Origin: Periweissella beninensis
GTDB taxonomy: Bacteria > Bacillota > Bacilli > Lactobacillales > Lactobacillaceae
NCBI RefSeq assembly: GCF_016908275.1
Contig: NZ_JAFBDN010000003.1
Location: forward strand, 1 to 64,000
Direction of reading: 5' to 3'
Length of the DNA stretch: 64,000 bases
The position numbers were made by a program, and so were the translations under genes. Below are positions 1 to 64,000 of the stretch, one piece after another (position 1 is the first letter of the stretch; the number at the start of each line of letters is the position of its first letter). The notes under the pieces were generated by a model. It saw only the letters and a list, made by a program, of their open reading frames with translations. It made no database searches and was not told the DNA's origin.

Positions 1-84
1 AGCTACGGAAGTATATGAATAAGATTGACGATCAGCAAGGAACATGTAAATATTTTTTGCTAAGAGTGACATTGATTTATAAGG

Positions 85-117
85 TTGGTCAGTCCTGCAA
101 GACTGGTCATTTTTTTG
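85..117 (+). terminator. Rho-independent terminator of an upstream gene
   Basis: An 8-bp stem (87-94 with 101-108, two G-U pairs) is closed by a six-base loop and followed by a run of T at 110-116. It probably ends a gene lying before the window. Nothing coding is visible between 1 and 84. Confidence 0.7.
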
Positions 118-151
118 GCTCTTTGTCAAATGGTGCTGATAGACTAAATAA

Positions 152-204
152 TTAAAACAAAAAGCAAGTAATTCGAAATTTGAATTGCTTGCTTTTTGTT
201 TTAA
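152..204. terminator. Bidirectional terminator downstream of citI/citR
   Basis: A 17-bp perfect inverted repeat (152-168 with 188-204) has A-rich and T-rich ends, so it can work in both directions. It sits about 90 bases beyond the stop of the minus-strand regulator and can also stop transcription entering from the left. Confidence 0.85.
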
Positions 205-296
205 TAACCATATTAAATATAGTAGACATATTAAAAACATTAATAATGAGAACAGTGGTGCTATTGTTATTAGGATTAAAATTATGCAAAATTTAG

Positions 297-1247
297 CTAA
301 TCAGCGATAGCCATTTCAGTTAAAATTCTATGGGCTAATGACTCATTGGTAACAAAATCGGTTAGCATATTTCCACGTAAAGCACCTAAAGCAGCACGAG
401 TTTTAAATTTACTTTTCAAAACACAAAAACGGCGCGGAGTAGCTAATACAGTTGGTAAATCAATGCCAAAAATTTTATCATCATTAACATTTAAAAAATT
501 ACCATAGATATCATATGGACGACCATATAACATGCCAGCGATTTGATCTAAGGAAATATTGGGAAAGATTTTATTAATATTTTGCCGCCAAGCTGGAATG
601 GAGTTAACCGAAGAAAGTGTGCCAAAACCAGCAAAAATTAAATCCATTCGGGACGCTGCGGCAAAAGCAGGTTGCGATGATATTTCACGTACTAAACCAA
701 TTCTAGTACGATCATCCGTAATATATAGAGGACCAACCATGGTAATATACTCGGCAGAAAATTTGGAAGCAACACGTTCAACCATACGCATTGAGCCCGC
801 AGCTGAGTTATATTTCATATTTTCACCCATAAATTGGGTGAATTTGACATCTTCTAAAATAGAAGTTTCAAAATGACTAGTTATATTATAAATTGTTTCC
901 CCCCAAGTTGTACCGACAATATGGCTTTGTGCAATTAGTAATTCAATTTGTTTTGCTGCATATTTAATTATATTTTCTTCATTATCATTGGGATTAACAG
1001 TATCTTTAATAATATAACAATTTTTAATATTAAATTTTTTTTCAAAATGTTGCTCTAATTCAAGATTCCGAGCTGTTGGGGAAGCAATGTTAATAGTAAC
1101 GATTCCTTCAAGTTTAGCATCGTCCAAATATTTATTAATTAGGTATCGACTTAAATGATATTTTTCAGTTAAGTCAGCTAATGATAAATTAGAGAGATAG
1201 TAATCCTGGGCAAGATTGGCAAGCATTTCACGTTGAGCAATATTCAT
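297..1247 (-). CDS. citI: SorC/DeoR-family citrate operon regulator (CitI/CitR type)
   Basis: This 316-residue protein has an N-terminal helix-turn-helix (residues about 20-50) followed by a sugar-binding-like domain of the SorC family (about 60-315), with the family segment GTTWGETIYNI near residue 112 and a conserved AGMLYGRPYD stretch. It lies divergent to the malic enzyme and citrate lyase genes. In Weissella and Leuconostoc the homologue CitI binds citrate and activates the cit genes; that role is inferred here from position and family. A GAAGG ribosome site precedes the ATG. A minus-strand promoter with an extended TGT-TATAAT -10 box lies at about 1276-1284. The symbols citI and citR are both used for such genes. 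Confidence 0.85.
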   Translation of the reverse strand: MNIAQREMLANLAQDYYLSNLSLADLTEKYHLSRYLINKYLDDAKLEGIVTINIASPTARNLELEQHFEKKFNIKNCYIIKDTVNPNDNEENIIKYAAKQIELLIAQSHIVGTTWGETIYNITSHFETSILEDVKFTQFMGENMKYNSAAGSMRMVERVASKFSAEYITMVGPLYITDDRTRIGLVREISSQPAFAAASRMDLIFAGFGTLSSVNSIPAWRQNINKIFPNISLDQIAGMLYGRPYDIYGNFLNVNDDKIFGIDLPTVLATPRRFCVLKSKFKTRAALGALRGNMLTDFVTNESLAHRILTEMAIAD

Positions 1248-1275
1248 ATAAGTAACCTTCGTATCTTTTTTTATT

Positions 1276-1284
1276 ATTATAACA
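1276..1284 (-). promoter_or_regulatory. Putative -10 region of the citI promoter
   Basis: On the minus strand the sequence reads TGTTATAAT, an extended -10 box, about 30 bases before the regulator start codon. No convincing -35 box is visible in the AT-rich upstream DNA. Confidence 0.5.
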
Positions 1285-1303
1285 TTTAATTAAAAAATTT
1301 AAA

Positions 1304-1336
1304 TTTAAATAATTAAACTGCTTTTAATTATTTAAA
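1304..1336. promoter_or_regulatory. Perfect 14-bp inverted repeat, candidate CitI operator
   Basis: Arms 1304-1317 (TTTAAATAATTAAA) and 1323-1336 (TTTAATTATTTAAA) are exact reverse complements around a 5-base CTGCT centre. It lies between the divergent regulator and the citrate operon, upstream of the operon promoter. A shorter dyad, TAAACA-N5-TGTTTA at 1371-1387, overlaps the -35 box. Long AT-rich operators are known for CitI in related bacteria; binding here is inferred. Confidence 0.6.
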
Positions 1337-1383
1337 ATTTTAAAAAATAACGCTATATATTTTAAAAAATTAAACATTTTTTG

Positions 1384-1412
1384 TTTACATTAGTATTATT
1401 GAGCGTTATTAT
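1384..1412 (+). promoter_or_regulatory. Promoter of the mae-cit operon
   Basis: A -35 box TTTACA (1384-1389) is separated by 17 bases from a -10 box TATTAT (1407-1412). The predicted transcript would start near 1419, which makes the TTG at 1417 impossible as a translation start and supports the ATG at 1477. Confidence 0.75.
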
Positions 1413-1476
1413 TTAGTTGTTAACAATTGAACAAATAAGCAGTACGTACGTGTTCAAAGTTGGAAGGAATGAATAT

Positions 1477-2628
1477 ATGGTTGATATGAATAAAGTTTTA
1501 TCATTACATGAGAAAAATATTGGTGTTTTAAAAATAGATGGCACATTTAATGTTAATAATCGTAATGATTTAGCCGAGGCTTACACCCCTGGAGTAGCTG
1601 ATTTAGCTAAACGAATCGAGAAAAAACCAGAATTAAAAGAGCGTTATACTATTAGTGGAAAATTAGTTGCTATTATCTCAGATGGTTCAGCAGTTTTAGG
1701 GCTAGGGAACGTTGGACCAGCTGCTAGTTTACCAATTATTGAAGGAAAAGCCTTATTGTATAAAAATTTTGCTAATGTTAATGTAATTCCGTTAGCGTTA
1801 GAACAAAGCTCGGTTGACGATATTGTTAAAACAATTAAAACAATTGCACCATCGTTTGCTGGTATTCATTTGGAAGATATCGCTGCACCTAAAGTTTTTG
1901 AAATCGAAGAACGGTTGAGTAAAGAGTTAGTGATACCTGTTTATCATGATGATCAAACAGGCACCGCCATTGTTGTGTTGGCTGGTTTAATTAATGCAGC
2001 CAAGGTTGTAAATAAACCGTTAAAGGATTTGCAAGTAGTTATTAACGGCATTGGTGCTGCTGGGGTAGCAACAGCTAAAATTTTAATCGCAGCTGGGCTT
2101 AAAAATTTAACGTTAGTTGATATTGAAGGCGTCGTAAAATCAGATAACCCAACGTATAATGATTATCAACGAAAATTAGTAGCAAATATACAGCAAGCAA
2201 CGGGTGCAGAGTTGGATGATGTCATTGATAATCAAGATGTTTTTATTGGATTATCAGTCGCTAATGTCTTAAATAAACATCAAGTAGCGCGAATGAGTGC
2301 TAAACCAATTATTTTTGCTCTAGCCAATCCAATTCCTGAAATTAATCCAAAAGAAGCTTTAGAAGTAGGCGCTGGTGTTGTGGCAACGGGTTCATCACAA
2401 TGGCCTAATCAGGTTAATAATATACTAGCATTTCCAGGATTATTTAAAGGATTATTAGCAAGTGGATTAAAGCATGTTGATTTACAGTTACAAATTGAAG
2501 TGGCTAATGCTTTGGCTGACATGGTTGCCAAACCGACTGCTACCAAAATTGTTCCCGGTGTTTTTGATGAAAGTGTAGTAAATAATGTAGCCCAAGCTGT
2601 CCTCAACTATGCAAAAAATAAATTATAA
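1477..2628 (+). CDS. mae: Malic enzyme family oxaloacetate/malate decarboxylase
   Basis: This is a 383-residue cytosolic NAD-type malic enzyme homologue. Visible family motifs are YTPGVAD near residue 36, EGKALLYK, HLEDIAAP, HDDQTGTA, the dinucleotide-binding GIGAAGVATA and the C-terminal QVNNILAFPG. In citrate-fermenting lactic acid bacteria such proteins (CitM/Mae) decarboxylate oxaloacetate made by citrate lyase to pyruvate and CO2; some act on malate. The ATG at 1477 was chosen because GGAAGGA lies 8 bases upstream and the promoter lies before it; the longer frame from TTG at 1417 has no ribosome site. It is the first gene of the operon. Malate versus oxaloacetate specificity cannot be settled by sequence; citM is an alternative symbol. 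Confidence 0.88.
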   Translation: MVDMNKVLSLHEKNIGVLKIDGTFNVNNRNDLAEAYTPGVADLAKRIEKKPELKERYTISGKLVAIISDGSAVLGLGNVGPAASLPIIEGKALLYKNFANVNVIPLALEQSSVDDIVKTIKTIAPSFAGIHLEDIAAPKVFEIEERLSKELVIPVYHDDQTGTAIVVLAGLINAAKVVNKPLKDLQVVINGIGAAGVATAKILIAAGLKNLTLVDIEGVVKSDNPTYNDYQRKLVANIQQATGAELDDVIDNQDVFIGLSVANVLNKHQVARMSAKPIIFALANPIPEINPKEALEVGAGVVATGSSQWPNQVNNILAFPGLFKGLLASGLKHVDLQLQIEVANALADMVAKPTATKIVPGVFDESVVNNVAQAVLNYAKNKL

Positions 2629-2642
2629 TCGGAGTAAGTAAG

Positions 2643-3950
2643 ATGCTTGAAAAAATTAAGAGCTTTAAAATAGGTTTTATTCCATTACCACTATATCTTG
2701 TTTTATTACTAGGCTATATTTTATTAACGGTTACTAAAACAGTGCCGACAAACGATATGCTAGCATCCTTAGGAATCATGACAGTATTTGCTTATTTACT
2801 TGAAGAAATTGGTAAAAGGATTCCAGTTTTAAATTCATTAGGTGGTAAGGTCTTAGTTGTTACTTTCTTACCCGCTTACTTTGTCTATGCGGGATGGTTA
2901 CCAAAATCAACAATCACTTCAGTTTCTAATTTTATGGAAGATAATAACTTTTTAATGTTTTTTATTACATTATTAGTGGTTGGCTCAATTGCTTCAATGA
3001 ATCGAAAAACCTTAATTAAAGCAACTTCACGTATTATCGTGATTTTAATCTTATGTGATGTAATTGGATCATTGGTTGGAACTGGTATCGGTATGGTATT
3101 TGGTTTGTCTGCGTGGAAAGCCTATTTCTTCATTGTTGCGCCCATTATGGCTGGTGGGGTTGGTGAAGGTGCAATGCCATTATCATTAGGTTATGCAGCG
3201 GTTTTAACGGCTACAGGAGCTGGAAATGTTTTTGGTGAAATTTTGCCTGCAGTTATGTTAGGAAGCTTGGTTGCAGTCGTACTGTCTGGTTTGATGAAAA
3301 AGATTGGTGATGTACATCCAGAATTAACAGGTAATGGTAAGTTGATTGATGGAGCGGATGATGAATTGGAAAGTCTTAAAGGAAAATCAAGTGAGGTTAG
3401 TATTGAAAAAACATTAATCGCTGGTATTTTAGCAATTACTTTATACTTTTTAGCAGTTTGGTTAAATTTTGTTATTCAAAAATATGTTGGAGTGGCAGTA
3501 CCAGCACCGATTATCTTATTAATTGTACTAATGGCAGCCAAAATGTTAGGGTACATTCCTAACAACATCGAGCAAGGTGGTAATTCATTATATGGTTTTA
3601 CTGTAAAGGGCATTACGCCACCATTATTGTTTGGAGTAGGGGTAGCATCAACAGATTGGAATAAATTAATTCAAGTATTTAAAAGTCCCGCATCCATGAT
3701 AGCAATCGCTGCAACTGTTATTGCAATTGTTATTACTGCTTTCATTGCCGCCAAATTATTAGGTTTGTATCCAGTTGATACAGCAATTGCAGTATCTTGC
3801 TGTTCAGGACAAGGTGGGACTGGGGCATTAGCAATTTTAGCTGCGGGTGATAGAATGGAGTTAATGCCTTTTGCACAAGTAGCTGTACGCCTAGGTGGTG
3901 CCATGACAGTCACGTTTGCAATTTTCTTAATGGGTATTTTAGTCCATTAA
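2643..3950 (+). CDS. maeP: 2-hydroxycarboxylate transporter (citrate/malate carrier)
   Basis: This 435-residue membrane protein belongs to the 2HCT family (CitS, CitP, MleP, MaeP). It has about eleven hydrophobic segments and the two glycine-rich re-entrant motifs of the family: GGVGEGAMPLSLGYA in the first half and SGQGGTGALAILAAG in the second, followed by a conserved arginine in AVRLGGAMTV near the C-terminus. Family members import citrate or malate either with a cation or in exchange for lactate, which produces a membrane potential. It starts 14 bases after mae with a GGAGTAAG ribosome site. Clustering with citrate lyase favours citrate transport; in Oenococcus the equivalent gene is called maeP, and malate cannot be excluded. 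Confidence 0.88.
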   Translation: MLEKIKSFKIGFIPLPLYLVLLLGYILLTVTKTVPTNDMLASLGIMTVFAYLLEEIGKRIPVLNSLGGKVLVVTFLPAYFVYAGWLPKSTITSVSNFMEDNNFLMFFITLLVVGSIASMNRKTLIKATSRIIVILILCDVIGSLVGTGIGMVFGLSAWKAYFFIVAPIMAGGVGEGAMPLSLGYAAVLTATGAGNVFGEILPAVMLGSLVAVVLSGLMKKIGDVHPELTGNGKLIDGADDELESLKGKSSEVSIEKTLIAGILAITLYFLAVWLNFVIQKYVGVAVPAPIILLIVLMAAKMLGYIPNNIEQGGNSLYGFTVKGITPPLLFGVGVASTDWNKLIQVFKSPASMIAIAATVIAIVITAFIAAKLLGLYPVDTAIAVSCCSGQGGTGALAILAAGDRMELMPFAQVAVRLGGAMTVTFAIFLMGILVH

Positions 3951-3976
3951 AAAAACTATCTGAGAAGAGGTATGCT

Positions 3977-5032
3977 GTGCCAGAAATAGAGAGTTTGGAT
4001 CTTAATAAACAATCAGTTAAAATAAAATGGCAAAATTTTTTGAAAAAGCGTGGTATTAGTAATTTTGCGGATAATGAAATAACAAACATTGATACAACAA
4101 TTGGGTTATTTGAAGCAAATTCTTTAATTGCGACTGGCTCAATTGCTGGTAATGTAATAAAGTATGTTGCTGTTGAGAATGAAACTAATGAAAGTAAAGG
4201 AGCTCTTTTTAATAAAATTGTTTCAGCATTAGTTAGCTGTTTAGCTAATCAAGGGATCTTTCACATATTTGTATTTACTAAACCGGAGTATAGCAAAACT
4301 TTCGAACATGTAGGCTTTTCGTTGCTAGCTACATCAGAAAAAGGGGTAATTTTAGAAAAGGGGATGCCAGATATAAATAGCTATTTAATGGCTATAAATG
4401 CTTCAAGCAAATTGGAAAATAAAAAAATCGCAAGTATTGTGATGAATGCTAATCCGTTTACTAAAGGGCATCGTTTTTTAGTTGAGCAAGCAGCATTGGA
4501 AAATGATTTAGTATATGTTTTTGTAGTTGAACAAGATGTATCATTATTTACGACAAATGAAAGAGTTAAATTAGTAAAGCAAGGTGTTAGTGATTTAACA
4601 AATGTTAAGGTTGTGTTAGGTGGTCCATATATGGTGAGTTTTGTTACTTTTCCAGCTTATTTTATTAATAGTCCTATTGATATAATTGATTATCAAACAA
4701 CCTTAGATGCACAAATCTTTAAAAACTGGGTGGTTCCACAACTTAAAATTACCAGTCGTTATCTTGGCTGTGAACCATTTTCGAAAACTACGAAGCGCTA
4801 TAATGAAATATTACAACAACAATTAAGTGATGTGATTAGTATTAAAATTATTGAACGAAAAATGATTGACGCGCAAATTATTTCAGCAACTAAAATAAGA
4901 CTAGCTATTAAAGAGACGGATTTATTGTTAATTAAAGAGTTGGTACCATTAACGACTTTTAAATTTATAAAAAATAACCTTAATATATTACAGGAACGTA
5001 TTCAGAAAGGACAAAAAATTAATGGAAATTAA
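3977..5032 (+). CDS. citC: [Citrate (pro-3S)-lyase] ligase CitC
   Basis: CitC acetylates the thiol of the citrate lyase prosthetic group with ATP and acetate, which activates the lyase. The 351-residue protein has a GNAT-like N-terminal half and a nucleotidyltransferase half with MNANPFTKGHR, whose KGHR signature is at residues 163-166. The start is GTG at 3977 behind GAAGAGG; an ATG six bases earlier is in another frame and closes at once. The end overlaps citD by 11 bases, so the two are likely translationally coupled. Length is normal for the family. Confidence 0.93.
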   Translation: MPEIESLDLNKQSVKIKWQNFLKKRGISNFADNEITNIDTTIGLFEANSLIATGSIAGNVIKYVAVENETNESKGALFNKIVSALVSCLANQGIFHIFVFTKPEYSKTFEHVGFSLLATSEKGVILEKGMPDINSYLMAINASSKLENKKIASIVMNANPFTKGHRFLVEQAALENDLVYVFVVEQDVSLFTTNERVKLVKQGVSDLTNVKVVLGGPYMVSFVTFPAYFINSPIDIIDYQTTLDAQIFKNWVVPQLKITSRYLGCEPFSKTTKRYNEILQQQLSDVISIKIIERKMIDAQIISATKIRLAIKETDLLLIKELVPLTTFKFIKNNLNILQERIQKGQKINGN

Positions 5033-5315
5033 AAAAAGTGCATTAGCAGGAACACTAGAATCATCTGATGTTCAAATTTTACTAAGTCCAGCGACTGATG
5101 GAATTACAATTGATTTACAATCGGATGTAAAGAAGCAATTTGGTGATCAAATTGAGGAAACAATTAAAAAAGTTTTGCTGAGTTATAAAATTGAAAATGT
5201 GCACGTTAAAGTCGTTGATAAAGGTGCTTTGGATATGGTTATTAAAGCCAGGACAATTACTGCCGTTCAACGAGCATTAGACATCGTTGATGAACCACAA
5301 TGGGAGGTACTTTAA
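5022..5315 (+). CDS. citD: Citrate lyase acyl carrier protein (gamma subunit)
   Basis: This 97-residue protein carries the phosphoribosyl-dephospho-CoA arm of citrate lyase. The attachment region near the N-terminus is recognisable as SALAGTLESSD, with Ser14 as the expected attachment site. The gene overlaps the end of citC by 11 bases and its stop codon overlaps the citE start (TAATG). Confidence 0.93.
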   Translation: MEIKKSALAGTLESSDVQILLSPATDGITIDLQSDVKKQFGDQIEETIKKVLLSYKIENVHVKVVDKGALDMVIKARTITAVQRALDIVDEPQWEVL

Positions 5316-6229
5316 TGAATCAGCAAAATGAGCGATTACGTCGAACAATGATGTTTGTTCCAGGAAACAATCCAGCCATGGTAAAGGATGCCGGTATATT
5401 TGGCGCAGATTCAATTATGTTTGATCTAGAAGATGCCGTTGCGATGACTGAAAAAGATGCGGCGCGTTATTTAGTTTTTGAGGCCTTACAAACGATTGAT
5501 TATGGTAATGCTGAATTAGTAGTAAGAATTAATGGCTTAGACACACCATATTATGAAAATGATATTAAAGCAATGGTCAAAGCGGGAATTGATGTTATTC
5601 GCTTACCAAAAGTTGAATCAGCAGAAATGATGCACACCCTGGAAAAATTAGTTGCTGACGCAGAAAAAAATTTTGACCGTGAAGTTGGTACCACAAAATT
5701 AATGGCCGCTATTGAATCTGCTAAGGGAGTAGTGCATGCAAATGAGATTGCAGCGGCATCAAAACGAATGATTGGGATTGCTTTATCAGCTGAAGATTAT
5801 ACAACAGATATGAAAACGCATCGTTATCCAGATGGGCAGGAGTTATTATATGCTCGGAATGTTATTTTACATGCAGCGCGTGCAGCGGGGATTGCTGCTT
5901 TTGACACGGTCTTTACTAATATGGATGATGAAGCTGGTTTTTATCGAGAAACCGAATTAATTCATCAACTAGGTTTTGATGGAAAATCATTAGTTAATCC
6001 ACGTCAAATTGCAATGGTGAATAAAGTTTATCAACCCACAAAACAAGAAATTGAAAAAGCACAAAATGTGATTGCAGCCATTGAAGAAGCGCGTTTAAAA
6101 GGTTCAGGAGTTATTTCAATGAATGGACAAATGGTTGATCGGCCCGTAGTATTACGAGCGCAAAGAGTTATGAATTTAGCTAATGCTGCTAATTTAGTTG
6201 ATGCGGAGGGAAATTACATTGAAAAATAA
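5315..6229 (+). CDS. citE: Citrate lyase beta subunit (citryl-ACP lyase)
   Basis: CitE cleaves citryl-ACP to oxaloacetate and acetyl-ACP. The 304-residue protein is a HpcH/HpaI-type TIM barrel with the family N-terminus [15 protein letters not shown], then [11 protein letters not shown] with metal-binding acidic residues, and later [10 protein letters not shown] and [11 protein letters not shown]. The ATG at 5315 follows GGGAGG and overlaps the citD stop by one base; the in-frame TTG 15 bases earlier lacks support. Its end overlaps citF by 11 bases. Confidence 0.95.
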
Positions 6230-7757
6230 AATTAATCGCAATATACCAGACGAGATAATGCGTGAACAAGGTTATACGGGATTTGATAGTGTTGAATTTG
6301 GTAATCCGGATATTCAAAGAGTAGCGCCAAAAGTAACCGCAACAACTGGTAATAGTAAAGTAGTAGCATCATTGGCCGAAGTGATTGAAAAGACTTTGCA
6401 TAATGGTATGACAATTTCATTCCATCATCATTTCCGAGAAGGTGATTATGTTTTCAATCAAGTAATGCGGCTTATTATTGATAATGGTTATCAAAATTTA
6501 ACGTTAGCTCCGTCATCACTTACAAATGTCATGAACGACATTGTGGTTGAGGCAATTGACAAAGGCGTCGTAACTAATATTACATCTTCAGGAATGCGAG
6601 GCAGTTTGGGGGATGCAGTATCGCATGGTGCGCTAGCTAATCCAGTGATTTTCAGATCACATGGTAATCGAGCACGGGCAATCGAAACAGGTGCCATAAA
6701 AATAGACGTAGCTTTTTTGGGAGTCCCTAATGCTGATGAAATGGGTAACGCAAATGGTATGGATGGTAAGGCTGCATTTGGCTCACTAGGCTATGCATTA
6801 ATGGATGCACAATATGCTGATAAAGTTGTTTTAATAACGGATAGCATAAAACCATATCCTAATACACCGGCATCAATTAAACAAACACAAGTAGATTATG
6901 TTGTTGAAATTGATGCAGTGGGTAATCCTGATAAAATTGGTTCAGGGGCTACACGGTTTACTAAGGATCCAAAGGAATTAAAAATTGCTAAAACAGTCAA
7001 TGACGTAATTATTAATTCACCATACTTTAAAGATGGGTTTTCATTTCAAACGGGTTCTGGTGGGGCAGCGCTAGCAGTAACACGGTTCTTACGACAAGCA
7101 ATGCTTGATAAGCATATTAAAGCTAGTTTTGCCTTAGGTGGCATTACTAAACCAACGATTGATCTGTTAGAAGAAGGCTTAGTTGCTAAAGTGATGGATG
7201 TCCAAGACTTTGATAAAGGGGCCGCGGAATCAATGCATTTAAATAAGAATCAACAGGAAATTGATGCTTCATGGTATGCTGATCCAGCTAATAAAGGTGC
7301 AATGGTTGATAAACTAGATGTGGCCATTTTGTCAGCTTTGGAATTAGATACTAAATTTAACGTTAATGTAATGTCTGGTTCGGATGGCGTTATTCGCGGA
7401 GCAATTGGGGGACACCAAGATGCGGCTACTGCTAAATTGACAATTATTTCAGCGCCCCTTGTACGTGGGCGAATTGCAACAATTGTTAATGATGTGACAA
7501 CTGTTGTGACACCAGGTGATTCAGTTGATGTGGTCGTTACTGAAGTTGGTATTGCGATTAATCCAAAACGGCAAGATTTGATGACAGCATTACGTGATTT
7601 ACCAGGGGTACCAGTATATACAATTGAAGAGCTTCAACAAATGGCAGTTCAAAAGGTTGGAACAGCTAAACCTTTAGAATTTACTGACAAAGTGGTGGCT
7701 TTAATTGAATATCGGGATGGATCATTAATTGATGTGATTCATGAAGTGAAAGATTAA
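6219..7757 (+). CDS. citF: Citrate lyase alpha subunit (citrate:acetyl-ACP transferase)
   Basis: CitF exchanges acetyl for citryl on the acyl carrier protein, the first half of the citrate lyase reaction. The 512-residue protein shows the family segments [47 protein letters not shown] and [17 protein letters not shown] start at 6219 is chosen because GGAGGG lies 7-8 bases upstream inside the end of citE; an ATG at 6201 would put that site inside the gene. The overlap with citE is 11 bases. A hairpin follows the stop and may lower expression of the downstream maturation genes. Confidence 0.94.
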
Positions 7758-7771
7758 CACATAGTAATTTA

Positions 7772-7810
7772 AAAAATCTCACAAAATAAATTTTTGCTTG
7801 AGATTTTTAG
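7772..7810 (+). terminator. Weak terminator or processing hairpin between citF and citX
   Basis: A 10-bp stem, AAAAATCTCA (7772-7781) with TGAGATTTTT (7799-7808), lies in the only sizeable gap of the operon. The T tract is short and inside the stem, so partial read-through is likely. It would give more lyase subunits than maturation enzymes. Confidence 0.55.
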
Positions 7811-7836
7811 TACATATAAGTAAAGTAGGTTAGTTT

Positions 7837-8400
7837 ATGATTGATATATTTAGCCAAGGGGAACCTCAAACTGTAATAACAGTCTTAGCCAATAAAGATT
7901 GGCGTAAGCAACAACAACAATTTTTGCTCAGGCAAAATCAACATGCAACGTTGCTTAGTTTAAAATTAAATATTCCTGGTTCAATTAAAAATAACGATTA
8001 TTTAAGTAATTTATTCGTGCAAGGATATCAGCAAATAAGCAAACAACTAAAATTGGCAAATTGTATAGTAATCGATAAAGTCCTCCAAATAAAAAGGGCG
8101 ACCGGACCAGAGGCTATTTTAGTTATTGATACTGCTGGTGAGCAATTAAAGAAAATTAGTATTCAATTTGAAGATGAAAGTAAGCTTGGTCGGATTTTTG
8201 ATGTTGATGTAATTACACAAAATAACACGCAATTATCGAGAACTCAGTTAGGGTATTCACCGCGTAGTTGTTATGTATGCGGTGCTAATGCTAAAGTATG
8301 TGCCCGATCGCAGTGTCACTCGATGCAGTTAATAAAAAATTTTTTAAATAAAATCTATAGAGATGAAATAAGTCAAAATGAAATCAAAAATAATTGTTGA
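7837..8400 (+). CDS. citX: Apo-citrate lyase phosphoribosyl-dephospho-CoA transferase CitX
   Basis: CitX transfers the prosthetic group precursor made by CitG to Ser14 of CitD. The 187-residue length is typical. Recognisable segments are LKLNIPGSIKNN near residue 45, GRIFDVDVI near residue 125, and the C-terminal PRSCYVCGANAKVCARSQCHS, a cysteine-rich motif of the family. It overlaps citG by 23 bases, which suggests coupled translation. The RBS is weak (GTAGG about 7 bases before the ATG). Confidence 0.92.
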   Translation: MIDIFSQGEPQTVITVLANKDWRKQQQQFLLRQNQHATLLSLKLNIPGSIKNNDYLSNLFVQGYQQISKQLKLANCIVIDKVLQIKRATGPEAILVIDTAGEQLKKISIQFEDESKLGRIFDVDVITQNNTQLSRTQLGYSPRSCYVCGANAKVCARSQCHSMQLIKNFLNKIYRDEISQNEIKNNC

Positions 8401-9229
8401 ATATGCCCAAAAAGCTCTTTTATATGAAGTATCAGTTAATCCAAAGCCAGGCCTAGTTGATCCAATTAGTAATGGGGCGCATCAAGATATGGATGTATTT
8501 ACCTTCATTAATAGTAGTGTAAGTCTATACAGTTATTTTGAAGCAGCTAGTGATTTAGGATTAACATTTAAAGGTAACGAGAATGATTTACCAAAATTAT
8601 TTCAAACATTACGTAAACAGGGGCAACTTGCTGAAAGTACTATGTTTACAGCGACAAATGGGGTTAATACTCATAAAGGAGCCATTTTTTCGCTAGGAAT
8701 ATTGGTGTGTGCTACAGCATATGTGAGCCAACATGCAAGAACAATCAATATTACTAATATAATAGATGTAGTTAAAAGGATGCTAGCTAATTTAGTGAAT
8801 GATGATTTAGCTAATTTAAAGCCGAATAAGCCATTAACAGCAGGGCAACAACAGTATTTAAAATACGGTAAAACGGGAATTCGTGGTGAAGCCCAAGCTG
8901 GGTTTCCAACCGTCTTACAATTTGGACTACCAATGCTTAGAAAAAGTAGTGGAACGATAAATCAGCGCTTATTAGATACATTGATGAAAATTGCCCAAAA
9001 TACTCAAGATTCTAATTTAATTAAACGAGCACACACCCCCAGTATTACGGTGTGGTTTAGTAGCAAATGTCAACGTTACTTTGAACTAGGTGGCAGTAAA
9101 ACAGCCATGGGGTACCAATATTTGCAATCATTAGATAAAATCTTGATTGCAAAAAATCTTAGCTTAGGAGGATCAGCAGATTTATTAATTTTAACGATAT
9201 ATTTAGGTTTAGTTGAGGACATACTTTAA
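8378..9229 (+). CDS. citG: Triphosphoribosyl-dephospho-CoA synthase CitG
   Basis: CitG condenses ATP and dephospho-CoA to triphosphoribosyl-dephospho-CoA, the precursor of the citrate lyase prosthetic group. The 283-residue protein shows the family signature VNPKPGLVDPISNGAHQDMD near residue 20, TNGVNTHKGAIFSLG near residue 90 and the glycine-rich GKTGIRGEAQAGFP. The start at 8378 lies inside citX; the stop overlaps the next gene by one base (TAATG). CitX and CitG are separate here, not fused as in some lactic acid bacteria. Confidence 0.93.
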   Translation: MKSKIIVEYAQKALLYEVSVNPKPGLVDPISNGAHQDMDVFTFINSSVSLYSYFEAASDLGLTFKGNENDLPKLFQTLRKQGQLAESTMFTATNGVNTHKGAIFSLGILVCATAYVSQHARTINITNIIDVVKRMLANLVNDDLANLKPNKPLTAGQQQYLKYGKTGIRGEAQAGFPTVLQFGLPMLRKSSGTINQRLLDTLMKIAQNTQDSNLIKRAHTPSITVWFSSKCQRYFELGGSKTAMGYQYLQSLDKILIAKNLSLGGSADLLILTIYLGLVEDIL

Positions 9230-10023
9230 TGCAATTAATGACAAATGATAAGCTTAGATTGGTTTATAATGATACAGGAAAAGTAGGACAACCAACAATT
9301 ATTTTAATTGCGGGCTATTCTGGTATAAAAGAAGAGTGGTTACTTATCCAAAAAAAATTGACTACACAAGGTTGGCGAGTGATTACTTTTGATTGTCGGA
9401 ATCATGGGGCATCTAGTCATAGAGCAACTGGTCTACGAATTAGCCGGTTGGCAATGGATCTAGCAAATTTAATGCAGAAACTTAGCGTGACTAGTGCGAT
9501 TTTATTAGGTCACTCGATGGGTGCCAGTATTATTTGGTCTTACATATCATTATTTGGTACAGCTAAAATAATCAAAATAATTACTATTGATCAATCACCT
9601 AAAGCCTTGAATACGGATGATTGGCACTTTGGTGCTTTTGATATTACTTATAAAAACCTAGCATTGAAAGCTGATATGATTTTAACTACTAGCTTAACAG
9701 CGCAAAGAGTAGATCAAACAATGTGGGATTTATTAAAGGAGAGACACCGTTGCCATCCTTTTAATCAGCAACAGACTCATCCATTATTAGAGAATCATCT
9801 TGTTCAAGATTGGCGTGATGTGGTCATGACAATTAAGATTCCGCATTTAATGCTTTTGGGTGGTAAATCAATGATTTGGGGAAACAAATTTAATCAGTAT
9901 TGCCAAGAAAAATATCAAAACAATAGTACACAAGTGATTATTCTTGAAGAAAGTGGGCATTTACCACACTTAGAAGAGCCGCTGAGTTTTATGGCTCAGG
10001 TCATAGCATTTATTAATGAATAA
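9229..10023 (+). CDS. Alpha/beta-hydrolase fold protein at the end of the cit operon
   Basis: This 264-residue soluble protein has an alpha/beta-hydrolase fold. The nucleophile elbow GHSMG is at residues 94-98 (Ser96), an oxyanion-region GYSG is near residue 29, FDCRNHGAS is near 54-62 and the likely catalytic histidine is H244 in ESGHLPHLEEP. The substrate is unknown. It overlaps citG by one base (TAATG), so it is translated as the last gene of the citrate operon. A role in citrate use, for example as a thioesterase, is only inference. A new promoter begins right after it. Confidence 0.8.
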   Translation: MQLMTNDKLRLVYNDTGKVGQPTIILIAGYSGIKEEWLLIQKKLTTQGWRVITFDCRNHGASSHRATGLRISRLAMDLANLMQKLSVTSAILLGHSMGASIIWSYISLFGTAKIIKIITIDQSPKALNTDDWHFGAFDITYKNLALKADMILTTSLTAQRVDQTMWDLLKERHRCHPFNQQQTHPLLENHLVQDWRDVVMTIKIPHLMLLGGKSMIWGNKFNQYCQEKYQNNSTQVIILEESGHLPHLEEPLSFMAQVIAFINE

Positions 10024-10038
10024 TCCAGTAATAAATTA

Positions 10039-10068
10039 TTGACAACCACTTATATAATTTTGTATAAT
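10039..10068 (+). promoter_or_regulatory. Strong promoter of the tRNA-Cys gene
   Basis: A perfect TTGACA (10039-10044) and TATAAT (10063-10068) are 18 bases apart and the -10 box is preceded by TG. Start of transcription would fall about 12 bases before the tRNA. Confidence 0.88.
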
Positions 10069-10086
10069 AAATGAGTTATTGATGTT

Positions 10087-10157
10087 GGTGGTATAGCCAA
10101 GTGGTAAGGCATGGGTCTGCAAAACCTTGATCGTCGGTTCGAATCCGATTACCACCT
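10087..10157 (+). tRNA. tRNA-Cys (GCA)
   Basis: A 71-base cloverleaf begins GGTGGTA and ends TACCACC plus discriminator T. The anticodon loop CTGCAAA carries GCA, and the T arm contains GGTTCGAATCC. The CCA end is not encoded. The outermost anticodon-stem pair is U-U, a small departure from the Bacillus counterpart. It is a single tRNA gene, not part of an array. Confidence 0.95.
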
Positions 10158-10175
10158 TATAAGAATTATATTAAT

Positions 10176-10260
10176 GAGCTTGTGTAGCTAAATTGAGGCC
10201 CTATAAAAGGGTGGATCATACACGAAAAGTGGTTAATTGTAACAATTGGCCGCTTTTTTT
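10176..10260 (+). ncRNA. Structured element ending in a terminator, before the HAD gene
   Basis: Outer arms GTGTA (10182-10186) and TACAC (10219-10223) enclose a CCCT/AGGG hairpin (10199-10211). A 13-bp hairpin with U tract (10227-10239 with 10243-10255, T run to 10260) follows at once. The terminator may simply end the tRNA transcript, with the first fold as a trailer. Because a gene with its own ribosome site begins 93 bases later, a cis-regulatory leader or small RNA is also possible. It matches no riboswitch class that I recognise. Confidence 0.45.
10227..10260 (+). terminator. Rho-independent terminator after tRNA-Cys
   Basis: The stem 10227-10239 with 10243-10255 has 13 pairs including G-U pairs, and is followed by seven or more T. 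It is the natural end of the tRNA transcript. Confidence 0.85.
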
Positions 10261-10353
10261 GTATCTTATAAAAATTTAGTTAGCTAACGATTATTAAACG
10301 TAAGTATATGATACAATTCTTTTTTAAACTGGTAAAACATGGAGGAATTTTGA

Positions 10354-11172
10354 ATGACAGTAAAGATGATTGCAACAGATATGGATGGAACTTTTTTACG
10401 GGATGATAAAAAGTATGATGTTGACCGTTTTCGTGAGCAATTAAAATTTATGGATGAAAAAAAAATTCAATTTGTTGCTGCAAGTGGTAATCAATTTTAT
10501 CAATTGAAAGATTTTTTTACGCCAATTACTAACCAATATAAAATAGATTTTGTTGCGGATAATGGTGCTCGCATTTTTATGGCCAATAAATTGATTTATG
10601 AAGCTACTGTTACGCGGGAACAATTACAAAAAGTTATTGAATGGAATGCTAAAAATCCTGCCAGTCATAATAATTTGATTATTTTAACTGGTAATCACGG
10701 TGCATATGTCAGTAATCATGCAGTTGATCAAGTTTTAACTGAAGTTAAAAGTTTTTATAATCCAGTTTATCAAGTTGAAAAACTATTAGAAATACAAGAT
10801 GAAATTTTTAAAGTTACATTTGTTTGGCCAAATAAGCAAGTGCAAGCTTATGTGACGGCCCTGTTAGCAATTTTTGGTGATGAATTACACGCTACTGGGT
10901 CAGGATTTGGCAGTGTTGATGTTTTAGCCCGGGGGGTTAATAAGGCAAGTGGGTTAAGCAAGTTGCAAGCAGCGTATAATATTACTGCCGATGAAATTGT
11001 TGCATTTGGTGATAACAACAATGATTTAGAAATGTTAAACTATGTTGGAACAGGTTATGTAATGCCGAACGCTTATCCAGCAATGCATGAAGTTGGGTTC
11101 AAAGAAGCATTAGCTGATAATAATCATGATGGTGTATTAGTGACGATTGATCAAATATTGGAGAATATTTAA
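10354..11172 (+). CDS. HAD-superfamily Cof-type phosphatase
   Basis: This 272-residue cytosolic phosphatase belongs to the Cof/HAD-IIB subfamily. The nucleophile motif DMDGTF is at residues 9-14 (D9, general acid D11). A substrate-cap insert follows and the magnesium motif GDNNNDLEML lies near residue 230. Such enzymes dephosphorylate sugar phosphates, flavin mononucleotide and similar compounds; the substrate here is unknown. A GGAGGA site precedes the ATG. Its stop overlaps the next gene start (TAATG), so it probably works with the glycosyltransferase. Confidence 0.88.
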   Translation: MTVKMIATDMDGTFLRDDKKYDVDRFREQLKFMDEKKIQFVAASGNQFYQLKDFFTPITNQYKIDFVADNGARIFMANKLIYEATVTREQLQKVIEWNAKNPASHNNLIILTGNHGAYVSNHAVDQVLTEVKSFYNPVYQVEKLLEIQDEIFKVTFVWPNKQVQAYVTALLAIFGDELHATGSGFGSVDVLARGVNKASGLSKLQAAYNITADEIVAFGDNNNDLEMLNYVGTGYVMPNAYPAMHEVGFKEALADNNHDGVLVTIDQILENI

Positions 11173-12176
11173 TGAAAATATTACTGTACTTTGAAGGACA
11201 AAAGTTAATTGCCGGTTCAGGAATTGGTAATGCAATGCATCATCAGATGGCTGCACTAAGGGCTAATAAGATTGCATATACTTTAGATCCCAATGATGAA
11301 TACGATATTTTACACATTAATACCTATGGATTAAAGAGTCGAAAAATTATTAAGCAAGCACGGAAAGCGCATAAACCGGTTATTTATCATGCACATTCAA
11401 CACAAGAAGATTTTAAAAATTCATTTATTGGTTCTAATCAATTAGCACCGTTATATGGTAAATACTTGAAAAGTTTGTATCAATTAGCGGATGTCTTAAT
11501 AACACCAACCCCGTATGCTAAAAAATTATTAACTAATTATGGTTTGAAAATGCCAATTTACCCGATTTCAAATGGGATTGATATTAACAAATACCAAATT
11601 AATGAAACTAAAATTACTGCTTTTCGTAATTATTTTAAATTAGATGTACACAAGAAAGTCGTTATCAGTGTCGGATTATTCTTTGAGAGAAAAGGAATTG
11701 ATGATTTTGTTAAATTAGCAGAATTGAATCCAGAAATTACGTTTATTTGGTTTGGCCACATTAATTTTGCGACAATTCCCCGTAAAATTCGTAAATTAGT
11801 AAAAACTAACCATCCAGCTAATGTAATCTTTCCAGGTTACATTACTGGTGACATCATTCAAGGCGCATATAGTGGGGCCGATGCTTTTTTATTTCCATCA
11901 CGTGAGGAAACAGAAGGAATTGTTGTGTTAGAGGCACTTGCTGCTAGTCAAAATGTCATAATACGTGATATCCCAGTTTATGCCGATTGGTTAACCAATC
12001 ATGAAAATGTTTTTAAAGCGCGCAACATTGCTGAATTTAATCAACAATTACATTATGTTTTAGAACATGATACGAAATTAATTAAAAATGCGGGTGTAAA
12101 AGTCGCGCAGGCGCGCTCAATTACAACTGTCGGAGAACAGTTAAAAGCAGTTTATCAAAGCCTATTGACAAAATAG
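11172..12176 (+). CDS. Family 4 glycosyltransferase
   Basis: This 334-residue GT-B protein has the N-terminal acceptor domain (about 1-165) and a C-terminal nucleotide-sugar domain. SNGIDINKY is near residue 135, the SVGLFFERKGIDDF segment near 165 and the retaining-GT4 motif FLFPSREETEGIVVLEALA near 240, which includes the EX7E acids. No membrane segment is seen. It could glucosylate membrane lipid or cell-wall polymer; the acceptor is unknown. It overlaps the HAD phosphatase gene by one base. Confidence 0.82.
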   Translation: MKILLYFEGQKLIAGSGIGNAMHHQMAALRANKIAYTLDPNDEYDILHINTYGLKSRKIIKQARKAHKPVIYHAHSTQEDFKNSFIGSNQLAPLYGKYLKSLYQLADVLITPTPYAKKLLTNYGLKMPIYPISNGIDINKYQINETKITAFRNYFKLDVHKKVVISVGLFFERKGIDDFVKLAELNPEITFIWFGHINFATIPRKIRKLVKTNHPANVIFPGYITGDIIQGAYSGADAFLFPSREETEGIVVLEALAASQNVIIRDIPVYADWLTNHENVFKARNIAEFNQQLHYVLEHDTKLIKNAGVKVAQARSITTVGEQLKAVYQSLLTK

Positions 12177-12180
12177 TTAT

Positions 12181-12234
12181 AAAAAAATGACCATTAAAAA
12201 GTTTAGACGCTAGAACATGAGCTTTTTAATGGCC
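12181..12234 (-). terminator. Terminator between convergent genes
   Basis: An 11-bp stem (12191-12201 with 12222-12232) encloses a 20-base loop. On the minus strand it is followed by seven T, so it chiefly ends the membrane-protein gene; it may also stop the glycosyltransferase transcript. Confidence 0.7.
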
Positions 12235-12251
12235 GTTCTTGTAATTTTTAG

Positions 12252-13046
12252 TTAATATTGTTGTAAAAATAAAATTAAAACGGTAACTGCTTGGATAGCT
12301 AGTAATAAAGGAACAAGCTTAGCATAACTAAGCTTTAAATTAATTAATATTAACCAAGTACTGATAACGATAGCGATTGCGCAAATCGTCCAAAAGTTAA
12401 TTGGTAATGTCAATAATGTGATAATGAGTAAAATTCCTAAGCCAAGACTAGTTAGACGTTTTTTAGTAATATTAACGATGAAAAGTGGTGTCATAAAATA
12501 TAAATAACATAAAAATAATGGGAACAAGGTTAAGATGAAGGGCTGTGTGACATATTTGTTTTGTAAATAAAAAACAGTTAGCGGAATGATAAAAGCATTT
12601 GCTAAAGCAAAGGTAATTAAGCCCCAAATTGATCGTAGTTTAAACCATTTAAATTGTAAAGCCACTAAAAAAAAGGTAAAACTTAATAGTGCTGTAAAAA
12701 CTAAAATATCACCCTTTATTAGGTTTGAAAAGGTAAATAAAACATTAATTGCTAAAATCAGTAAAGCCCCAATTGAGTGAAATTGATGATAGAGCATTAA
12801 GAAAATTGCTAGCGCTAAACTAATTGTATAACCTAGTAAAAATTGCAGATCTAATGGTAATTGAGCGTTGAGATGTTGACCATAAATAAGTGGATAGACC
12901 CACCAAATGACATTTTGTAAAAAAATACCAATTAACGCCATTAACGTAAGCTGAAATCGGCTATTTTTAAATAAGCTTAACCAAGGATAGTGTGAACTTT
13001 GGGGATGTAAGTTGGTCCGTTTTAGTTGAGTTTGTTGTTCATCCAT
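12252..13046 (-). CDS. Polytopic membrane protein of unknown function
   Basis: This 264-residue protein has a polar N-terminal 25 residues and then about eight hydrophobic segments of transmembrane length with few charged residues. I recognise no family motif. It is a single gene in opposite orientation to its neighbours, between a glycosyltransferase and the SAM riboswitch of metK. A GGAG site lies about 12 bases before the ATG. The only firm statement is that it is an integral membrane protein. Confidence 0.7.
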   Translation of the reverse strand: MDEQQTQLKRTNLHPQSSHYPWLSLFKNSRFQLTLMALIGIFLQNVIWWVYPLIYGQHLNAQLPLDLQFLLGYTISLALAIFLMLYHQFHSIGALLILAINVLFTFSNLIKGDILVFTALLSFTFFLVALQFKWFKLRSIWGLITFALANAFIIPLTVFYLQNKYVTQPFILTLFPLFLCYLYFMTPLFIVNITKKRLTSLGLGILLIITLLTLPINFWTICAIAIVISTWLILINLKLSYAKLVPLLLAIQAVTVLILFLQQY

Positions 13047-13099
13047 TTTTTATGTTTGCTCCATTCACATATTAATGTTACTAATTTTAACAAGCATTA

Positions 13100-13132
13100 T
13101 TGCAATTCTCAATAATTATGTTATCATATAAT
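13100..13132 (+). promoter_or_regulatory. Putative metK promoter
   Basis: TTGCAA (13100-13105) and TATCAT (13122-13127) are 16 bases apart; an overlapping TATAAT is at 13127-13132. Either would start transcription within a few bases of the riboswitch P1 helix. Confidence 0.55.
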
Positions 13133-13140
13133 TCGTATCA

Positions 13141-13298
13141 TTCTTCATAGAGAGTGCGTAAGGGACTTGCCCGATGATCGCACACCAACCTACATTTGCA
13201 AAGGATGCAAGGTGGTAAGACAAGATTCGATGAAGATAGTTGTTAACTGTGTATTGGGCAATTGCGACTATCCGAGTCAAGGATGGTCGCAATTTTTT
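13141..13298 (+). promoter_or_regulatory. SAM-I (S-box) riboswitch with terminator platform
   Basis: P1 pairs TCTTCAT (13142-13148) with ATGAAGA (13230-13236). P2 pairs GTGCG with CGCAC and encloses the hallmark AAGGGACTTGCCCGATGA. An ACCT/AGGT-closed P3 arm with TTGCA/TGCAA follows. The terminator is 13261-13273 with 13281-13293 plus a T run. An alternative 9-bp pairing, 13235-13243 with 13264-13272, uses the 3' strand of P1 and the 5' arm of the terminator. This fits the OFF switch known for SAM-I: SAM stabilises P1 and the terminator forms. The kink-turn differs slightly from consensus. Confidence 0.88.
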
Positions 13299-13319
13299 AT
13301 TTTAAGGGAGTATTATAAA

Positions 13320-14525
13320 ATGTCACAAACACAAAAAGAACGACGCCTATTTACCTCAGAATCAGTTTCAGAGGGTCACCCAGATAAAGTTTCAGATCAA
13401 ATTAGTGATGCCATATTGGATGCTGTGTTAAAAGAGGATCCACAAGCACGAACAGCAATTGAAACGTCAGTGACAACGGGCTACGTTAATGTTTTTGGAG
13501 AAATCTCAACAACAGCTTACGTTAATATTAATCATATTGTTCGCCAAACATTAAAGCGTATTGGTTACGATGATCCTGAAGCTGGCTTTTTAGCGGATGA
13601 CATTCATGTGGGAATAACATTAGATGAACAATCACCAGATATTGCGCAAGGCGTGGATGCGGCGATTGAGCAACGAGAAGAAGGCGGAATTGATCCGCTT
13701 GACCAGATTGGAGCTGGAGACCAAGGCTTAATGTTTGGTTTTGCCACAAATGAAACCGATCAATTTTTACCATTATCGGTGGTACTTTCACATCAATTAG
13801 TAAAGAAACAAGCCGAAATTAGACGACAAGGGGTATTGGGATATCTTCTGCCTGATGCTAAAGCACAAGTAACGGTTGAATTAGATGCAGATGATAAACC
13901 CACACGGATTGATGCGGTGGTGTTATCAACGCAACATCGCGATGCAGTATCACTTGAAACATTAAGGGCCGATGTTAAAAAATATATCATAGATCCAATC
14001 TTACCTGATGATATGGTTGATGAACAAACGCGCTACTATATTAATCCAACGGGCCGGTTTGTAATTGGTGGGCCTAAGGGGGATGCTGGTATGACGGGGC
14101 GCAAGATCATTGTCGATACATATGGTGGTTATGCGCGCCATGGTGGTGGTGCTTTCTCTGGTAAAGATGCAACTAAAGTTGATCGTAGTGCTGCTTATGC
14201 CACGCGTCACATCGCTAAGAACATCGTTGCTGCTGAATTGGCTGATAAGGTTGAAATTCAAGTTGCCTATGCGATTGGTGTTGCTAAACCCGTTTCTGTT
14301 AGTGTTAATTCATTTGGTACAGCTAAAGTTAGTGATGAGCAATTGGTTGCGGCTATTCGTGATTTATTTGAATTACGGCCGGCTGGAATTATTGAAGACT
14401 TGGATTTACGTAAGCCACGCTATGAAGCAACTGCTGCATACGGTCACTTTGGTCGGCCTGAATTGGACTTACCATGGGAGCGTTTGGACAAGGTTGATGC
14501 ATTGAAGACGTATTTTAATAAATAA
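13320..14525 (+). CDS. metK: S-adenosylmethionine synthetase
   Basis: MetK makes SAM from methionine and ATP. The 401-residue protein starts [20 protein letters not shown] with the HPDK motif at about residue 21, then [10 protein letters not shown], the phosphate-binding [13 protein letters not shown] and GGGAFSGKD. The ATG at 13320 follows AAGGGAG; an in-frame start at 13167 would lie inside the riboswitch and terminator and is rejected. Feedback control by the SAM-I leader is expected. It is monocistronic and followed by a strong terminator. Confidence 0.97.
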
Positions 14526-14588
14526 GATAAAAATGAAAGTTAACTTAGTCCGCACTAAAAAATGCTATTAAATAATATTTAATAAAAA

Positions 14589-14622
14589 CCTGTTGCCAAG
14601 ATATATTTGGCAACAGGTTTTT
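14589..14622 (+). terminator. metK terminator
   Basis: A perfect 11-bp stem, CCTGTTGCCAA (14589-14599) with TTGGCAACAGG (14607-14617), is followed by five T. Confidence 0.93.
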
Positions 14623-14722
14623 ATGCACTAGAAAATGGTTCAAATTGAAAAATTTAGTGGGTAGTAATAGTGAGGATATTACTTAAAGTGGTTTTATATT
14701 TAGCCTTAAAAGGTTGGTTGCT

Positions 14723-14771
14723 AAAAAAATGACACCTAAACTAGATGCTATCGTTTAGACGTCACTTTTTT
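14723..14771. terminator. Terminator downstream of mnmM
   Basis: An interrupted stem (14731-14741 with 14753-14763) has seven A on the left and six T on the right, so it can act in both directions. It lies just beyond the stop of the minus-strand methyltransferase gene. Confidence 0.65.
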
Positions 14772-14787
14772 GAGTAGTATGCATGGC

Positions 14788-15348
14788 TTACTTTTTTTGA
14801 ATTGCTAAAACTAAAGGTGGCTGATTCACCTGATTGATAAATTGGTATTGCAAAACGGCATATTTTTGTTGTGGTAATTGTGTGACACTATCAAGTAATG
14901 CGCTAAGCTCGGTTTGACCACCAGGATGGCCATAATAGACAACTAAAACAACTAAGCCATGGTTTGCTAGTTTGGGTAAGATAGTCTTTATTGCTGCTAG
15001 GGTAGAATCTTTGTTAGTAATAATCTTTTTATCAGCACCAGGTAAATATCCTAAATTAAAAATAGCACCATTAATAAGAGTATTTTCACTAAGGTATTTA
15101 TTCAGATGTTGGTGGCCATCATGAATAACGGAGGTGTTAAGTATATTATGTTCACTAAGTAAAGTTTGGGTATTGTCAATTGCTTGTTGTTGGATATCAA
15201 AGGCTAAAACACGACCCTCTGGGCCAACTAGCTTAGCTAAAAAAAGGGTGTCATGGCCATTACCCGCAGTAGCATCAATGACTAAATCACCCTGATTGAT
15301 TGTATTTTTTAGTAAAGAATGGCTGAAGGTTAAAGCATTTTCAAGCAT
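14788..15348 (-). CDS. mnmM: tRNA (mnm5s2U34)-forming methyltransferase, YtqB/MnmM family
   Basis: This 186-residue class I SAM-dependent methyltransferase has the SAM-binding motif VIDATAGNGHDTLFLA at about residues 23-38 and VLAFDIQQQAI as motif II. The segment NLGYLPGADK in the middle is typical of the YtqB family. In Bacillus and Staphylococcus, YtqB (MnmM) completes the nm5U to mnm5U modification at the tRNA wobble base; this function is transferred by family. A GGAG site lies in the last bases of the upstream PAP2 gene, only 2 bases separate the two, and they form an operon. Confidence 0.82.
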   Translation of the reverse strand: MLENALTFSHSLLKNTINQGDLVIDATAGNGHDTLFLAKLVGPEGRVLAFDIQQQAIDNTQTLLSEHNILNTSVIHDGHQHLNKYLSENTLINGAIFNLGYLPGADKKIITNKDSTLAAIKTILPKLANHGLVVLVVYYGHPGGQTELSALLDSVTQLPQQKYAVLQYQFINQVNQPPLVLAIQKK

Positions 15349-15350
15349 AA

Positions 15351-15992
15351 TTAGCTCCTTTTAAGTTGGTTAAATTTAAAAATAAAGAAATTTGAAAATA
15401 CTAGCATGGCATAACCTAGACAATAACCAGCAACAACGTCACTCGGGTAATGAACGCCCAGGTAGATGCGGCTTAACGGTAAAGCAACAATAATGACCCC
15501 TAAGAATGAATTAACTGCAAAACGTAGTCCGTCATTAGCTAAGTAGTAATTCGCTAAAATGATTAATGAGCCATACAACAAAACTGCATTCATCGTATGA
15601 CCAGAGGGAAAGCTAAAGCCACTAGCCTGTATTAAATGAACAATATGTGGGCGTGGACGATGAATTAAATACTTAAATAAATTAGCAAAAACGTAACCAA
15701 AAACTCCTACGTTGATTAATAAAAAGCAAGTGGCACGTAATTTTTTTTGAAAAATGAACAAAATAGCTAAAGTAAACATTAAAACTAACGACCACTTTTC
15801 ATTACCAGCCCGCGTAACGTTTTTAAAAAACCAAGTTCGATTGGGGCTCAAAGGTTCACGTACTAGGCTAAATCCCCAAGTATCAAAATGGGCAAGCCAG
15901 GTAGAATCGACGACAACCCCGAAAGCAATCAGGATAAAGATTAGTAAAGCAAGAAAAGCACAACTTAATTGGATTTTTACAGCGGTTTTCAT
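15351..15992 (-). CDS. PAP2-family membrane phosphatase
   Basis: This 213-residue protein has about six hydrophobic segments and the three phosphatase motifs of the PAP2 superfamily: KYLIHRPRP, PSGHTMN and SRIYLGVHYPSDVVAGY. The active site is expected on the outer face of the membrane. Substrates in the family include undecaprenyl pyrophosphate, phosphatidylglycerol phosphate and phosphatidic acid; the substrate here is unknown. No clear ribosome site precedes the ATG. It is the first gene of the pair with mnmM. Confidence 0.85.
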   Translation of the reverse strand: MKTAVKIQLSCAFLALLIFILIAFGVVVDSTWLAHFDTWGFSLVREPLSPNRTWFFKNVTRAGNEKWSLVLMFTLAILFIFQKKLRATCFLLINVGVFGYVFANLFKYLIHRPRPHIVHLIQASGFSFPSGHTMNAVLLYGSLIILANYYLANDGLRFAVNSFLGVIIVALPLSRIYLGVHYPSDVVAGYCLGYAMLVFSNFFIFKFNQLKRS

Positions 15993-16224
15993 TAATAGAT
16001 TAACTGCTAAGAATATATCTTAAAAAAATTGATATTATTTGGCACAGTACTTGCAGTTTTTCCTTTCTAAATTGTTAATTATATATTGATGTGAGTGGTA
16101 ATAAATTAATTAAGCCAGTAACTTAATAGTAAGTAAATATAATTATAACACGAGAAACGGTTGTTAAATTAGGAAGAAGTTGTTAAAATTAATTCAATTG
16201 CAAATAACTGTAACTAAATTAAAG

Positions 16225-16425
16225 TACTAGTTAGAAAACAAGCTTAGAGAGTGGATACTTGCTGCAAATCCATGTTGTTGACTGATGAACTCGTTAATTT
16301 TTAAAAGTTACCGTCTTCCAACGATAATGGAGTAAGAATGAGGTAGAAGGAATTCTATAAATTCGGGTGGTACCACGATGAAATCGTCCCGTAGTCAAAG
16401 CAATTTGGCTACGGTTTTTTAGTTC
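16225..16425 (+). promoter_or_regulatory. Leucine T-box leader of leuS
   Basis: The T-box core GGGTGGTACCACG is at 16365-16377 and the distal Stem I region with GTGGATACTTGCTGCAAATCCAT-like pairing lies around 16250-16275. The likely specifier is CTC (Leu) in GATGAACTCG. The TGGT bulge fits a tRNA with discriminator A, as in tRNA-Leu. The terminator follows at 16389-16420. Uncharged tRNA-Leu would favour the antiterminator and read-through into leuS. Confidence 0.93.
16389..16420 (+). terminator. Terminator of the leuS T-box
   Basis: The stem CCGTAGTC (16389-16396) with GGCTACGG (16407-16414) is followed by six T. Its 5' arm borders the antiterminator formed around the T-box sequence. Confidence 0.9.
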
Positions 16426-16465
16426 AGCTAAATAAAATTTGATGATCAAGTATAAGGAGTTAATA

Positions 16466-18883
16466 ATGGCATATAATCATAAGACAATTGAAAAAAAATG
16501 GCAAAATTTTTGGGATAAACATGAAACTTTTAAAACGGCTGAAAAGACAGATAAACCTAAATTTTATGCGTTAGATATGTTTCCATTTCCATCAGGGCAA
16601 GGGTTACACGTTGGTCATCCAGAAGGCTACACTGCAACTGATATTGTATCAAGAATGAAAAGAGCGCAAGGGTTTAATGTATTACATCCAATGGGTTTTG
16701 ATGCCTTTGGTTTACCAACAGAACAATATGCAATGAAAACTGGGCGGTTCCCTGCAGATATTACTAAGGAAAATGTTGCTAATTTCCGTAAACAAATGAA
16801 AAGCCTAGGTCTTTCATATGATTGGAATCGGGAAGTTAACACAACTGATCCCAAGTATTATAAATGGACACAGTGGATCTTTGAACAATTATATAAACGT
16901 GGTTTAGCTTATGAAGATAAAATTATGGTTAATTGGGCACCTGATTTATTGGGTGGGACAGTAGTTGCAAATGAAGAGGTAATTGACGGTAAAACTGAAC
17001 GTGGTGGTTTTCCGGTATATCGTGTACCAATGCGCCAATGGGTATTACGTATTACAGCCTATGCTGATCGTTTGATTGATGACCTAGATGACTTAGATTG
17101 GCCAGAGTCAATTAAGGAACAACAAAGAAATTGGATTGGGCGTTCAGTAGGTGCGAGTGTCTTTTTTGATATTGAAAATAATAATGAAAAAATCGAAGTA
17201 TTTACAACACGACCAGATACATTATTTGGGGCTAGTTATATGGTTTTATCACCTGAACATAAGTTAGTTGATGAAATCACAACACCCGCTCAGCAAGTAG
17301 CTGTTGAAGAATATCGTAAAGCCATTGCTTCAAAATCAGACTTGGAACGAACTGACTTAAATAAAGACAAAACTGGTATTTTTACGGGAGCATATGCAAT
17401 TAATCCGGTTAATGGAGAAAAGTTGCCAATTTGGATTGCTGATTATGTTCTTGCATCATACGGAACAGGGGCCATCATGGCCGTACCGGCACATGATACG
17501 CGTGATTATGAATTCGCACAAAAATTTGCATTACCAATTAAAGCGGTAATTGAAGGTGGCGACATTGACAAAGAAGCTTACACTGGCGATGGTAAACATA
17601 TCAATTCTGATTTTTTAAATGGTTTAGATAAAACAGCGGCGATTGAGAAAATAATTGTTTGGCTAGAAACGCATAACCGTGGGGCAAAGAAAGTTAATTT
17701 CCGGTTACGTGATTGGATCTTTTCGCGACAAAGATATTGGGGTGAACCAATTCCAGTTATCAACTGGGAAGATGGGGAAACTACTTTAGTACCAGAAGCA
17801 GAATTACCGTTAAAATTACCATATTCAGATGATATTAAGCCAACTGGTAATGGTGAATCACCATTAGCTAATATTACAGACTGGGTTAATGTTGTTGATG
17901 AAAATGGCCGTAAGGGACGTCGTGAAACTAATACGATGCCACAATGGGCTGGTTCATCATGGTATTTCCTACGGTACGTTGATCCAGATAATCAAACAGC
18001 CTTGGCTGACTTAGACAAACTTAAATATTGGGGCCCCGTTGATTTATATGTTGGTGGTGCAGAACATGCCGTGTTACACCTATTATATGCTCGTTTTTGG
18101 CATAAATTCTTATATGATTTAGGGGTTGTGCCAACGAAGGAACCATTCCAAAAATTAGTTAATCAAGGGATGATTTTAGGTGAAAATCATGAAAAAATGT
18201 CTAAATCAAAAGGCAACGTGGTCAATCCTGATGATATTGTTGAACAATATGGGGCTGATACCTTACGATTGTACGAGATGTTTATGGGGCCACTTGATCA
18301 ATCAATTGCCTGGTCTGAAGATGGTTTAGCCGGTTCAAGACGATGGTTAGATCGAGTATGGCGTTTGATTATGGATGATCAAAATAAACTTAAAGCGAAC
18401 ATCGTTGATAATAATGACGGCAAATTAGCTAAAATTTATAATGAAACTGTTAAAAAAGTTACAAGTGACTATGAAGGATTACGCTTCAATACCGCGATTT
18501 CACAATTAATGGTTTTCGTTAATGACGCGTATAAGGTGGAACAATTACCAGTAGCATATATTGAAGGCTTCATTAAACTCTTAGCACCGGTAGTGCCTCA
18601 TATTGCTGAGGAACTTTGGAGTCAATTCCATCCAGATAATAGCTTAGCTTATGCGGCTTGGCCAACCTATGATGAAAGTAAATTAGTAGAAGATGAAATT
18701 CAGGTCGTGTTACAAGTAAATGGTAAAGTTCGTGGTAAGATTATTGTTGCTGCAGATATCACACCGGAAGAACTTGAAAAACGTGCGTTAGCAGAAGCAA
18801 ATATGCAAAAACAATTAGCAGACCTAACAATTCGTAAGGTTATTAATATTAAAAATAAATTGATTAACGTGGTTGCTAACTAA
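16466..18883 (+). CDS. leuS: Leucyl-tRNA synthetase
   Basis: LeuRS charges tRNA-Leu in the cytosol. The 805-residue length is standard for bacteria. The class I HIGH motif appears as HVGH at residues 48-51 ([13 protein letters not shown]) and KMSKS near residue 577 (EKMSKSKGN). The CP1 editing domain is present, with [12 protein letters not shown]. The ATG at 16466 follows TAAGGAG; the frame open nine codons earlier would bury that site. Control is by the T-box leader. Confidence 0.97.
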
Positions 18884-19246
18884 CATTAGTAGCACTGTCG
18901 TAGTTAAAATATTTTTAAGTTAAGCACACAAATTTTAAAATAATAAAAAGTCGATTAATTTGGAATTAAATCGACTTTTTTACTATTTAGAAAGTAATAT
19001 AAGTTTAAATACTGCGGGTAGCCTGGGCATAAGCAATGACTGCAAGATTTGTTAGGTAGCGAAAAATGAGAAAATGGCCAAAAATTAAGCGGTATTTTAA
19101 AAATAAATTTAATATTGTGGTGTAAAATATTTAAAGTGCCTAAGTTGTGCTAAAATTAAGCTTAGTTACAAAACTAAAAGTAAAGCTTTAAGTGAAATAA
19201 GCTTTGTAAAATTATTACAGTATTTTAAAGAAAGTTGGGATTAACA
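18884..19246. other. Intergenic region leuS to femX
   Basis: It holds the leuS terminator at 18945-18981. The remaining 265 bases are AT-rich, with no RNA gene or open frame that I can support. A possible extended -10 box TGCTAAAAT is at about 19148-19156, without a good -35 box. Confidence 0.5.
18945..18981 (+). terminator. leuS terminator
   Basis: A 12-bp stem, AAAAAGTCGATT (18945-18956) with AATCGACTTTTT (18969-18980), has T and A tracts on both sides. Confidence 0.9.
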
Positions 19247-20284
19247 TTGCCAGTACTAGATATTAATAATCAAGAAGAAGTCCAAAAATTTACCACATTT
19301 GTGCGTAGTTCAAAGTATGGACAGATTACCCAAGATCTTGGTTGGGCAGACGTAAAAGATAATTGGGAACCATTACATGTTTATCTTGAAGATGGAGGAG
19401 CCATTATCGCTGCGATGTCAATTTTAATGACAAAATTGCCAAATGGTTCTCGCTTTGCATATGCAAGTAAGGGTCCGGTCATGGATGTTCACAATTTAGA
19501 CTTAGTTGATAAATTAGTTGCAGAAGCTAAAGCAACTTTACTTGCAAAAAATGTCTATTTATTAAGAATGGATCCAGAAGTTGATTATTCTAAAGAGTTT
19601 GATGCTGAAATAAAAAAACACGGTTATGAAACACGTAATGTTAATGCGTTAGGATTGCATGGAACAATTCAACCACGTTTTAATATGGTGGTTGATTTAA
19701 CTGGTAAAACAACACAGGATGAAATTGTAGCCGGATTTACTGCAAAAACAAGAAATAAAGTCCGTAAAGGTTGGAAAAATGAAGTAACCACAAGATATAG
19801 TAATGATGAAACAGACTTAGCCATTTTTTATAAAATATACCAAGAGATGGCAGATCGGCATGGTATTACTTATCGACCATATGATTATTTTCAAAGGATG
19901 TTAAAGGCTTTTGGAAATGACGATATTATGCGGATATACATTTGTGAAAAAGATAATCAAGTACTTGCAACTGGACTTGGATTTGCATTTGGGGACAAGG
20001 TTTGGTACATGTATGCGGGATCAGTTTCAGGGGAAGTTTTTGAAGCACCCCGTGTTATGCAAGTTGCGATGATGGAATGGGCAGTTGCAGCCGGTAAACA
20101 TGCTTATGACTTAGGTGGAGTTGGTGAAATTGATCCTGATGATAATCTTTACCGCTTTAAAGTTGGCTTTTTAGGTAAAGATGAACCACGTGAATACATT
20201 GGTGAGATTGAATATGTCTTAGATGATGCGGTTTATGAAGAATTAGTTCGGCAAAAGGATCGAGCAACAGCTTCCCAAGATTAG
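19247..20284 (+). CDS. FemABX-family peptidoglycan aminoacyltransferase
   Basis: This protein of about 345 residues belongs to the FemX/FemAB/MurM family, which adds amino acids from aminoacyl-tRNA to lysine of lipid II to build the peptidoglycan cross-bridge. Visible features are the twin GNAT-like folds with YASKGPVMD, TGKTTQDEIVAGFTAKTRNKVRKG and the C-terminal YDLGGVGEIDPDDNLYRFKVGF. The added amino acid (Ser, Ala or Gly) cannot be read from sequence. The start is a TTG; 19247 is preferred because the protein then begins PVLDINNQEE, but TTG at 19235 is possible and neither has a strong ribosome site. A flippase and an ATP-grasp ligase follow, which makes this a cell-wall group. Confidence 0.88.
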   Translation: MPVLDINNQEEVQKFTTFVRSSKYGQITQDLGWADVKDNWEPLHVYLEDGGAIIAAMSILMTKLPNGSRFAYASKGPVMDVHNLDLVDKLVAEAKATLLAKNVYLLRMDPEVDYSKEFDAEIKKHGYETRNVNALGLHGTIQPRFNMVVDLTGKTTQDEIVAGFTAKTRNKVRKGWKNEVTTRYSNDETDLAIFYKIYQEMADRHGITYRPYDYFQRMLKAFGNDDIMRIYICEKDNQVLATGLGFAFGDKVWYMYAGSVSGEVFEAPRVMQVAMMEWAVAAGKHAYDLGGVGEIDPDDNLYRFKVGFLGKDEPREYIGEIEYVLDDAVYEELVRQKDRATASQD

Positions 20285-20342
20285 TTAATACGTAATCTGA
20301 AAAAAACTACGATAGCTAGCAAATAATAAGGTAAAAGATAGG

Positions 20343-20380
20343 AAAAAGGGTAAGAAAATAAATTTTTCGGCCCTTTTTTA
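20343..20380 (+). terminator. Terminator after the femX-like gene
   Basis: AAAAAGGG (20343-20350) pairs with CCCTTTTT (20371-20378), with extra GAAA/TTTC pairing inside. The loop and 3' arm resemble the terminator at 46225-46260. Confidence 0.8.
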
Positions 20381-20513
20381 TGTATTTTATACATTATAAA
20401 ATAACCATTGGTTGTTTGTAGAATTAATTTTTGGTACTGCTTGTTTGTTGTAGCTAAGCTAGGTTGCTAGCTAACTATAATTTAGTTAAAATTAGATAGT
20501 TAATAAAATTTTT

Positions 20514-22205
20514 ATGATGGATAAAAGAAAGTCGAGAAAGATGATGGGACAAACCTCGTCAGCAAGTAAGCAAGTGGATAATAGTAACCAAAAAAAAATG
20601 TTACAAGGTTCATTTTGGATGACCGCAGGGAGTCTGATGTCAAGAATCCTTGGAGCATTGTATGTAATTCCTTGGGTCGCCATGTTTGGTTCGTTTTGGC
20701 TACAGGGTAATGCACTTTTTTCAAAGGGCTATAATATTTATTCCCTATTTTTAATGGCGTCAACTGCAGGGGTGCCATCAGCCGTCTCTAAATTAGTAGC
20801 ACGTTATAATGCGCAACAAGAGTATAATTTAGCGTTTAGACTATATAAAAAATCACTGCAGATTGGTTTAGTTACGGGTTTTATTGCTGCTGGTATTTTG
20901 TGGTTTGGGGCACCATGGTTAGCTGCGGGGGATGTAAATGTTATTCCGGTATTACATTCACTAGCACCCGCGGTATTTGTAATTCCGGTGATGAGTATGA
21001 CTCGTGGATTTTTACAAGGGAATAATCAAATGGTAGCCTCCGCGATGTCGCAATTTATTGAACAACTGGTTCGAGTTATTTATATGTTATTTATGACTTG
21101 GATGCTTTTAATACTAAATAATGGTGCTTGGCAAGATGCAGTAGTGCAGTCAACATTTGCTGCTTTTGTTGGTGCGCTAGGGGGAATTGCTGTTTTAGCT
21201 TGGACTTTGTGGAATCAACGTAATTGGTTTATTTTGAAAAAGCAGGAAAGTTTAGATCAAATCAAAATTTCAGAAAAAAGCTTAATTTGGCAAGTTGTCA
21301 AACAAGCAATTCCGTTTGTCATTGTAGGATCTGCTATTCAAATTTATCAAATTATTGATCAATATTCATTTTTCAAAATTATGCAAATATTTAGTGATTT
21401 TTCTTATGATATGTTAAATCGACAGTATGCAATCTTTGACTTCAATGCTAATAAGTTGATAATGATTGTGATTTCATTAGCAGTTGCGCTGGGAACCACT
21501 GCCATCCCCTTATTGGCAGCCGCGCATGTTAGAAAAAATAATGATGAAATTGCGAGTCAGATCCGCTTCACACTTGAATTATTTATGTTTGTTATGATTC
21601 CAGCTGCGATTGGCATGGCAGCGATTGCGCAACCATTGTATGTCACTTTTTATGGTTATGATTCAGCACTTGAAGCCTTATCTGGCACTTTGATTTTACA
21701 ATTTTCGTCATTTTTAGGTATCATGTTTGGGCTATTTACTTTACTTTCAACGATTACACAAGGCGTTTCAAGAAATGATATTGCCTTAAAAGCGTTATTT
21801 TATGGTGTTTTACTAAAATTAACTTTGCAGATACCAGCAGTCGCTTTGCTAGGTGCAATGGGACCATTGGTAGCGTCGATGGGTGGTTTTTTATTGGCAA
21901 GTGGGTATATCCTATATGGATTACAAAAAATATATCAGTTAAAATTAGAACACTGTGTCATGACTTTAAATTGGGTAACATTTGCGGCCTTAATTATGGG
22001 TGGGGTATCATTTGGCATAACACAAGGAATGCTGTTATTTGTATCACCAACTAGTCGTTTAATGCAAATCATGATTATAATAATGGCAGTCAGTCTTGGT
22101 GGGTTAGTTTATAGCTATATCATGCTTAAGACTAAAATTCCAGATCAACTATTAGGAAATCGTGTTGCCATGCTCCGACGAAAATTACGTATCAAACTTA
22201 AATAA
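20514..22205 (+). CDS. MOP-superfamily polysaccharide/lipid II flippase (MurJ/SpoVB-like)
   Basis: This 563-residue membrane protein has a basic, hydrophilic N-terminus of about 30 residues and then about 14 hydrophobic segments. It belongs to the polysaccharide biosynthesis (SpoVB, YtgP/MurJ) branch of the MOP exporters. Features are GSFWMTAGSLMSRILGALYVIPW at the first helix, STAGVPSAVSKLVARYNA and MTRGFLQGNNQMVASAMSQFIEQ. In Bacillus the YtgP homologue flips lipid II; its place next to a FemX-type gene supports that role. The start is unclear: ATG at 20514 has no ribosome site, and 20517 or 20544 are alternatives. A TATAAT is at 20476-20481. Confidence 0.84.
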   Translation: MMDKRKSRKMMGQTSSASKQVDNSNQKKMLQGSFWMTAGSLMSRILGALYVIPWVAMFGSFWLQGNALFSKGYNIYSLFLMASTAGVPSAVSKLVARYNAQQEYNLAFRLYKKSLQIGLVTGFIAAGILWFGAPWLAAGDVNVIPVLHSLAPAVFVIPVMSMTRGFLQGNNQMVASAMSQFIEQLVRVIYMLFMTWMLLILNNGAWQDAVVQSTFAAFVGALGGIAVLAWTLWNQRNWFILKKQESLDQIKISEKSLIWQVVKQAIPFVIVGSAIQIYQIIDQYSFFKIMQIFSDFSYDMLNRQYAIFDFNANKLIMIVISLAVALGTTAIPLLAAAHVRKNNDEIASQIRFTLELFMFVMIPAAIGMAAIAQPLYVTFYGYDSALEALSGTLILQFSSFLGIMFGLFTLLSTITQGVSRNDIALKALFYGVLLKLTLQIPAVALLGAMGPLVASMGGFLLASGYILYGLQKIYQLKLEHCVMTLNWVTFAALIMGGVSFGITQGMLLFVSPTSRLMQIMIIIMAVSLGGLVYSYIMLKTKIPDQLLGNRVAMLRRKLRIKLK

Positions 22206-22228
22206 TATTAATAGTGAGGTGATTTATC

Positions 22229-23455
22229 GTGCAACATCAAGTTTTGTTTTTAGGTAGTGATGAAAGTATTTACGGTTCAGCACGTGAAATTCATGAAAAA
22301 TATGGCGTTAAGTCTACAATTATTGCAGCTGCTAATCCGTTAACAGCGACGCGAGATAGTCAAATTGTAAATATTAAAATAATTAACGGTATAAATGATG
22401 ATCCTAAATTTATTAAAGAAATGCTAAAATTAGGAGAAAAAGTCAAAGAACAACAACAACCCACAATTTTAATTGGTTCAGGTGATAAATATGCCGCTTT
22501 AATTGCTAAACACAAACACGAGTTAAGCACATACTTTGTGATCCCATATGTTGATTATGATCAAATGATTCAATTAAATCATAAAGAATCTTTTGAAAAA
22601 ATTGCGGCAAAATATAACTTAGCAATGCCGGCAACGCGTCGCCTAAGTAAAGCTGATGTAACGGGTGACTTACATTCAGATTGGGGTTATCCGGTTATTT
22701 TAAAATCCGATAATTCTGTAGAATGGATGGATTTATGGTTTGTAGGTCATAAAAAAATTTATTTTATTAATTCAGATGAAGAATTAAATAAGGTAATTAA
22801 ACTAGCATACACAAATGGCTACACTGGTACCTTTACGATGCAAGACATGATTCCTGGTGATGATTCATTTGAACGTAATCTGACAGCTTATATTGATCAA
22901 AATCATAAGGTACGCGTTATTTCAATGGGCCATGCTTTAATTGAAGATCCTGGGCCACAAGGACGTGGAAATCATATGGCAATTATGCCTGATTATAATG
23001 AAACGATTTATCAGCAATATGTTAATTTTTTAGAGGATTTAAAAATTACAGGTTTTGTCAATTTTGATTTAAAGTATGATCAAAGAGATGATACATATAA
23101 GGTTTTTGAAATGAATGTTCGACTTGGACGATCAAATTTTTGGGCCAGTTTAAATGGTGTTAATTGGATGAGCTATTTAATTGCTGATTATGATGGCACA
23201 CTAACTAATGAACCAGTATTGTTTGCTAATAAAAATCAAACTGAGTGGCAAGTTTGGTTAGCGATAACACCACGCTTGTTTAAAAAATATGCTCGTGCGA
23301 ATGCTGCCAGTCAGCAAGCGTTACAATTGATTGCTGCTGGTAAGTATGGTTATACCTATAAATATGAGGCTGATTGGAACTATCGCAGATTTTTGAATTA
23401 TTGGCGGGCTAATCGCAATTTTTCAAAATACTTTGAGAAATACTTTAAAGCTTAA
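22229..23455 (+). CDS. ATP-grasp carboxylate-amine ligase
   Basis: This 408-residue soluble protein has an ATP-grasp fold. The N-terminal third is Rossmann-like, WGYPVILKSDNS is the ATP-binding lysine strand (near residue 155), and GFVNFDLKYDQRDDTYKVFEMNVRLGRSNF carries the metal-binding acidic and Asn residues near residues 270-300. It resembles the family that includes D-aspartate ligase of Enterococcus faecium (about 409 residues). The adjacent FemX-like and flippase genes suggest modification of a peptidoglycan precursor. The substrate is inference. Start is GTG at 22229 behind GAGGTG; 23 bases separate it from the flippase gene, so they are co-transcribed. Confidence 0.75.
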   Translation: MQHQVLFLGSDESIYGSAREIHEKYGVKSTIIAAANPLTATRDSQIVNIKIINGINDDPKFIKEMLKLGEKVKEQQQPTILIGSGDKYAALIAKHKHELSTYFVIPYVDYDQMIQLNHKESFEKIAAKYNLAMPATRRLSKADVTGDLHSDWGYPVILKSDNSVEWMDLWFVGHKKIYFINSDEELNKVIKLAYTNGYTGTFTMQDMIPGDDSFERNLTAYIDQNHKVRVISMGHALIEDPGPQGRGNHMAIMPDYNETIYQQYVNFLEDLKITGFVNFDLKYDQRDDTYKVFEMNVRLGRSNFWASLNGVNWMSYLIADYDGTLTNEPVLFANKNQTEWQVWLAITPRLFKKYARANAASQQALQLIAAGKYGYTYKYEADWNYRRFLNYWRANRNFSKYFEKYFKA

Positions 23456-23578
23456 TGCTAATTTAGTTAAAGGGTGTCACAGTTATTCCTTAGGTCTGCT
23501 TAAATAAAGGGCTACGCTAGGCATCTTAGCCATTAAACTGAGCACTAGTTATGTTGAATATGTTTTAATAAAAAAGAT

Positions 23579-23613
23579 AAAAGCGTTTGGAATAAATTTT
23601 CCAGACGCTTTTA
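23579..23613. terminator. Terminator between convergent genes
   Basis: AAAAGCGTTTGG pairs with CCAGACGCTTTT (23583-23590 with 23601-23608 at the core). A and T tracts on both sides suit both the ATP-grasp gene and nnrD. Confidence 0.85.
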
Positions 23614-23626
23614 GTGAGTAGGATGG

Positions 23627-24460
23627 TTAAAAATTACTATAATAGTGCATGAATTCCGGTAGCTTAGCTGTAATTTGGGTAGGTAAAACGACATATTGTG
23701 TTTTGGCAAGCTCATCAGCGATTTTGCTATGGATAAAGGTAGCAGCAGCAACTGTTTGCTGATTTTTTGGGAATTGGCCTAAGAAACCAGCAATGATACC
23801 AGCTAATGTATCACCCATACCACCAGTTGCTTGATAGGGGCCACCTACATTTAGGCGCAGCGGGGTACCATGTGGTTGATAGACTTCAGTATGGTATTTT
23901 TTTAATACAACATGGGCATTCAATATGTTAACCATTCTTTGATTTTCATTAACGGTCTGGTTTTTAATAAGAATATTGCTAATCCTTTGCCATTCCATTG
24001 TATGTGGCGTAAGAACGGTTAATGCTGTTTTGGGTAAAGAATAACAATTTTGTGCCATTAAGGTTAATGCTGATCCATCTATGATTAATGTTTGATTTAC
24101 TTGGATGGAGTTTAAAACAGTCCGTAATAGGTTAGTAGCTATTTTACTGAGTCCTAAGCCTGGACCAATTAAAATAACATCATAATTTTTTATTAATGAT
24201 GGTAAAGCTAAAGTTTTAGTATATCCCAAAGCCATAACTTCAGGAATGGCAATATTTAAGTTACTAACGTTTGCTTGGTCAGTTAAGGTCGTTACTAGGC
24301 CAGCACCACTAAAGACAGTTGCCTTACTAGCCATAATAATGGCGCCATGATAATTATCAAAGCCACCAATTAAAAGAATTCGACCATAATTTCCCTTGTG
24401 AGTCGTTAATGGACGTGGCGTGATGACAGTTTTAATTAAATTCTCTGAAATGATATCCAT
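23627..24460 (-). CDS. nnrD: ADP/ATP-dependent (S)-NAD(P)H-hydrate dehydratase
   Basis: The enzyme repairs hydrated NADH and NADPH. The 277-residue protein is of the YjeF C-terminal (YXKO/ribokinase-like) family. It shows THKGNYGRILLIGG near residue 20, ASKATVFSGAGLVT, LIGPGLGLS near residue 97, LTPHTMEW and GGMGDTLAGIIAGFL near residue 218. The epimerase (NnrE) half seen in some fused proteins is absent. It is a lone minus-strand gene between two plus-strand units. Confidence 0.9.
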   Translation of the reverse strand: MDIISENLIKTVITPRPLTTHKGNYGRILLIGGFDNYHGAIIMASKATVFSGAGLVTTLTDQANVSNLNIAIPEVMALGYTKTLALPSLIKNYDVILIGPGLGLSKIATNLLRTVLNSIQVNQTLIIDGSALTLMAQNCYSLPKTALTVLTPHTMEWQRISNILIKNQTVNENQRMVNILNAHVVLKKYHTEVYQPHGTPLRLNVGGPYQATGGMGDTLAGIIAGFLGQFPKNQQTVAAATFIHSKIADELAKTQYVVLPTQITAKLPEFMHYYSNF

Positions 24461-24584
24461 TATATAGTTACCCCATTATAAAGTAATTGTTAAATAATTA
24501 AAGTTTAACAAGATTAATTTAATTATAACAAAAGAGATTGTGATAAAATAAGGCTATTAACAGTTTATTGGAGGGTAATAAAAA

Positions 24585-25997
24585 ATGATTGAGTGGAGAG
24601 CTGAAATTGAAAAGCGCCAAGAAGCGTTTTTAGAAGATTTAAAAACTATGTTACGTGTAGAAAGTGTTCGTGATGATAGTCAAGCAAGTGCAGCGGCACC
24701 TTTTGGTCCTGGACCAAAAGAAGCATTGGAAACATTTTTATTAATTGCCAAGGAAGCTGGATTTAGAACGAAAAATATTGATAATGTTGTTGGCTATGCT
24801 GAAATTGGCCCCATTGACGCACCAGAATCAGTGGCTGTTTTAGCACACGTTGACGTTATGCCAGCCGGTGAAGGATGGGAGTCAAATCCATTTGAACCAA
24901 TTGTTAAGGATGGTAAAGTGATTGCGCGTGGGGCATCGGATGATAAGGGCCCTGGAATGGCAGCTTTTTATGGAATGAAAATTTTAAATGAGTTAAATGT
25001 ACCATTAAAACGCCGCGTACGATTTATTGTGGGAACTGATGAAGAAAATGATTGGGGTGATATGGATAAGTATTTTTCTGTTGAGCCACAACCAACGATG
25101 GGCTTTTCACCAGATGCTGAATTTCCCGTTATTAATGGTGAAAAGGGAAATGTAACATATGAAGTTAAATTTAATGGGACAAACAATGGTGATTTTAAGC
25201 TATTGAGTTTTACTTCAGGATTACGCCCCAATATGGTACCTGGGAAAGCAGTTGCTCTTGTACAAGCTCCAGATGCTAGTGTAATGATTGAGCAATTTAA
25301 TGAATTTCTCGAGAATCAACCACAAATTAGTGGATATTTTGAACCGTTACCAGAAGGGATACAATTTGTTATTAATGGGAAACAGGTTCATGGGGCAAGC
25401 CCAGAAATTGGTGAAAATGCGGGGACATATTTGGCTAAGTTCTTAAAAGAATTTGCTTTTGATGGTCAAGCAAAAGGTTACTTAGATTTACTTGGTGGAG
25501 TATTGCACGATGATGCACTAGGTCAAAAATTAGGTGTAGCGCATGTTGATGATGTGATGGGTCCGCTAACAATGAACATTGGTATTCAAAAATTTGAAAT
25601 TGACAAACCTGGTTTTATTAATCTTAACTTCCGTTATCCTAAAGGGGTTGATTATCGTGTCATCGGTGAAATGTTGCATAAACAATTAACGACACTATCA
25701 GCAGAGGTAGTTTTAGGTGGGCATCATATGGCACCACACTATGTACCATCCGATGATGAAATTGTAAAAACATTAATTGATGTTTACAATCGTCAAACTG
25801 GTTTGAACGGGGTTGCTGAAGTTGTCGGTGGCGGAACTTACGGTCGATTAATGGAACGTGGTGTCGCATTTGGTGCATTATTCCCCGGTGATGAAGATAC
25901 AATGCATCAAGCAAATGAATTTATGACAATTGATTCATTAATTAAAGCCGCCGCAATTTATGGTGAAGCAATTGAACGATTAGCTACACAAGGATAA
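24585..25997 (+). CDS. pepV: Dipeptidase PepV (M20 family)
   Basis: PepV is a cytosolic zinc dipeptidase with broad specificity, used in lactic acid bacteria to complete peptide breakdown. The 470-residue length matches the family. Metal and catalytic motifs are AHVDVMPAGEGW (H and D near residue 87), ARGASDDKGP (D near 120), GTDEENDWGD (catalytic and metal Glu near 153) and the late metal histidine region EDTMHQANE. A GGAGGG site lies 8 bases before the ATG. It is monocistronic with its own terminator. Confidence 0.95.
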   Translation: MIEWRAEIEKRQEAFLEDLKTMLRVESVRDDSQASAAAPFGPGPKEALETFLLIAKEAGFRTKNIDNVVGYAEIGPIDAPESVAVLAHVDVMPAGEGWESNPFEPIVKDGKVIARGASDDKGPGMAAFYGMKILNELNVPLKRRVRFIVGTDEENDWGDMDKYFSVEPQPTMGFSPDAEFPVINGEKGNVTYEVKFNGTNNGDFKLLSFTSGLRPNMVPGKAVALVQAPDASVMIEQFNEFLENQPQISGYFEPLPEGIQFVINGKQVHGASPEIGENAGTYLAKFLKEFAFDGQAKGYLDLLGGVLHDDALGQKLGVAHVDDVMGPLTMNIGIQKFEIDKPGFINLNFRYPKGVDYRVIGEMLHKQLTTLSAEVVLGGHHMAPHYVPSDDEIVKTLIDVYNRQTGLNGVAEVVGGGTYGRLMERGVAFGALFPGDEDTMHQANEFMTIDSLIKAAAIYGEAIERLATQG

Positions 25998-26013
25998 AAA
26001 CCTAATTATTAAT

Positions 26014-26042
26014 AAAAAAGTGGACTTATTGTCCGCTTTTTT
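26014..26042 (+). terminator. pepV terminator
   Basis: AAAAAAGTGGAC (26014-26025) pairs with GTCCGCTTTTTT (26031-26042) through a five-base loop. Confidence 0.92.
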
Positions 26043-26073
26043 TATTAAAGATTGAAAAAATGCTAAGAATAAC

Positions 26074-26102
26074 ATGACAAACTATTGAGAAAATGATAAG
26101 AT
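26074..26102 (+). promoter_or_regulatory. Promoter of the first transporter operon
   Basis: ATGACA (26074-26079), a 17-base spacer and TAAGAT (26097-26102) with a TGA extension. The transcript would start near 26109 and include the leader ORF at 26138. Confidence 0.6.
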
Positions 26103-26137
26103 TTTATATGAATAAAAATTTTAGAGGTATATCTTAC

Positions 26138-26209
26138 ATGTGTCAATTTGATAACAATCAGAATAACAATGAAAATAACACAAGTAATAATTGTGTTTAT
26201 TTTGCATAG
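26138..26209 (+). CDS. Asn-rich 23-residue leader peptide
   Basis: A short frame starting ATG at 26138 encodes 23 residues, nine of them Asn, with the core DNNQNNNENNTSNN, and ends with TAG. AGAGG lies about 10 bases upstream. It is not annotated in the usual sense because of its size, but it sits between a promoter and a terminator hairpin (26248-26289) ahead of a glutamine/asparagine-type transporter gene. TGTGTCAA at 26139-26146 is the exact complement of 26221-26228, and TTTGCATAG (26201-26209) can pair with 26256-26264 beside the terminator. This is the layout of ribosome-mediated attenuation, with stalling on Asn codons favouring read-through. The function is inferred. Confidence 0.6.
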   Translation: MCQFDNNQNNNENNTSNNCVYFA

Positions 26210-26247
26210 TTTTCTGATGTTTGACACAATAGTCAAAAATGTTGGTG

Positions 26248-26289
26248 AAAGCAGGCTATGTGAATTATTGCAAAGTCTGCTTTTTATTT
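26248..26289 (+). terminator. Attenuator terminator before the first transporter gene
   Basis: A 10-bp stem, AAAGCAGGCT (26248-26257) with AGTCTGCTTT (26274-26283), is followed by TTATTTAT. It lies between the leader peptide and glnPH1, 45 bases before the transporter start, so it must be passed for expression. Confidence 0.75.
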
Positions 26290-26334
26290 ATGTAAAATTA
26301 TATTTCGACATAAGCGTATTCACAGGAGGATCAC

Positions 26335-27783
26335 ATGTTTAAAAAATGGTTAGGGTATATCGCAGTCAGCTTTGCAGTGTTAATAGGATTTAGCATTGTG
26401 AACACCGAACAGCAAGTAAGTGCAACGACTGAGCCACATTACACGATTGCAACAGATACCACTTTTCCACCATTTGAATTTCAAGGAAAAAATGGAAAGT
26501 ATGTTGGAATTGATATGGACTTATTAGCAGCAATTGCTAAAAAGGAACATTTTACTTATAAGTTGACCCCAATGAGTTTTAATTCAGCAACGCAATCTGT
26601 TTTATCAGGACAGATTGATGGTGTAATTGCAGGAATGACGATTACTGATGAACGGGAAGCTGTATTTGATTTTAGTAAATCATATTATAAAACAGGAATC
26701 ATTATGGCTGTAAATAAAGCAAGTAAAATTAAAAAGCTGACTGATTTAAAAGGTAAAACGGTTGCTTTAAAAACAGGAACTGGTTCAGCGGAATATGCGC
26801 GGGGAATTCAAAAGAAATATGGCTTTAAAGTAACATACTTTAATGATTCAAATACAATGTATAATGACGTTAAAGTTGGTAATTCAGATGCGACATTTGA
26901 AGACATGCCTGTTATGCAGTATGCGATTAAAAATGGGGTTGCCTTAAAAATTGTTACGAAGCCAACATTAGCCGGTTATTATGGTTTTGCGGTTAAAAAA
27001 GGTCAAAATAAAGCACTTTTACAAGCATTCAATAGTGGCTTAGCCAAAATTAAAGCGGATGGTACTTACCAAAAAATTGTTAATAAATATTTAGATGCTT
27101 CTGCAAGTAAATTTTCTGGATCAAAAGCAGATAATACAACTTTTTGGGGTTTAATTAAATCTAATAAAACACAATTTATTAATGGGTTAGTTAAAACCAT
27201 CCAATTAACAATAATTAGTATTTTATTAGCGTCAATATGGGGAATTATTTTAGGACTACTTGGTGTATCACCATATAAGTGGCTACAAGGTTTATCAACA
27301 ACGATTATATACATTTTCCGTGGATTACCATTAATGGTATTAGCATTTTTCATTTATATTGGGCTACCAAACCTAACTGGGGATAAAATTCCGGCATTTG
27401 TTGCAGGGATTGTAACGCTAGTGTTAAATGAAGGGGCCTATATTGGTGCCTTTGTCCGTGGTGGGATTGAAGCCGTTGATAAAGGGCAAATGGAAGCTGC
27501 TCGTTCGTTAGGATTACCATATGGTCGAGCAATGAGCAAGGTTATTATGCCACAAGGTGTAAAAATCATGATTCCATCATTTATTAATCAGTTTATTATT
27601 ACTTTAAAAGATACTTCAATTCTCTCAGCAATTGGCATTATTGAATTAACACAAACTGGAACGGTGATTATTTCACGTAATATGCAAGGATTTAAGGTTT
27701 GGTTAATTGTCGCTATTATCTATCTAGTAGTTATTACACTGTTAACTTGGTTATCAAACTGGGTTAAAACAAAAATGAAATAA
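26335..27783 (+). CDS. Amino acid ABC transporter, fused binding protein and permease (1)
   Basis: This 482-residue protein joins a signal sequence (about 1-31), one substrate-binding domain (about 35-255, beginning HYTIATDTTFPPFEFQGKNG) and a permease domain with about five membrane helices (about 275-480). The permease carries the EAA-loop sequence GQMEAARSLGLPYGRAMSKVIMPQ. It is of the GlnP type, which takes up glutamine, glutamate or asparagine in lactic acid bacteria. Usual lactococcal GlnP has two binding domains (about 720 residues); only one is present. AGGAGG precedes the ATG. The ATPase gene follows by 25 bases and a paralogue lies downstream. Confidence 0.88.
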   Translation: MFKKWLGYIAVSFAVLIGFSIVNTEQQVSATTEPHYTIATDTTFPPFEFQGKNGKYVGIDMDLLAAIAKKEHFTYKLTPMSFNSATQSVLSGQIDGVIAGMTITDEREAVFDFSKSYYKTGIIMAVNKASKIKKLTDLKGKTVALKTGTGSAEYARGIQKKYGFKVTYFNDSNTMYNDVKVGNSDATFEDMPVMQYAIKNGVALKIVTKPTLAGYYGFAVKKGQNKALLQAFNSGLAKIKADGTYQKIVNKYLDASASKFSGSKADNTTFWGLIKSNKTQFINGLVKTIQLTIISILLASIWGIILGLLGVSPYKWLQGLSTTIIYIFRGLPLMVLAFFIYIGLPNLTGDKIPAFVAGIVTLVLNEGAYIGAFVRGGIEAVDKGQMEAARSLGLPYGRAMSKVIMPQGVKIMIPSFINQFIITLKDTSILSAIGIIELTQTGTVIISRNMQGFKVWLIVAIIYLVVITLLTWLSNWVKTKMK

Positions 27784-27808
27784 TCAATAAAATACGGAGG
27801 AATAATAA

Positions 27809-28546
27809 ATGACTGTAAAAGTTAGTGTTAAAGATTTGCATAAATCTTATGGAGACAATGAAGTTTTAAAAGGTATTAATCTTGACGTTCAAGAAAATGA
27901 AGTTGTCGTGATGATTGGACCATCTGGTTCAGGGAAGAGTACTTTTTTAAGAACTTTGAATAAATTAGAAGAACCAACAAGTGGTGAAATTACGATCAAT
28001 GGTTCAAATTTATTAGATCCTAAAACTAATTTGAATAAAATCCGTGAAAATATTGGAATGGTATTTCAACATTTTAACTTATTTCCACATTTAACTGTTT
28101 TACAAAATGTTATGTTAGCACCAACTGAATTAAAAAAAGCTGATTCAAGCGAAGCTAAAAAAGAAGCTTTAGATTTATTGGACCAAGTTGGCTTGCGTGA
28201 AAAAGCAGATGCAATGCCAGCCCAATTATCAGGTGGACAAAAGCAACGAGTGGCTATTGCTCGCGCGCTAGCTATGAAGCCAAGTATTATGCTATTTGAT
28301 GAACCAACATCAGCCTTGGATCCAGAGATGGTTGGGGATGTGTTAGCAGTAATGAAAGACTTAGCCGAAAAGGGAATGACAATGATTGTGGTAACCCATG
28401 AAATGGGCTTTGCTAAACAAGTTGCAGATCGCGTAGTTTTCTTTGCAGATGGATATATTCGGGAACAGGGAACACCACAAGAGGTCTTTGATAATCCGCA
28501 AGATCCGCGTGCGAAGGATTTCTTGGATAAAGTTTTAAATGTATAG
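27809..28546 (+). CDS. glnQ: Amino acid ABC transporter ATP-binding protein
   Basis: This 245-residue ATPase powers the adjacent permease. It has Walker [10 protein letters not shown] at residues 37-45, a Q loop, the signature LSGGQKQR, Walker [15 protein letters not shown] and the switch histidine in VVVTHEMGF. It is of the polar amino acid uptake family (GlnQ/HisP). It is the only ATPase gene in the cluster and so probably serves both flanking transporters. A GGAGG site precedes the ATG. Confidence 0.92.
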
Positions 28547-28572
28547 AATTAATTAATAATGGAGGAATAGCA

Positions 28573-28686
28573 ATGTTAATCTTAGCTAATAATGGTAATA
28601 ATAAGATGAGTGCTAATAATAGTGTGCACTTATTTGCGTTAGCTATCTTGCGTTATCAGCTTAGTCCTCTAACATTGTTAAACTGA
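28573..28686 (+). CDS. 37-residue leader peptide with Asn-pair clusters
   Basis: An ATG at 28573 stands 7 bases after a strong GGAGG and opens a 37-codon frame ending in TGA at 28686. The first half has Asn codons in pairs (ANNGNNKMSANN); the second half is Leu-rich and contains LAILRYQLSPL. A strong terminator follows at 28695-28731, then the second transporter gene. TATCAG (28654-28659) can pair with CTGATA (28683-28688), which includes the stop codon, so ribosome position could change folding. Its Asn pattern and position match the leader at 26138, although the two peptides are otherwise different. A role as attenuator peptide is inferred; a small functional peptide is an alternative. Confidence 0.65.
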   Translation: MLILANNGNNKMSANNSVHLFALAILRYQLSPLTLLN

Positions 28687-28694
28687 TACTTTTC

Positions 28695-28731
28695 AAGACA
28701 GGTAAGGTAAAATGGCTTACTTGTCTTTTTT
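28695..28731 (+). terminator. Attenuator terminator before the second transporter gene
   Basis: A 12-bp stem, AAGACAGGTAAG (28695-28706) with CTTACTTGTCTT (28716-28727), is followed by a T run. It lies 9 bases after the leader-peptide stop and 47 bases before the next gene, separating glnQ from glnPH2. Confidence 0.88.
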
Positions 28732-28777
28732 CTTTAAATTTATGGTAATTAAAAATTGAAAGTGTAGGAATTTACTT

Positions 28778-30232
28778 ATGAATGCTCGTGTTTTATTGAA
28801 AAAAATCTTTTTTCCACTGATAGTAATCTTAATCTTATTTAGTTTTAGTAGTGCTGATGCACATGCAGCTAACAAGCAAGCACATTATACAATTACAACG
28901 GATACAACTTATCCACCTTTTGAGTTGCAAAATAAAAATGGTAAGTATGTTGGCATAGATATTGAAATTTTGAATGCTATTGCTAAAAAAGAAAATTTTA
29001 CTTATAAATTAGTGCCAATGTCATTTAATTCAGGGGCACAAGCTGTTCTATCAGGACAATTTGATGGCATTATGGCCGGAATGGCAATTACACCGGAACG
29101 ACGTAAGGTTTATGATTTTGGTACGCCATATTATAAAACAGGGGTAATTGTCGCAGTTGCTAAGAATAGTAAAATAAAATCATTAGCTGATTTAAAAGAT
29201 AAAAAAGTAGCACTAAAAACGGGGACTGGCGCAGCCGCCTATGCACTTTCAATTAAGAAAAAATATGGATTTAAAGTAACCTATTTCAATGATTCAAATA
29301 CCATGTATAACGATGTTGCAATTGGTAATACAGTTGCAACATTTGAAGACGATCCTGTGATGAAATATGCCATTAAAAATGGAACAAAATTAAAAATTAT
29401 AACGAAACCGGCTAACTCAGGCTACTATGGATTTGGAGTTAAAAAAGGTCAAAATAAAGAATTGATTCGTCGCTTTAATAGTGGTTTTGCCAAAATTAAA
29501 GCCGATGGAACCTACAATAAAATTGTAAAAAAATATTTAGGAGCTAGTCAGTCTGAATTTTCAGGTAGTGCCAAAACAAATAACTCAATTTGGGGTTTAG
29601 TTAAACAAAATAAAGATCAATTCCTTAGTGGTTTATTAAAGACAATTCAATTGACGATTTTAGGAATTATTTTTGCGACAATCTTGGGGGTAATTTTAGG
29701 ACTACTAGCAATTGTACCTAACAAACTATGCCAAGCAATCTCAGGTATTATTGTGTATATTTTTAGAGGATTACCGTTATTAGTTTTGGCTTTCTTCATT
29801 TACATTGGGATCCCATCGTTAACTGGACATAAATTACCGGCAATGTTTGCTGGTTTATTGACACTAACCTTGAATGAAGGAGCATACATTGCTGCCTTTG
29901 TTGCGGGTGGATTAAAGGCAGTGGATAATGGTCAAATGGAAGCAGCCCGATCATTAGGACTAAGTTATTGGCAAGCCATGCGCCGCATTGTAATGCCACA
30001 AGGTTTTAGAATTATTGTGCCATCTTTTATTAATCAATTTATCATCACGCTAAAAGATACTTCAATTTTATCAGCGATTGGCATTATTGAATTAACTCAA
30101 ACCGGTACGGTGATTATTTCACGTAATATGCAAGGCTTTAGAATTTGGTTTATTGTAGCAATTATGTACTTAGTAATGATTACTTTATTAACATTTTTCG
30201 CAAATTGGGCCAATAAAAAATTAAAGCACTAG
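28778..30232 (+). CDS. Amino acid ABC transporter, fused binding protein and permease (2)
   Basis: This 484-residue paralogue of the protein at 26335 has the same order: signal sequence (about 1-30), one binding domain (HYTITTDTTYPPFELQNKNG), then a permease domain with GQMEAARSLGLSYWQAMRRIVMPQ. Long stretches are identical between the two, for example FIITLKDTSILSAIGIIEL. No ATPase gene follows, so it likely shares the GlnQ encoded before it. It appears to be a tandem duplication with diverged binding domain, possibly for a different amide or acidic amino acid. A GTAGG site lies about 9 bases before the ATG. Confidence 0.87.
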   Translation: MNARVLLKKIFFPLIVILILFSFSSADAHAANKQAHYTITTDTTYPPFELQNKNGKYVGIDIEILNAIAKKENFTYKLVPMSFNSGAQAVLSGQFDGIMAGMAITPERRKVYDFGTPYYKTGVIVAVAKNSKIKSLADLKDKKVALKTGTGAAAYALSIKKKYGFKVTYFNDSNTMYNDVAIGNTVATFEDDPVMKYAIKNGTKLKIITKPANSGYYGFGVKKGQNKELIRRFNSGFAKIKADGTYNKIVKKYLGASQSEFSGSAKTNNSIWGLVKQNKDQFLSGLLKTIQLTILGIIFATILGVILGLLAIVPNKLCQAISGIIVYIFRGLPLLVLAFFIYIGIPSLTGHKLPAMFAGLLTLTLNEGAYIAAFVAGGLKAVDNGQMEAARSLGLSYWQAMRRIVMPQGFRIIVPSFINQFIITLKDTSILSAIGIIELTQTGTVIISRNMQGFRIWFIVAIMYLVMITLLTFFANWANKKLKH

Positions 30233-30262
30233 AGAACGTGTCACAAGTCAACTAAATATCAA

Positions 30263-30318
30263 ATAAAATACGAAAAGGAACTGAGTTTAATAAAATTTAG
30301 TTCCTTTTCGTATTTTAT
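30263..30318. terminator. Bidirectional terminator
   Basis: A 20-bp perfect stem (30263-30282 with 30299-30318) contains TACGAAAAGGAACT and its complement. It ends the transporter cluster and the convergent minus-strand gene. Confidence 0.92.
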
Positions 30319-30367
30319 AGATAAATCGTACATAAATTATGTAAAAAATTTTTTAAAAGGTTAAATA

Positions 30368-30961
30368 TTATGATTTAGTCTGGTTATTTTTAGCAATTTT
30401 GCGTAATGGTTGTCTGTGACTAGTGATTGTTTGCTGCTGATAAGCGAGGGTAACAGGATAACGTAAAATATTTTTTAAAACGGTCGGTTTTGTATTGAAT
30501 AACCAACGATTTAATATGACAACGATGCCGATAAAAATTGGTTCATGTTCAAAATATGTGATACGTAACTCGTTGTACTGTGTTCCTAACAATCTAGCAG
30601 GTTTTACTGCAAGCAATAACTCTTGACGGTGGTGAGCATGATACGTACCATTAATTAAACTGCCACTAATTAGCCAATTAAGATTACGAATATAGATGAC
30701 ATCTAATAAAGAACCAAATGATAAGCCAATTGAGGCAACTATTTTATTATTTATTTTGATGGTAAATCGAGGTAATACACCATATGATACTTGCCGAAAT
30801 TCAGCGACTAACGTGCCTATACTATTATAGACATGAATGAATGCATTTTTACGGCCAAATTGTCCAGTTACTAAATATTGCGCCTTGCCGTCGCTATCTC
30901 GAACAGTTGTTGCAGTTTGTAAATTATGACTGTGTTGTTGTTTTAAATACAACTTACGCAT
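30368..30961 (-). CDS. Putative LURP-one/tubby-like domain protein
   Basis: This 197-residue soluble protein consists largely of short beta strands with patterns such as YLVTGQFGRKNAFIHVYNSIGTLVAEFRQ, reminiscent of the LURP-one-related (YxjI, tubby C-terminal-like) family of Firmicutes. The match is by pattern only. The function of bacterial members is unknown. AGGAGG precedes the ATG. It stands alone between the transporter cluster and ung. Confidence 0.5.
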   Translation of the reverse strand: MRKLYLKQQHSHNLQTATTVRDSDGKAQYLVTGQFGRKNAFIHVYNSIGTLVAEFRQVSYGVLPRFTIKINNKIVASIGLSFGSLLDVIYIRNLNWLISGSLINGTYHAHHRQELLLAVKPARLLGTQYNELRITYFEHEPIFIGIVVILNRWLFNTKPTVLKNILRYPVTLAYQQQTITSHRQPLRKIAKNNQTKS

Positions 30962-31035
30962 ATTAACCTCCTAGTAACAAAATTAAATATTACCTAATAA
31001 TGATTATTTTAGCATGATAAAGTAAATTATGCTTA

Positions 31036-31065
31036 TTGTGTAAATAAACTAATTAAGTTTATAAT
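31036..31065 (+). promoter_or_regulatory. Putative promoter of ung-pta
   Basis: TTGTGT (31036-31041), an 18-base spacer and TATAAT (31060-31065), about 45 bases before the ung start codon. Confidence 0.55.
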
Positions 31066-31111
31066 AGGAAACGTAAGAGTAGTTAATCCATTTAATTTTT
31101 AGGAGAAAGAC

Positions 31112-31783
31112 ATGGAGCCATACATTCATAATGATTGGTGGCAAATATTGGCACCAGTATTAAGGTCAAAACAATTTGAAGATTTATTTAATTATTTACA
31201 CAGTGAATATCAAGAAAAAATAATATTTCCGCCCAAAGAAAAGGTCTTTATGGCATTTAATCTAACTGCTTTTAGCGCTACTAAAGTAGTTATTCTAGGT
31301 CAAGATCCGTATCATGGTCGTGGTCAAGCTGAAGGTCTAAGCTTTTCGGTAGCAGATAAGAGTAAATTGCCACCAAGCCTACGAAATATTTATCAGGAAT
31401 TAGGCGATGATTTGGGTGTGCCAAAACCCACAACTGGTTCATTAAAAGCATGGGCGCAACAAGGGGTACTATTATTGAATAATGTCCTAACAGTCCGGCA
31501 AGGAGTAGCTAATTCACATAAAAATATTGGTTGGGAGGTATTAAGTGATGTTGCAATTAAAGCATTATCTGATAAACCAACACCAGTCGTATTCATTTTA
31601 TGGGGCAAACCAGCACAAAGTAAATTAAAATTAATCGATCAAACAAAAAATCTTGTCATAATGAGTGCCCATCCATCACCATTGTCAGCATATCGGGGCT
31701 TTTTTGGTTCCAAGCCTTTTTCGCAAGCTAATGCATTTTTAATTGCATCAAACCAAACGCCAATTAATTGGCAATTACCATAA
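31112..31783 (+). CDS. ung: Uracil-DNA glycosylase (family 1)
   Basis: Ung removes uracil from DNA to start base-excision repair. The 223-residue protein has the catalytic motif LGQDPYHGRGQAEGLSFSV (Asp near residue 65), LLLNNVLTV and the DNA-intercalating loop HPSPLSAYRGFFGSKPFSQAN with the second catalytic His. AGGAG precedes the ATG. Pairing of ung with pta is common in lactobacilli; 30 bases separate them. Confidence 0.96.
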   Translation: MEPYIHNDWWQILAPVLRSKQFEDLFNYLHSEYQEKIIFPPKEKVFMAFNLTAFSATKVVILGQDPYHGRGQAEGLSFSVADKSKLPPSLRNIYQELGDDLGVPKPTTGSLKAWAQQGVLLLNNVLTVRQGVANSHKNIGWEVLSDVAIKALSDKPTPVVFILWGKPAQSKLKLIDQTKNLVIMSAHPSPLSAYRGFFGSKPFSQANAFLIASNQTPINWQLP

Positions 31784-31813
31784 AATTTTAAAAGTAACCG
31801 AGGAGGTCCTATA

Positions 31814-32794
31814 ATGGGATTATTTGAAGAATTACGGAAAAAAGTCGCAGGTCAAGGAAAAGTTATTGTTTTTCCAGAAGGTGATGACATTAGAATTCAG
31901 GGTGCAGCTTTGCGCTTAGCACAAGATGGCTTAGTAAAGCCTATTCTATTAGGTGATTTAACGGCAATTAAAGCCACTGCTCAAGCTAATCAATATAATT
32001 TAGATGTATTGGAAGTAATCGATCCCAAAATATATCCAACTGAAAAATTAACGACAATGATTGAAGCATTGGTAAAGCGCCGTAATGGTAAAACAGACAA
32101 AGAGACAGCTAAAGCATGGCTAACTGATGTAAACTACTTTGGAACCATGCTAGTTTACATGGGAATTGCTGATGGGATGGTTTCTGGGGCGACACATCCG
32201 ACTGGTGATACGGTACGACCAGCATTACAAATTGTGAAAACGGCGCCAGGCTCTAAAAGAATATCAGGTGCTTTTATTATGCAAAAAGCAGATCAACGCT
32301 ATGTTTTTTCTGATGCTGCAATCAATATTGATATTGATGCGGAAACAATGGCTGAGATTGCTGTGCAATCTGCAAATACGGCTAAAATTTTTGGAATTGA
32401 TCCCAAAGTAGCAATGCTATCATTTTCAACAAAGGGATCAGCCAAGGCTGACCAAGTTACTAAAGTTGCTCAAGCAACAGAAATTGCCCATCAATTAGCA
32501 CCAGAGTTAGTGCTTGATGGCGAATTACAGTTTGATGCTGCTTTTGTTCCGAGTGTAGGGCAAGCTAAAGCGCCAGACTCGCAAGTAGCGGGATATGCAA
32601 ATGTCTTTATCTTTCCTGATTTACAATCTGGCAATATTGGTTATAAAATTGCTCAAAGACTGGGCGGGTTTGAAGCTATTGGGCCTATTTTACAAGGATT
32701 AGCTAAACCGATTTCTGATTTGTCACGTGGTTGTAATGAAGATGATGTGTATAAAGTTTCATTAATAACTGCAGCACAGGCGCTAGATGCTTAA
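31814..32794 (+). CDS. pta: Phosphate acetyltransferase
   Basis: Pta interconverts acetyl-CoA and acetyl phosphate. The 326-residue protein is the short form without regulatory N-terminal domain. Typical segments are VIVFPEGDDIRIQGAA at the N-terminus, YMGIADGMVSGATHPTGDTVRPALQI in the middle and the C-terminal FPDLQSGNIGYKIAQRLGG. In heterofermentation it lies on the route from acetyl phosphate to ethanol, with AdhE encoded next. GGAGG lies 7-8 bases before the ATG. Shorter phosphotransacetylases are sometimes called EutD. Confidence 0.95.
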   Translation: MGLFEELRKKVAGQGKVIVFPEGDDIRIQGAALRLAQDGLVKPILLGDLTAIKATAQANQYNLDVLEVIDPKIYPTEKLTTMIEALVKRRNGKTDKETAKAWLTDVNYFGTMLVYMGIADGMVSGATHPTGDTVRPALQIVKTAPGSKRISGAFIMQKADQRYVFSDAAINIDIDAETMAEIAVQSANTAKIFGIDPKVAMLSFSTKGSAKADQVTKVAQATEIAHQLAPELVLDGELQFDAAFVPSVGQAKAPDSQVAGYANVFIFPDLQSGNIGYKIAQRLGGFEAIGPILQGLAKPISDLSRGCNEDDVYKVSLITAAQALDA

Positions 32795-32837
32795 GAGCGA
32801 CGATTATTTTGTTTATTAATAATTAATTATTTAAATC

Positions 32838-32880
32838 ATTAATGTTATTTGAGGTATAACATTGATGGTTTTTATTTTTT
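32838..32880 (+). terminator. pta terminator
   Basis: AATGTTAT (32841-32848) pairs with ATAACATT (32856-32863), extended by ATC/GAT, followed by a T-rich stretch. Confidence 0.7.
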
Positions 32881-33014
32881 ATATTAAATTAGTGTATTTT
32901 TAGGCTAAATTTACGTCTATATATTATGTAAGATGATGGATAAATTATTTAAAAATAAAATGGGGTGCATTTATCTAGATATTGTGAATTTAATAACTTT
33001 TGTTTTATTTAATC

Positions 33015-33028
33015 AGAAAGCGCTTACA
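33015..33028. promoter_or_regulatory. cre-like catabolite response site upstream of adhE
   Basis: AGAAAGCGCTTACA differs from the cre consensus TGWAANCGNTNWCA at one position only. It lies 60 bases before the -35 box of adhE, a location that more often activates than represses. Confidence 0.6.
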
Positions 33029-33087
33029 ACCGTTATAAAACGTGTCTAAAAGGCCTTTTTCACTGATTTTTTTATAAAAAAAAGTAC

Positions 33088-33116
33088 TTGCAATATATTT
33101 AAAAGTGTTTTATTAT
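33088..33116 (+). promoter_or_regulatory. adhE promoter
   Basis: TTGCAA (33088-33093), a 17-base spacer and TATTAT (33111-33116), placing the transcript start about 38 bases before the start codon. Confidence 0.78.
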
Positions 33117-33160
33117 TAACTTTGTTAAGAATTGAACAAACTAGTATAGGGAGAATAATT

Positions 33161-35851
33161 ATGGCAACTACAACAAAAAAAGCTCCAAAGAAAGTTTTGA
33201 CTGAAGAAGAAAAAGCACAACTAGCACTAGAAGCTGAGAAACTTACCAATGACTTAGTTATAAAATCAAAGAAAGCATTGACTGAATTTGCGAGCTATTC
33301 ACAAGAACAGGTAGATAAAATTGTCGCAGCAATGGCATTAGCAGGTAGTGAAAATTCATTATTATTAGCACATGAAGCGCATGATGAGACTGGACGTGGT
33401 GTAGTTGAAGATAAAGATACCAAAAATCGCTTTGCCTCAGAGTCAGTTTTTCACGCAATTAAAAATGATAAAACAGTCGGTGTTATTAGTGAAGATCCAG
33501 TGAATGGTAAAGTCGAACTTGCAGCACCACTTGGAGTCTTAGCTGGAATTGTGCCAACAACTAATCCTACATCAACTACTATTTTTAAATCAATGTTAAC
33601 AGCAAAAACGCGAAACACCATAATTTTTGCTTTCCATCCCCAAGCACAAAAATCATCAGTTCATGCTGCTAAGGTTGTTTACGAAGCGGCAGTTGCAGCA
33701 GGGGCGCCAAAAAACTTTATTCAATGGATTGAAACACCATCACTTTATAATACGAGTGCCTTAATTAAGAATCCCGATATTGCTTCTATTTTAGCAACTG
33801 GGGGACCAGCAATGGTAAATGCAGCTTTGAAATCAGGAAATCCATCAATGGGTGTTGGTGCTGGTAATGGTGCAATTTACATTGATTATACGGCAAATAT
33901 TCAACGTGCTGCTGAAGACTTATTACTTTCAAAAAGATTTGATAATGGGATGATTTGTGCAACTGAAAACTCAGCGGTCATTGATCAAAAAATTTATGAT
34001 CAGTTTGTTAAGCAATTAATGGAACAAGGAGCATATTTAGTACCAAAAGCTGAATACGATAAATTAGCTGATTTTGTCTTTACAGAAGGCCATGGTGTTA
34101 ATGGAAAAGTGGCCGGTATGAGTGGTCGGTGGATTGCAAAACAAGCCGGTATTTCCTTACCCGAAGGTAAAGATGTCTTATTAGTTGAACTAGATGAAAA
34201 AAATATTGGTGAAAAGTTGTCTTCAGAAAAACTCTGCCCAATTTTATCACTATATAAATCAAAATCACGTGAAAATGCAATTGCAATCGTGCGTGCATTA
34301 CTTACTTACCAAGGGGCCGGGCACAATGCTGCTATTCAAATTGGTGCGCAAAATGATCCATTTGTTAAAGAATATGCCGATGCTGTTGAAGCTTCAAGAA
34401 TTTTAGTAAATCAACCAGACTCTATAGGTGGTGTTGGAGACATTTATACTGATGCACTACGGCCTAGTTTAACACTTGGAACTGGATCATGGGGGAAAAA
34501 TTCATTGTCACATAATTTATCAACATATGACCTTTTAAATGTAAAAACAGTAGCTCGTCGTCGTAATCGGCCACAATGGGTACGCTTACCAAAAGATATT
34601 TACTATGAAAGTAACGCAATCACATATTTACAAGAACTACCACATGTAGATCGAGCATTTGTTGTTGCTGATCCTGGGATGGTTAAGTTTGGTTTTGTTG
34701 ATAAAATTATTGATCAATTTGAATTACGACCTGATCATGTAAAAACATCAATTTATGGAGCAGTGAAACCTGATCCAACCATTGATCAAGCTATTGAAAT
34801 TGCGCAACAAATGGCTGATTTTAAACCTGATACAGTTATTGCAATTGGTGGTGGATCAGCCCTAGATGCTGCCAAAATTGCACGATTATTATATGAATAT
34901 TCAGCAACTCATGAAGGCGTTTTACAAGACGCAGTTGCTTTACGTGACTTATTTAAAGAACTACAACAAAAATTTATGGATATTCGGAAGCGAATTGTTA
35001 AATTTGAACATCAAGATTTAACACAAATGGTTGCAATTCCAACTACATCAGGGACTGGTTCTGAAGTAACCCCATTTGCTGTTATTACCGATGATGAAAC
35101 GCATGTTAAGTATCCATTAGCAGATTACGAATTGACACCGCAAGTAGCTATTGTTGATCCAGAATTTGTAATGACCGTACCTAAGCGTACAGTTGCATTC
35201 TCAGGCTTAGATGCTTTATCACATGCCTTGGAATCATATGTTTCAGTTATGTCTTCTGACTACAATCGACCATGGGCATTACGCGCAATTAAGCTAATTT
35301 TTGAAAACTTAACTGCATCATATAACTATGATCCAAAACATCCAACCAAAGAAGGTATTGCTGCCAGAGAAAATATGCATAACGCATCAACACTAGCCGG
35401 AATGTCATTTGCGAATGCGTTCTTAGGATTAAATCACTCGTTGGCACATAAAATCGGAGGTGAATTTAACCTACCACACGGTTTGGCAATTTCAATTGCC
35501 ATGCCACGCGTAATTAAATTTAATGCAGTTACAGGTAATGTTAAACGGACACCATATCCACGCTATGAAACATATACTGCACAAAAAGATTATGCAGATA
35601 TTGCCCGGTATCTAGGACTAACAGGTGATAACGATGAAAAATTAGTGACGGCATTGCTTGATAAAATTGCTCAATTGGCTAAGAGTGTCGAAGTAGAAAC
35701 TACACTATCAGCTAATGGCGTTGATAAGAAACATTTTGAAGAGTCGTTGGATAAATTAGTTGATCTAGTGTACAACGATCAATGTACACCAGGAAATCCT
35801 CGCCAACCTTCATTAGCCGAAATTAAAGAATTACTTAAGGCAGAGTTTTAA
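33161..35851 (+). CDS. adhE: Bifunctional acetaldehyde-CoA/alcohol dehydrogenase
   Basis: AdhE reduces acetyl-CoA to acetaldehyde and then to ethanol and so regenerates NAD. The 896-residue protein has a Lys-rich N-terminal extension (about 1-25), the aldehyde dehydrogenase domain (to about 450; catalytic Cys in NGMICATENSAV), a linker and the iron-dependent alcohol dehydrogenase domain with GGGSALDAAK and metal histidines in DALSHALE and LGLNHSLAHKIGGEFNLPHG. The ATG at 33161 follows AGGGAG; the TTG 39 bases earlier lacks a ribosome site. It fits a heterofermenter using ethanol as electron sink. Confidence 0.96.
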   Translation: MATTTKKAPKKVLTEEEKAQLALEAEKLTNDLVIKSKKALTEFASYSQEQVDKIVAAMALAGSENSLLLAHEAHDETGRGVVEDKDTKNRFASESVFHAIKNDKTVGVISEDPVNGKVELAAPLGVLAGIVPTTNPTSTTIFKSMLTAKTRNTIIFAFHPQAQKSSVHAAKVVYEAAVAAGAPKNFIQWIETPSLYNTSALIKNPDIASILATGGPAMVNAALKSGNPSMGVGAGNGAIYIDYTANIQRAAEDLLLSKRFDNGMICATENSAVIDQKIYDQFVKQLMEQGAYLVPKAEYDKLADFVFTEGHGVNGKVAGMSGRWIAKQAGISLPEGKDVLLVELDEKNIGEKLSSEKLCPILSLYKSKSRENAIAIVRALLTYQGAGHNAAIQIGAQNDPFVKEYADAVEASRILVNQPDSIGGVGDIYTDALRPSLTLGTGSWGKNSLSHNLSTYDLLNVKTVARRRNRPQWVRLPKDIYYESNAITYLQELPHVDRAFVVADPGMVKFGFVDKIIDQFELRPDHVKTSIYGAVKPDPTIDQAIEIAQQMADFKPDTVIAIGGGSALDAAKIARLLYEYSATHEGVLQDAVALRDLFKELQQKFMDIRKRIVKFEHQDLTQMVAIPTTSGTGSEVTPFAVITDDETHVKYPLADYELTPQVAIVDPEFVMTVPKRTVAFSGLDALSHALESYVSVMSSDYNRPWALRAIKLIFENLTASYNYDPKHPTKEGIAARENMHNASTLAGMSFANAFLGLNHSLAHKIGGEFNLPHGLAISIAMPRVIKFNAVTGNVKRTPYPRYETYTAQKDYADIARYLGLTGDNDEKLVTALLDKIAQLAKSVEVETTLSANGVDKKHFEESLDKLVDLVYNDQCTPGNPRQPSLAEIKELLKAEF

Positions 35852-35910
35852 TAAAAAATGGCTAAAATAACATCTGGAAAAAAATTATCAGGATGCTAAA
35901 GCGAAAATAT

Positions 35911-35947
35911 AAAAAGGACTGAATTTTTAAAATTCAGTCCTTTTTCG
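35911..35947. terminator. adhE terminator
   Basis: A 17-bp stem (35911-35927 with 35929-35945) has an A-rich left and T-rich right flank. The tract TTTTTCGTATTTTAT resembles that of the hairpin at 30263-30318. Confidence 0.88.
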
Positions 35948-36076
35948 TATTTTATGGTTGTAGCACTTGTTTTGGTAGTAAATAACTATTATCAGGACAC
36001 TATGGTATAATCTATTGTTTAACATTTAGTTTCAAATATTCTAAAATATATATTGACATAGCGAAATAGCTTACCT

Positions 36077-36131
36077 GACTCATAAGTTAACTATTTGGTG
36101 CACTTAAATAATTTATGAGTTGAGTGCTTTA
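36077..36131. other. Inverted repeats between adhE and msrC
   Basis: ACTCATAA (36078-36085) pairs with TTATGAGT (36113-36120), and GCACT (36100-36104) pairs with AGTGC (36123-36127) followed by TTTATT. The two folds are alternatives. They lie just beyond the stop of the minus-strand msrC and may form its terminator or a short plus-strand RNA from the TGG-TATAAT at 36003-36011. Confidence 0.4.
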
Positions 36132-36137
36132 TTAAAG

Positions 36138-36605
36138 TTAACGTGACTCTGCTAGATGGCTAGCGAGCGTGGTGACAAATATTTCAAGTGTTTTAGCATC
36201 TTGCTCAGAGAAACGATCTAAACTTGGCGAATCAATATCTAAAACACCGTAATATTGATTATTTACAACTATTGGAATTACAATTTCAGCATTTGATGCA
36301 CTATCACAAGCAATATGACCGGGGAAAGCGTGAACATCGGGGACAATGATTGTTTGCTTAGTAGCATATGCCTTGCCAACGACACCACTATTAAGAGCAA
36401 TGTGCATGCAAGCAACTTTGCCTTGAAAGGGCCCAAGGATTAGTTCATTAGCATTTTTATCAAAAAGGTAAAACCCAGCCCAATTGATATCAAGAAGCGT
36501 ATCCATTAATAATGCTGATGCATTTGCTAAATTTGCGATACTATTTTTTTCATTTGCTAATAATGCATCTAGTTGTTGTACTAAAAGGGGGGTTGAATTT
36601 TCCAT
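36138..36605 (-). CDS. msrC: Free methionine-(R)-sulfoxide reductase (GAF domain)
   Basis: This protein of about 155 residues is a single GAF domain of the fRMsr family, which reduces free methionine-R-sulfoxide. It shows WAGFYLFD, GPFQGKVACMHIALNSGVVG and the signature VPDVHAFPGHIACDSASNAEIVIP. Catalytic Cys (IACD) and one resolving Cys (VACM) are present; the other resolving Cys, normally in GVCG, is Val. The start at 36605 is preferred because GAGG lies 5-6 bases upstream; an in-frame ATG 12 bases earlier lacks a site. Confidence 0.88.
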   Translation of the reverse strand: MENSTPLLVQQLDALLANEKNSIANLANASALLMDTLLDINWAGFYLFDKNANELILGPFQGKVACMHIALNSGVVGKAYATKQTIIVPDVHAFPGHIACDSASNAEIVIPIVVNNQYYGVLDIDSPSLDRFSEQDAKTLEIFVTTLASHLAESR

Positions 36606-36726
36606 AGAAAGCCTCATTTTTTTTAATTAATTGTAACAATTTTATTAGAAAAAACAAAGTTTCTTTTTTATTTTTAATTATTGCGGCATGCTAAGGAATA
36701 TAATTTTACTGGGAGAATAATTAATA

Positions 36727-38037
36727 ATGATAACAACTTATGAACAAGCAATTGAATATATTCATGGTCGTTCTGTTTGGAAAAAAACACCAACATTGGA
36801 CCGCATTAGACATTTATTAAAATTACTAGGAAATCCAGAAACTAAAAATAAGTTTGTTCATATTACAGGTACCAACGGCAAGGGATCGACAACTAGTTTT
36901 TTAAATAATATCTTGCAAATGAACGGACTGAAAGTAGGTAGTTTTACATCACCTTATATTACTAAATTTAACGAAAGAATTTCAGTAAATAATCAGATGA
37001 TAAGTGATGCTGTGCTGTTACAATTAGTCCAACAAATTGAACCAATTGTTACTGAAATTGAGCACGAACTAAAAAATGATGAAGTAGCACCAACTGAATT
37101 TGAAGTTATTACAGCGATGATGTTTTTATATTTTAGCCAAAATCCAGTTGATATTGTGCTTGTAGAAGTTGGGATTGGTGGCATTTATGACTCAACTAAT
37201 GTTTTAGTACCGTTACTAAGTATCATAACGAATGTTGGTTTTGATCATATGCATGTTTTAGGGCACACAATTACAGCTATTGCACAACAAAAGGCGGGTA
37301 TTATTAAGAATAGTCCTGTGATTTATGGTGGAAGGCGGCAAGATGAGGCGGGAAAAGTTATCACGCAAAAAGCCATTGCACAGAAAGTTCCATTATATAC
37401 AATGGAAGATAATACTATCGAAATAGTTAATTCCGATCAGTGGACAGAGACATTTACTATAAGTAACAAAAAGTTAGACATGGCTAAAAGTTTATTTACG
37501 ATTAAGTTATTAGGGAAATATCAAATCGATAATGCCATCCTAGCAATTATGGCTTATTTATTATTGGTTGAAAAGAAAATAGTGTCATTTAGTTTAGCTA
37601 AATTACAGTTAGGATTAGCGAATACAACTTGGCCCGGGCGTTTTGAGGTGTTAAGCAAAGAGCCACAAATTGTGATTGATGGGGCACATAATGTACCGGC
37701 AATGAATGGTCTGAGTGAATTATTAATGCGTAAATTCAAAAATTATCAACAAATTAATATTATTTTTGCAGCCTTAGCGGATAAACAGTTTATAGCAATG
37801 GCTAAAATTTTAATTAATATTCCAAATGTAAGCTTGTACGTGACAGAATTTAGTGGTCCTGGTAATCGGCAAATTGCAGATGAAATGCTGATTAAACGAA
37901 TGTTACCAGCGGTTAATCTTAGTGATAATTGGGAAGAAACGTTAAGGGACGTAGCTAAGAATAACCCAATGACGTTAACTTTAGTAACTGGTTCATTATA
38001 TTTTATTAGTGAGGTTCGCACGATATTAACACACTAA
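36727..38037 (+). CDS. folC: Folylpolyglutamate synthase / dihydrofolate synthase
   Basis: FolC adds glutamate residues to folates. The 436-residue protein is a Mur-ligase-fold ATPase with P-loop ITGTNGKGSTTSF near residue 47, EVGIGGIYDSTNVL near residue 150, NVGFDHMHVLG and the C-terminal domain with VIDGAHNVPAMNGL. GGGAGAA lies upstream of the ATG. The radC gene follows by 55 bases, as in other Lactobacillales. Confidence 0.94.
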   Translation: MITTYEQAIEYIHGRSVWKKTPTLDRIRHLLKLLGNPETKNKFVHITGTNGKGSTTSFLNNILQMNGLKVGSFTSPYITKFNERISVNNQMISDAVLLQLVQQIEPIVTEIEHELKNDEVAPTEFEVITAMMFLYFSQNPVDIVLVEVGIGGIYDSTNVLVPLLSIITNVGFDHMHVLGHTITAIAQQKAGIIKNSPVIYGGRRQDEAGKVITQKAIAQKVPLYTMEDNTIEIVNSDQWTETFTISNKKLDMAKSLFTIKLLGKYQIDNAILAIMAYLLLVEKKIVSFSLAKLQLGLANTTWPGRFEVLSKEPQIVIDGAHNVPAMNGLSELLMRKFKNYQQINIIFAALADKQFIAMAKILINIPNVSLYVTEFSGPGNRQIADEMLIKRMLPAVNLSDNWEETLRDVAKNNPMTLTLVTGSLYFISEVRTILTH

Positions 38038-38092
38038 CGAAGGATAATATCCGTATTTTATTTAAAAAAGTAAATAAAAGGAAACACGGATA

Positions 38093-38737
38093 ATGTTTAA
38101 AATTAGTAAGTTAGATGAATATTCAGTCACTGAGTTATTAAATATATTCTATTGGTCACACGGGTTAAGTAATACCAAAAGGCAGTTAATTATAAATCAA
38201 TATCAAGCTTGTTTTAAGAATGAATTAGCTTATCGACAAGCATGTATCACGGACTATCAAAAATTATTAGATAAGAATCCATGCTTACAAGCGGGATTAT
38301 TTGTGGCAATTGAGTTAGGTCGACGAATTGAACGGGCAACACCTTTGAAAATTGGCAATGTAGTATCAAGCCAATCCTTTGGTGAATTATTGATAGCTAG
38401 TATGGGTCTATTACCCCAAGAAGAGTTATGGTTATATGGCCTAACGGCGAAACATGAAATTATCATGAAAAAGACTGTTCATATTGGATCGATTACTTCT
38501 TGCCCGTTTTTTATTCGAGATATCGTGCGATACGCTTTGAAATATAATAGTCAAAGTATCATTATTGCGCATAATCATCCCAGTGGGCATCCAAATCCAT
38601 CTAAAAATGATATTGCGTTGACTAATCGTCTAGCAGATATTGTAAAAGTATTAGATATAAAGTTGTTAGATTCATTTATTATTGGTAATCAAAATTATAG
38701 TAGTTTGCGAGAATTAGGCTTATTTGTTGAAGGATAA
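38093..38737 (+). CDS. radC: RadC/JAB-domain protein
   Basis: This 214-residue protein has an N-terminal helix-hairpin-helix-like part and a C-terminal MPN/JAB metalloprotease-like domain with the JAMM signature HNHPSGHPNPSKND near residue 160 and the preceding IGSITSCPFFIRDIVRYAL. It is the family once named RadC; a DNA-repair role is not established. GGAAAC precedes the ATG weakly. Confidence 0.9.
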   Translation: MFKISKLDEYSVTELLNIFYWSHGLSNTKRQLIINQYQACFKNELAYRQACITDYQKLLDKNPCLQAGLFVAIELGRRIERATPLKIGNVVSSQSFGELLIASMGLLPQEELWLYGLTAKHEIIMKKTVHIGSITSCPFFIRDIVRYALKYNSQSIIIAHNHPSGHPNPSKNDIALTNRLADIVKVLDIKLLDSFIIGNQNYSSLRELGLFVEG

Positions 38738-38801
38738 CTGGTTTTCAGATTATTTAAAACTATGTTAAAATATTAAGTATACCAAAATGGAGGAAAAGAT
38801 A

Positions 38802-39371
38802 ATGTCAATAATTATTACAATAATAATCATTGCGGTACTTATTTTTATGTGGATTAGCATCTACAATGGTTTAGTCCGCACACGCATGAATACACAAGAA
38901 ACATGGAGTCAAATTGACGTTCAATTAAAGCGACGGAACGATTTGATTCCTAATTTAGTTGAAACTGTTAAGGGTTACGCCAATTTTGAACAAGGAACTT
39001 TAGAAAAAGTAATTGGGTTACGTAATCAAATTGCACAGGTGCCAAATGCTAATCATGATGAAAAAATGGAATTATCGGATCAATTGTCATCTTCATTAAA
39101 AGGCATTTTCGCCGTAGCAGAAGCATATCCAGATTTAAAGGCTAACGTTCAATACAGTCAATTAATGGAAGAATTAACGAATACTGAAAATAAAATTTCA
39201 TATTCACGACAATTATTTAATTCAAGTACCGCTAACTATAATGGTAAATTACAATCGTTTCCAACTAACATTGTAGCTAAGGTTCACCATTTTGAACCAA
39301 GTGAGTTTTTGGAAACACCAACTGCTGAAAAAGAAGTACCTAAAGTTTCTTTTGGACCTGATGGTAAATAG
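38802..39371 (+). CDS. lemA: LemA-family membrane protein
   Basis: This 189-residue protein has one N-terminal membrane helix (about 2-24) and a helical outer domain with the family motif [20 protein letters not shown] and [11 protein letters not shown]. It is nearly always paired with the HtpX protease, as here (17 bases apart). GGAGG at 38790-38794 sets the ATG at 38802; an ATG at 38787 would overlap that site. A TGT-TAAAAT -10 box is at 38763-38771. The biochemical role is unknown. Confidence 0.92.
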
Positions 39372-39388
39372 TAACTGAGGAAATTAAA

Positions 39389-40285
39389 ATGTTATTTGAA
39401 CAAATTGCACGTAATAAACGTAAAACTATTTTTTTACTATTAGGCTTTATGATTTTAGTGACTTTGGTGGGAGCAGCCATTGGGTATTTGTTTTTTAATT
39501 CACTAGAAACTGGGGCGTTTATTGCACTAGTTGGTGGAGCAATATATGCTTGGTTGATGATTGAACAGTCGACTGAGATCATTATGAATATGAATAATGC
39601 ACAAGAAATTACTAATCCTAGTCAAGCGCCCCAATTGTGGAATGTAGTGGAGGATATGGCGATGGTCGCACAAGTGCCAATGCCACGGGTATTCATTATT
39701 GATGATGCTAGTCCTAACGCGTTTGCAACAGGTAGTAATCCCAAAAAAGCAGCAGTTGCTGCAACGACTGGTATTTTGGATCGTTTAAACCGTGAAGAAT
39801 TAGAGGGTGTGATGGCCCATGAAATGAGTCATGTTCGTAACTACGATATTCGCATTTCTACAATTGCATTGGCTTTAACAGCAGTTATTTCAATGCTTGT
39901 AAATTTTGGATCTAATTTTTGGTTTCTAGGTGGGGGAAATCGAGATGAAGATGAACGCAAAGAAGGTGGTCAATTTCAAATATTGGTAATGCTATTGTCG
40001 GTATTATTGATGATATTTGGGCCATTAGTAGCGACAATAATTCAATTAGCAATATCACGAAATCGTGAATACTTAGCTGATGCAAGTGCCGTCGCGTTAA
40101 CCAGAAATCCACAAGGATTGATAAGTGCCTTAGAAAAAATATCTAATTCAGAGCCTATGCAACATGCTGATCCCAATTCAGCTGCATTGTATATTGAAAA
40201 TCCATTTAAGAAAAAATCATTTGCAAATCTATTTTCAACACACCCAGCAACAAGTGATAGAATTGCTCGACTAGAAAAAATGTGA
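39389..40285 (+). CDS. htpX: Membrane zinc protease HtpX
   Basis: HtpX degrades damaged membrane proteins. The 298-residue protein has two N-terminal and two central membrane segments, the zinc motif HEMSH at residues 144-148, a third ligand Glu in [13 protein letters not shown] and the C-terminal [20 protein letters not shown] precedes the ATG. It forms an operon with lemA and ends in a strong terminator. Confidence 0.94.
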
Positions 40286-40300
40286 TATAAATACCAAATT

Positions 40301-40349
40301 AAAAGCGGCTACAGCAATCGAGTTTTGGATTGCTGTAGCCGCTTTTTAG
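40301..40349. terminator. Strong terminator between htpX and gatD
   Basis: A 19-bp stem, 40301-40319 with 40329-40347, carries A and T tracts on both ends, so it serves both convergent genes. Confidence 0.95.
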
Positions 40350-40372
40350 AGGAATCAAAGAACTAATTAATA

Positions 40373-41086
40373 TTAGAAAAATTCAGGAGTTATATTGGCT
40401 AATTTACGTTGCCAATCAACATTAGGGTATTTTCGAAGCAAGATAATTTTAAGTAACCGTAAGGCAAGGTTGCCATTCCGGGTTAAAATAGGACCATGAA
40501 AGTAGGTTCCATAGACATTACGATAAATCACGCCCTCCGTCTTATCAGTCCCGTTATTACCATTACCATTTAATACCGTACCAAGGGCTCGTTCATTATC
40601 ACTGAGAAATGTTTTACCTTGATGGTTTTCAAAGCCATGGTATTCCTCACCAGTTTCCGCATTTTTGATAGTAATATTACCAATAAAGCGATTATCACTT
40701 TGATTTAAGGTATAGTGTTTAAGCGCACCAATTCCTTTAATTTTAGTACCATCAGCAAGTAAAAAATATTCACCTAGTAATTGATAACCACCACAAACAG
40801 CAACCATGGGGCCATCATTTTCAATGAAACGGGTAATTTCGCTTGAAATACGCGGTAAGTCTTGCGCTACGATTGATTCTTCGTAGTCTTGCCCACCACC
40901 AAAAAGTGCAAAATCAAAATCATCGGCGTTAAATGCATCATCTAAGGAAATTAGTTGTGAATTTACGGTAACACCAACTTGCTTAGCATAATAATTCAAG
41001 GCAATTATATTGCCGTAATCACCGTAAGTATTCATTAGGTCGCCATATAAATGAGCAACGTTAATTGCATAGTTATCAGTTAGCAT
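40373..41086 (-). CDS. gatD: Lipid II isoglutaminyl synthase, glutaminase subunit GatD
   Basis: GatD releases ammonia from glutamine for amidation of D-Glu in the peptidoglycan stem peptide by MurT. The 237-residue protein is a CobB/CobQ-like class I amidotransferase with the nucleophile C98 in MVAVCGGYQLLG, FGGGQDYEE near residue 63 and the catalytic histidine in GTYFHGPIL near residue 195. It overlaps murT by one base, and the two proteins form a complex. Confidence 0.94.
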   Translation of the reverse strand: MLTDNYAINVAHLYGDLMNTYGDYGNIIALNYYAKQVGVTVNSQLISLDDAFNADDFDFALFGGGQDYEESIVAQDLPRISSEITRFIENDGPMVAVCGGYQLLGEYFLLADGTKIKGIGALKHYTLNQSDNRFIGNITIKNAETGEEYHGFENHQGKTFLSDNERALGTVLNGNGNNGTDKTEGVIYRNVYGTYFHGPILTRNGNLALRLLKIILLRKYPNVDWQRKLANITPEFF

Positions 41087-42438
41087 TATTCCCCCATTCC
41101 TCCTTTGATATAACCTTTTTGTGCTAAAAGTGCTCTTAATTGAAGCATCGCGGTGTAAGTTGCCATAATGTAAACTTTTTTGGTGGGAACTGCTTTAATT
41201 GCCATAAGGGCATCAGCCAAATTGGGATAAACACTTTGTTGCGTAAAACCGGCCATTTTAAGACGAACATTAAAGTCTTGATAGCGCTCACCACCAGTAA
41301 TCACCGCTTTAATATTAGTAGCGTGTAATTTTTCAAAATTAGCATCCCAAATCCATGAAGTATCGATACCATCAGCATAGTTAGCATTTAAAAGGGCCAT
41401 TAATGAATAATCAGCATTTTCAGTTGCAATCATATCAATTGTTTGATTAGCACCAACAGGATTTTTAACTAAGACAATGGTTACTTCTTTATCATCAACC
41501 TTAATTGATTCTTGGCGGCCAAAAATCTGAGCATCAGCATCAAAAGCGGTATGAATTTGTTCATTAGAAACACCTAGATAGCGACCAACAGCATATGCCG
41601 CTAAGGCATTATAAATGTTATAAAGGCCACCAACTTCAATTTTAAACGATGAGTTATCAATATCAAATGTGGAGCTAAGTGGTGTCAACTCATGTAACTT
41701 AGTAACGGCATAGGTTAAATGAGGGCGTTTGAAATTATCGGTAGTTGAAAAATAACTGCCCAAATTAGCATACGTAATATAGTGATAATGTAATATTGAA
41801 TCATCAGTTGGTGATAAAATACCATCTGTATTAGCAGGTGCTTTGATATCACCGACCATTGGCTGATGATTAAAACCATAGAAAATTTTTTGATTTTTTA
41901 AAGTATCGCGCTGAAAAATTGGCGAATCACCATTGGCAATTACAACCGCATCAGGTGCTTGTTTAATACCATCAATAATTTTTTGATATGTACTATAAAT
42001 TTCACCATAGCGATCTAATTGATCACGAAAGATATTAGTGATTAAAAAAACTTTGGGTTTGATATATTTAGTAATTAAAGCAACGTTTGCTTCATCAACT
42101 TCTAAAACAGCTAAAGGCTTTACACCAGACTTACTCGCGTTAGCAGTTAGTAACGTACCAGTAATTCCTTGGATCATATTTGAACCTGAAGGATTAGTGA
42201 TTACTTGTGAGAATTTTTCACGTAAAACGCGAGTCGTTAAAGCAGTTGTGAGTGTTTTACCATTAGTACCAGTAATAATGATAAAATCGAATTTGTTAGC
42301 AATTGTTTTTAAGACAGTGGGATCTAATTTGGTAGCAATTTTACCCGGAAGTGATGTTCCACCACGGTGTAAAATATCGTGTAAGAGCCAGTAACTAGAT
42401 TTACCAGCAGCAGTAGCTAATGAACTACGAAGTGACAT
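41086..42438 (-). CDS. murT: Lipid II isoglutaminyl synthase, ATP-binding subunit MurT
   Basis: MurT activates the alpha-carboxyl of D-Glu in lipid II with ATP. The 450-residue Mur-ligase-like protein has P-loop IITGTNGKT at residues 54-62, NIFRDQLDRYGE near 135-146 and the C-terminal DUF1727 with the catalytic-Asp segment DTSWIWDANFE. The usual zinc ribbon with two CxxC pairs is altered: residues 209-212 read SPTD and 231-234 read STTD, and the chosen protein has no Cys at all. The start at 42438 follows AAAGGAAG; a start 23 codons earlier lacks a site. Confidence 0.92.
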   Translation of the reverse strand: MSLRSSLATAAGKSSYWLLHDILHRGGTSLPGKIATKLDPTVLKTIANKFDFIIITGTNGKTLTTALTTRVLREKFSQVITNPSGSNMIQGITGTLLTANASKSGVKPLAVLEVDEANVALITKYIKPKVFLITNIFRDQLDRYGEIYSTYQKIIDGIKQAPDAVVIANGDSPIFQRDTLKNQKIFYGFNHQPMVGDIKAPANTDGILSPTDDSILHYHYITYANLGSYFSTTDNFKRPHLTYAVTKLHELTPLSSTFDIDNSSFKIEVGGLYNIYNALAAYAVGRYLGVSNEQIHTAFDADAQIFGRQESIKVDDKEVTIVLVKNPVGANQTIDMIATENADYSLMALLNANYADGIDTSWIWDANFEKLHATNIKAVITGGERYQDFNVRLKMAGFTQQSVYPNLADALMAIKAVPTKKVYIMATYTAMLQLRALLAQKGYIKGGMGE

Positions 42439-42545
42439 TACGACGACTTCCTTTCCTAAAGCGATATTATTCTTAATATTATACATGTTTCCTAGCAAGC
42501 ATGACAATTTTTCGTAATCCTTTGCTTTTTTTTAGAAGATTTTAA

Positions 42546-42574
42546 TTACCATTTGTTGAAATTTCCGCTATAAT
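42546..42574 (+). promoter_or_regulatory. tdk promoter
   Basis: TTACCA (42546-42551), 17 bases, TATAAT (42569-42574), about 50 bases before the tdk start. Confidence 0.7.
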
Positions 42575-42630
42575 GGTAGGCGGTATTATTAAAAGTAGAT
42601 AACAAAGTTCATTTTGTTAGGGGGAAAATT

Positions 42631-43206
42631 TTGGCACAATTATATTTTCGATATGGTGCAATGAATAGCGGTAAAACAATTGAAATTTTGAAAGTTGCCC
42701 ACAATTATGAAGAACAAGGAAAACATGTCATCATTATGACAAGTGGTTTAGATAATCGTGATGGGTTAGGCAAAGTATCTTCGCGCATTGGGATGAAAAG
42801 AGATGCCCAACCAATTTTTCCTGAAACTGATATCTATAGTGAAATTAGTAGAAATGTCAAAAATATTTCGGCTATTTTGGTTGATGAAGCACAATTTTTA
42901 ACACGTGATAATGTTTTGCAATTAACGAAAATTGTAGATCAACTACATATTCCCGTTTTGGCATTTGGTTTAAAAAATGATTTCCAAAATCATTTGTTTG
43001 AAGGCTCAGAAGCATTATTATTATTTGCTGATAAAATTGAAGAAATCAAAACTATTTGTTGGTTCTGTGGTCGCAAGGCAACCATGAACTTACGAGTAAA
43101 TGACAATGGACCTGTCTATGAAGGTGAACAAGTACAAATTGGTGGTAATGAAAGTTATTACCCAGTTTGTCGTGAACACTATTTTCACCCACTATTAAAT
43201 AAATAG
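42631..43206 (+). CDS. tdk: Thymidine kinase (type II)
   Basis: Tdk phosphorylates thymidine for salvage. The 191-residue protein has P-loop GAMNSGKT near residue 9, catalytic Glu in LVDEAQFL near residue 88 and the zinc-binding CWFCGRKA and [10 protein letters not shown]. The start is TTG at 42631 behind GGGGG; this is the only start that keeps the N-terminus [10 protein letters not shown]. It begins a likely operon with prfA, prmC and tsaC. Confidence 0.95.
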
Positions 43207-43267
43207 CAAGCAATGCTAGTTATGTTCAATTGCCAAGATAGGCCAAGATATTTAGGAGAATTTTTAC

Positions 43268-44356
43268 ATGGATGAAATGTTTGAAAAATTACAATCAGTA
43301 GTGGATCGCTATGATGAAGTCGCAGAAATGCTAAGTGATCCTGATGTAATTAGTGATACAAAAAGATTTATGGAACTTTCAAAAGAAGAGGGTTCATTAC
43401 GTGAAACAAATGAAGTTTATAAACATTATAAAGAAGTAATCCAAACAATTACTGATGACGAAGAAATGTTATCAGAAGAAGAGTTAGATGCTGAATTAAC
43501 TGAAATGACCAAAGAAGAGCTTAGTGAACTAAAAAAAGAAAAAGTTGAATTGGAAGAAACTTTAAAAATTTTATTGTTACCTAAAGATCCTAATGATGAT
43601 AAGAATATTATTATGGAAATTCATGGTGCTGCTGGTGGAGATGAAGCTTCATTATTTGCTGGTGATTTATTAAATATGTACATGCGCTATGCTGAAAATC
43701 AAGGATGGCAAACTGAGATTATCGATGAAACAATGACGGAAGTCGGTGGATACAAATTAGTTGTTGTGATGATTACTGGTACTTCAGTTTATTCTAAACT
43801 TAAATATGAAAGTGGTGCCCATCGTGTACAGCGGGTACCATCAACTGAATCTGCTGGGCGAGTCCACACGTCTACTGCAACGGTTGGTGTAATGCCTGAA
43901 TATGAAGATGTAAATATTGAGATTGAAGATAAGGATTTACGTGTCGATGTGTTCCGCGCTTCTGGGGCCGGTGGTCAACATATTAATAAAACTAGTTCAG
44001 CTGTTCGAATGACGCACTTACCAACTGGAATTGTAGTTTCAATGCAAGATCAACGATCACAACAACAAAACCGAGCTAAAGCATTACAAGTTATGAAAGC
44101 GCGAGTATATGATTTTTATGCGCAACAAAATGAATCTGCTTATGCACAAGAACGTAAATCAGCAGTCGGAACTGGGGATCGGTCTGAACGAATTCGGACC
44201 TATAACTACCCACAAAATCGGGTAACTGATCATCGAATTGGTTTAACATTAAATAAATTAGATCGTATTGTTAATGGTGAATTAGATGATGTGATTGATG
44301 CTTTAATTATTGCTGATCAAACTGCTAAATTAGAAAACTTAAAAAACAATGACTAA
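43268..44356 (+). CDS. prfA: Peptide chain release factor 1
   Basis: RF1 ends translation at UAA and UAG. The 362-residue protein has the anticodon-like domain with [16 protein letters not shown] and the universal GGQ in [18 protein letters not shown] near residue 240. PrmC, which methylates the GGQ glutamine, is encoded next and overlaps by 8 bases. AGGAG precedes the ATG. Confidence 0.97.
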
Positions 44357-45161
44357 AACAAATTTTGAAGTCCGTCAGTGGGCTTTTTCTTATCTTAATC
44401 AAGCTGATGTTGATTTGCTATTAATGGGGCTAAATGATTGGACATATAGCCAATTAATTCTACATTTAAGGGATGAATGCCAAAATTGGCCAATTTTTGA
44501 AGCCTATGTTAGGCGTGCGCGTAATGATGAGCCAATTCAATATATTTTAAAGCAAGCACATTTTTATGATCGTTTTTTTTATGTTGATCAACGAGTTTTG
44601 ATCCCAAGAATGGAAACTGAAGAATTAATTGAATGGGTTTTAGCGGATAATCAGCAAAGTCATCAAAAAGTATTGGATCTTGGTACTGGCTCAGGGGCAA
44701 TTGCTATAACGCTTAAATGTGAGCAACCCAGTTGGCAAGTTACAGCTAGTGATATTTCAAAAGATGCGATTGCGGTTGCTAAGCAGAATAGTACAAGTTT
44801 AAAAGCAAATGTTGATTTTATTGTAAGCGATGTTTTTAATAATATCGACGATAAGTATGATTTAATTATTTCAAATCCGCCATATATTGCCGATACCGAA
44901 ATCACGGTTATGGATCAAACAGTACTTAAGTATGAACCACATTTAGCATTATTTGCACCCAATCATGGGTTAGCGATTTATCAGCAAATTGCGCTTAATT
45001 TAAAGGACCATTTATTAACAAATGGAACGGCATATTTTGAAATTGGCTACCAACAAGGGCCACAAATTATAGCAATTTTTAAAAAAGCTCTACCAGATGC
45101 AACTGTTAGTTTGCAAAAAGATATGGCTGGTAATGATCGGATGATCAAAGTTGGTGTATAA
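44349..45161 (+). CDS. prmC: Release factor glutamine methyltransferase
   Basis: PrmC methylates Gln in the GGQ motif of release factors. The 270-residue protein has SAM-binding [15 protein letters not shown] near residue 110 and the catalytic NPPYI near residue 178. It overlaps prfA by 8 bases, the usual linked pair. Confidence 0.95.
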
Positions 45162-45181
45162 AAAATTAAGGAGGAATTATT

Positions 45182-46207
45182 TTGGAAACTAAAATGTTAT
45201 CAACAAGTGCAAGTGATTTGGAACTAGCAGCTCAATTAATTAATCAAGGCCAAGTTGTCGCTTTTCCGACAGAAACAGTTTATGGATTAGGCGCAGATGC
45301 CACAAGTGAAGAAGCAGTTAAAAAAGTTTTTGCAGCTAAGAATCGGCCAAGTGATAATCCCTTAATTGTAACAGTCGCTAGTGTAGCAATGGTTGAACGT
45401 TTTGTATCAGAGATTCCTGATATTGCCAAAAAATTGATTGCAAATTTTTGGCCGGGTTCATTAACAATTATTATGAGGTTTAAAGAAGGTGCTTTGTCAC
45501 CAATTGTGACCGGTGGTTTAACAACCGTTGCCTTTAGGTTACCAGCTAATCCAATGACACAAAAGGTGATAGAATTAGCGGATACTCCAATTGTTGGACC
45601 AAGTGCTAATATTTCTGGAAAGCCTTCGCCAACTACTGCGCAACATGTTTTGCATGATATGCAAGGCAAAATTGCAGCAATTATTAATGATGGTGCAACA
45701 GAAATTGGTGTTGAGTCAACTGTTATAGATGTAACAACCCCCGTACCAACTATTTTAAGACCAGGTGCAGTTACACCAGAACAGCTTGAAGCAGTTATAG
45801 GGCTAGTAGCTTCAGAAAAAAGAAAAGTGGGACAAAAGGAAACACCGAAAGCTCCCGGAATGAAGTATCGGCACTATGCGCCAGACGTCCCCGTCTATAT
45901 GGTTAAACCAAATGACTGGAAGGCAGCAATCATTTGGGCGCAACAACAGTTATCTACCGTTGGTATTATGGCACCGGATGACATAATCGCTGCCCAACAA
46001 TTAAAAGGAATGGACTTTGTGTGGTCATTAGGAAGTGGTGTAGCAACTGCCAATGCTAAATTATTTGCTGGCTTACGCTATTTTGACAATCGAGATGATG
46101 TTAAGTTAATCCTAGTTCATTATTTTGAGCAGGATGGGTTGGCCTTAGCCTATGATAATCGTTTAGGGAAAGCAGCAAGTGGTCAATTTTTTGTAAATGA
46201 AAACTAA
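45182..46207 (+). CDS. tsaC: L-threonylcarbamoyladenylate synthase (Sua5/YwlC)
   Basis: The enzyme makes threonylcarbamoyl-AMP for the t6A modification of ANN-decoding tRNAs. The 341-residue protein joins a YrdC domain (about 10-205; FPTETVYGLGADA, KNRPSDNPL, GPSANISGKPSPT, STVIDVT, LRPGAVT) to a C-terminal Sua5 domain that begins after PGMKYRHYAPDVPV. The long Sua5 form is common in Gram-positives. The start is TTG at 45182 behind a full AAGGAGG. It follows prmC by 20 bases. Confidence 0.93.
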   Translation: METKMLSTSASDLELAAQLINQGQVVAFPTETVYGLGADATSEEAVKKVFAAKNRPSDNPLIVTVASVAMVERFVSEIPDIAKKLIANFWPGSLTIIMRFKEGALSPIVTGGLTTVAFRLPANPMTQKVIELADTPIVGPSANISGKPSPTTAQHVLHDMQGKIAAIINDGATEIGVESTVIDVTTPVPTILRPGAVTPEQLEAVIGLVASEKRKVGQKETPKAPGMKYRHYAPDVPVYMVKPNDWKAAIIWAQQQLSTVGIMAPDDIIAAQQLKGMDFVWSLGSGVATANAKLFAGLRYFDNRDDVKLILVHYFEQDGLALAYDNRLGKAASGQFFVNEN

Positions 46208-46224
46208 AAAATTGAACAAAAGTG

Positions 46225-46260
46225 CCAAAAAGGCGGAAATAAATTTTTCGGCCTTTTTGC
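46225..46260 (+). terminator. tsaC terminator
   Basis: CAAAAAGGC (46226-46234) pairs with GCCTTTTTG (46251-46259) with further GAAA/TTTC pairing. Its loop and 3' arm match the terminator at 20343-20380 closely. Confidence 0.8.
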
Positions 46261-46415
46261 GTTCTAGATATATTGAGTAGGGTTACTAATAGGAACGGAC
46301 GTAAATTAATACCTAAACATTAGTTAAAGATAGAACTAGGAAAAGCTTGCTAAAGAACGTATTAATGAGCTATATTTAAGGTGTTATTACCATTTAAAAA
46401 GTGAGGTCACACAGC

Positions 46416-47651
46416 ATGAATTATCGAGATTTAGATCGAAAACTTTGGGATGCAATTGCCCGTGAGGAAAAACGGCAAGCCCAAAATATTGAGTTAATTG
46501 CATCAGAAAACATTGTTTCACAAGGTGTCCAAGCAGCACAGGGGTCAGTTCTGACGAATAAGTATGCAGAAGGATTTCCTGGAAAACGTTACTATGGGGG
46601 GACTGAATATGTTGATGAGGTTGAAAATTTAGCAATTGAACGAGCTAAAAAATTATTTTCAGCTGAATATGTGAATGTTCAACCGCATTCAGGATCACAA
46701 GCTAATGCTGCTGTATACCAAGCATTATTACAGCCGGGTGATACTGTCTTAGGAATGGATTTAAATGCGGGAGGCCATTTAACACATGGCTCAAGGGTTA
46801 ACTTTTCAGGAAAATTATATAATTTTGTGCCTTATGGGCTTAATTTAGAAACCGAATTATTAGATTATCAAGCGATTGCAAAGCTTGCTCGAGAACATCA
46901 ACCTAAATTAATCGTGGCGGGGGCCTCAGCCTATAGTCGATTAATTGATTTTAATGAATTTAGAAAAATTGCTGATGAAGTAGGCGCATATTTGATGGTT
47001 GACATGGCTCATATTGCGGGCTTAGTAGCGACCGGTTTACATCCTAATCCGGTCGAAGTTGCGGATGTTGTTACAACTACTACTCATAAAACGCTAAGGG
47101 GACCACGCGGTGGGATGATTTTAGCTAAAGAAAAATATGCTAAAAAACTAAATTCAGCAGTTTTTCCTGGCACACAAGGTGGTCCATTAGAACATGTCAT
47201 TGCTGCAAAAGCAGTTGCTTTTGGAGAAGCCTTACAACCAGAATTTATTGATTATAGTAAGCAAGTCATTAAGAACGCACAAGTAATGGCTAAGGTATTT
47301 AATGTGTCAGGATTAGTTAGAGTGATTTCAGGTGGTACTGATAATCATCTTATGACAATTGATTTAACGAAAACAGGTTTAAACGGTAAACAGGCACAAG
47401 ATTTATTAGATACGGTCGCAATTACTACTAATAAAGAGGCAATACCTAATGAAACACTAAGCCCTTTTAAAACGTCAGGCTTACGTTTAGGGACACCGGC
47501 AATTACATCGCGTGGCTTTAAAGAAACAGATTGTATCGAAGTAGCTAAATTAATCCTACGTGTTTTAGCTAAGCCAACAGATGAGACTGAATTAAATGAA
47601 GTCGCAGAAGCGGTAAAAGCACTTACAAATGCACATCCAATTACACGTTAA
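46416..47651 (+). CDS. glyA: Serine hydroxymethyltransferase
   Basis: GlyA converts serine and tetrahydrofolate to glycine and methylene-tetrahydrofolate with PLP. The 411-residue protein has the PLP lysine K225 in [29 protein letters not shown] near residue 90 and the C-terminal [17 protein letters not shown]. The ATG at 46416 follows GTGAGG; the GTG at 46401 is part of that site. The 208 bases upstream contain the tsaC terminator and no clear riboswitch. Confidence 0.96.
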
Positions 47652-47744
47652 TTGCAAAAAAATGTGAATCCAACAATATTAATAACTTTCAGTTTCAAGA
47701 AAGTTGCTAGTTTGCTATACTTAAATAAACACAATAAGAGGTAG

Positions 47745-48380
<636 letters not shown>

Positions 48381-48398
48381 TTAAAAAATTAGAATATG

Positions 48399-48441
48399 AG
48401 CGGTGCTTAGTTGAAAAGATATTGACTAAGCAGCGCTTTTT
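48399..48441 (+). terminator. upp terminator
   Basis: A 13-bp stem with one mismatch (48399-48411 with 48425-48437) is followed by TTTTTA. Confidence 0.9.
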
Positions 48442-48463
48442 ATGTAATATATTTAGAAATACT

Positions 48464-48597
48464 AAATCCTTTAAAAGTCGTCCAGTGAGGCGCTTAAGGA
48501 TTTCATCAATTAATATTTAAGATTACAAAGACACAACTAATTGTGACCAAGCATATTGATGAAAGCCCTAAGCCTAATACTGGCTTGGGGCTTTTTT
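48464..48597 (+). promoter_or_regulatory. PyrR attenuator of uraA
   Basis: The PyrR-binding loop GTCCAGTGAGGC (48479-48491 region) is closed by AAATCCTT (48464-48471) with AAGGATTT (48496-48503). An antiterminator can form between TTTCATCAAT (48501-48510) and ATTGATGAAA (48555-48564). The terminator is AGCCCTAAGCC (48564-48574) with GGCTTGGGGCT (48582-48592) plus T run. The three folds overlap in the standard exclusive way: PyrR with UMP would stabilise the first and permit termination. No pyrR gene is in the window. Confidence 0.9.
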
Positions 48598-48616
48598 AGA
48601 TAATCTGGAGGAAAAA

Positions 48617-49915
48617 ATGGAAAATAAAACAACAAGAAACGTCGTACTGGATATTGCTGATCGACCAAAATTTGGTGCGTGGATGGGCCTTTCATTGCAA
48701 CATATGTTTTCAATGTTTGGATCAACGGTATTAGTTCCATTATTAGTTGGTATGAATCCAGGGGTGGCCTTATTTAGTTCTGGGGTTGGAACGCTAATGT
48801 ATATACTGATTACACAAGGTAAGATTCCCGCATATATGGGATCAAGTTTTGCCTTTATTACACCCATGTTAGCCTTGATGTCAACCACTGGTTATCCAGG
48901 TATTGCCCAAGGGATTTGGTCAGTGGGACTAGTTTACTTAATAGTAGCAATTATTGTTTCTGTTATTGGTTCCAAATGGATTGACTATATTTTACCACCG
49001 ATTGTGGTCGGACCAATTGTTATGGTGATTGGCTTATCATTAGCTGGTTCAGCAGCTAAAAATGCGACACTACTGCAAATAAGTACAACTAAGAGTGTTT
49101 ACGATATTCGAGTATTTTTGGTAGCAATAGCAACTCTTTTAGTTACAATTGCTTTTAATATGTTCTTGAAGGGCTTTTTAGGCTTAATTCCAATTCTGTT
49201 AGGCATTGTTAGTGGTTACTTGATAGCTATTCCAGCACATTTAGTTGATTTTAGTAAGGTAATTGCAGCGCCTTGGTTTGCATTGCCAGCGTTTCAAATT
49301 CCATTTTTGAATTATCAACCCAGTTGGCATTTTGGTGCAATGTTAGCAATGGCACCATTAGCGTTGGTCACGATGACTGAGCATATGGGCCATATTATGG
49401 TTTTAAATAAATTGACAAATCGTAACTTTTTTCAAGACCCAGGCTTAAAAAGAACTTTAGCTGGTGATGGGACCGCTTCAATTATTGCTGGCTTTTTTGG
49501 GGGACCAGCAGTGACTTCATATGGTGAAAACATAGGAGTTTTAGCGATTACACGGGTTCATTCAGTATGGGTTTTAGGTGGGGCAGCCACATTTGCGATA
49601 TTATTTGCCTTCGTTGGTAAATTATCAGCACTAATTCAATCAATTCCAGGTGCGGTAATTGGTGGGATCAGTTTCTTGTTATTTGGGGTAATTGCTTCAT
49701 CAGGATTGCGAATTATTGTTGATAATAAAATTGATTTTAATATAAAAAGAAACTTAATGATTGCTTCTGCTATTTTGGTTATTGGGATTGGGAATGCATA
49801 TTTACAAATTGGTAGCACACAATTTTCTGGCTTAGCAGTTGCGACTGTGTTAGGCATTATGCTTAATTTAATATTACCCAAAGTGGCTGCTTCTGAAAAA
49901 GAACTAACTAATTAA
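48617..49915 (+). CDS. uraA: Uracil permease (NCS2 family)
   Basis: This 432-residue membrane protein has about 14 hydrophobic segments and belongs to the nucleobase:cation symporter 2 family. The N-terminus LSLQHMFSMFGSTVLVPLLVG and the substrate-site regions MTEHMGHIM and PAVTSYGENIGVLAITRV (conserved Glu) are typical of UraA/PyrP. GGAGG precedes the ATG. Expression should fall when UMP is high, by the PyrR attenuator. pyrP is an alternative symbol. Confidence 0.94.
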   Translation: MENKTTRNVVLDIADRPKFGAWMGLSLQHMFSMFGSTVLVPLLVGMNPGVALFSSGVGTLMYILITQGKIPAYMGSSFAFITPMLALMSTTGYPGIAQGIWSVGLVYLIVAIIVSVIGSKWIDYILPPIVVGPIVMVIGLSLAGSAAKNATLLQISTTKSVYDIRVFLVAIATLLVTIAFNMFLKGFLGLIPILLGIVSGYLIAIPAHLVDFSKVIAAPWFALPAFQIPFLNYQPSWHFGAMLAMAPLALVTMTEHMGHIMVLNKLTNRNFFQDPGLKRTLAGDGTASIIAGFFGGPAVTSYGENIGVLAITRVHSVWVLGGAATFAILFAFVGKLSALIQSIPGAVIGGISFLLFGVIASSGLRIIVDNKIDFNIKRNLMIASAILVIGIGNAYLQIGSTQFSGLAVATVLGIMLNLILPKVAASEKELTN

Positions 49916-50000
49916 AAGTTGAGCAATTTTTAAATCATGACTACTTAACCTTATTAACGATATTTATAGGATAATTTATAAGAAAAAATAAATATTTTTT

Positions 50001-50052
50001 AACCGCTTACAATCTTTTTAAATCAAGGATTTAGTTTATAAGCGGTTTTTAT
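50001..50052 (+). terminator. uraA terminator
   Basis: AACCGCTTA (50001-50009) pairs with TAAGCGGTT (50039-50047), followed by TTTATTTT. The loop is long (29 bases). A second hairpin, ACAATGGA/TCCATTGT, lies at about 50083-50108 before the ATP synthase operon. Confidence 0.8.
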
Positions 50053-50203
50053 TTTCAGATATTAATATTGTAAGTTTGGAAACAATGGAGTAATATATCC
50101 ATTGTATTTTGAGGTATTTATTTAAACTAACTAGTGCGTTGTTTATTAAACTATTGCAAAATATCGATTGACAAATTTAGTAATAGAAAAGAGGTGAAAT
50201 TTT

Positions 50204-50923
50204 GTGGGTGAAAAAGCTCCTATGTTCAAATTTCTGGGGCTAACGTTTAATGGGACTAATCTAATTTCGATAACAGTTGTTACCATTTTGACTTTTTTGC
50301 TGATTTTCTGGTTATCTAGAAGTCCGCAAATTAGGCCAGGTAAACGACAAAATGTTTTAGAATGGATTATTGATTTTACAAATGGAATTGTAGAATCTTC
50401 ATTGCCAAACCGTACAGGACAAGGTCTAAGATTATTAGCATTTGTATTATTTGTCTTTATCTTTATAGGTAACCAAATAGGTTTGATTTTACAAGTCAAG
50501 CTTGGCGATATTACTTATCTAAAGAGTCCGACGGCTGATCCAATTGTTACAATGACTTTAGCACTTGTAATGCTTGTTATGGCACATTACTTAGGGGTAG
50601 CAACGCTAGGATTTAAGAAATATTTTAAAAATAATTACTTAAGTCCATTCGTATTTTTATTACCCATTAATATTATCGAAGAATTTACGAGTTTCCTAAC
50701 ATTAGGACTTCGGTTGTTTGGTAATATTATGGCTGGTGAAATGTTGCTTAATTTGATTGCGGGAATAGCATATTCACATGGGGTATTAAGCTTTATCCCA
50801 GCCCTTGCAATTGAAGTTATCTGGCAAGGTTTCTCAGTATTTATCGGTAGTGTGCAAGCATATGTATTTGTTACATTGGCAATGGTTTATATTTCTGAAA
50901 AGACGGTAGTCGAAGAAGTTTAA
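50204..50923 (+). CDS. atpB: F1Fo ATP synthase subunit a
   Basis: Subunit a forms the proton half-channels of Fo. The 239-residue membrane protein has about five or six helices, with the essential arginine in FLTLGLRLFGNIMAGEM near residue 170 and the conserved EVIWQGFSVFIGSVQAYVF near the C-terminus. The start is GTG at 50204 behind GAGGTG. It is the first gene of the operon; no atpI precedes it. In lactic acid bacteria the complex mainly pumps protons out using ATP. Confidence 0.94.
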   Translation: MGEKAPMFKFLGLTFNGTNLISITVVTILTFLLIFWLSRSPQIRPGKRQNVLEWIIDFTNGIVESSLPNRTGQGLRLLAFVLFVFIFIGNQIGLILQVKLGDITYLKSPTADPIVTMTLALVMLVMAHYLGVATLGFKKYFKNNYLSPFVFLLPINIIEEFTSFLTLGLRLFGNIMAGEMLLNLIAGIAYSHGVLSFIPALAIEVIWQGFSVFIGSVQAYVFVTLAMVYISEKTVVEEV

Positions 50924-50982
50924 TTTTGCGTTATTTTTAATTTATTAAAGTATAGAATTATTTAATCGGAGGAAGTATCAAA

Positions 50983-51213
50983 ATGGAAAACATTGGTCAC
51001 TTAGCTCAAATTGGTGCAGGTATTGCTGCTGGTGGAGCCGCTATTGGTGCCGGTATTGGTAACGGACATGTTATTGCTGCTATGATTGAAGGAACTGCAC
51101 GTCAACCTGAATTAGAAGGTAAATTACGTGGAGCAATGTTCCTTGGGGTTGGACTTGTTGAAGCTGTGCCAATCCTTGGATTCGTTATCTCATTACTCTT
51201 ACTTAGCAAGTAA
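50983..51213 (+). CDS. atpE: F1Fo ATP synthase subunit c
   Basis: This 76-residue proteolipid is a hairpin of two membrane helices with the polar loop ARQPELEGK and the proton-carrying Glu in [11 protein letters not shown] near residue 60. The N-terminal helix is rich in Gly and Ala ([19 protein letters not shown]). GGAGG precedes the ATG. Confidence 0.95.
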
Positions 51214-51252
51214 GAAATCCTTATAAAATTTAGTGGAAAGTGAGGTAGCAAA

Positions 51253-51774
51253 ATGTTTTCAGTTGATGTTTTAACAACAGCAGAAGGCCTAAATTCGGGT
51301 GATATGTTTTTTATTATCGTTTCATTCATTGTCTTATTACTGCTTGTTAAAAAATTTGCATGGGGTCCTGTTACAAAAATGATGGCCGATCGTGCGGATA
51401 AGATTGCTGATGATATTGATGCAGCTGAAAATGCACGTGATGATGCCGAAAAACTTGCAACGGAACGCAGACAACAGCTTCAAGCATCTCGTCAAGAAGC
51501 AACAACAATTGTCGCCGACGCTAAAACGCAAGGAAATAAGCAACGTGAAACAATTGTTGCAAATGCGCAAAATGACGTTGTTGCAATGAAGAAAACAGCT
51601 GGTGCGGAAATCGAGCAAGAGCGTCGTGATGCTTTGGATGGTGTCAAAAATGACGTGGCAGCCTTATCAGTTGAAATTGCAACAAAGATTATTCAAAAAG
51701 AATTAAAACTTGAAGATCAAAAAGCATTGATCGACTCTTATATTGAAGGGTTAGGTACAAAGCATGAAGCTTGA
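51253..51774 (+). CDS. atpF: F1Fo ATP synthase subunit b
   Basis: The peripheral stalk subunit has 173 residues: one membrane helix (about 17-36) and a long charged coiled coil (about 45-165) rich in Ala, Asp, Glu and Arg, with the conserved WGPVTKMMADRADKIADDI. It overlaps atpH by 11 bases. Confidence 0.94.
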   Translation: MFSVDVLTTAEGLNSGDMFFIIVSFIVLLLLVKKFAWGPVTKMMADRADKIADDIDAAENARDDAEKLATERRQQLQASRQEATTIVADAKTQGNKQRETIVANAQNDVVAMKKTAGAEIEQERRDALDGVKNDVAALSVEIATKIIQKELKLEDQKALIDSYIEGLGTKHEA

Positions 51775-52309
51775 TCAACAAACTATAGCAAAACGCTATT
51801 CACGAGCCCTTTTTGAATTGGCAATTGAAAATCAGCAAACCGATGAAGTTATGACAGATTTAAAATCACTAGTTATAATTTTAAAAAATAATCCTGATTT
51901 TATTACTGCAATCGATAGTCCTAACTTACCGCAAGTTGCAAAACAACAAATAATTGTTGCTTTAAAGCAAGATGCTCATAAGTTAGTTGCTAACTTAATT
52001 CAAATGGTTTTTGATTATAACCATTTCGCAGCTTTGCCTGCAATTAGTGTAGCTTTTGAAACATTAGTTAATGAACAAAAACAAATTATCGCAGCGAACG
52101 TTGTCTCAGCTGTAGAACTTACAGTTGAACAAAAACAACGCTTAGCGACAGAATATGCTAAACGTGTTGGCGCAAAGCAAGTTGTTATTAACACAACAAT
52201 TGATAGTTCGATTATTGGTGGAGTTATTATCGAATCAGCCGGTCGGATTATCGATGGAAGTGTTGCTACAAAAATTGCTAAGTTAAAACGCATGTTAGTT
52301 GTTAAATAA
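51764..52309 (+). CDS. atpH: F1Fo ATP synthase subunit delta
   Basis: Delta links the peripheral stalk to F1. The 181-residue protein has the N-terminal helical domain (RYSRALFELAIE) and the C-terminal GVIIESAGRIIDGSVATKIAKLK. It overlaps atpF by 11 bases and precedes atpA by 22. Confidence 0.94.
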   Translation: MKLDQQTIAKRYSRALFELAIENQQTDEVMTDLKSLVIILKNNPDFITAIDSPNLPQVAKQQIIVALKQDAHKLVANLIQMVFDYNHFAALPAISVAFETLVNEQKQIIAANVVSAVELTVEQKQRLATEYAKRVGAKQVVINTTIDSSIIGGVIIESAGRIIDGSVATKIAKLKRMLVVK

Positions 52310-52316
52310 ACAATAA

Positions 52317-53846
<1,530 letters not shown>

Positions 53847-53877
53847 TAGCAAATTTAAAAGTTAGGAGGGTTAATAA

Positions 53878-54777
53878 ATGCCAGCTTCATTACAAGATAT
53901 TCAACGGCGTATCGGGTCGACTAAAAAAACCGGTCAAATTACTAGCGCAATGCAAATGGTGTCAACAGCTAAGTTAAATCAAATTCAACATCACACGGCA
54001 GGTTATCGGGTATATGCTGAAAAAATTGAAAGTGTAGTTGCCCACATTGCACAAAGTAATGTTTTAGCTAAATCACAAGCCGGTTCATTATGGGCTGTAC
54101 GTGAGGTCACTAAGACAGGTATATTAGTGGTTACTTCTGATCGAGGTTTAGTTGGAAGTTACAATAGTAATGTGCTAAAACAAACACTTGATTTTATTGC
54201 ATCTAATCAGCTAAATTCAGAAAATACAGTTATTTTGGCAGTTGGTGGAACAGGTGCTGATTTCTTCAAAAAACGTGGATATAAGGTAGCATATGAATAT
54301 CGTGGTGTTAGTGATGTACCACGCTTTAATGAAATTCGGACAATTGTGAAAGCAGTTTCAACGATGTTTACTAATGAAGATTATGATCGCTTATTTGTTG
54401 CCTTTAATCACTACATTAACCGAATTTCAAATGAGTTTCAGGTACATCAGCTATTTCCAATTACGAGTGAGTCGTTAACCAAAGTCGCAGAGAATGTAAC
54501 TGAGGCTACCAAACTAACGGCGAGTTATGAGATGGACCCATCACCTGAAGAAATTTTAGCAGCCGTATTACCTCAATATGCTGAAAGCGTTCTATATGGT
54601 TCAATTTTAGATGCTAAAACAGCTGAGCATGCTGCTAGTTCAAATGCTATGAGTTCAGCATCAGATAATGCTAAAGATGTAATTGCACATTTAGAATTAC
54701 AATTTAACCGTGCACGACAAGCCGCAATTACCACCGAAATTACTGAAATTACGGGTGGTATGGCAGCCTTAGAATAA
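53878..54777 (+). CDS. atpG: F1Fo ATP synthase subunit gamma
   Basis: The rotor shaft subunit has 299 residues. The N-terminal helix starts [30 protein letters not shown]-like and the C-terminal helix ends in [21 protein letters not shown]. An Ala/Ser-rich stretch near residues 245-262 is a variable insert. AGGAGG precedes the ATG. Confidence 0.96.
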
Positions 54778-54789
54778 AATTTAACTTAA

Positions 54790-56217
<1,428 letters not shown>

Positions 56218-56227
56218 GGAGGCTCTT

Positions 56228-56653
56228 ATGGCTGAACATACCTTAACTGTTAGTATTGTAACTCCAGATGGTGTTATTTATAGCCAAGATACTGCTAAAT
56301 TAGTTGTTTTGAATACATTGAGTGGGAATGTTGGGGTTATGGCCAACCACCAACCAATCGTTTCAGCCCTTAAAATTGATGATGTCAAAATTAAGTTGGT
56401 TGATGATAAAGAACAACATGTAGCTGTTAATGGTGGCTTTGCGGAATTTTCAAACAATACAATGACAATCGTTGCTGACAGTGCGGAAACGCCAGATCAT
56501 ATTGATTTAGCGCGTGCTCAAGCTGCCCAACAACGGGCACAAGAACATATTAGCCATGCTAATGAGGTGCATGATCCAAATGAACTTGCTAGAGCAGAGG
56601 TTGCTTTAGCACGTGCCGTTAATCGGATTAGAATTGTTACTGGCGGTAAATAA
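56228..56653 (+). CDS. atpC: F1Fo ATP synthase subunit epsilon
   Basis: This 141-residue regulatory subunit has the N-terminal beta sandwich (LTVSIVTPDGVIYSQD, GVMANHQPIVSAL) and a C-terminal helical pair. AGGAGG lies right after the atpD stop, 10 bases separating the genes. A strong terminator ends the operon. Confidence 0.95.
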   Translation: MAEHTLTVSIVTPDGVIYSQDTAKLVVLNTLSGNVGVMANHQPIVSALKIDDVKIKLVDDKEQHVAVNGGFAEFSNNTMTIVADSAETPDHIDLARAQAAQQRAQEHISHANEVHDPNELARAEVALARAVNRIRIVTGGK

Positions 56654-56654
56654 A

Positions 56655-56690
56655 CAAAAAAGATTGGCATTTTTAGTGCCAATCTTTTTT
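56655..56690 (+). terminator. ATP synthase operon terminator
   Basis: A 14-bp stem, AAAAAAGATTGGCA with TGCCAATCTTTTTT (ends 56690), with a seven-base loop. Confidence 0.95.
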
Positions 56691-56735
56691 GATACATATT
56701 ATAATTTGACTAGAGACAATTAAAGGAGTAATAAA

Positions 56736-56960
56736 ATGACGACCGGATTAGTAGCACTTTTTAATATTAGTATAGAGTTATTGTTTATTTATGTTACATT
56801 TTTAATTATTAATCAAATTCCATTTGAACATATTGTTAAAAATGCTAAATTTGTGCCAATCTTAAAACTGTTTTTGGCAATTGGGTTAGGCTTTTTAGTT
56901 AGTTCATTCTTAATAACTTTTATTCAACAGGTGCAAGATTTACACGGAATTGTGCAATAA
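56736..56960 (+). CDS. DUF1146 (YwzB-like) membrane protein
   Basis: This 74-residue protein has two hydrophobic segments (about 8-27 and 43-64) and fits the small DUF1146 family, which lies between the atp genes and mbl in many Firmicutes. Its function is unknown. AGGAG precedes the ATG. Confidence 0.85.
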   Translation: MTTGLVALFNISIELLFIYVTFLIINQIPFEHIVKNAKFVPILKLFLAIGLGFLVSSFLITFIQQVQDLHGIVQ

Positions 56961-56994
56961 AATTTAAAGAAGTTCAAAAGACCTTAGGATAGTT

Positions 56995-57023
56995 TTGAAG
57001 CTAGCGGTTGGTAATGTTATAAT
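56995..57023 (+). promoter_or_regulatory. mbl promoter
   Basis: TTGAAG (56995-57000), 17 bases and TATAAT (57018-57023) with a TG extension. Confidence 0.75.
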
Positions 57024-57069
57024 TGTTTATATTTTGAATTTTTAGATAACAAAGGGAGATATAAAAAAA

Positions 57070-58068
57070 ATGGCAAAAGATATCGGAATCGACTTAGGAA
57101 CGGCAAACGTTCTGATTTATGTCGAAGGAAAAGGAATTGTATTAAACGAGCCATCGGTGGTTGCGGTTGATGCTAAAACTGATCGTGTGTTAGCGGTTGG
57201 GGAAGATGCATATCAAATGGTTGGCCGGACTCCAGGCAATATTCGTGCAATTCGGCCATTACGTGATGGAGTAATTTCGGATTTTGATGTTACTGAAGCG
57301 ATGTTAACATACTTTATTAATAAATTAAATGTAAAGGGTTTTATGTCAAAGCCAAATATTATGATTTGTGCACCAACCAATATTACTGAAATTGAACGAA
57401 AAGCAATTATTCAAGCAGCTGAAAAATCAGGTGGTGCTAAAGTTTATCTTGAATATGAACCAAAGGTTGCAGCAGTTGGTGCAGGGTTAGATATTTTTAA
57501 AGCATCTGGTAATATGGTTATTGACATGGGTGGTGGAACTTCAGATATTGCAGTTTTATCACTTGGTGATATTGTAGCATCAGAATCAATTCGTGTTGCT
57601 GGTGATCGGATGAATTCTGACATTGTAGGGTATATTAAACATAATCATAATTTGGTTATTGGTGAACGGACGGCTGAAACGATTAAAATTGAAATTGGGA
57701 CGGCAATTCAACAGGCCGAACCTAAAAAAATGGATGTCCGGGGCCGTGATGCCTATGATGGTATGCCACGTTCAATTGAAATTGATGCCAATGAAATTGA
57801 AAAGGCATTGCATGACACATTAGCACAAATTGTAAACGCTGCGCATGGTGTTTTAGCAAAATTACCACCAGAATTAGCGTCTGATATTGTTGATCGTGGT
57901 ATTATGCTAACTGGTGGTGGTTCATTACTAACTGGAATCGATGAATTAATCGCTGCTGCCTTGCAAGTGCCAGTTGTGATTTCAGAATCACCACTTGATA
58001 ATGTGGCCCAAGGGGCTGGCGAATTACTTGAGCATATGAATAGTAAAAAATCACGGTTTAGTAAGTAA
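57070..58068 (+). CDS. mbl: Rod-shape determining actin homologue (MreB/Mbl)
   Basis: This 332-residue actin-fold ATPase forms membrane-associated filaments that direct side-wall synthesis. Visible are [18 protein letters not shown] at the N-terminus, the phosphate-2 loop [16 protein letters not shown] near residue 155 and the adenosine motif [15 protein letters not shown] near residue 278. The position after DUF1146 matches mbl of Bacillus; mreB cannot be ruled out by name. Its stop overlaps yidD by one base. Confidence 0.93.
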
Positions 58069-58337
58069 TGAGTAGCATTTTGATCTGGGTAGTACGCCAA
58101 TACCAACGGCTTATCTCACCACTTTTTCCACCAACATGTCGTTATTATCCAACATGTTCGGCCTATACTATTGAAGCCTTAAAAAGGCACGGAGCACTAA
58201 AAGGGGGCTTGATGGGAATGGCGCGAATTTTAAGATGTCATCCATTGGTAAAAGGTGGTTTTGATCCAGTTCCAAGTAAGTTTAGTTTACGACGAAATAC
58301 TAATCCAGACGATATTGAGCGCTTAAAGAAAAAATAA
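58068..58337 (+). CDS. yidD: Membrane protein insertion efficiency factor YidD
   Basis: This 89-residue protein has the family signature [20 protein letters not shown] followed by [14 protein letters not shown]-like and [20 protein letters not shown], with three conserved cysteines. It supports insertion of membrane proteins with YidC. It is usually next to rnpA; here it is in the mbl-rodA group, coupled to mbl by TAATG. Confidence 0.94.
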
Positions 58338-58351
58338 GTTAGGAAAATTAC

Positions 58352-58558
58352 ATGGCAAAAAAGGATAAAACAATTGCAGTACAACTGGAAGAAAAACCAA
58401 ATAATGAATTAGCTGTTGTGATTAGTAAGCATGAAGTTGGTAATATTATTCCTAAAGATAACGGCTATCTTGGTAAAATGGGCGATAAAAAATTTGATGG
58501 ATTATCAATTAAGATTGTTTTAAATCAAATGATTGCTGAATATAATTTACACGGCTAG
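58352..58558 (+). CDS. DUF2969 protein
   Basis: This 68-residue soluble protein matches the small DUF2969 family of Lactobacillales, with the pattern IPKDNGYLGKMGDKKFDGLSIK. Its function is unknown. It lies 14 bases after yidD and 40 bases before rodA, which places it in the cell-shape operon. Confidence 0.82.
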   Translation: MAKKDKTIAVQLEEKPNNELAVVISKHEVGNIIPKDNGYLGKMGDKKFDGLSIKIVLNQMIAEYNLHG

Positions 58559-58598
58559 GAAGTTGCACCAAGATTACATGGAATGGAGATGAATAAAA

Positions 58599-59816
58599 TT
58601 GAATAATATACGATCAAACAAGCACCAGCCAACTGCTGATGATTCAAGAATCGATTGGGGGATTATTTTTGTAGTACTGATGCTTGCGCTGATTGGTCTA
58701 GCATCAATATATGTCGCTGCATCTCATGATTCAAGTGTTACAAGTGTGTTTCGGGTTATGTTGCCACAGCTACTTTGGTACATTATTGGTACAGTGATTG
58801 TAATTGTCTTAATGCAGTTTGATGCCGAACAATTATGGAAAATTGCGCCGCTTGTGTATGGCATTGGCGTATTTTTATTAATTGCTGTTTTATTCTTGTA
58901 CTCAAGAGCCTATGCACAAAATACCGGTGCTAAAAGTTGGTTTGCTATTGGTTCCTTAACGTTTCAACCATCAGAGGTAATGAAGCCGGCTTTTATTTTA
59001 ATGATGGCCCGAGTAGTTACTTTGTATAATTCTAATCATCCTAATCGTAATTTAAAATCGGATTGGCGGTTATTGGCGATTATGACAGGTTGGCTATTAC
59101 CGGTTTTAGTACTATTAAAATTACAAAATGATTTTGGAACAATGTTAGTTTTCATTGCTATTTTTGGTGGAATTGTGCTAGTTTCTGGTATATCATGGAA
59201 AATTTTAGGCCCAATTATTGGGATTGGCATAACTGTTGGGGCAACTGCTTTAACTTTTGTTACGACTACTTGGGGCCGAAATATCTTAATGCATATTGGC
59301 TTTAAAGCTTATCAATTTGATCGTGTCGATAACTGGTTGAATCCCTCACAAGATACTAGTAACTCTGGGTATCAATTATGGCAGTCAATGAAAGCAATTG
59401 GGTCTGGTCAGCTAAGTGGTAATGGCTTTAATGTGATGCATGTCCATGTTCCAGTTCAAGAATCAGATATGATTTTTTCAGTAATTGGTTCTAATTTTGG
59501 CTTTGTAGGTGGGCTATTACTTATTCTATTGTACTTTTTATTAATTTATCAAATGATTAGAGTTACTTTTGATACAATGAATGAATTTTATGCGTATATT
59601 GCGACGGGTGTTGTGATGATGATTTTATTCCACGTTTTTGAAAATATTGGTATGAGCATTGGTCTTTTACCACTAACGGGAATTCCTTTACCATTTATAT
59701 CACAAGGTGGCTCTGCACTACTAGGTAATTTAATCGGTGTCGGGTTAATTATGTCAATGCGTTATCATTATAAGAGTTACATGTTTACAAATCGTAGTTC
59801 ATTTAGCGAAAAATAG
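58599..59816 (+). CDS. rodA: SEDS-family peptidoglycan glycosyltransferase RodA
   Basis: RodA polymerises lipid II during cell elongation. The 405-residue protein has about ten membrane segments and the SEDS signatures: TFQPSEVMKPAF near residue 125, KLQNDFGTMLVF, the extracellular active-site region WQSMKAIGSGQLSGNGF and the C-terminal GIPLPFISQGGSALL. Proximity to mbl favours RodA over FtsW. The start is TTG at 58599 behind GGAGATG; an ATG nine bases earlier is in another frame and closes after five codons. Confidence 0.92.
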   Translation: MNNIRSNKHQPTADDSRIDWGIIFVVLMLALIGLASIYVAASHDSSVTSVFRVMLPQLLWYIIGTVIVIVLMQFDAEQLWKIAPLVYGIGVFLLIAVLFLYSRAYAQNTGAKSWFAIGSLTFQPSEVMKPAFILMMARVVTLYNSNHPNRNLKSDWRLLAIMTGWLLPVLVLLKLQNDFGTMLVFIAIFGGIVLVSGISWKILGPIIGIGITVGATALTFVTTTWGRNILMHIGFKAYQFDRVDNWLNPSQDTSNSGYQLWQSMKAIGSGQLSGNGFNVMHVHVPVQESDMIFSVIGSNFGFVGGLLLILLYFLLIYQMIRVTFDTMNEFYAYIATGVVMMILFHVFENIGMSIGLLPLTGIPLPFISQGGSALLGNLIGVGLIMSMRYHYKSYMFTNRSSFSEK

Positions 59817-59826
59817 GAGAAAATTT

Positions 59827-60129
59827 ATGGCTGAAGATTGGTATTGGCAAGAAGAAAAGGCAGATAGCGTTCGCTTGGGGATAACGACAGCAACGCAAGA
59901 AGAATTAGGCGATGTTGCATATGTTGAATTACCCAAGGTAGACACTAAAATTGCGGCAGGTGAATTCTTAGTTAGCATAGAAGCGACTAAAGCAGTTTTA
60001 GATTTTGATAGTCCGTTTAATGGAATAATTACGAAAATAAATGCACAATTAATAGACCAACCAGCTAATTTAAATAAAGCTAAGCATGCGGATAATTGGT
60101 TAGTTGAGATTCAAAAAGATAATGATTAG
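59827..60129 (+). CDS. GcvH-like lipoyl-domain protein
   Basis: This 100-residue protein resembles a shortened glycine cleavage H protein, with LGITTATQEELGDVAYVELP near residue 17 and the lipoyl-lysine hairpin VSIEATKAVLDFDSPFNG with K55 as the likely modified residue. No gcvP, gcvT or lipoate ligase gene is nearby. Stand-alone GcvH-like proteins can act as lipoyl carriers; the role here is not known. AGGAG precedes the ATG, 10 bases after rodA. Confidence 0.82.
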   Translation: MAEDWYWQEEKADSVRLGITTATQEELGDVAYVELPKVDTKIAAGEFLVSIEATKAVLDFDSPFNGIITKINAQLIDQPANLNKAKHADNWLVEIQKDND

Positions 60130-60149
60130 TTAGCTGGCCTATAACCTTG

Positions 60150-60189
60150 AGCCTTGCATCGGGATTTAAAACCGATGTAAGGCTTTTTA
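60150..60189 (+). terminator. Terminator of the mbl-rodA-gcvH group
   Basis: AGCCTTGCATCGG (60150-60162) pairs with CCGATGTAAGGCT (60172-60184), followed by TTTTAT. Confidence 0.92.
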
Positions 60190-60337
60190 TATTACTTAAA
60201 TAGACTAGTTTTTAAGTTTATAATAATGGCAACTGACCAAACCATATTAATAATATTAGTAATCTATATATATACCAATATTGTTAATATAGTGAGAAAA
60301 GGATTGTTTATCGTTTTTTTATACGTATATCTTTTTT

Positions 60338-60375
60338 AGAAAGCGCTTTCAAAAACGCTAATAAAATGCTAAGAT
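60338..60375 (+). promoter_or_regulatory. Promoter and cre/operator of the alpha-galactosidase gene
   Basis: The -35 box TTTCAA (60347-60352), 17 bases and an extended -10 box TGC-TAAGAT (60367-60375) form the promoter. AGAAAGCGCTTTCA (60338-60351), with the perfect palindrome GAAAGCGCTTTC, overlaps the -35 box. It fits the cre consensus at all but the first position, and also the operators of LacI-type sugar regulators, so repression by CcpA or a local regulator is expected. Confidence 0.8.
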
Positions 60376-60420
60376 ATAGCCATGCATATAGCTAATATGT
60401 CATCAACGGGAGGATATTAT

Positions 60421-62640
60421 ATGACAGTCAAAATTAATTTTGATGAACAACACCAAATTTTCCATCTTACTAACCAAAAGATATCCTATATTTTAGGAAT
60501 AGAAGAAGGCCAGTTATTAGCACAACTATATTTTGGTAAAAAAATAACAAGCTATCATAATAGCCGTAGATATCCAAGACTAGATCGAGGCTTCTCACCC
60601 AATTTGGCTGGACAACCTGCAGAAATAGATCGAGGATTTTCTAAGGATGTGTTGCCACAAGAATATAGTGGTAATCAGACAGGTGATTATCGTCAAACCG
60701 CAATTAATTTAACTGATGATGTAAATGGCGCAAGTGCTGCAGATTTCCGGTATGCTGATTTTAAAATCGTTAGTGGCAAACCACATTTAAAGGGATTACC
60801 ACAAACGTATATTGAAAAAAGGGATGAAGCACAGACACTAATTATTCATTTAATTGATGCGACGCTTAGGACTAGCTTATATTTATCATATACGATTTAT
60901 GATCAACGAGCAGTGATAATTAAATCTGCTAAGTTAGTAAATAATAGCGATCGTATAATTAGGATCGATAAAATAGCATCGGCTCAACTAGATTTACCAA
61001 AAAATAATTTTGATTTAATTAGTCTATATGGCGCACATGTCAATGAACGGCAAATTCAAAAAAATGAACTACCATTTGGTATCACTGAAATTAGTAGTCG
61101 TCGAGGAAGCAGCTCACATCATTTCAATCCATTTATTGCTTTAGTTGATAAGCATATATCTGAAACGAGTGGTGAAGCAATTGGCGTGCAATTAGTTTAT
61201 TCAGGAAATCATCAATTTACGATTGAAAAGGACTATATTCAACAATTGCGGATAATTACGGGGATTAATGAATATGGTTTTAACTGGCAATTAGCACCAA
61301 CTGCTGAATTTCAAACACCTGAAGTAATTTTTGCATACACAGATAAGGGGTTAAATGATTTATCGTTGACCTATCATAAATTATTAAGAGAGCGAGTTGC
61401 TCGTGGTAAATTCAAATATGCTAAGCGACCAATTGTTATTAATAATTGGGAGGCGACATACTTTGATTTTAATGCGACAAAAATTAAAGCAATCATTGAT
61501 AAAGCAGCACCGCTTGGCATTGAAATGTTTGTTCTAGATGATGGATGGTTTGGTAAGCGTGATGATGACAAATCCTCACTAGGGGATTGGTACGAATATG
61601 TTGATAAACTAAGTGATGGTGGTGGATTAGCCAATTTAGCTGAAATGGTACATAAAAAGAATATGCAATTTGGACTTTGGTTTGAGCCAGAAATGATTTC
61701 GGCCGACTCTAAGTTATATCGGCAACATCCTGATTATGCATTAACGATTGACAATCGGGAAATGACACCATCTCGTGATCAATATGTCTTAGATTTTTCA
61801 AGAGATGAAGTTGTTGATAATATTTTTAATCAAATTTGCCAGATTTTAGATACGGTAAAAATTGATTATATAAAATGGGATATGAATCGACATTTAACAG
61901 AAGTTTATTCACATGCTTTGAATAATACTAAGCAGGGTGAAGTTTATCATCGCTATATGTTAGGAGTTTATGATTTAGCCGAACGCCTAGTAACAAAATA
62001 TCCTGATATTTTGTTTGAAGGTTGTTCTGGTGGTGGTGGACGGTTTGATGCCGGTATGCTTTACTATTTCCCACAATCATGGACATCAGATAATACAGAT
62101 CCAATTGCACGATTAAAAATTCAATATGGTACATCATTAGCATATCCATTATCAAGTATGACAGCGCATGTCTCAGCATCGCCTAATCATCAAACGGGCC
62201 GACAAACAAGTTTGGCTATGCGGGCGGGAGTAGCATTTGCTGGGGTTTTAGGATATGAATTAGATTTATCAAAGCTAACAGATGATGAGTTAAAAACAAT
62301 TGCAATGCAAATTGCCTTTTATCAAAAGCATTGGCAATTACTTCAATATGGTGATTTTAAGCGAATTAAGAGTCCCTTTGAGGAAAATGAAGTTGCATGG
62401 GAATTTGTCTCAGCAAATCAAGAAGAGGTTATGTTATTTAATTATCGAATTTTATCAGAGGCACAACCCAGTTTTTCAATTACAAAATTAACTGGTTTGA
62501 AGGATAATTATTTATATCAAGAAACAACGACACATCACCAATATTATGGAGATGAATTGATGAATGTGGGCTTATATGATGCCCCAGTAGCTAAGCAAGA
62601 TTTCACAGTTACAATTAAACATTTTAAAAAGATTAAATAA
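60421..62640 (+). CDS. Alpha-galactosidase (GH36)
   Basis: The enzyme removes alpha-1,6-galactose from melibiose, raffinose and stachyose. The 739-residue protein has the N-terminal beta-supersandwich domain (about 1-320), the TIM barrel with PIVINNWEATYFDFNATKI and EMFVLDDGWFGKRDDD, the nucleophile Asp in DYIKWDMNRH near residue 485 and the acid/base Asp in SWTSDNTDPI near residue 555, then a beta domain. No signal peptide is seen, so it is cytosolic. The ATG at 60421 follows GGGAGG; the longest frame from 60382 begins at the predicted transcript start and is rejected. Homologues are called aga, melA or rafA. Confidence 0.93.
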   Translation: MTVKINFDEQHQIFHLTNQKISYILGIEEGQLLAQLYFGKKITSYHNSRRYPRLDRGFSPNLAGQPAEIDRGFSKDVLPQEYSGNQTGDYRQTAINLTDDVNGASAADFRYADFKIVSGKPHLKGLPQTYIEKRDEAQTLIIHLIDATLRTSLYLSYTIYDQRAVIIKSAKLVNNSDRIIRIDKIASAQLDLPKNNFDLISLYGAHVNERQIQKNELPFGITEISSRRGSSSHHFNPFIALVDKHISETSGEAIGVQLVYSGNHQFTIEKDYIQQLRIITGINEYGFNWQLAPTAEFQTPEVIFAYTDKGLNDLSLTYHKLLRERVARGKFKYAKRPIVINNWEATYFDFNATKIKAIIDKAAPLGIEMFVLDDGWFGKRDDDKSSLGDWYEYVDKLSDGGGLANLAEMVHKKNMQFGLWFEPEMISADSKLYRQHPDYALTIDNREMTPSRDQYVLDFSRDEVVDNIFNQICQILDTVKIDYIKWDMNRHLTEVYSHALNNTKQGEVYHRYMLGVYDLAERLVTKYPDILFEGCSGGGGRFDAGMLYYFPQSWTSDNTDPIARLKIQYGTSLAYPLSSMTAHVSASPNHQTGRQTSLAMRAGVAFAGVLGYELDLSKLTDDELKTIAMQIAFYQKHWQLLQYGDFKRIKSPFEENEVAWEFVSANQEEVMLFNYRILSEAQPSFSITKLTGLKDNYLYQETTTHHQYYGDELMNVGLYDAPVAKQDFTVTIKHFKKIK

Positions 62641-62695
62641 TTAATGACAAACATAAAGAAGATTCATTTTTATGTTTAAGACTAAGGAGAATACC

Positions 62696-64000
62696 ATGAG
62701 TAATCAAAATAATTTTGGTTTAAAATCTAAAATTGCCTATGCTTTCGGAAATCTCGGGCAATCAGCATTTTACAATGCCATGAGTACTTTTTTTATGGTT
62801 TATGTTACAAGTGTCATGGTGGATGGACTTGATAAAAGTAGTGCTACTAAAACAATCGGAATGATTACGTCATTAGTTGTAATTATTCGGTTAGCAGAAA
62901 TATTTTTTGATCCTATTATTGGAAATATTATTGACAATACAAAAACTAAATGGGGTAAATTTAAACCATGGCAAATTATTGGTGGGACAATTAGTAGTTT
63001 ATTATTAATCATTATTTTTACCGGTGTTTTTGGACTATCTCATGTTAGTACAGTTGGCTTTGCCATTGCATTCATCATAATTTTTGTTATCTTAGATGTC
63101 TTTTATTCATTTAGAGATATCTCTTATTGGGGAATGATTCCTGCACTAAGTGAGGATAGTAAGGAACGTGGTGTTTACACTGCTTTGGGAAGTTTTACTG
63201 GTTCAATTGGTTATAATGGGCTAACGATGATTGTGGTTCCCGTAGTAACAATGGGTACTTACTTAGCCACCGGGAAACATGAACAAGGAGCAAGTGGGTG
63301 GTTAGCTTTTGCTGTTTTTGTTGCTATTTTAGGAATTGCCACCTCATCAGCAGTTGCTTTTGGGACTAATGAGGTGAACAGTGTGATTCGCGCAAACGAA
63401 GAACATACAACGATTAAGCAAGTTTTTCAAGGAATTGCGCACAATGATCAAGTATTGTGGACAGGCTTAGCATACTTGTTATACGCAGTTGCTAATGTGG
63501 CAACTGGTGGGGTGTTATTTTACTTATTTAAGTATGTTTTAGATGCACCAAATGAATTTTGGATTGCTGGATTAGTGCCAACTATACTAGGATTATTAGC
63601 TGCACCTGCTTATCCAATTTTAAATAAGTTTATACCACGACGCTATTTATTTATCGGTGGGATGATCTCAATGATTTTAGGCTATAGTCTTTTCATTATT
63701 TCAAGTGATAGTCTAATTGCGGTAATCATTGCCTTGATTTTATTTTACCTACCAGGAACATTTATCCAAATGACGGTTATTTTATCATTAACGGATTCAA
63801 TTGAATATGGTCAATTGAAAAATGGTGTTAGAAATGAGGCGGTAACGTTATCAATTCGGCCAATGCTTGATAAGATGGCAGGGGCCTTTTCAAATGGAAT
63901 TGTTGGATTTATTGCTGTTGCTGCTGGGATGACTGGTACCGCTACTGCAAGCAGCATTACGAGTGCCAATATTCATACATTTAAAATATTTGCGTTTTAC
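62696..64000 (+). CDS. GPH-family sugar carrier (melibiose/raffinose/lactose type), partial
   Basis: The frame runs from ATG 62696 behind AAGGAG to the window end (435 codons), so the C-terminus is not seen. It has about twelve hydrophobic segments of the glycoside-pentoside-hexuronide:cation symporters. Typical sites are KIAYAFGNLGQSAFYNAMSTFFM at the N-terminus, FDPIIGNIIDNTKTKWGKFKPW after helix 2, the DVFYSFRDISYWGMIPALS region and SLTDSIEYGQLKNGVRNEAV late. It follows the alpha-galactosidase gene by 55 bases and presumably imports its substrate. A LacS-type IIA domain may lie beyond the window. Confidence 0.9.
   Translation, partial: MSNQNNFGLKSKIAYAFGNLGQSAFYNAMSTFFMVYVTSVMVDGLDKSSATKTIGMITSLVVIIRLAEIFFDPIIGNIIDNTKTKWGKFKPWQIIGGTISSLLLIIIFTGVFGLSHVSTVGFAIAFIIIFVILDVFYSFRDISYWGMIPALSEDSKERGVYTALGSFTGSIGYNGLTMIVVPVVTMGTYLATGKHEQGASGWLAFAVFVAILGIATSSAVAFGTNEVNSVIRANEEHTTIKQVFQGIAHNDQVLWTGLAYLLYAVANVATGGVLFYLFKYVLDAPNEFWIAGLVPTILGLLAAPAYPILNKFIPRRYLFIGGMISMILGYSLFIISSDSLIAVIIALILFYLPGTFIQMTVILSLTDSIEYGQLKNGVRNEAVTLSIRPMLDKMAGAFSNGIVGFIAVAAGMTGTATASSITSANIHTFKIFAFY

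Follow-up and report, generated by a model that had tools for sequence, protein, structure and literature searches.

Asparagine-rich leader frames ahead of the gln importer operons of Periweissella suggest ribosome-mediated attenuation

What is the role of a very short reading frame, crowded with asparagine codons, that lies with a predicted intrinsic terminator directly ahead of the genes of an amino acid importer? This question is raised by a locus of Periweissella beninensis, contained in a stretch of 64,000 nucleotides (contig NZ_JAFBDN010000003.1, positions 1 to 64,000) that we call the window. A preliminary description, made from the letters of the window, had noted a 23-codon frame with nine Asn and two Gln codons, a terminator and then glnPH, and this anatomy is as it had described (Table 1; glnPH starts at 26335). 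It overlooked a second Asn leader, at 28573. It had also proposed ribosome-mediated attenuation, which our comparison supports, as the frame, its Asn codons and the terminator are kept in five of five genomes of the genus, at both operon copies. Based on these comparisons and on folding models, we consider it very likely that ribosome-mediated attenuation of transcription, governed by how fully tRNA-Asn is charged, controls each copy of the gln operon.

Table 1. Features of the gln locus, in coordinates of the window
Feature	Position	Strand	Detail
Promoter-like pair	26074-26102	+	ATGACA (26074-26079), 17-base spacer, TAAGAT (26097-26102); consensus match
Putative ribosome-binding site of leader a	26123-26127	+	AGAGG, 10 bases 5' of ATG
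Leader frame a	26138-26209	+	ATG 26138 to TAG 26209; 23 codons; MCQFDNNQNNNENNTSNNCVYFA; 9 Asn, 2 Gln
Core of hairpin 1:2	26177-26197	+	AACACAA (26177-26183, inside Asn codons) with TTGTGTT (26191-26197); minimum-energy fold
Segment 2	26200-26209	+	TTTTGCATAG; frame end including stop codon; modelled 5' strand of antiterminator
Predicted intrinsic terminator (3:4) of leader a	26247-26285	+	-16.9 kcal/mol
Segment 3 of antiterminator	26256-26264	+	CTATGTGAA; within 5' arm of terminator
glnPH1	26335-27783	+	GlnPQ-type substrate-binding and permease fusion, by homology
glnQ	27809-28546	+	ATPase; top NCBIfam match GlnQ, 329 bits (equivalog cut-off 379)
Putative ribosome-binding site of leader b	28561-28565	+	GGAGG
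Leader frame b	28573-28686	+	37 codons; MLILANNGNNKMSANNSVHLFALAILRYQLSPLTLLN; 7 Asn
Predicted intrinsic terminator of leader b	28694-28731	+	-15.5 kcal/mol
glnPH2	28778-30232	+	second substrate-binding and permease fusion, by homology

The start codon of leader a is our choice, in-frame ATGs being also present at 26093 and 26108, neither with a ribosome-binding site; the starts of all ten leaders discussed below were likewise chosen by us, and several of the frames could also begin at another in-frame codon. Folding of 26105-26334 gives a z-score of -4.65, and none of 200 shuffles is as stable. The genes downstream encode an importer of the GlnPQ kind by homology, although the NCBIfam equivalog cut-offs for GlnH, GlnP and GlnQ are all missed. 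Among solved structures, the best relative of glnPH1 is 6h30 (Glutamine ABC transporter permease and substrate binding protein), with an E-value of 3.4e-111. The glnPH1 product falls below the GlnH and GlnP equivalog cut-offs and reaches that of the permease domain TIGR01726. In the second copy, no glnQ lies directly 3' of glnPH2 in the window.

We compared five Periweissella genomes (G000 to G004, G000 being the window genome), in which the leaders of the first and second operon copies are denoted a and b. The preliminary description had called for the alignment of leaders from related genomes, and the Asn-rich frame and the terminator were retained ahead of each gln operon copy in all five, giving ten leaders of ten. 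Leader frame a has orthologues in each of the four other genomes, and an Asn-dense frame b takes the corresponding place at the second copy in each of the five. From G000 to G004, the a-leader peptides are MCQFDNNQNNNENNTSNNCVYFA, MCLFENNWKNSELNANNNCVFFA, MKFRLQNHESNNQETTSNCVYFALVIFSD, MKFQLQTSENNNQKNTISCVSFAYVIFTD and MKFQLQNSENNNQKTTSNCVYFAFVIFSD, and the b-leader peptides are MLILANNGNNKMSANNSVHLFALAILRYQLSPLTLLN, MKQGKVSMLMAQATNNLNNNNLGADNNAPFLHYSN, MTKSSKNNNSARNLPNQLGFLRRLFSGTGLAV, MIMSLENNNNARNLPNQLGYLRRLFSETGLSV and MTMYQENNNNARNLPNQLGFLRRLFSGTGLSV. All ten terminators lie between the frame and the first gene, with predicted energies of -14.6 to -21.4 kcal/mol. The promoter-like pattern ATGACA-17-TAnnnT, a consensus match, precedes eight of the ten leaders, G002b to G004b among them; it was not found for G000b and G001b. 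Directly behind leader a comes glnPH in G000 and G001, but glnQ in G002 to G004. The gene order is thus swapped, yet the leader stays in front, indicating that it belongs with the operon and not with one gene. The intergenic stretch that precedes the second gln copy is unusually long in G001, at 888 bases when measured past the glnPH start, and an inverted repeat, GCCAGTAAATTACTTGG ... CCAAGTAATTTGCTGGC, was seen by eye at about 4795-5015 of this locus (L135), perhaps an inserted element. Flagellin was found in four of our five genomes and not in G001. This pattern fits Periweissella, whose five described species include one, P. cryptocerci, that is reported to lack motility proteins (PMC10745875).

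The codon content of the leaders points to asparagine. Asn accounts for 62 of the 301 leader codons (54 AAT and 8 AAC), compared with a fraction of 0.044 in neighbouring genes (2793 residues from seven genes of the window). The enrichment is strong in all ten leaders; G002a and G003a have only 4 Asn among 29 codons. When each leader was shuffled 2000 times and a frame of equal Asn density with a ribosome-binding site was required, no shuffle qualified for G000a (dinucleotide shuffles of its intergenic region, with an ATG frame), G000b, G002b, G003b or G004b, one each for G001a and G001b, two each for G003a and G004a, and 27 for G002a. This bears on an alternative in which a leader peptide attenuates the operon and the driver is glutamine, or a general slowing of translation of the antibiotic or stringent type. 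The GlnPQ family takes up glutamine too (PMC8025302), and at least one Gln codon is present in nine of the ten leaders. However, Gln codons show no enrichment (17 of 301 leader codons, compared with 0.046 in neighbouring genes) and is missing from G001a, so we rejected it as the sensed amino acid; a general slowing would not be expected to select for one amino acid. We therefore regard this alternative as quite unlikely.

If asparagine is the signal, attenuation would proceed as follows, where we infer the translation of the frame, the pausing, the read-through and the response to asparagine. The leader frame would be translated while RNA polymerase moves ahead. With ample charged tRNA-Asn, the ribosome would reach the stop codon and cover segment 2, allowing the terminator 3:4 to form and turning the importer off. 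When asparagine is short, the ribosome would instead pause on the Asn codons and cover segment 1, preventing hairpin 1:2. Without this hairpin, segment 2 would pair with segment 3, block the terminator and permit transcription of the importer genes.

The predicted structures contain the elements that such a mechanism needs. Most of the minimum-energy folds show a hairpin with the Asn codons on its 5' side and the end of the frame on its 3' side, and then the terminator; the folds of G000b, G001a and G001b are less clear on this arrangement. We modeled the ribosome as a footprint mask moved along the frame one codon at a time, and at each step set the energy of the fold with an enforced terminator against that of the fold in which the terminator's 3' arm is left unpaired. 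Placing the A site on the Asn run weakens the terminator by several kcal/mol in G001a, G002b, G003a, G003b and G004b, relative to free RNA or to a ribosome at the stop codon. In G002a and G002b, the profile has further dips at later codons other than Asn; it is nearly flat in G000a and G000b. In the controls, the leader was shuffled and the terminator kept. With the footprint alone masked, which is the stricter test, at most one of 60 shuffles matches the contrast in six of the ten leaders, and 4, 7, 13 and 17 of 60 do so in G001b, G004a, G000b and G000a, respectively. When the RNA behind the ribosome is hidden as well, which corresponds to the classical model, the contrast between Asn codons and stop codon is positive in all ten leaders, and at most one of 100 shuffles equals it in eight; the other two are G002a (6 of 100) and G000a (10 of 100). 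Folding with a ribosome on the Asn codons, which the preliminary description had proposed as a check, thus gives the contrast throughout when the upstream RNA is hidden, but leader a of the window, to which the proposal referred, is the weakest of the ten by itself, and we judge it mainly through its orthologues. At equilibrium, the terminator is still favoured at nearly all ribosome positions. Therefore, the attenuation model needs co-transcriptional folding.

Pairing between segments 2 and 3 appears in the window leader when the modelled ribosome stands on the Asn codons and the upstream RNA is hidden. The modelled antiterminator joins TTTGCATAG (26201-26209) to CTATGTGAA. The last codons had been thought to pair with bases beside the terminator arm; instead, their partner is the terminator's own 5' arm. 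According to a hand alignment of the short segments, the a-type antiterminator has seven standard pairs in all five genomes. One of these occurs as U-A (two genomes), U-G (two) or C-G (one), and another as G-U (four) or G-C (one). RNAalifold, applied to a MAFFT alignment, predicts hairpin 1:2 and the terminator. Of the 45 predicted pairs, 10 have changed on both sides in one or more sequences, but many are disrupted in one sequence or another and the covariation term is near zero, five sequences being too few for more. We also considered a second complementarity, to which the preliminary description had drawn attention. In the window, TGTGTCAA (26139-26146) is indeed the exact reverse complement of TTGACACA (26221-26228), but the pairing is kept only partly in G001a and is absent from G002a to G004a, and it was rejected as a key element.

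The same comparisons address two further explanations. The frame might encode a functional small protein, with a terminator that is its own or that responds to some RNA or protein signal independent of the codons. The frame ends are similar among the a leaders across species, but the a and b peptides have little in common except Asn, the hairpins of the folding model tie the frame to the terminator, and no Rfam family was found above cut-off at the leaders; we consider this explanation improbable, to about the same degree as a glutamine signal. It is highly improbable that the nascent peptide arrests the ribosome in the manner of erm leaders through the C-V-x-F-A end of the a peptides, since this motif, though present in all five a leaders, is missing from the b leaders, and its codons form the antiterminator strand, paired in five of five genomes, so that their conservation is explained at the RNA level.

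Attenuation by a translated leader, our preferred reading, also has to be set against the T-box, another sensor of tRNA charging. No T-box (RF00230) was matched in the window at gathering score, and none at the gln operons of the genus up to E 0.1 (L111 and L135 to L138). We rejected both a T-box and any other Rfam family for the leaders, with all matches up to E 0.1 considered. Thr_leader (RF00506) gave three weak matches in L135 and L138 (35-40 bits, cut-off 55), away from the leaders. The window genome as a whole has 21 T-box matches, 8 of them above cut-off. One match under the cut-off lies in the window, at 16211-16394 (81 bits, cut-off 93), and appeared only in the genome search; the window also has a SAM riboswitch at 13142-13236 and a PyrR binding site at 48464-48600, both at gathering score. 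The five asnS loci have no T-box in the upstream sequence available, which contig ends limit to 861-1128 bases in G000, G002 and G003.

A need for imported asparagine is suggested by the gene content of the genus. Neither asnA nor asnB (above cut-off) was found in any of the five genomes, and asnS was found in all five. Weak partial matches to asnB are present in each genome and look like other amidotransferases. The genus thus seems unable to make asparagine, and free asparagine probably has to be imported. The SBD1 domain of Lactococcus GlnPQ has a KD for Asn of about 0.2 μM, and transporters of this family also import glutamine (PMC8025302). By homology, the operon probably serves asparagine.

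The position of leader b raises the possibility of a second decision within the operon. Leader b may be an attenuator inside the operon, acting in series with the first. In the window, it has no promoter-like pair by the pattern used and starts 26 bases 3' of the glnQ stop codon; transcription that has passed leader a would then have to pass leader b before it reaches glnPH2. Two asparagine attenuators in series within one transcription unit are a tentative reading of the window, possible rather than probable.

Outside the genus, the Asn leader is likely absent. We scanned for frames in 53 of 109 loci (L001 to L053; 5 from the genus and 48 from outside it, some of the same species), over at most 1700 bases ahead of the match, or a shorter stretch where the locus ended sooner (224 bases in L009). 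The scan flagged four of the five genus loci, the exception being L004, where no 10 consecutive leader codons contain more than 3 Asn. It also flagged seven of the 48 other loci (L010, L020, L021, L023, L033, L043 and L044), with a ribosome-binding-site-like word in L020 and L044. No terminator was found in the 450 bases before the gene in L020 and L023, and the other five flagged frames lie beyond that reach; no convincing Asn leader emerged from the 48 loci, among which L020 was the one inspected directly. A covariance model of the five a leaders (R1), run over 397 genomes of the family, returns the five genus genomes at E < 1e-18, as it must by construction, and seven others at E 0.002-0.08. 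The corresponding model of three b leaders (R2), also run over 397 genomes, returns those three and two others at E about 0.05, and fails to recover G000b and G001b, so that genus members alone match either model convincingly; searches over more than 40 genomes used stricter filters. The nine weak places have no convincing Asn frame within their 500-base middle stretch. Rfam, run at gathering score on 36 of these 48 loci from outside the genus, gave a single T-box, which lies some 2.7 kb ahead of the gln match in L038. A plasmid collection yielded five records, with distant transporter relatives only. Absence outside the genus is therefore likely and falls short of proof, given the reach of the scan, the subset of loci and the repeated species.

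Leader-peptide attenuators control trp, his, leu and thr genes in enteric bacteria. The Periweissella leaders share with known attenuators of this kind a short frame rich in one amino acid, the modelled alternative pairings 1:2, 2:3 and 3:4, and, by homology, cognate genes downstream. They differ in their Asn codons, in preceding an importer rather than biosynthetic genes, in their tandem pair and in their host, a member of the Lactobacillaceae with many T-boxes. Within the Bacillota, described cases include the ribosome-mediated attenuator Rli60/ilv of Listeria, for branched-chain amino acids (PMC5864092), the Leu-rich ilv leader of Staphylococcus aureus (PMC5794164) and the his leader ahead of hisZ and hisS* in bacilli (PMC2965389). 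In lactobacilli, T-box leaders serve amino acid transporters, and one ABC transporter with an Asn T-box is tabulated, by column order for Lactobacillus acidophilus (PMC2494555). Both devices read tRNA charging through a terminator decision, but the gln operons of Periweissella lack a T-box and would sense through a translated frame. Compared with GlnPQ of Lactococcus lactis (PMC8025302), homologous substrate-binding domains are fused to the permease in both; the Periweissella proteins have one binding domain per polypeptide, are encoded by two tandem genes and have predicted substrates. The mechanism is thus already known. For the asparagine case, we found no description in the titles and abstracts of open-access papers, in agreement with the preliminary description, which knew of no Asn-sensing leader peptide of this kind.

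A probable attenuator present twice per genome, in a genome with this many T-box matches, provides a genus-limited case for asking why one lineage has a leader peptide where its relatives have a T-box or nothing. Our model predicts that the importer would serve mainly for asparagine, and that the leader would offer a simple genetic readout of tRNA-Asn charging. If the two attenuators do act in series, they would give an apparent auxotroph with a T-box-rich genome a graded, two-threshold response to asparagine shortage.
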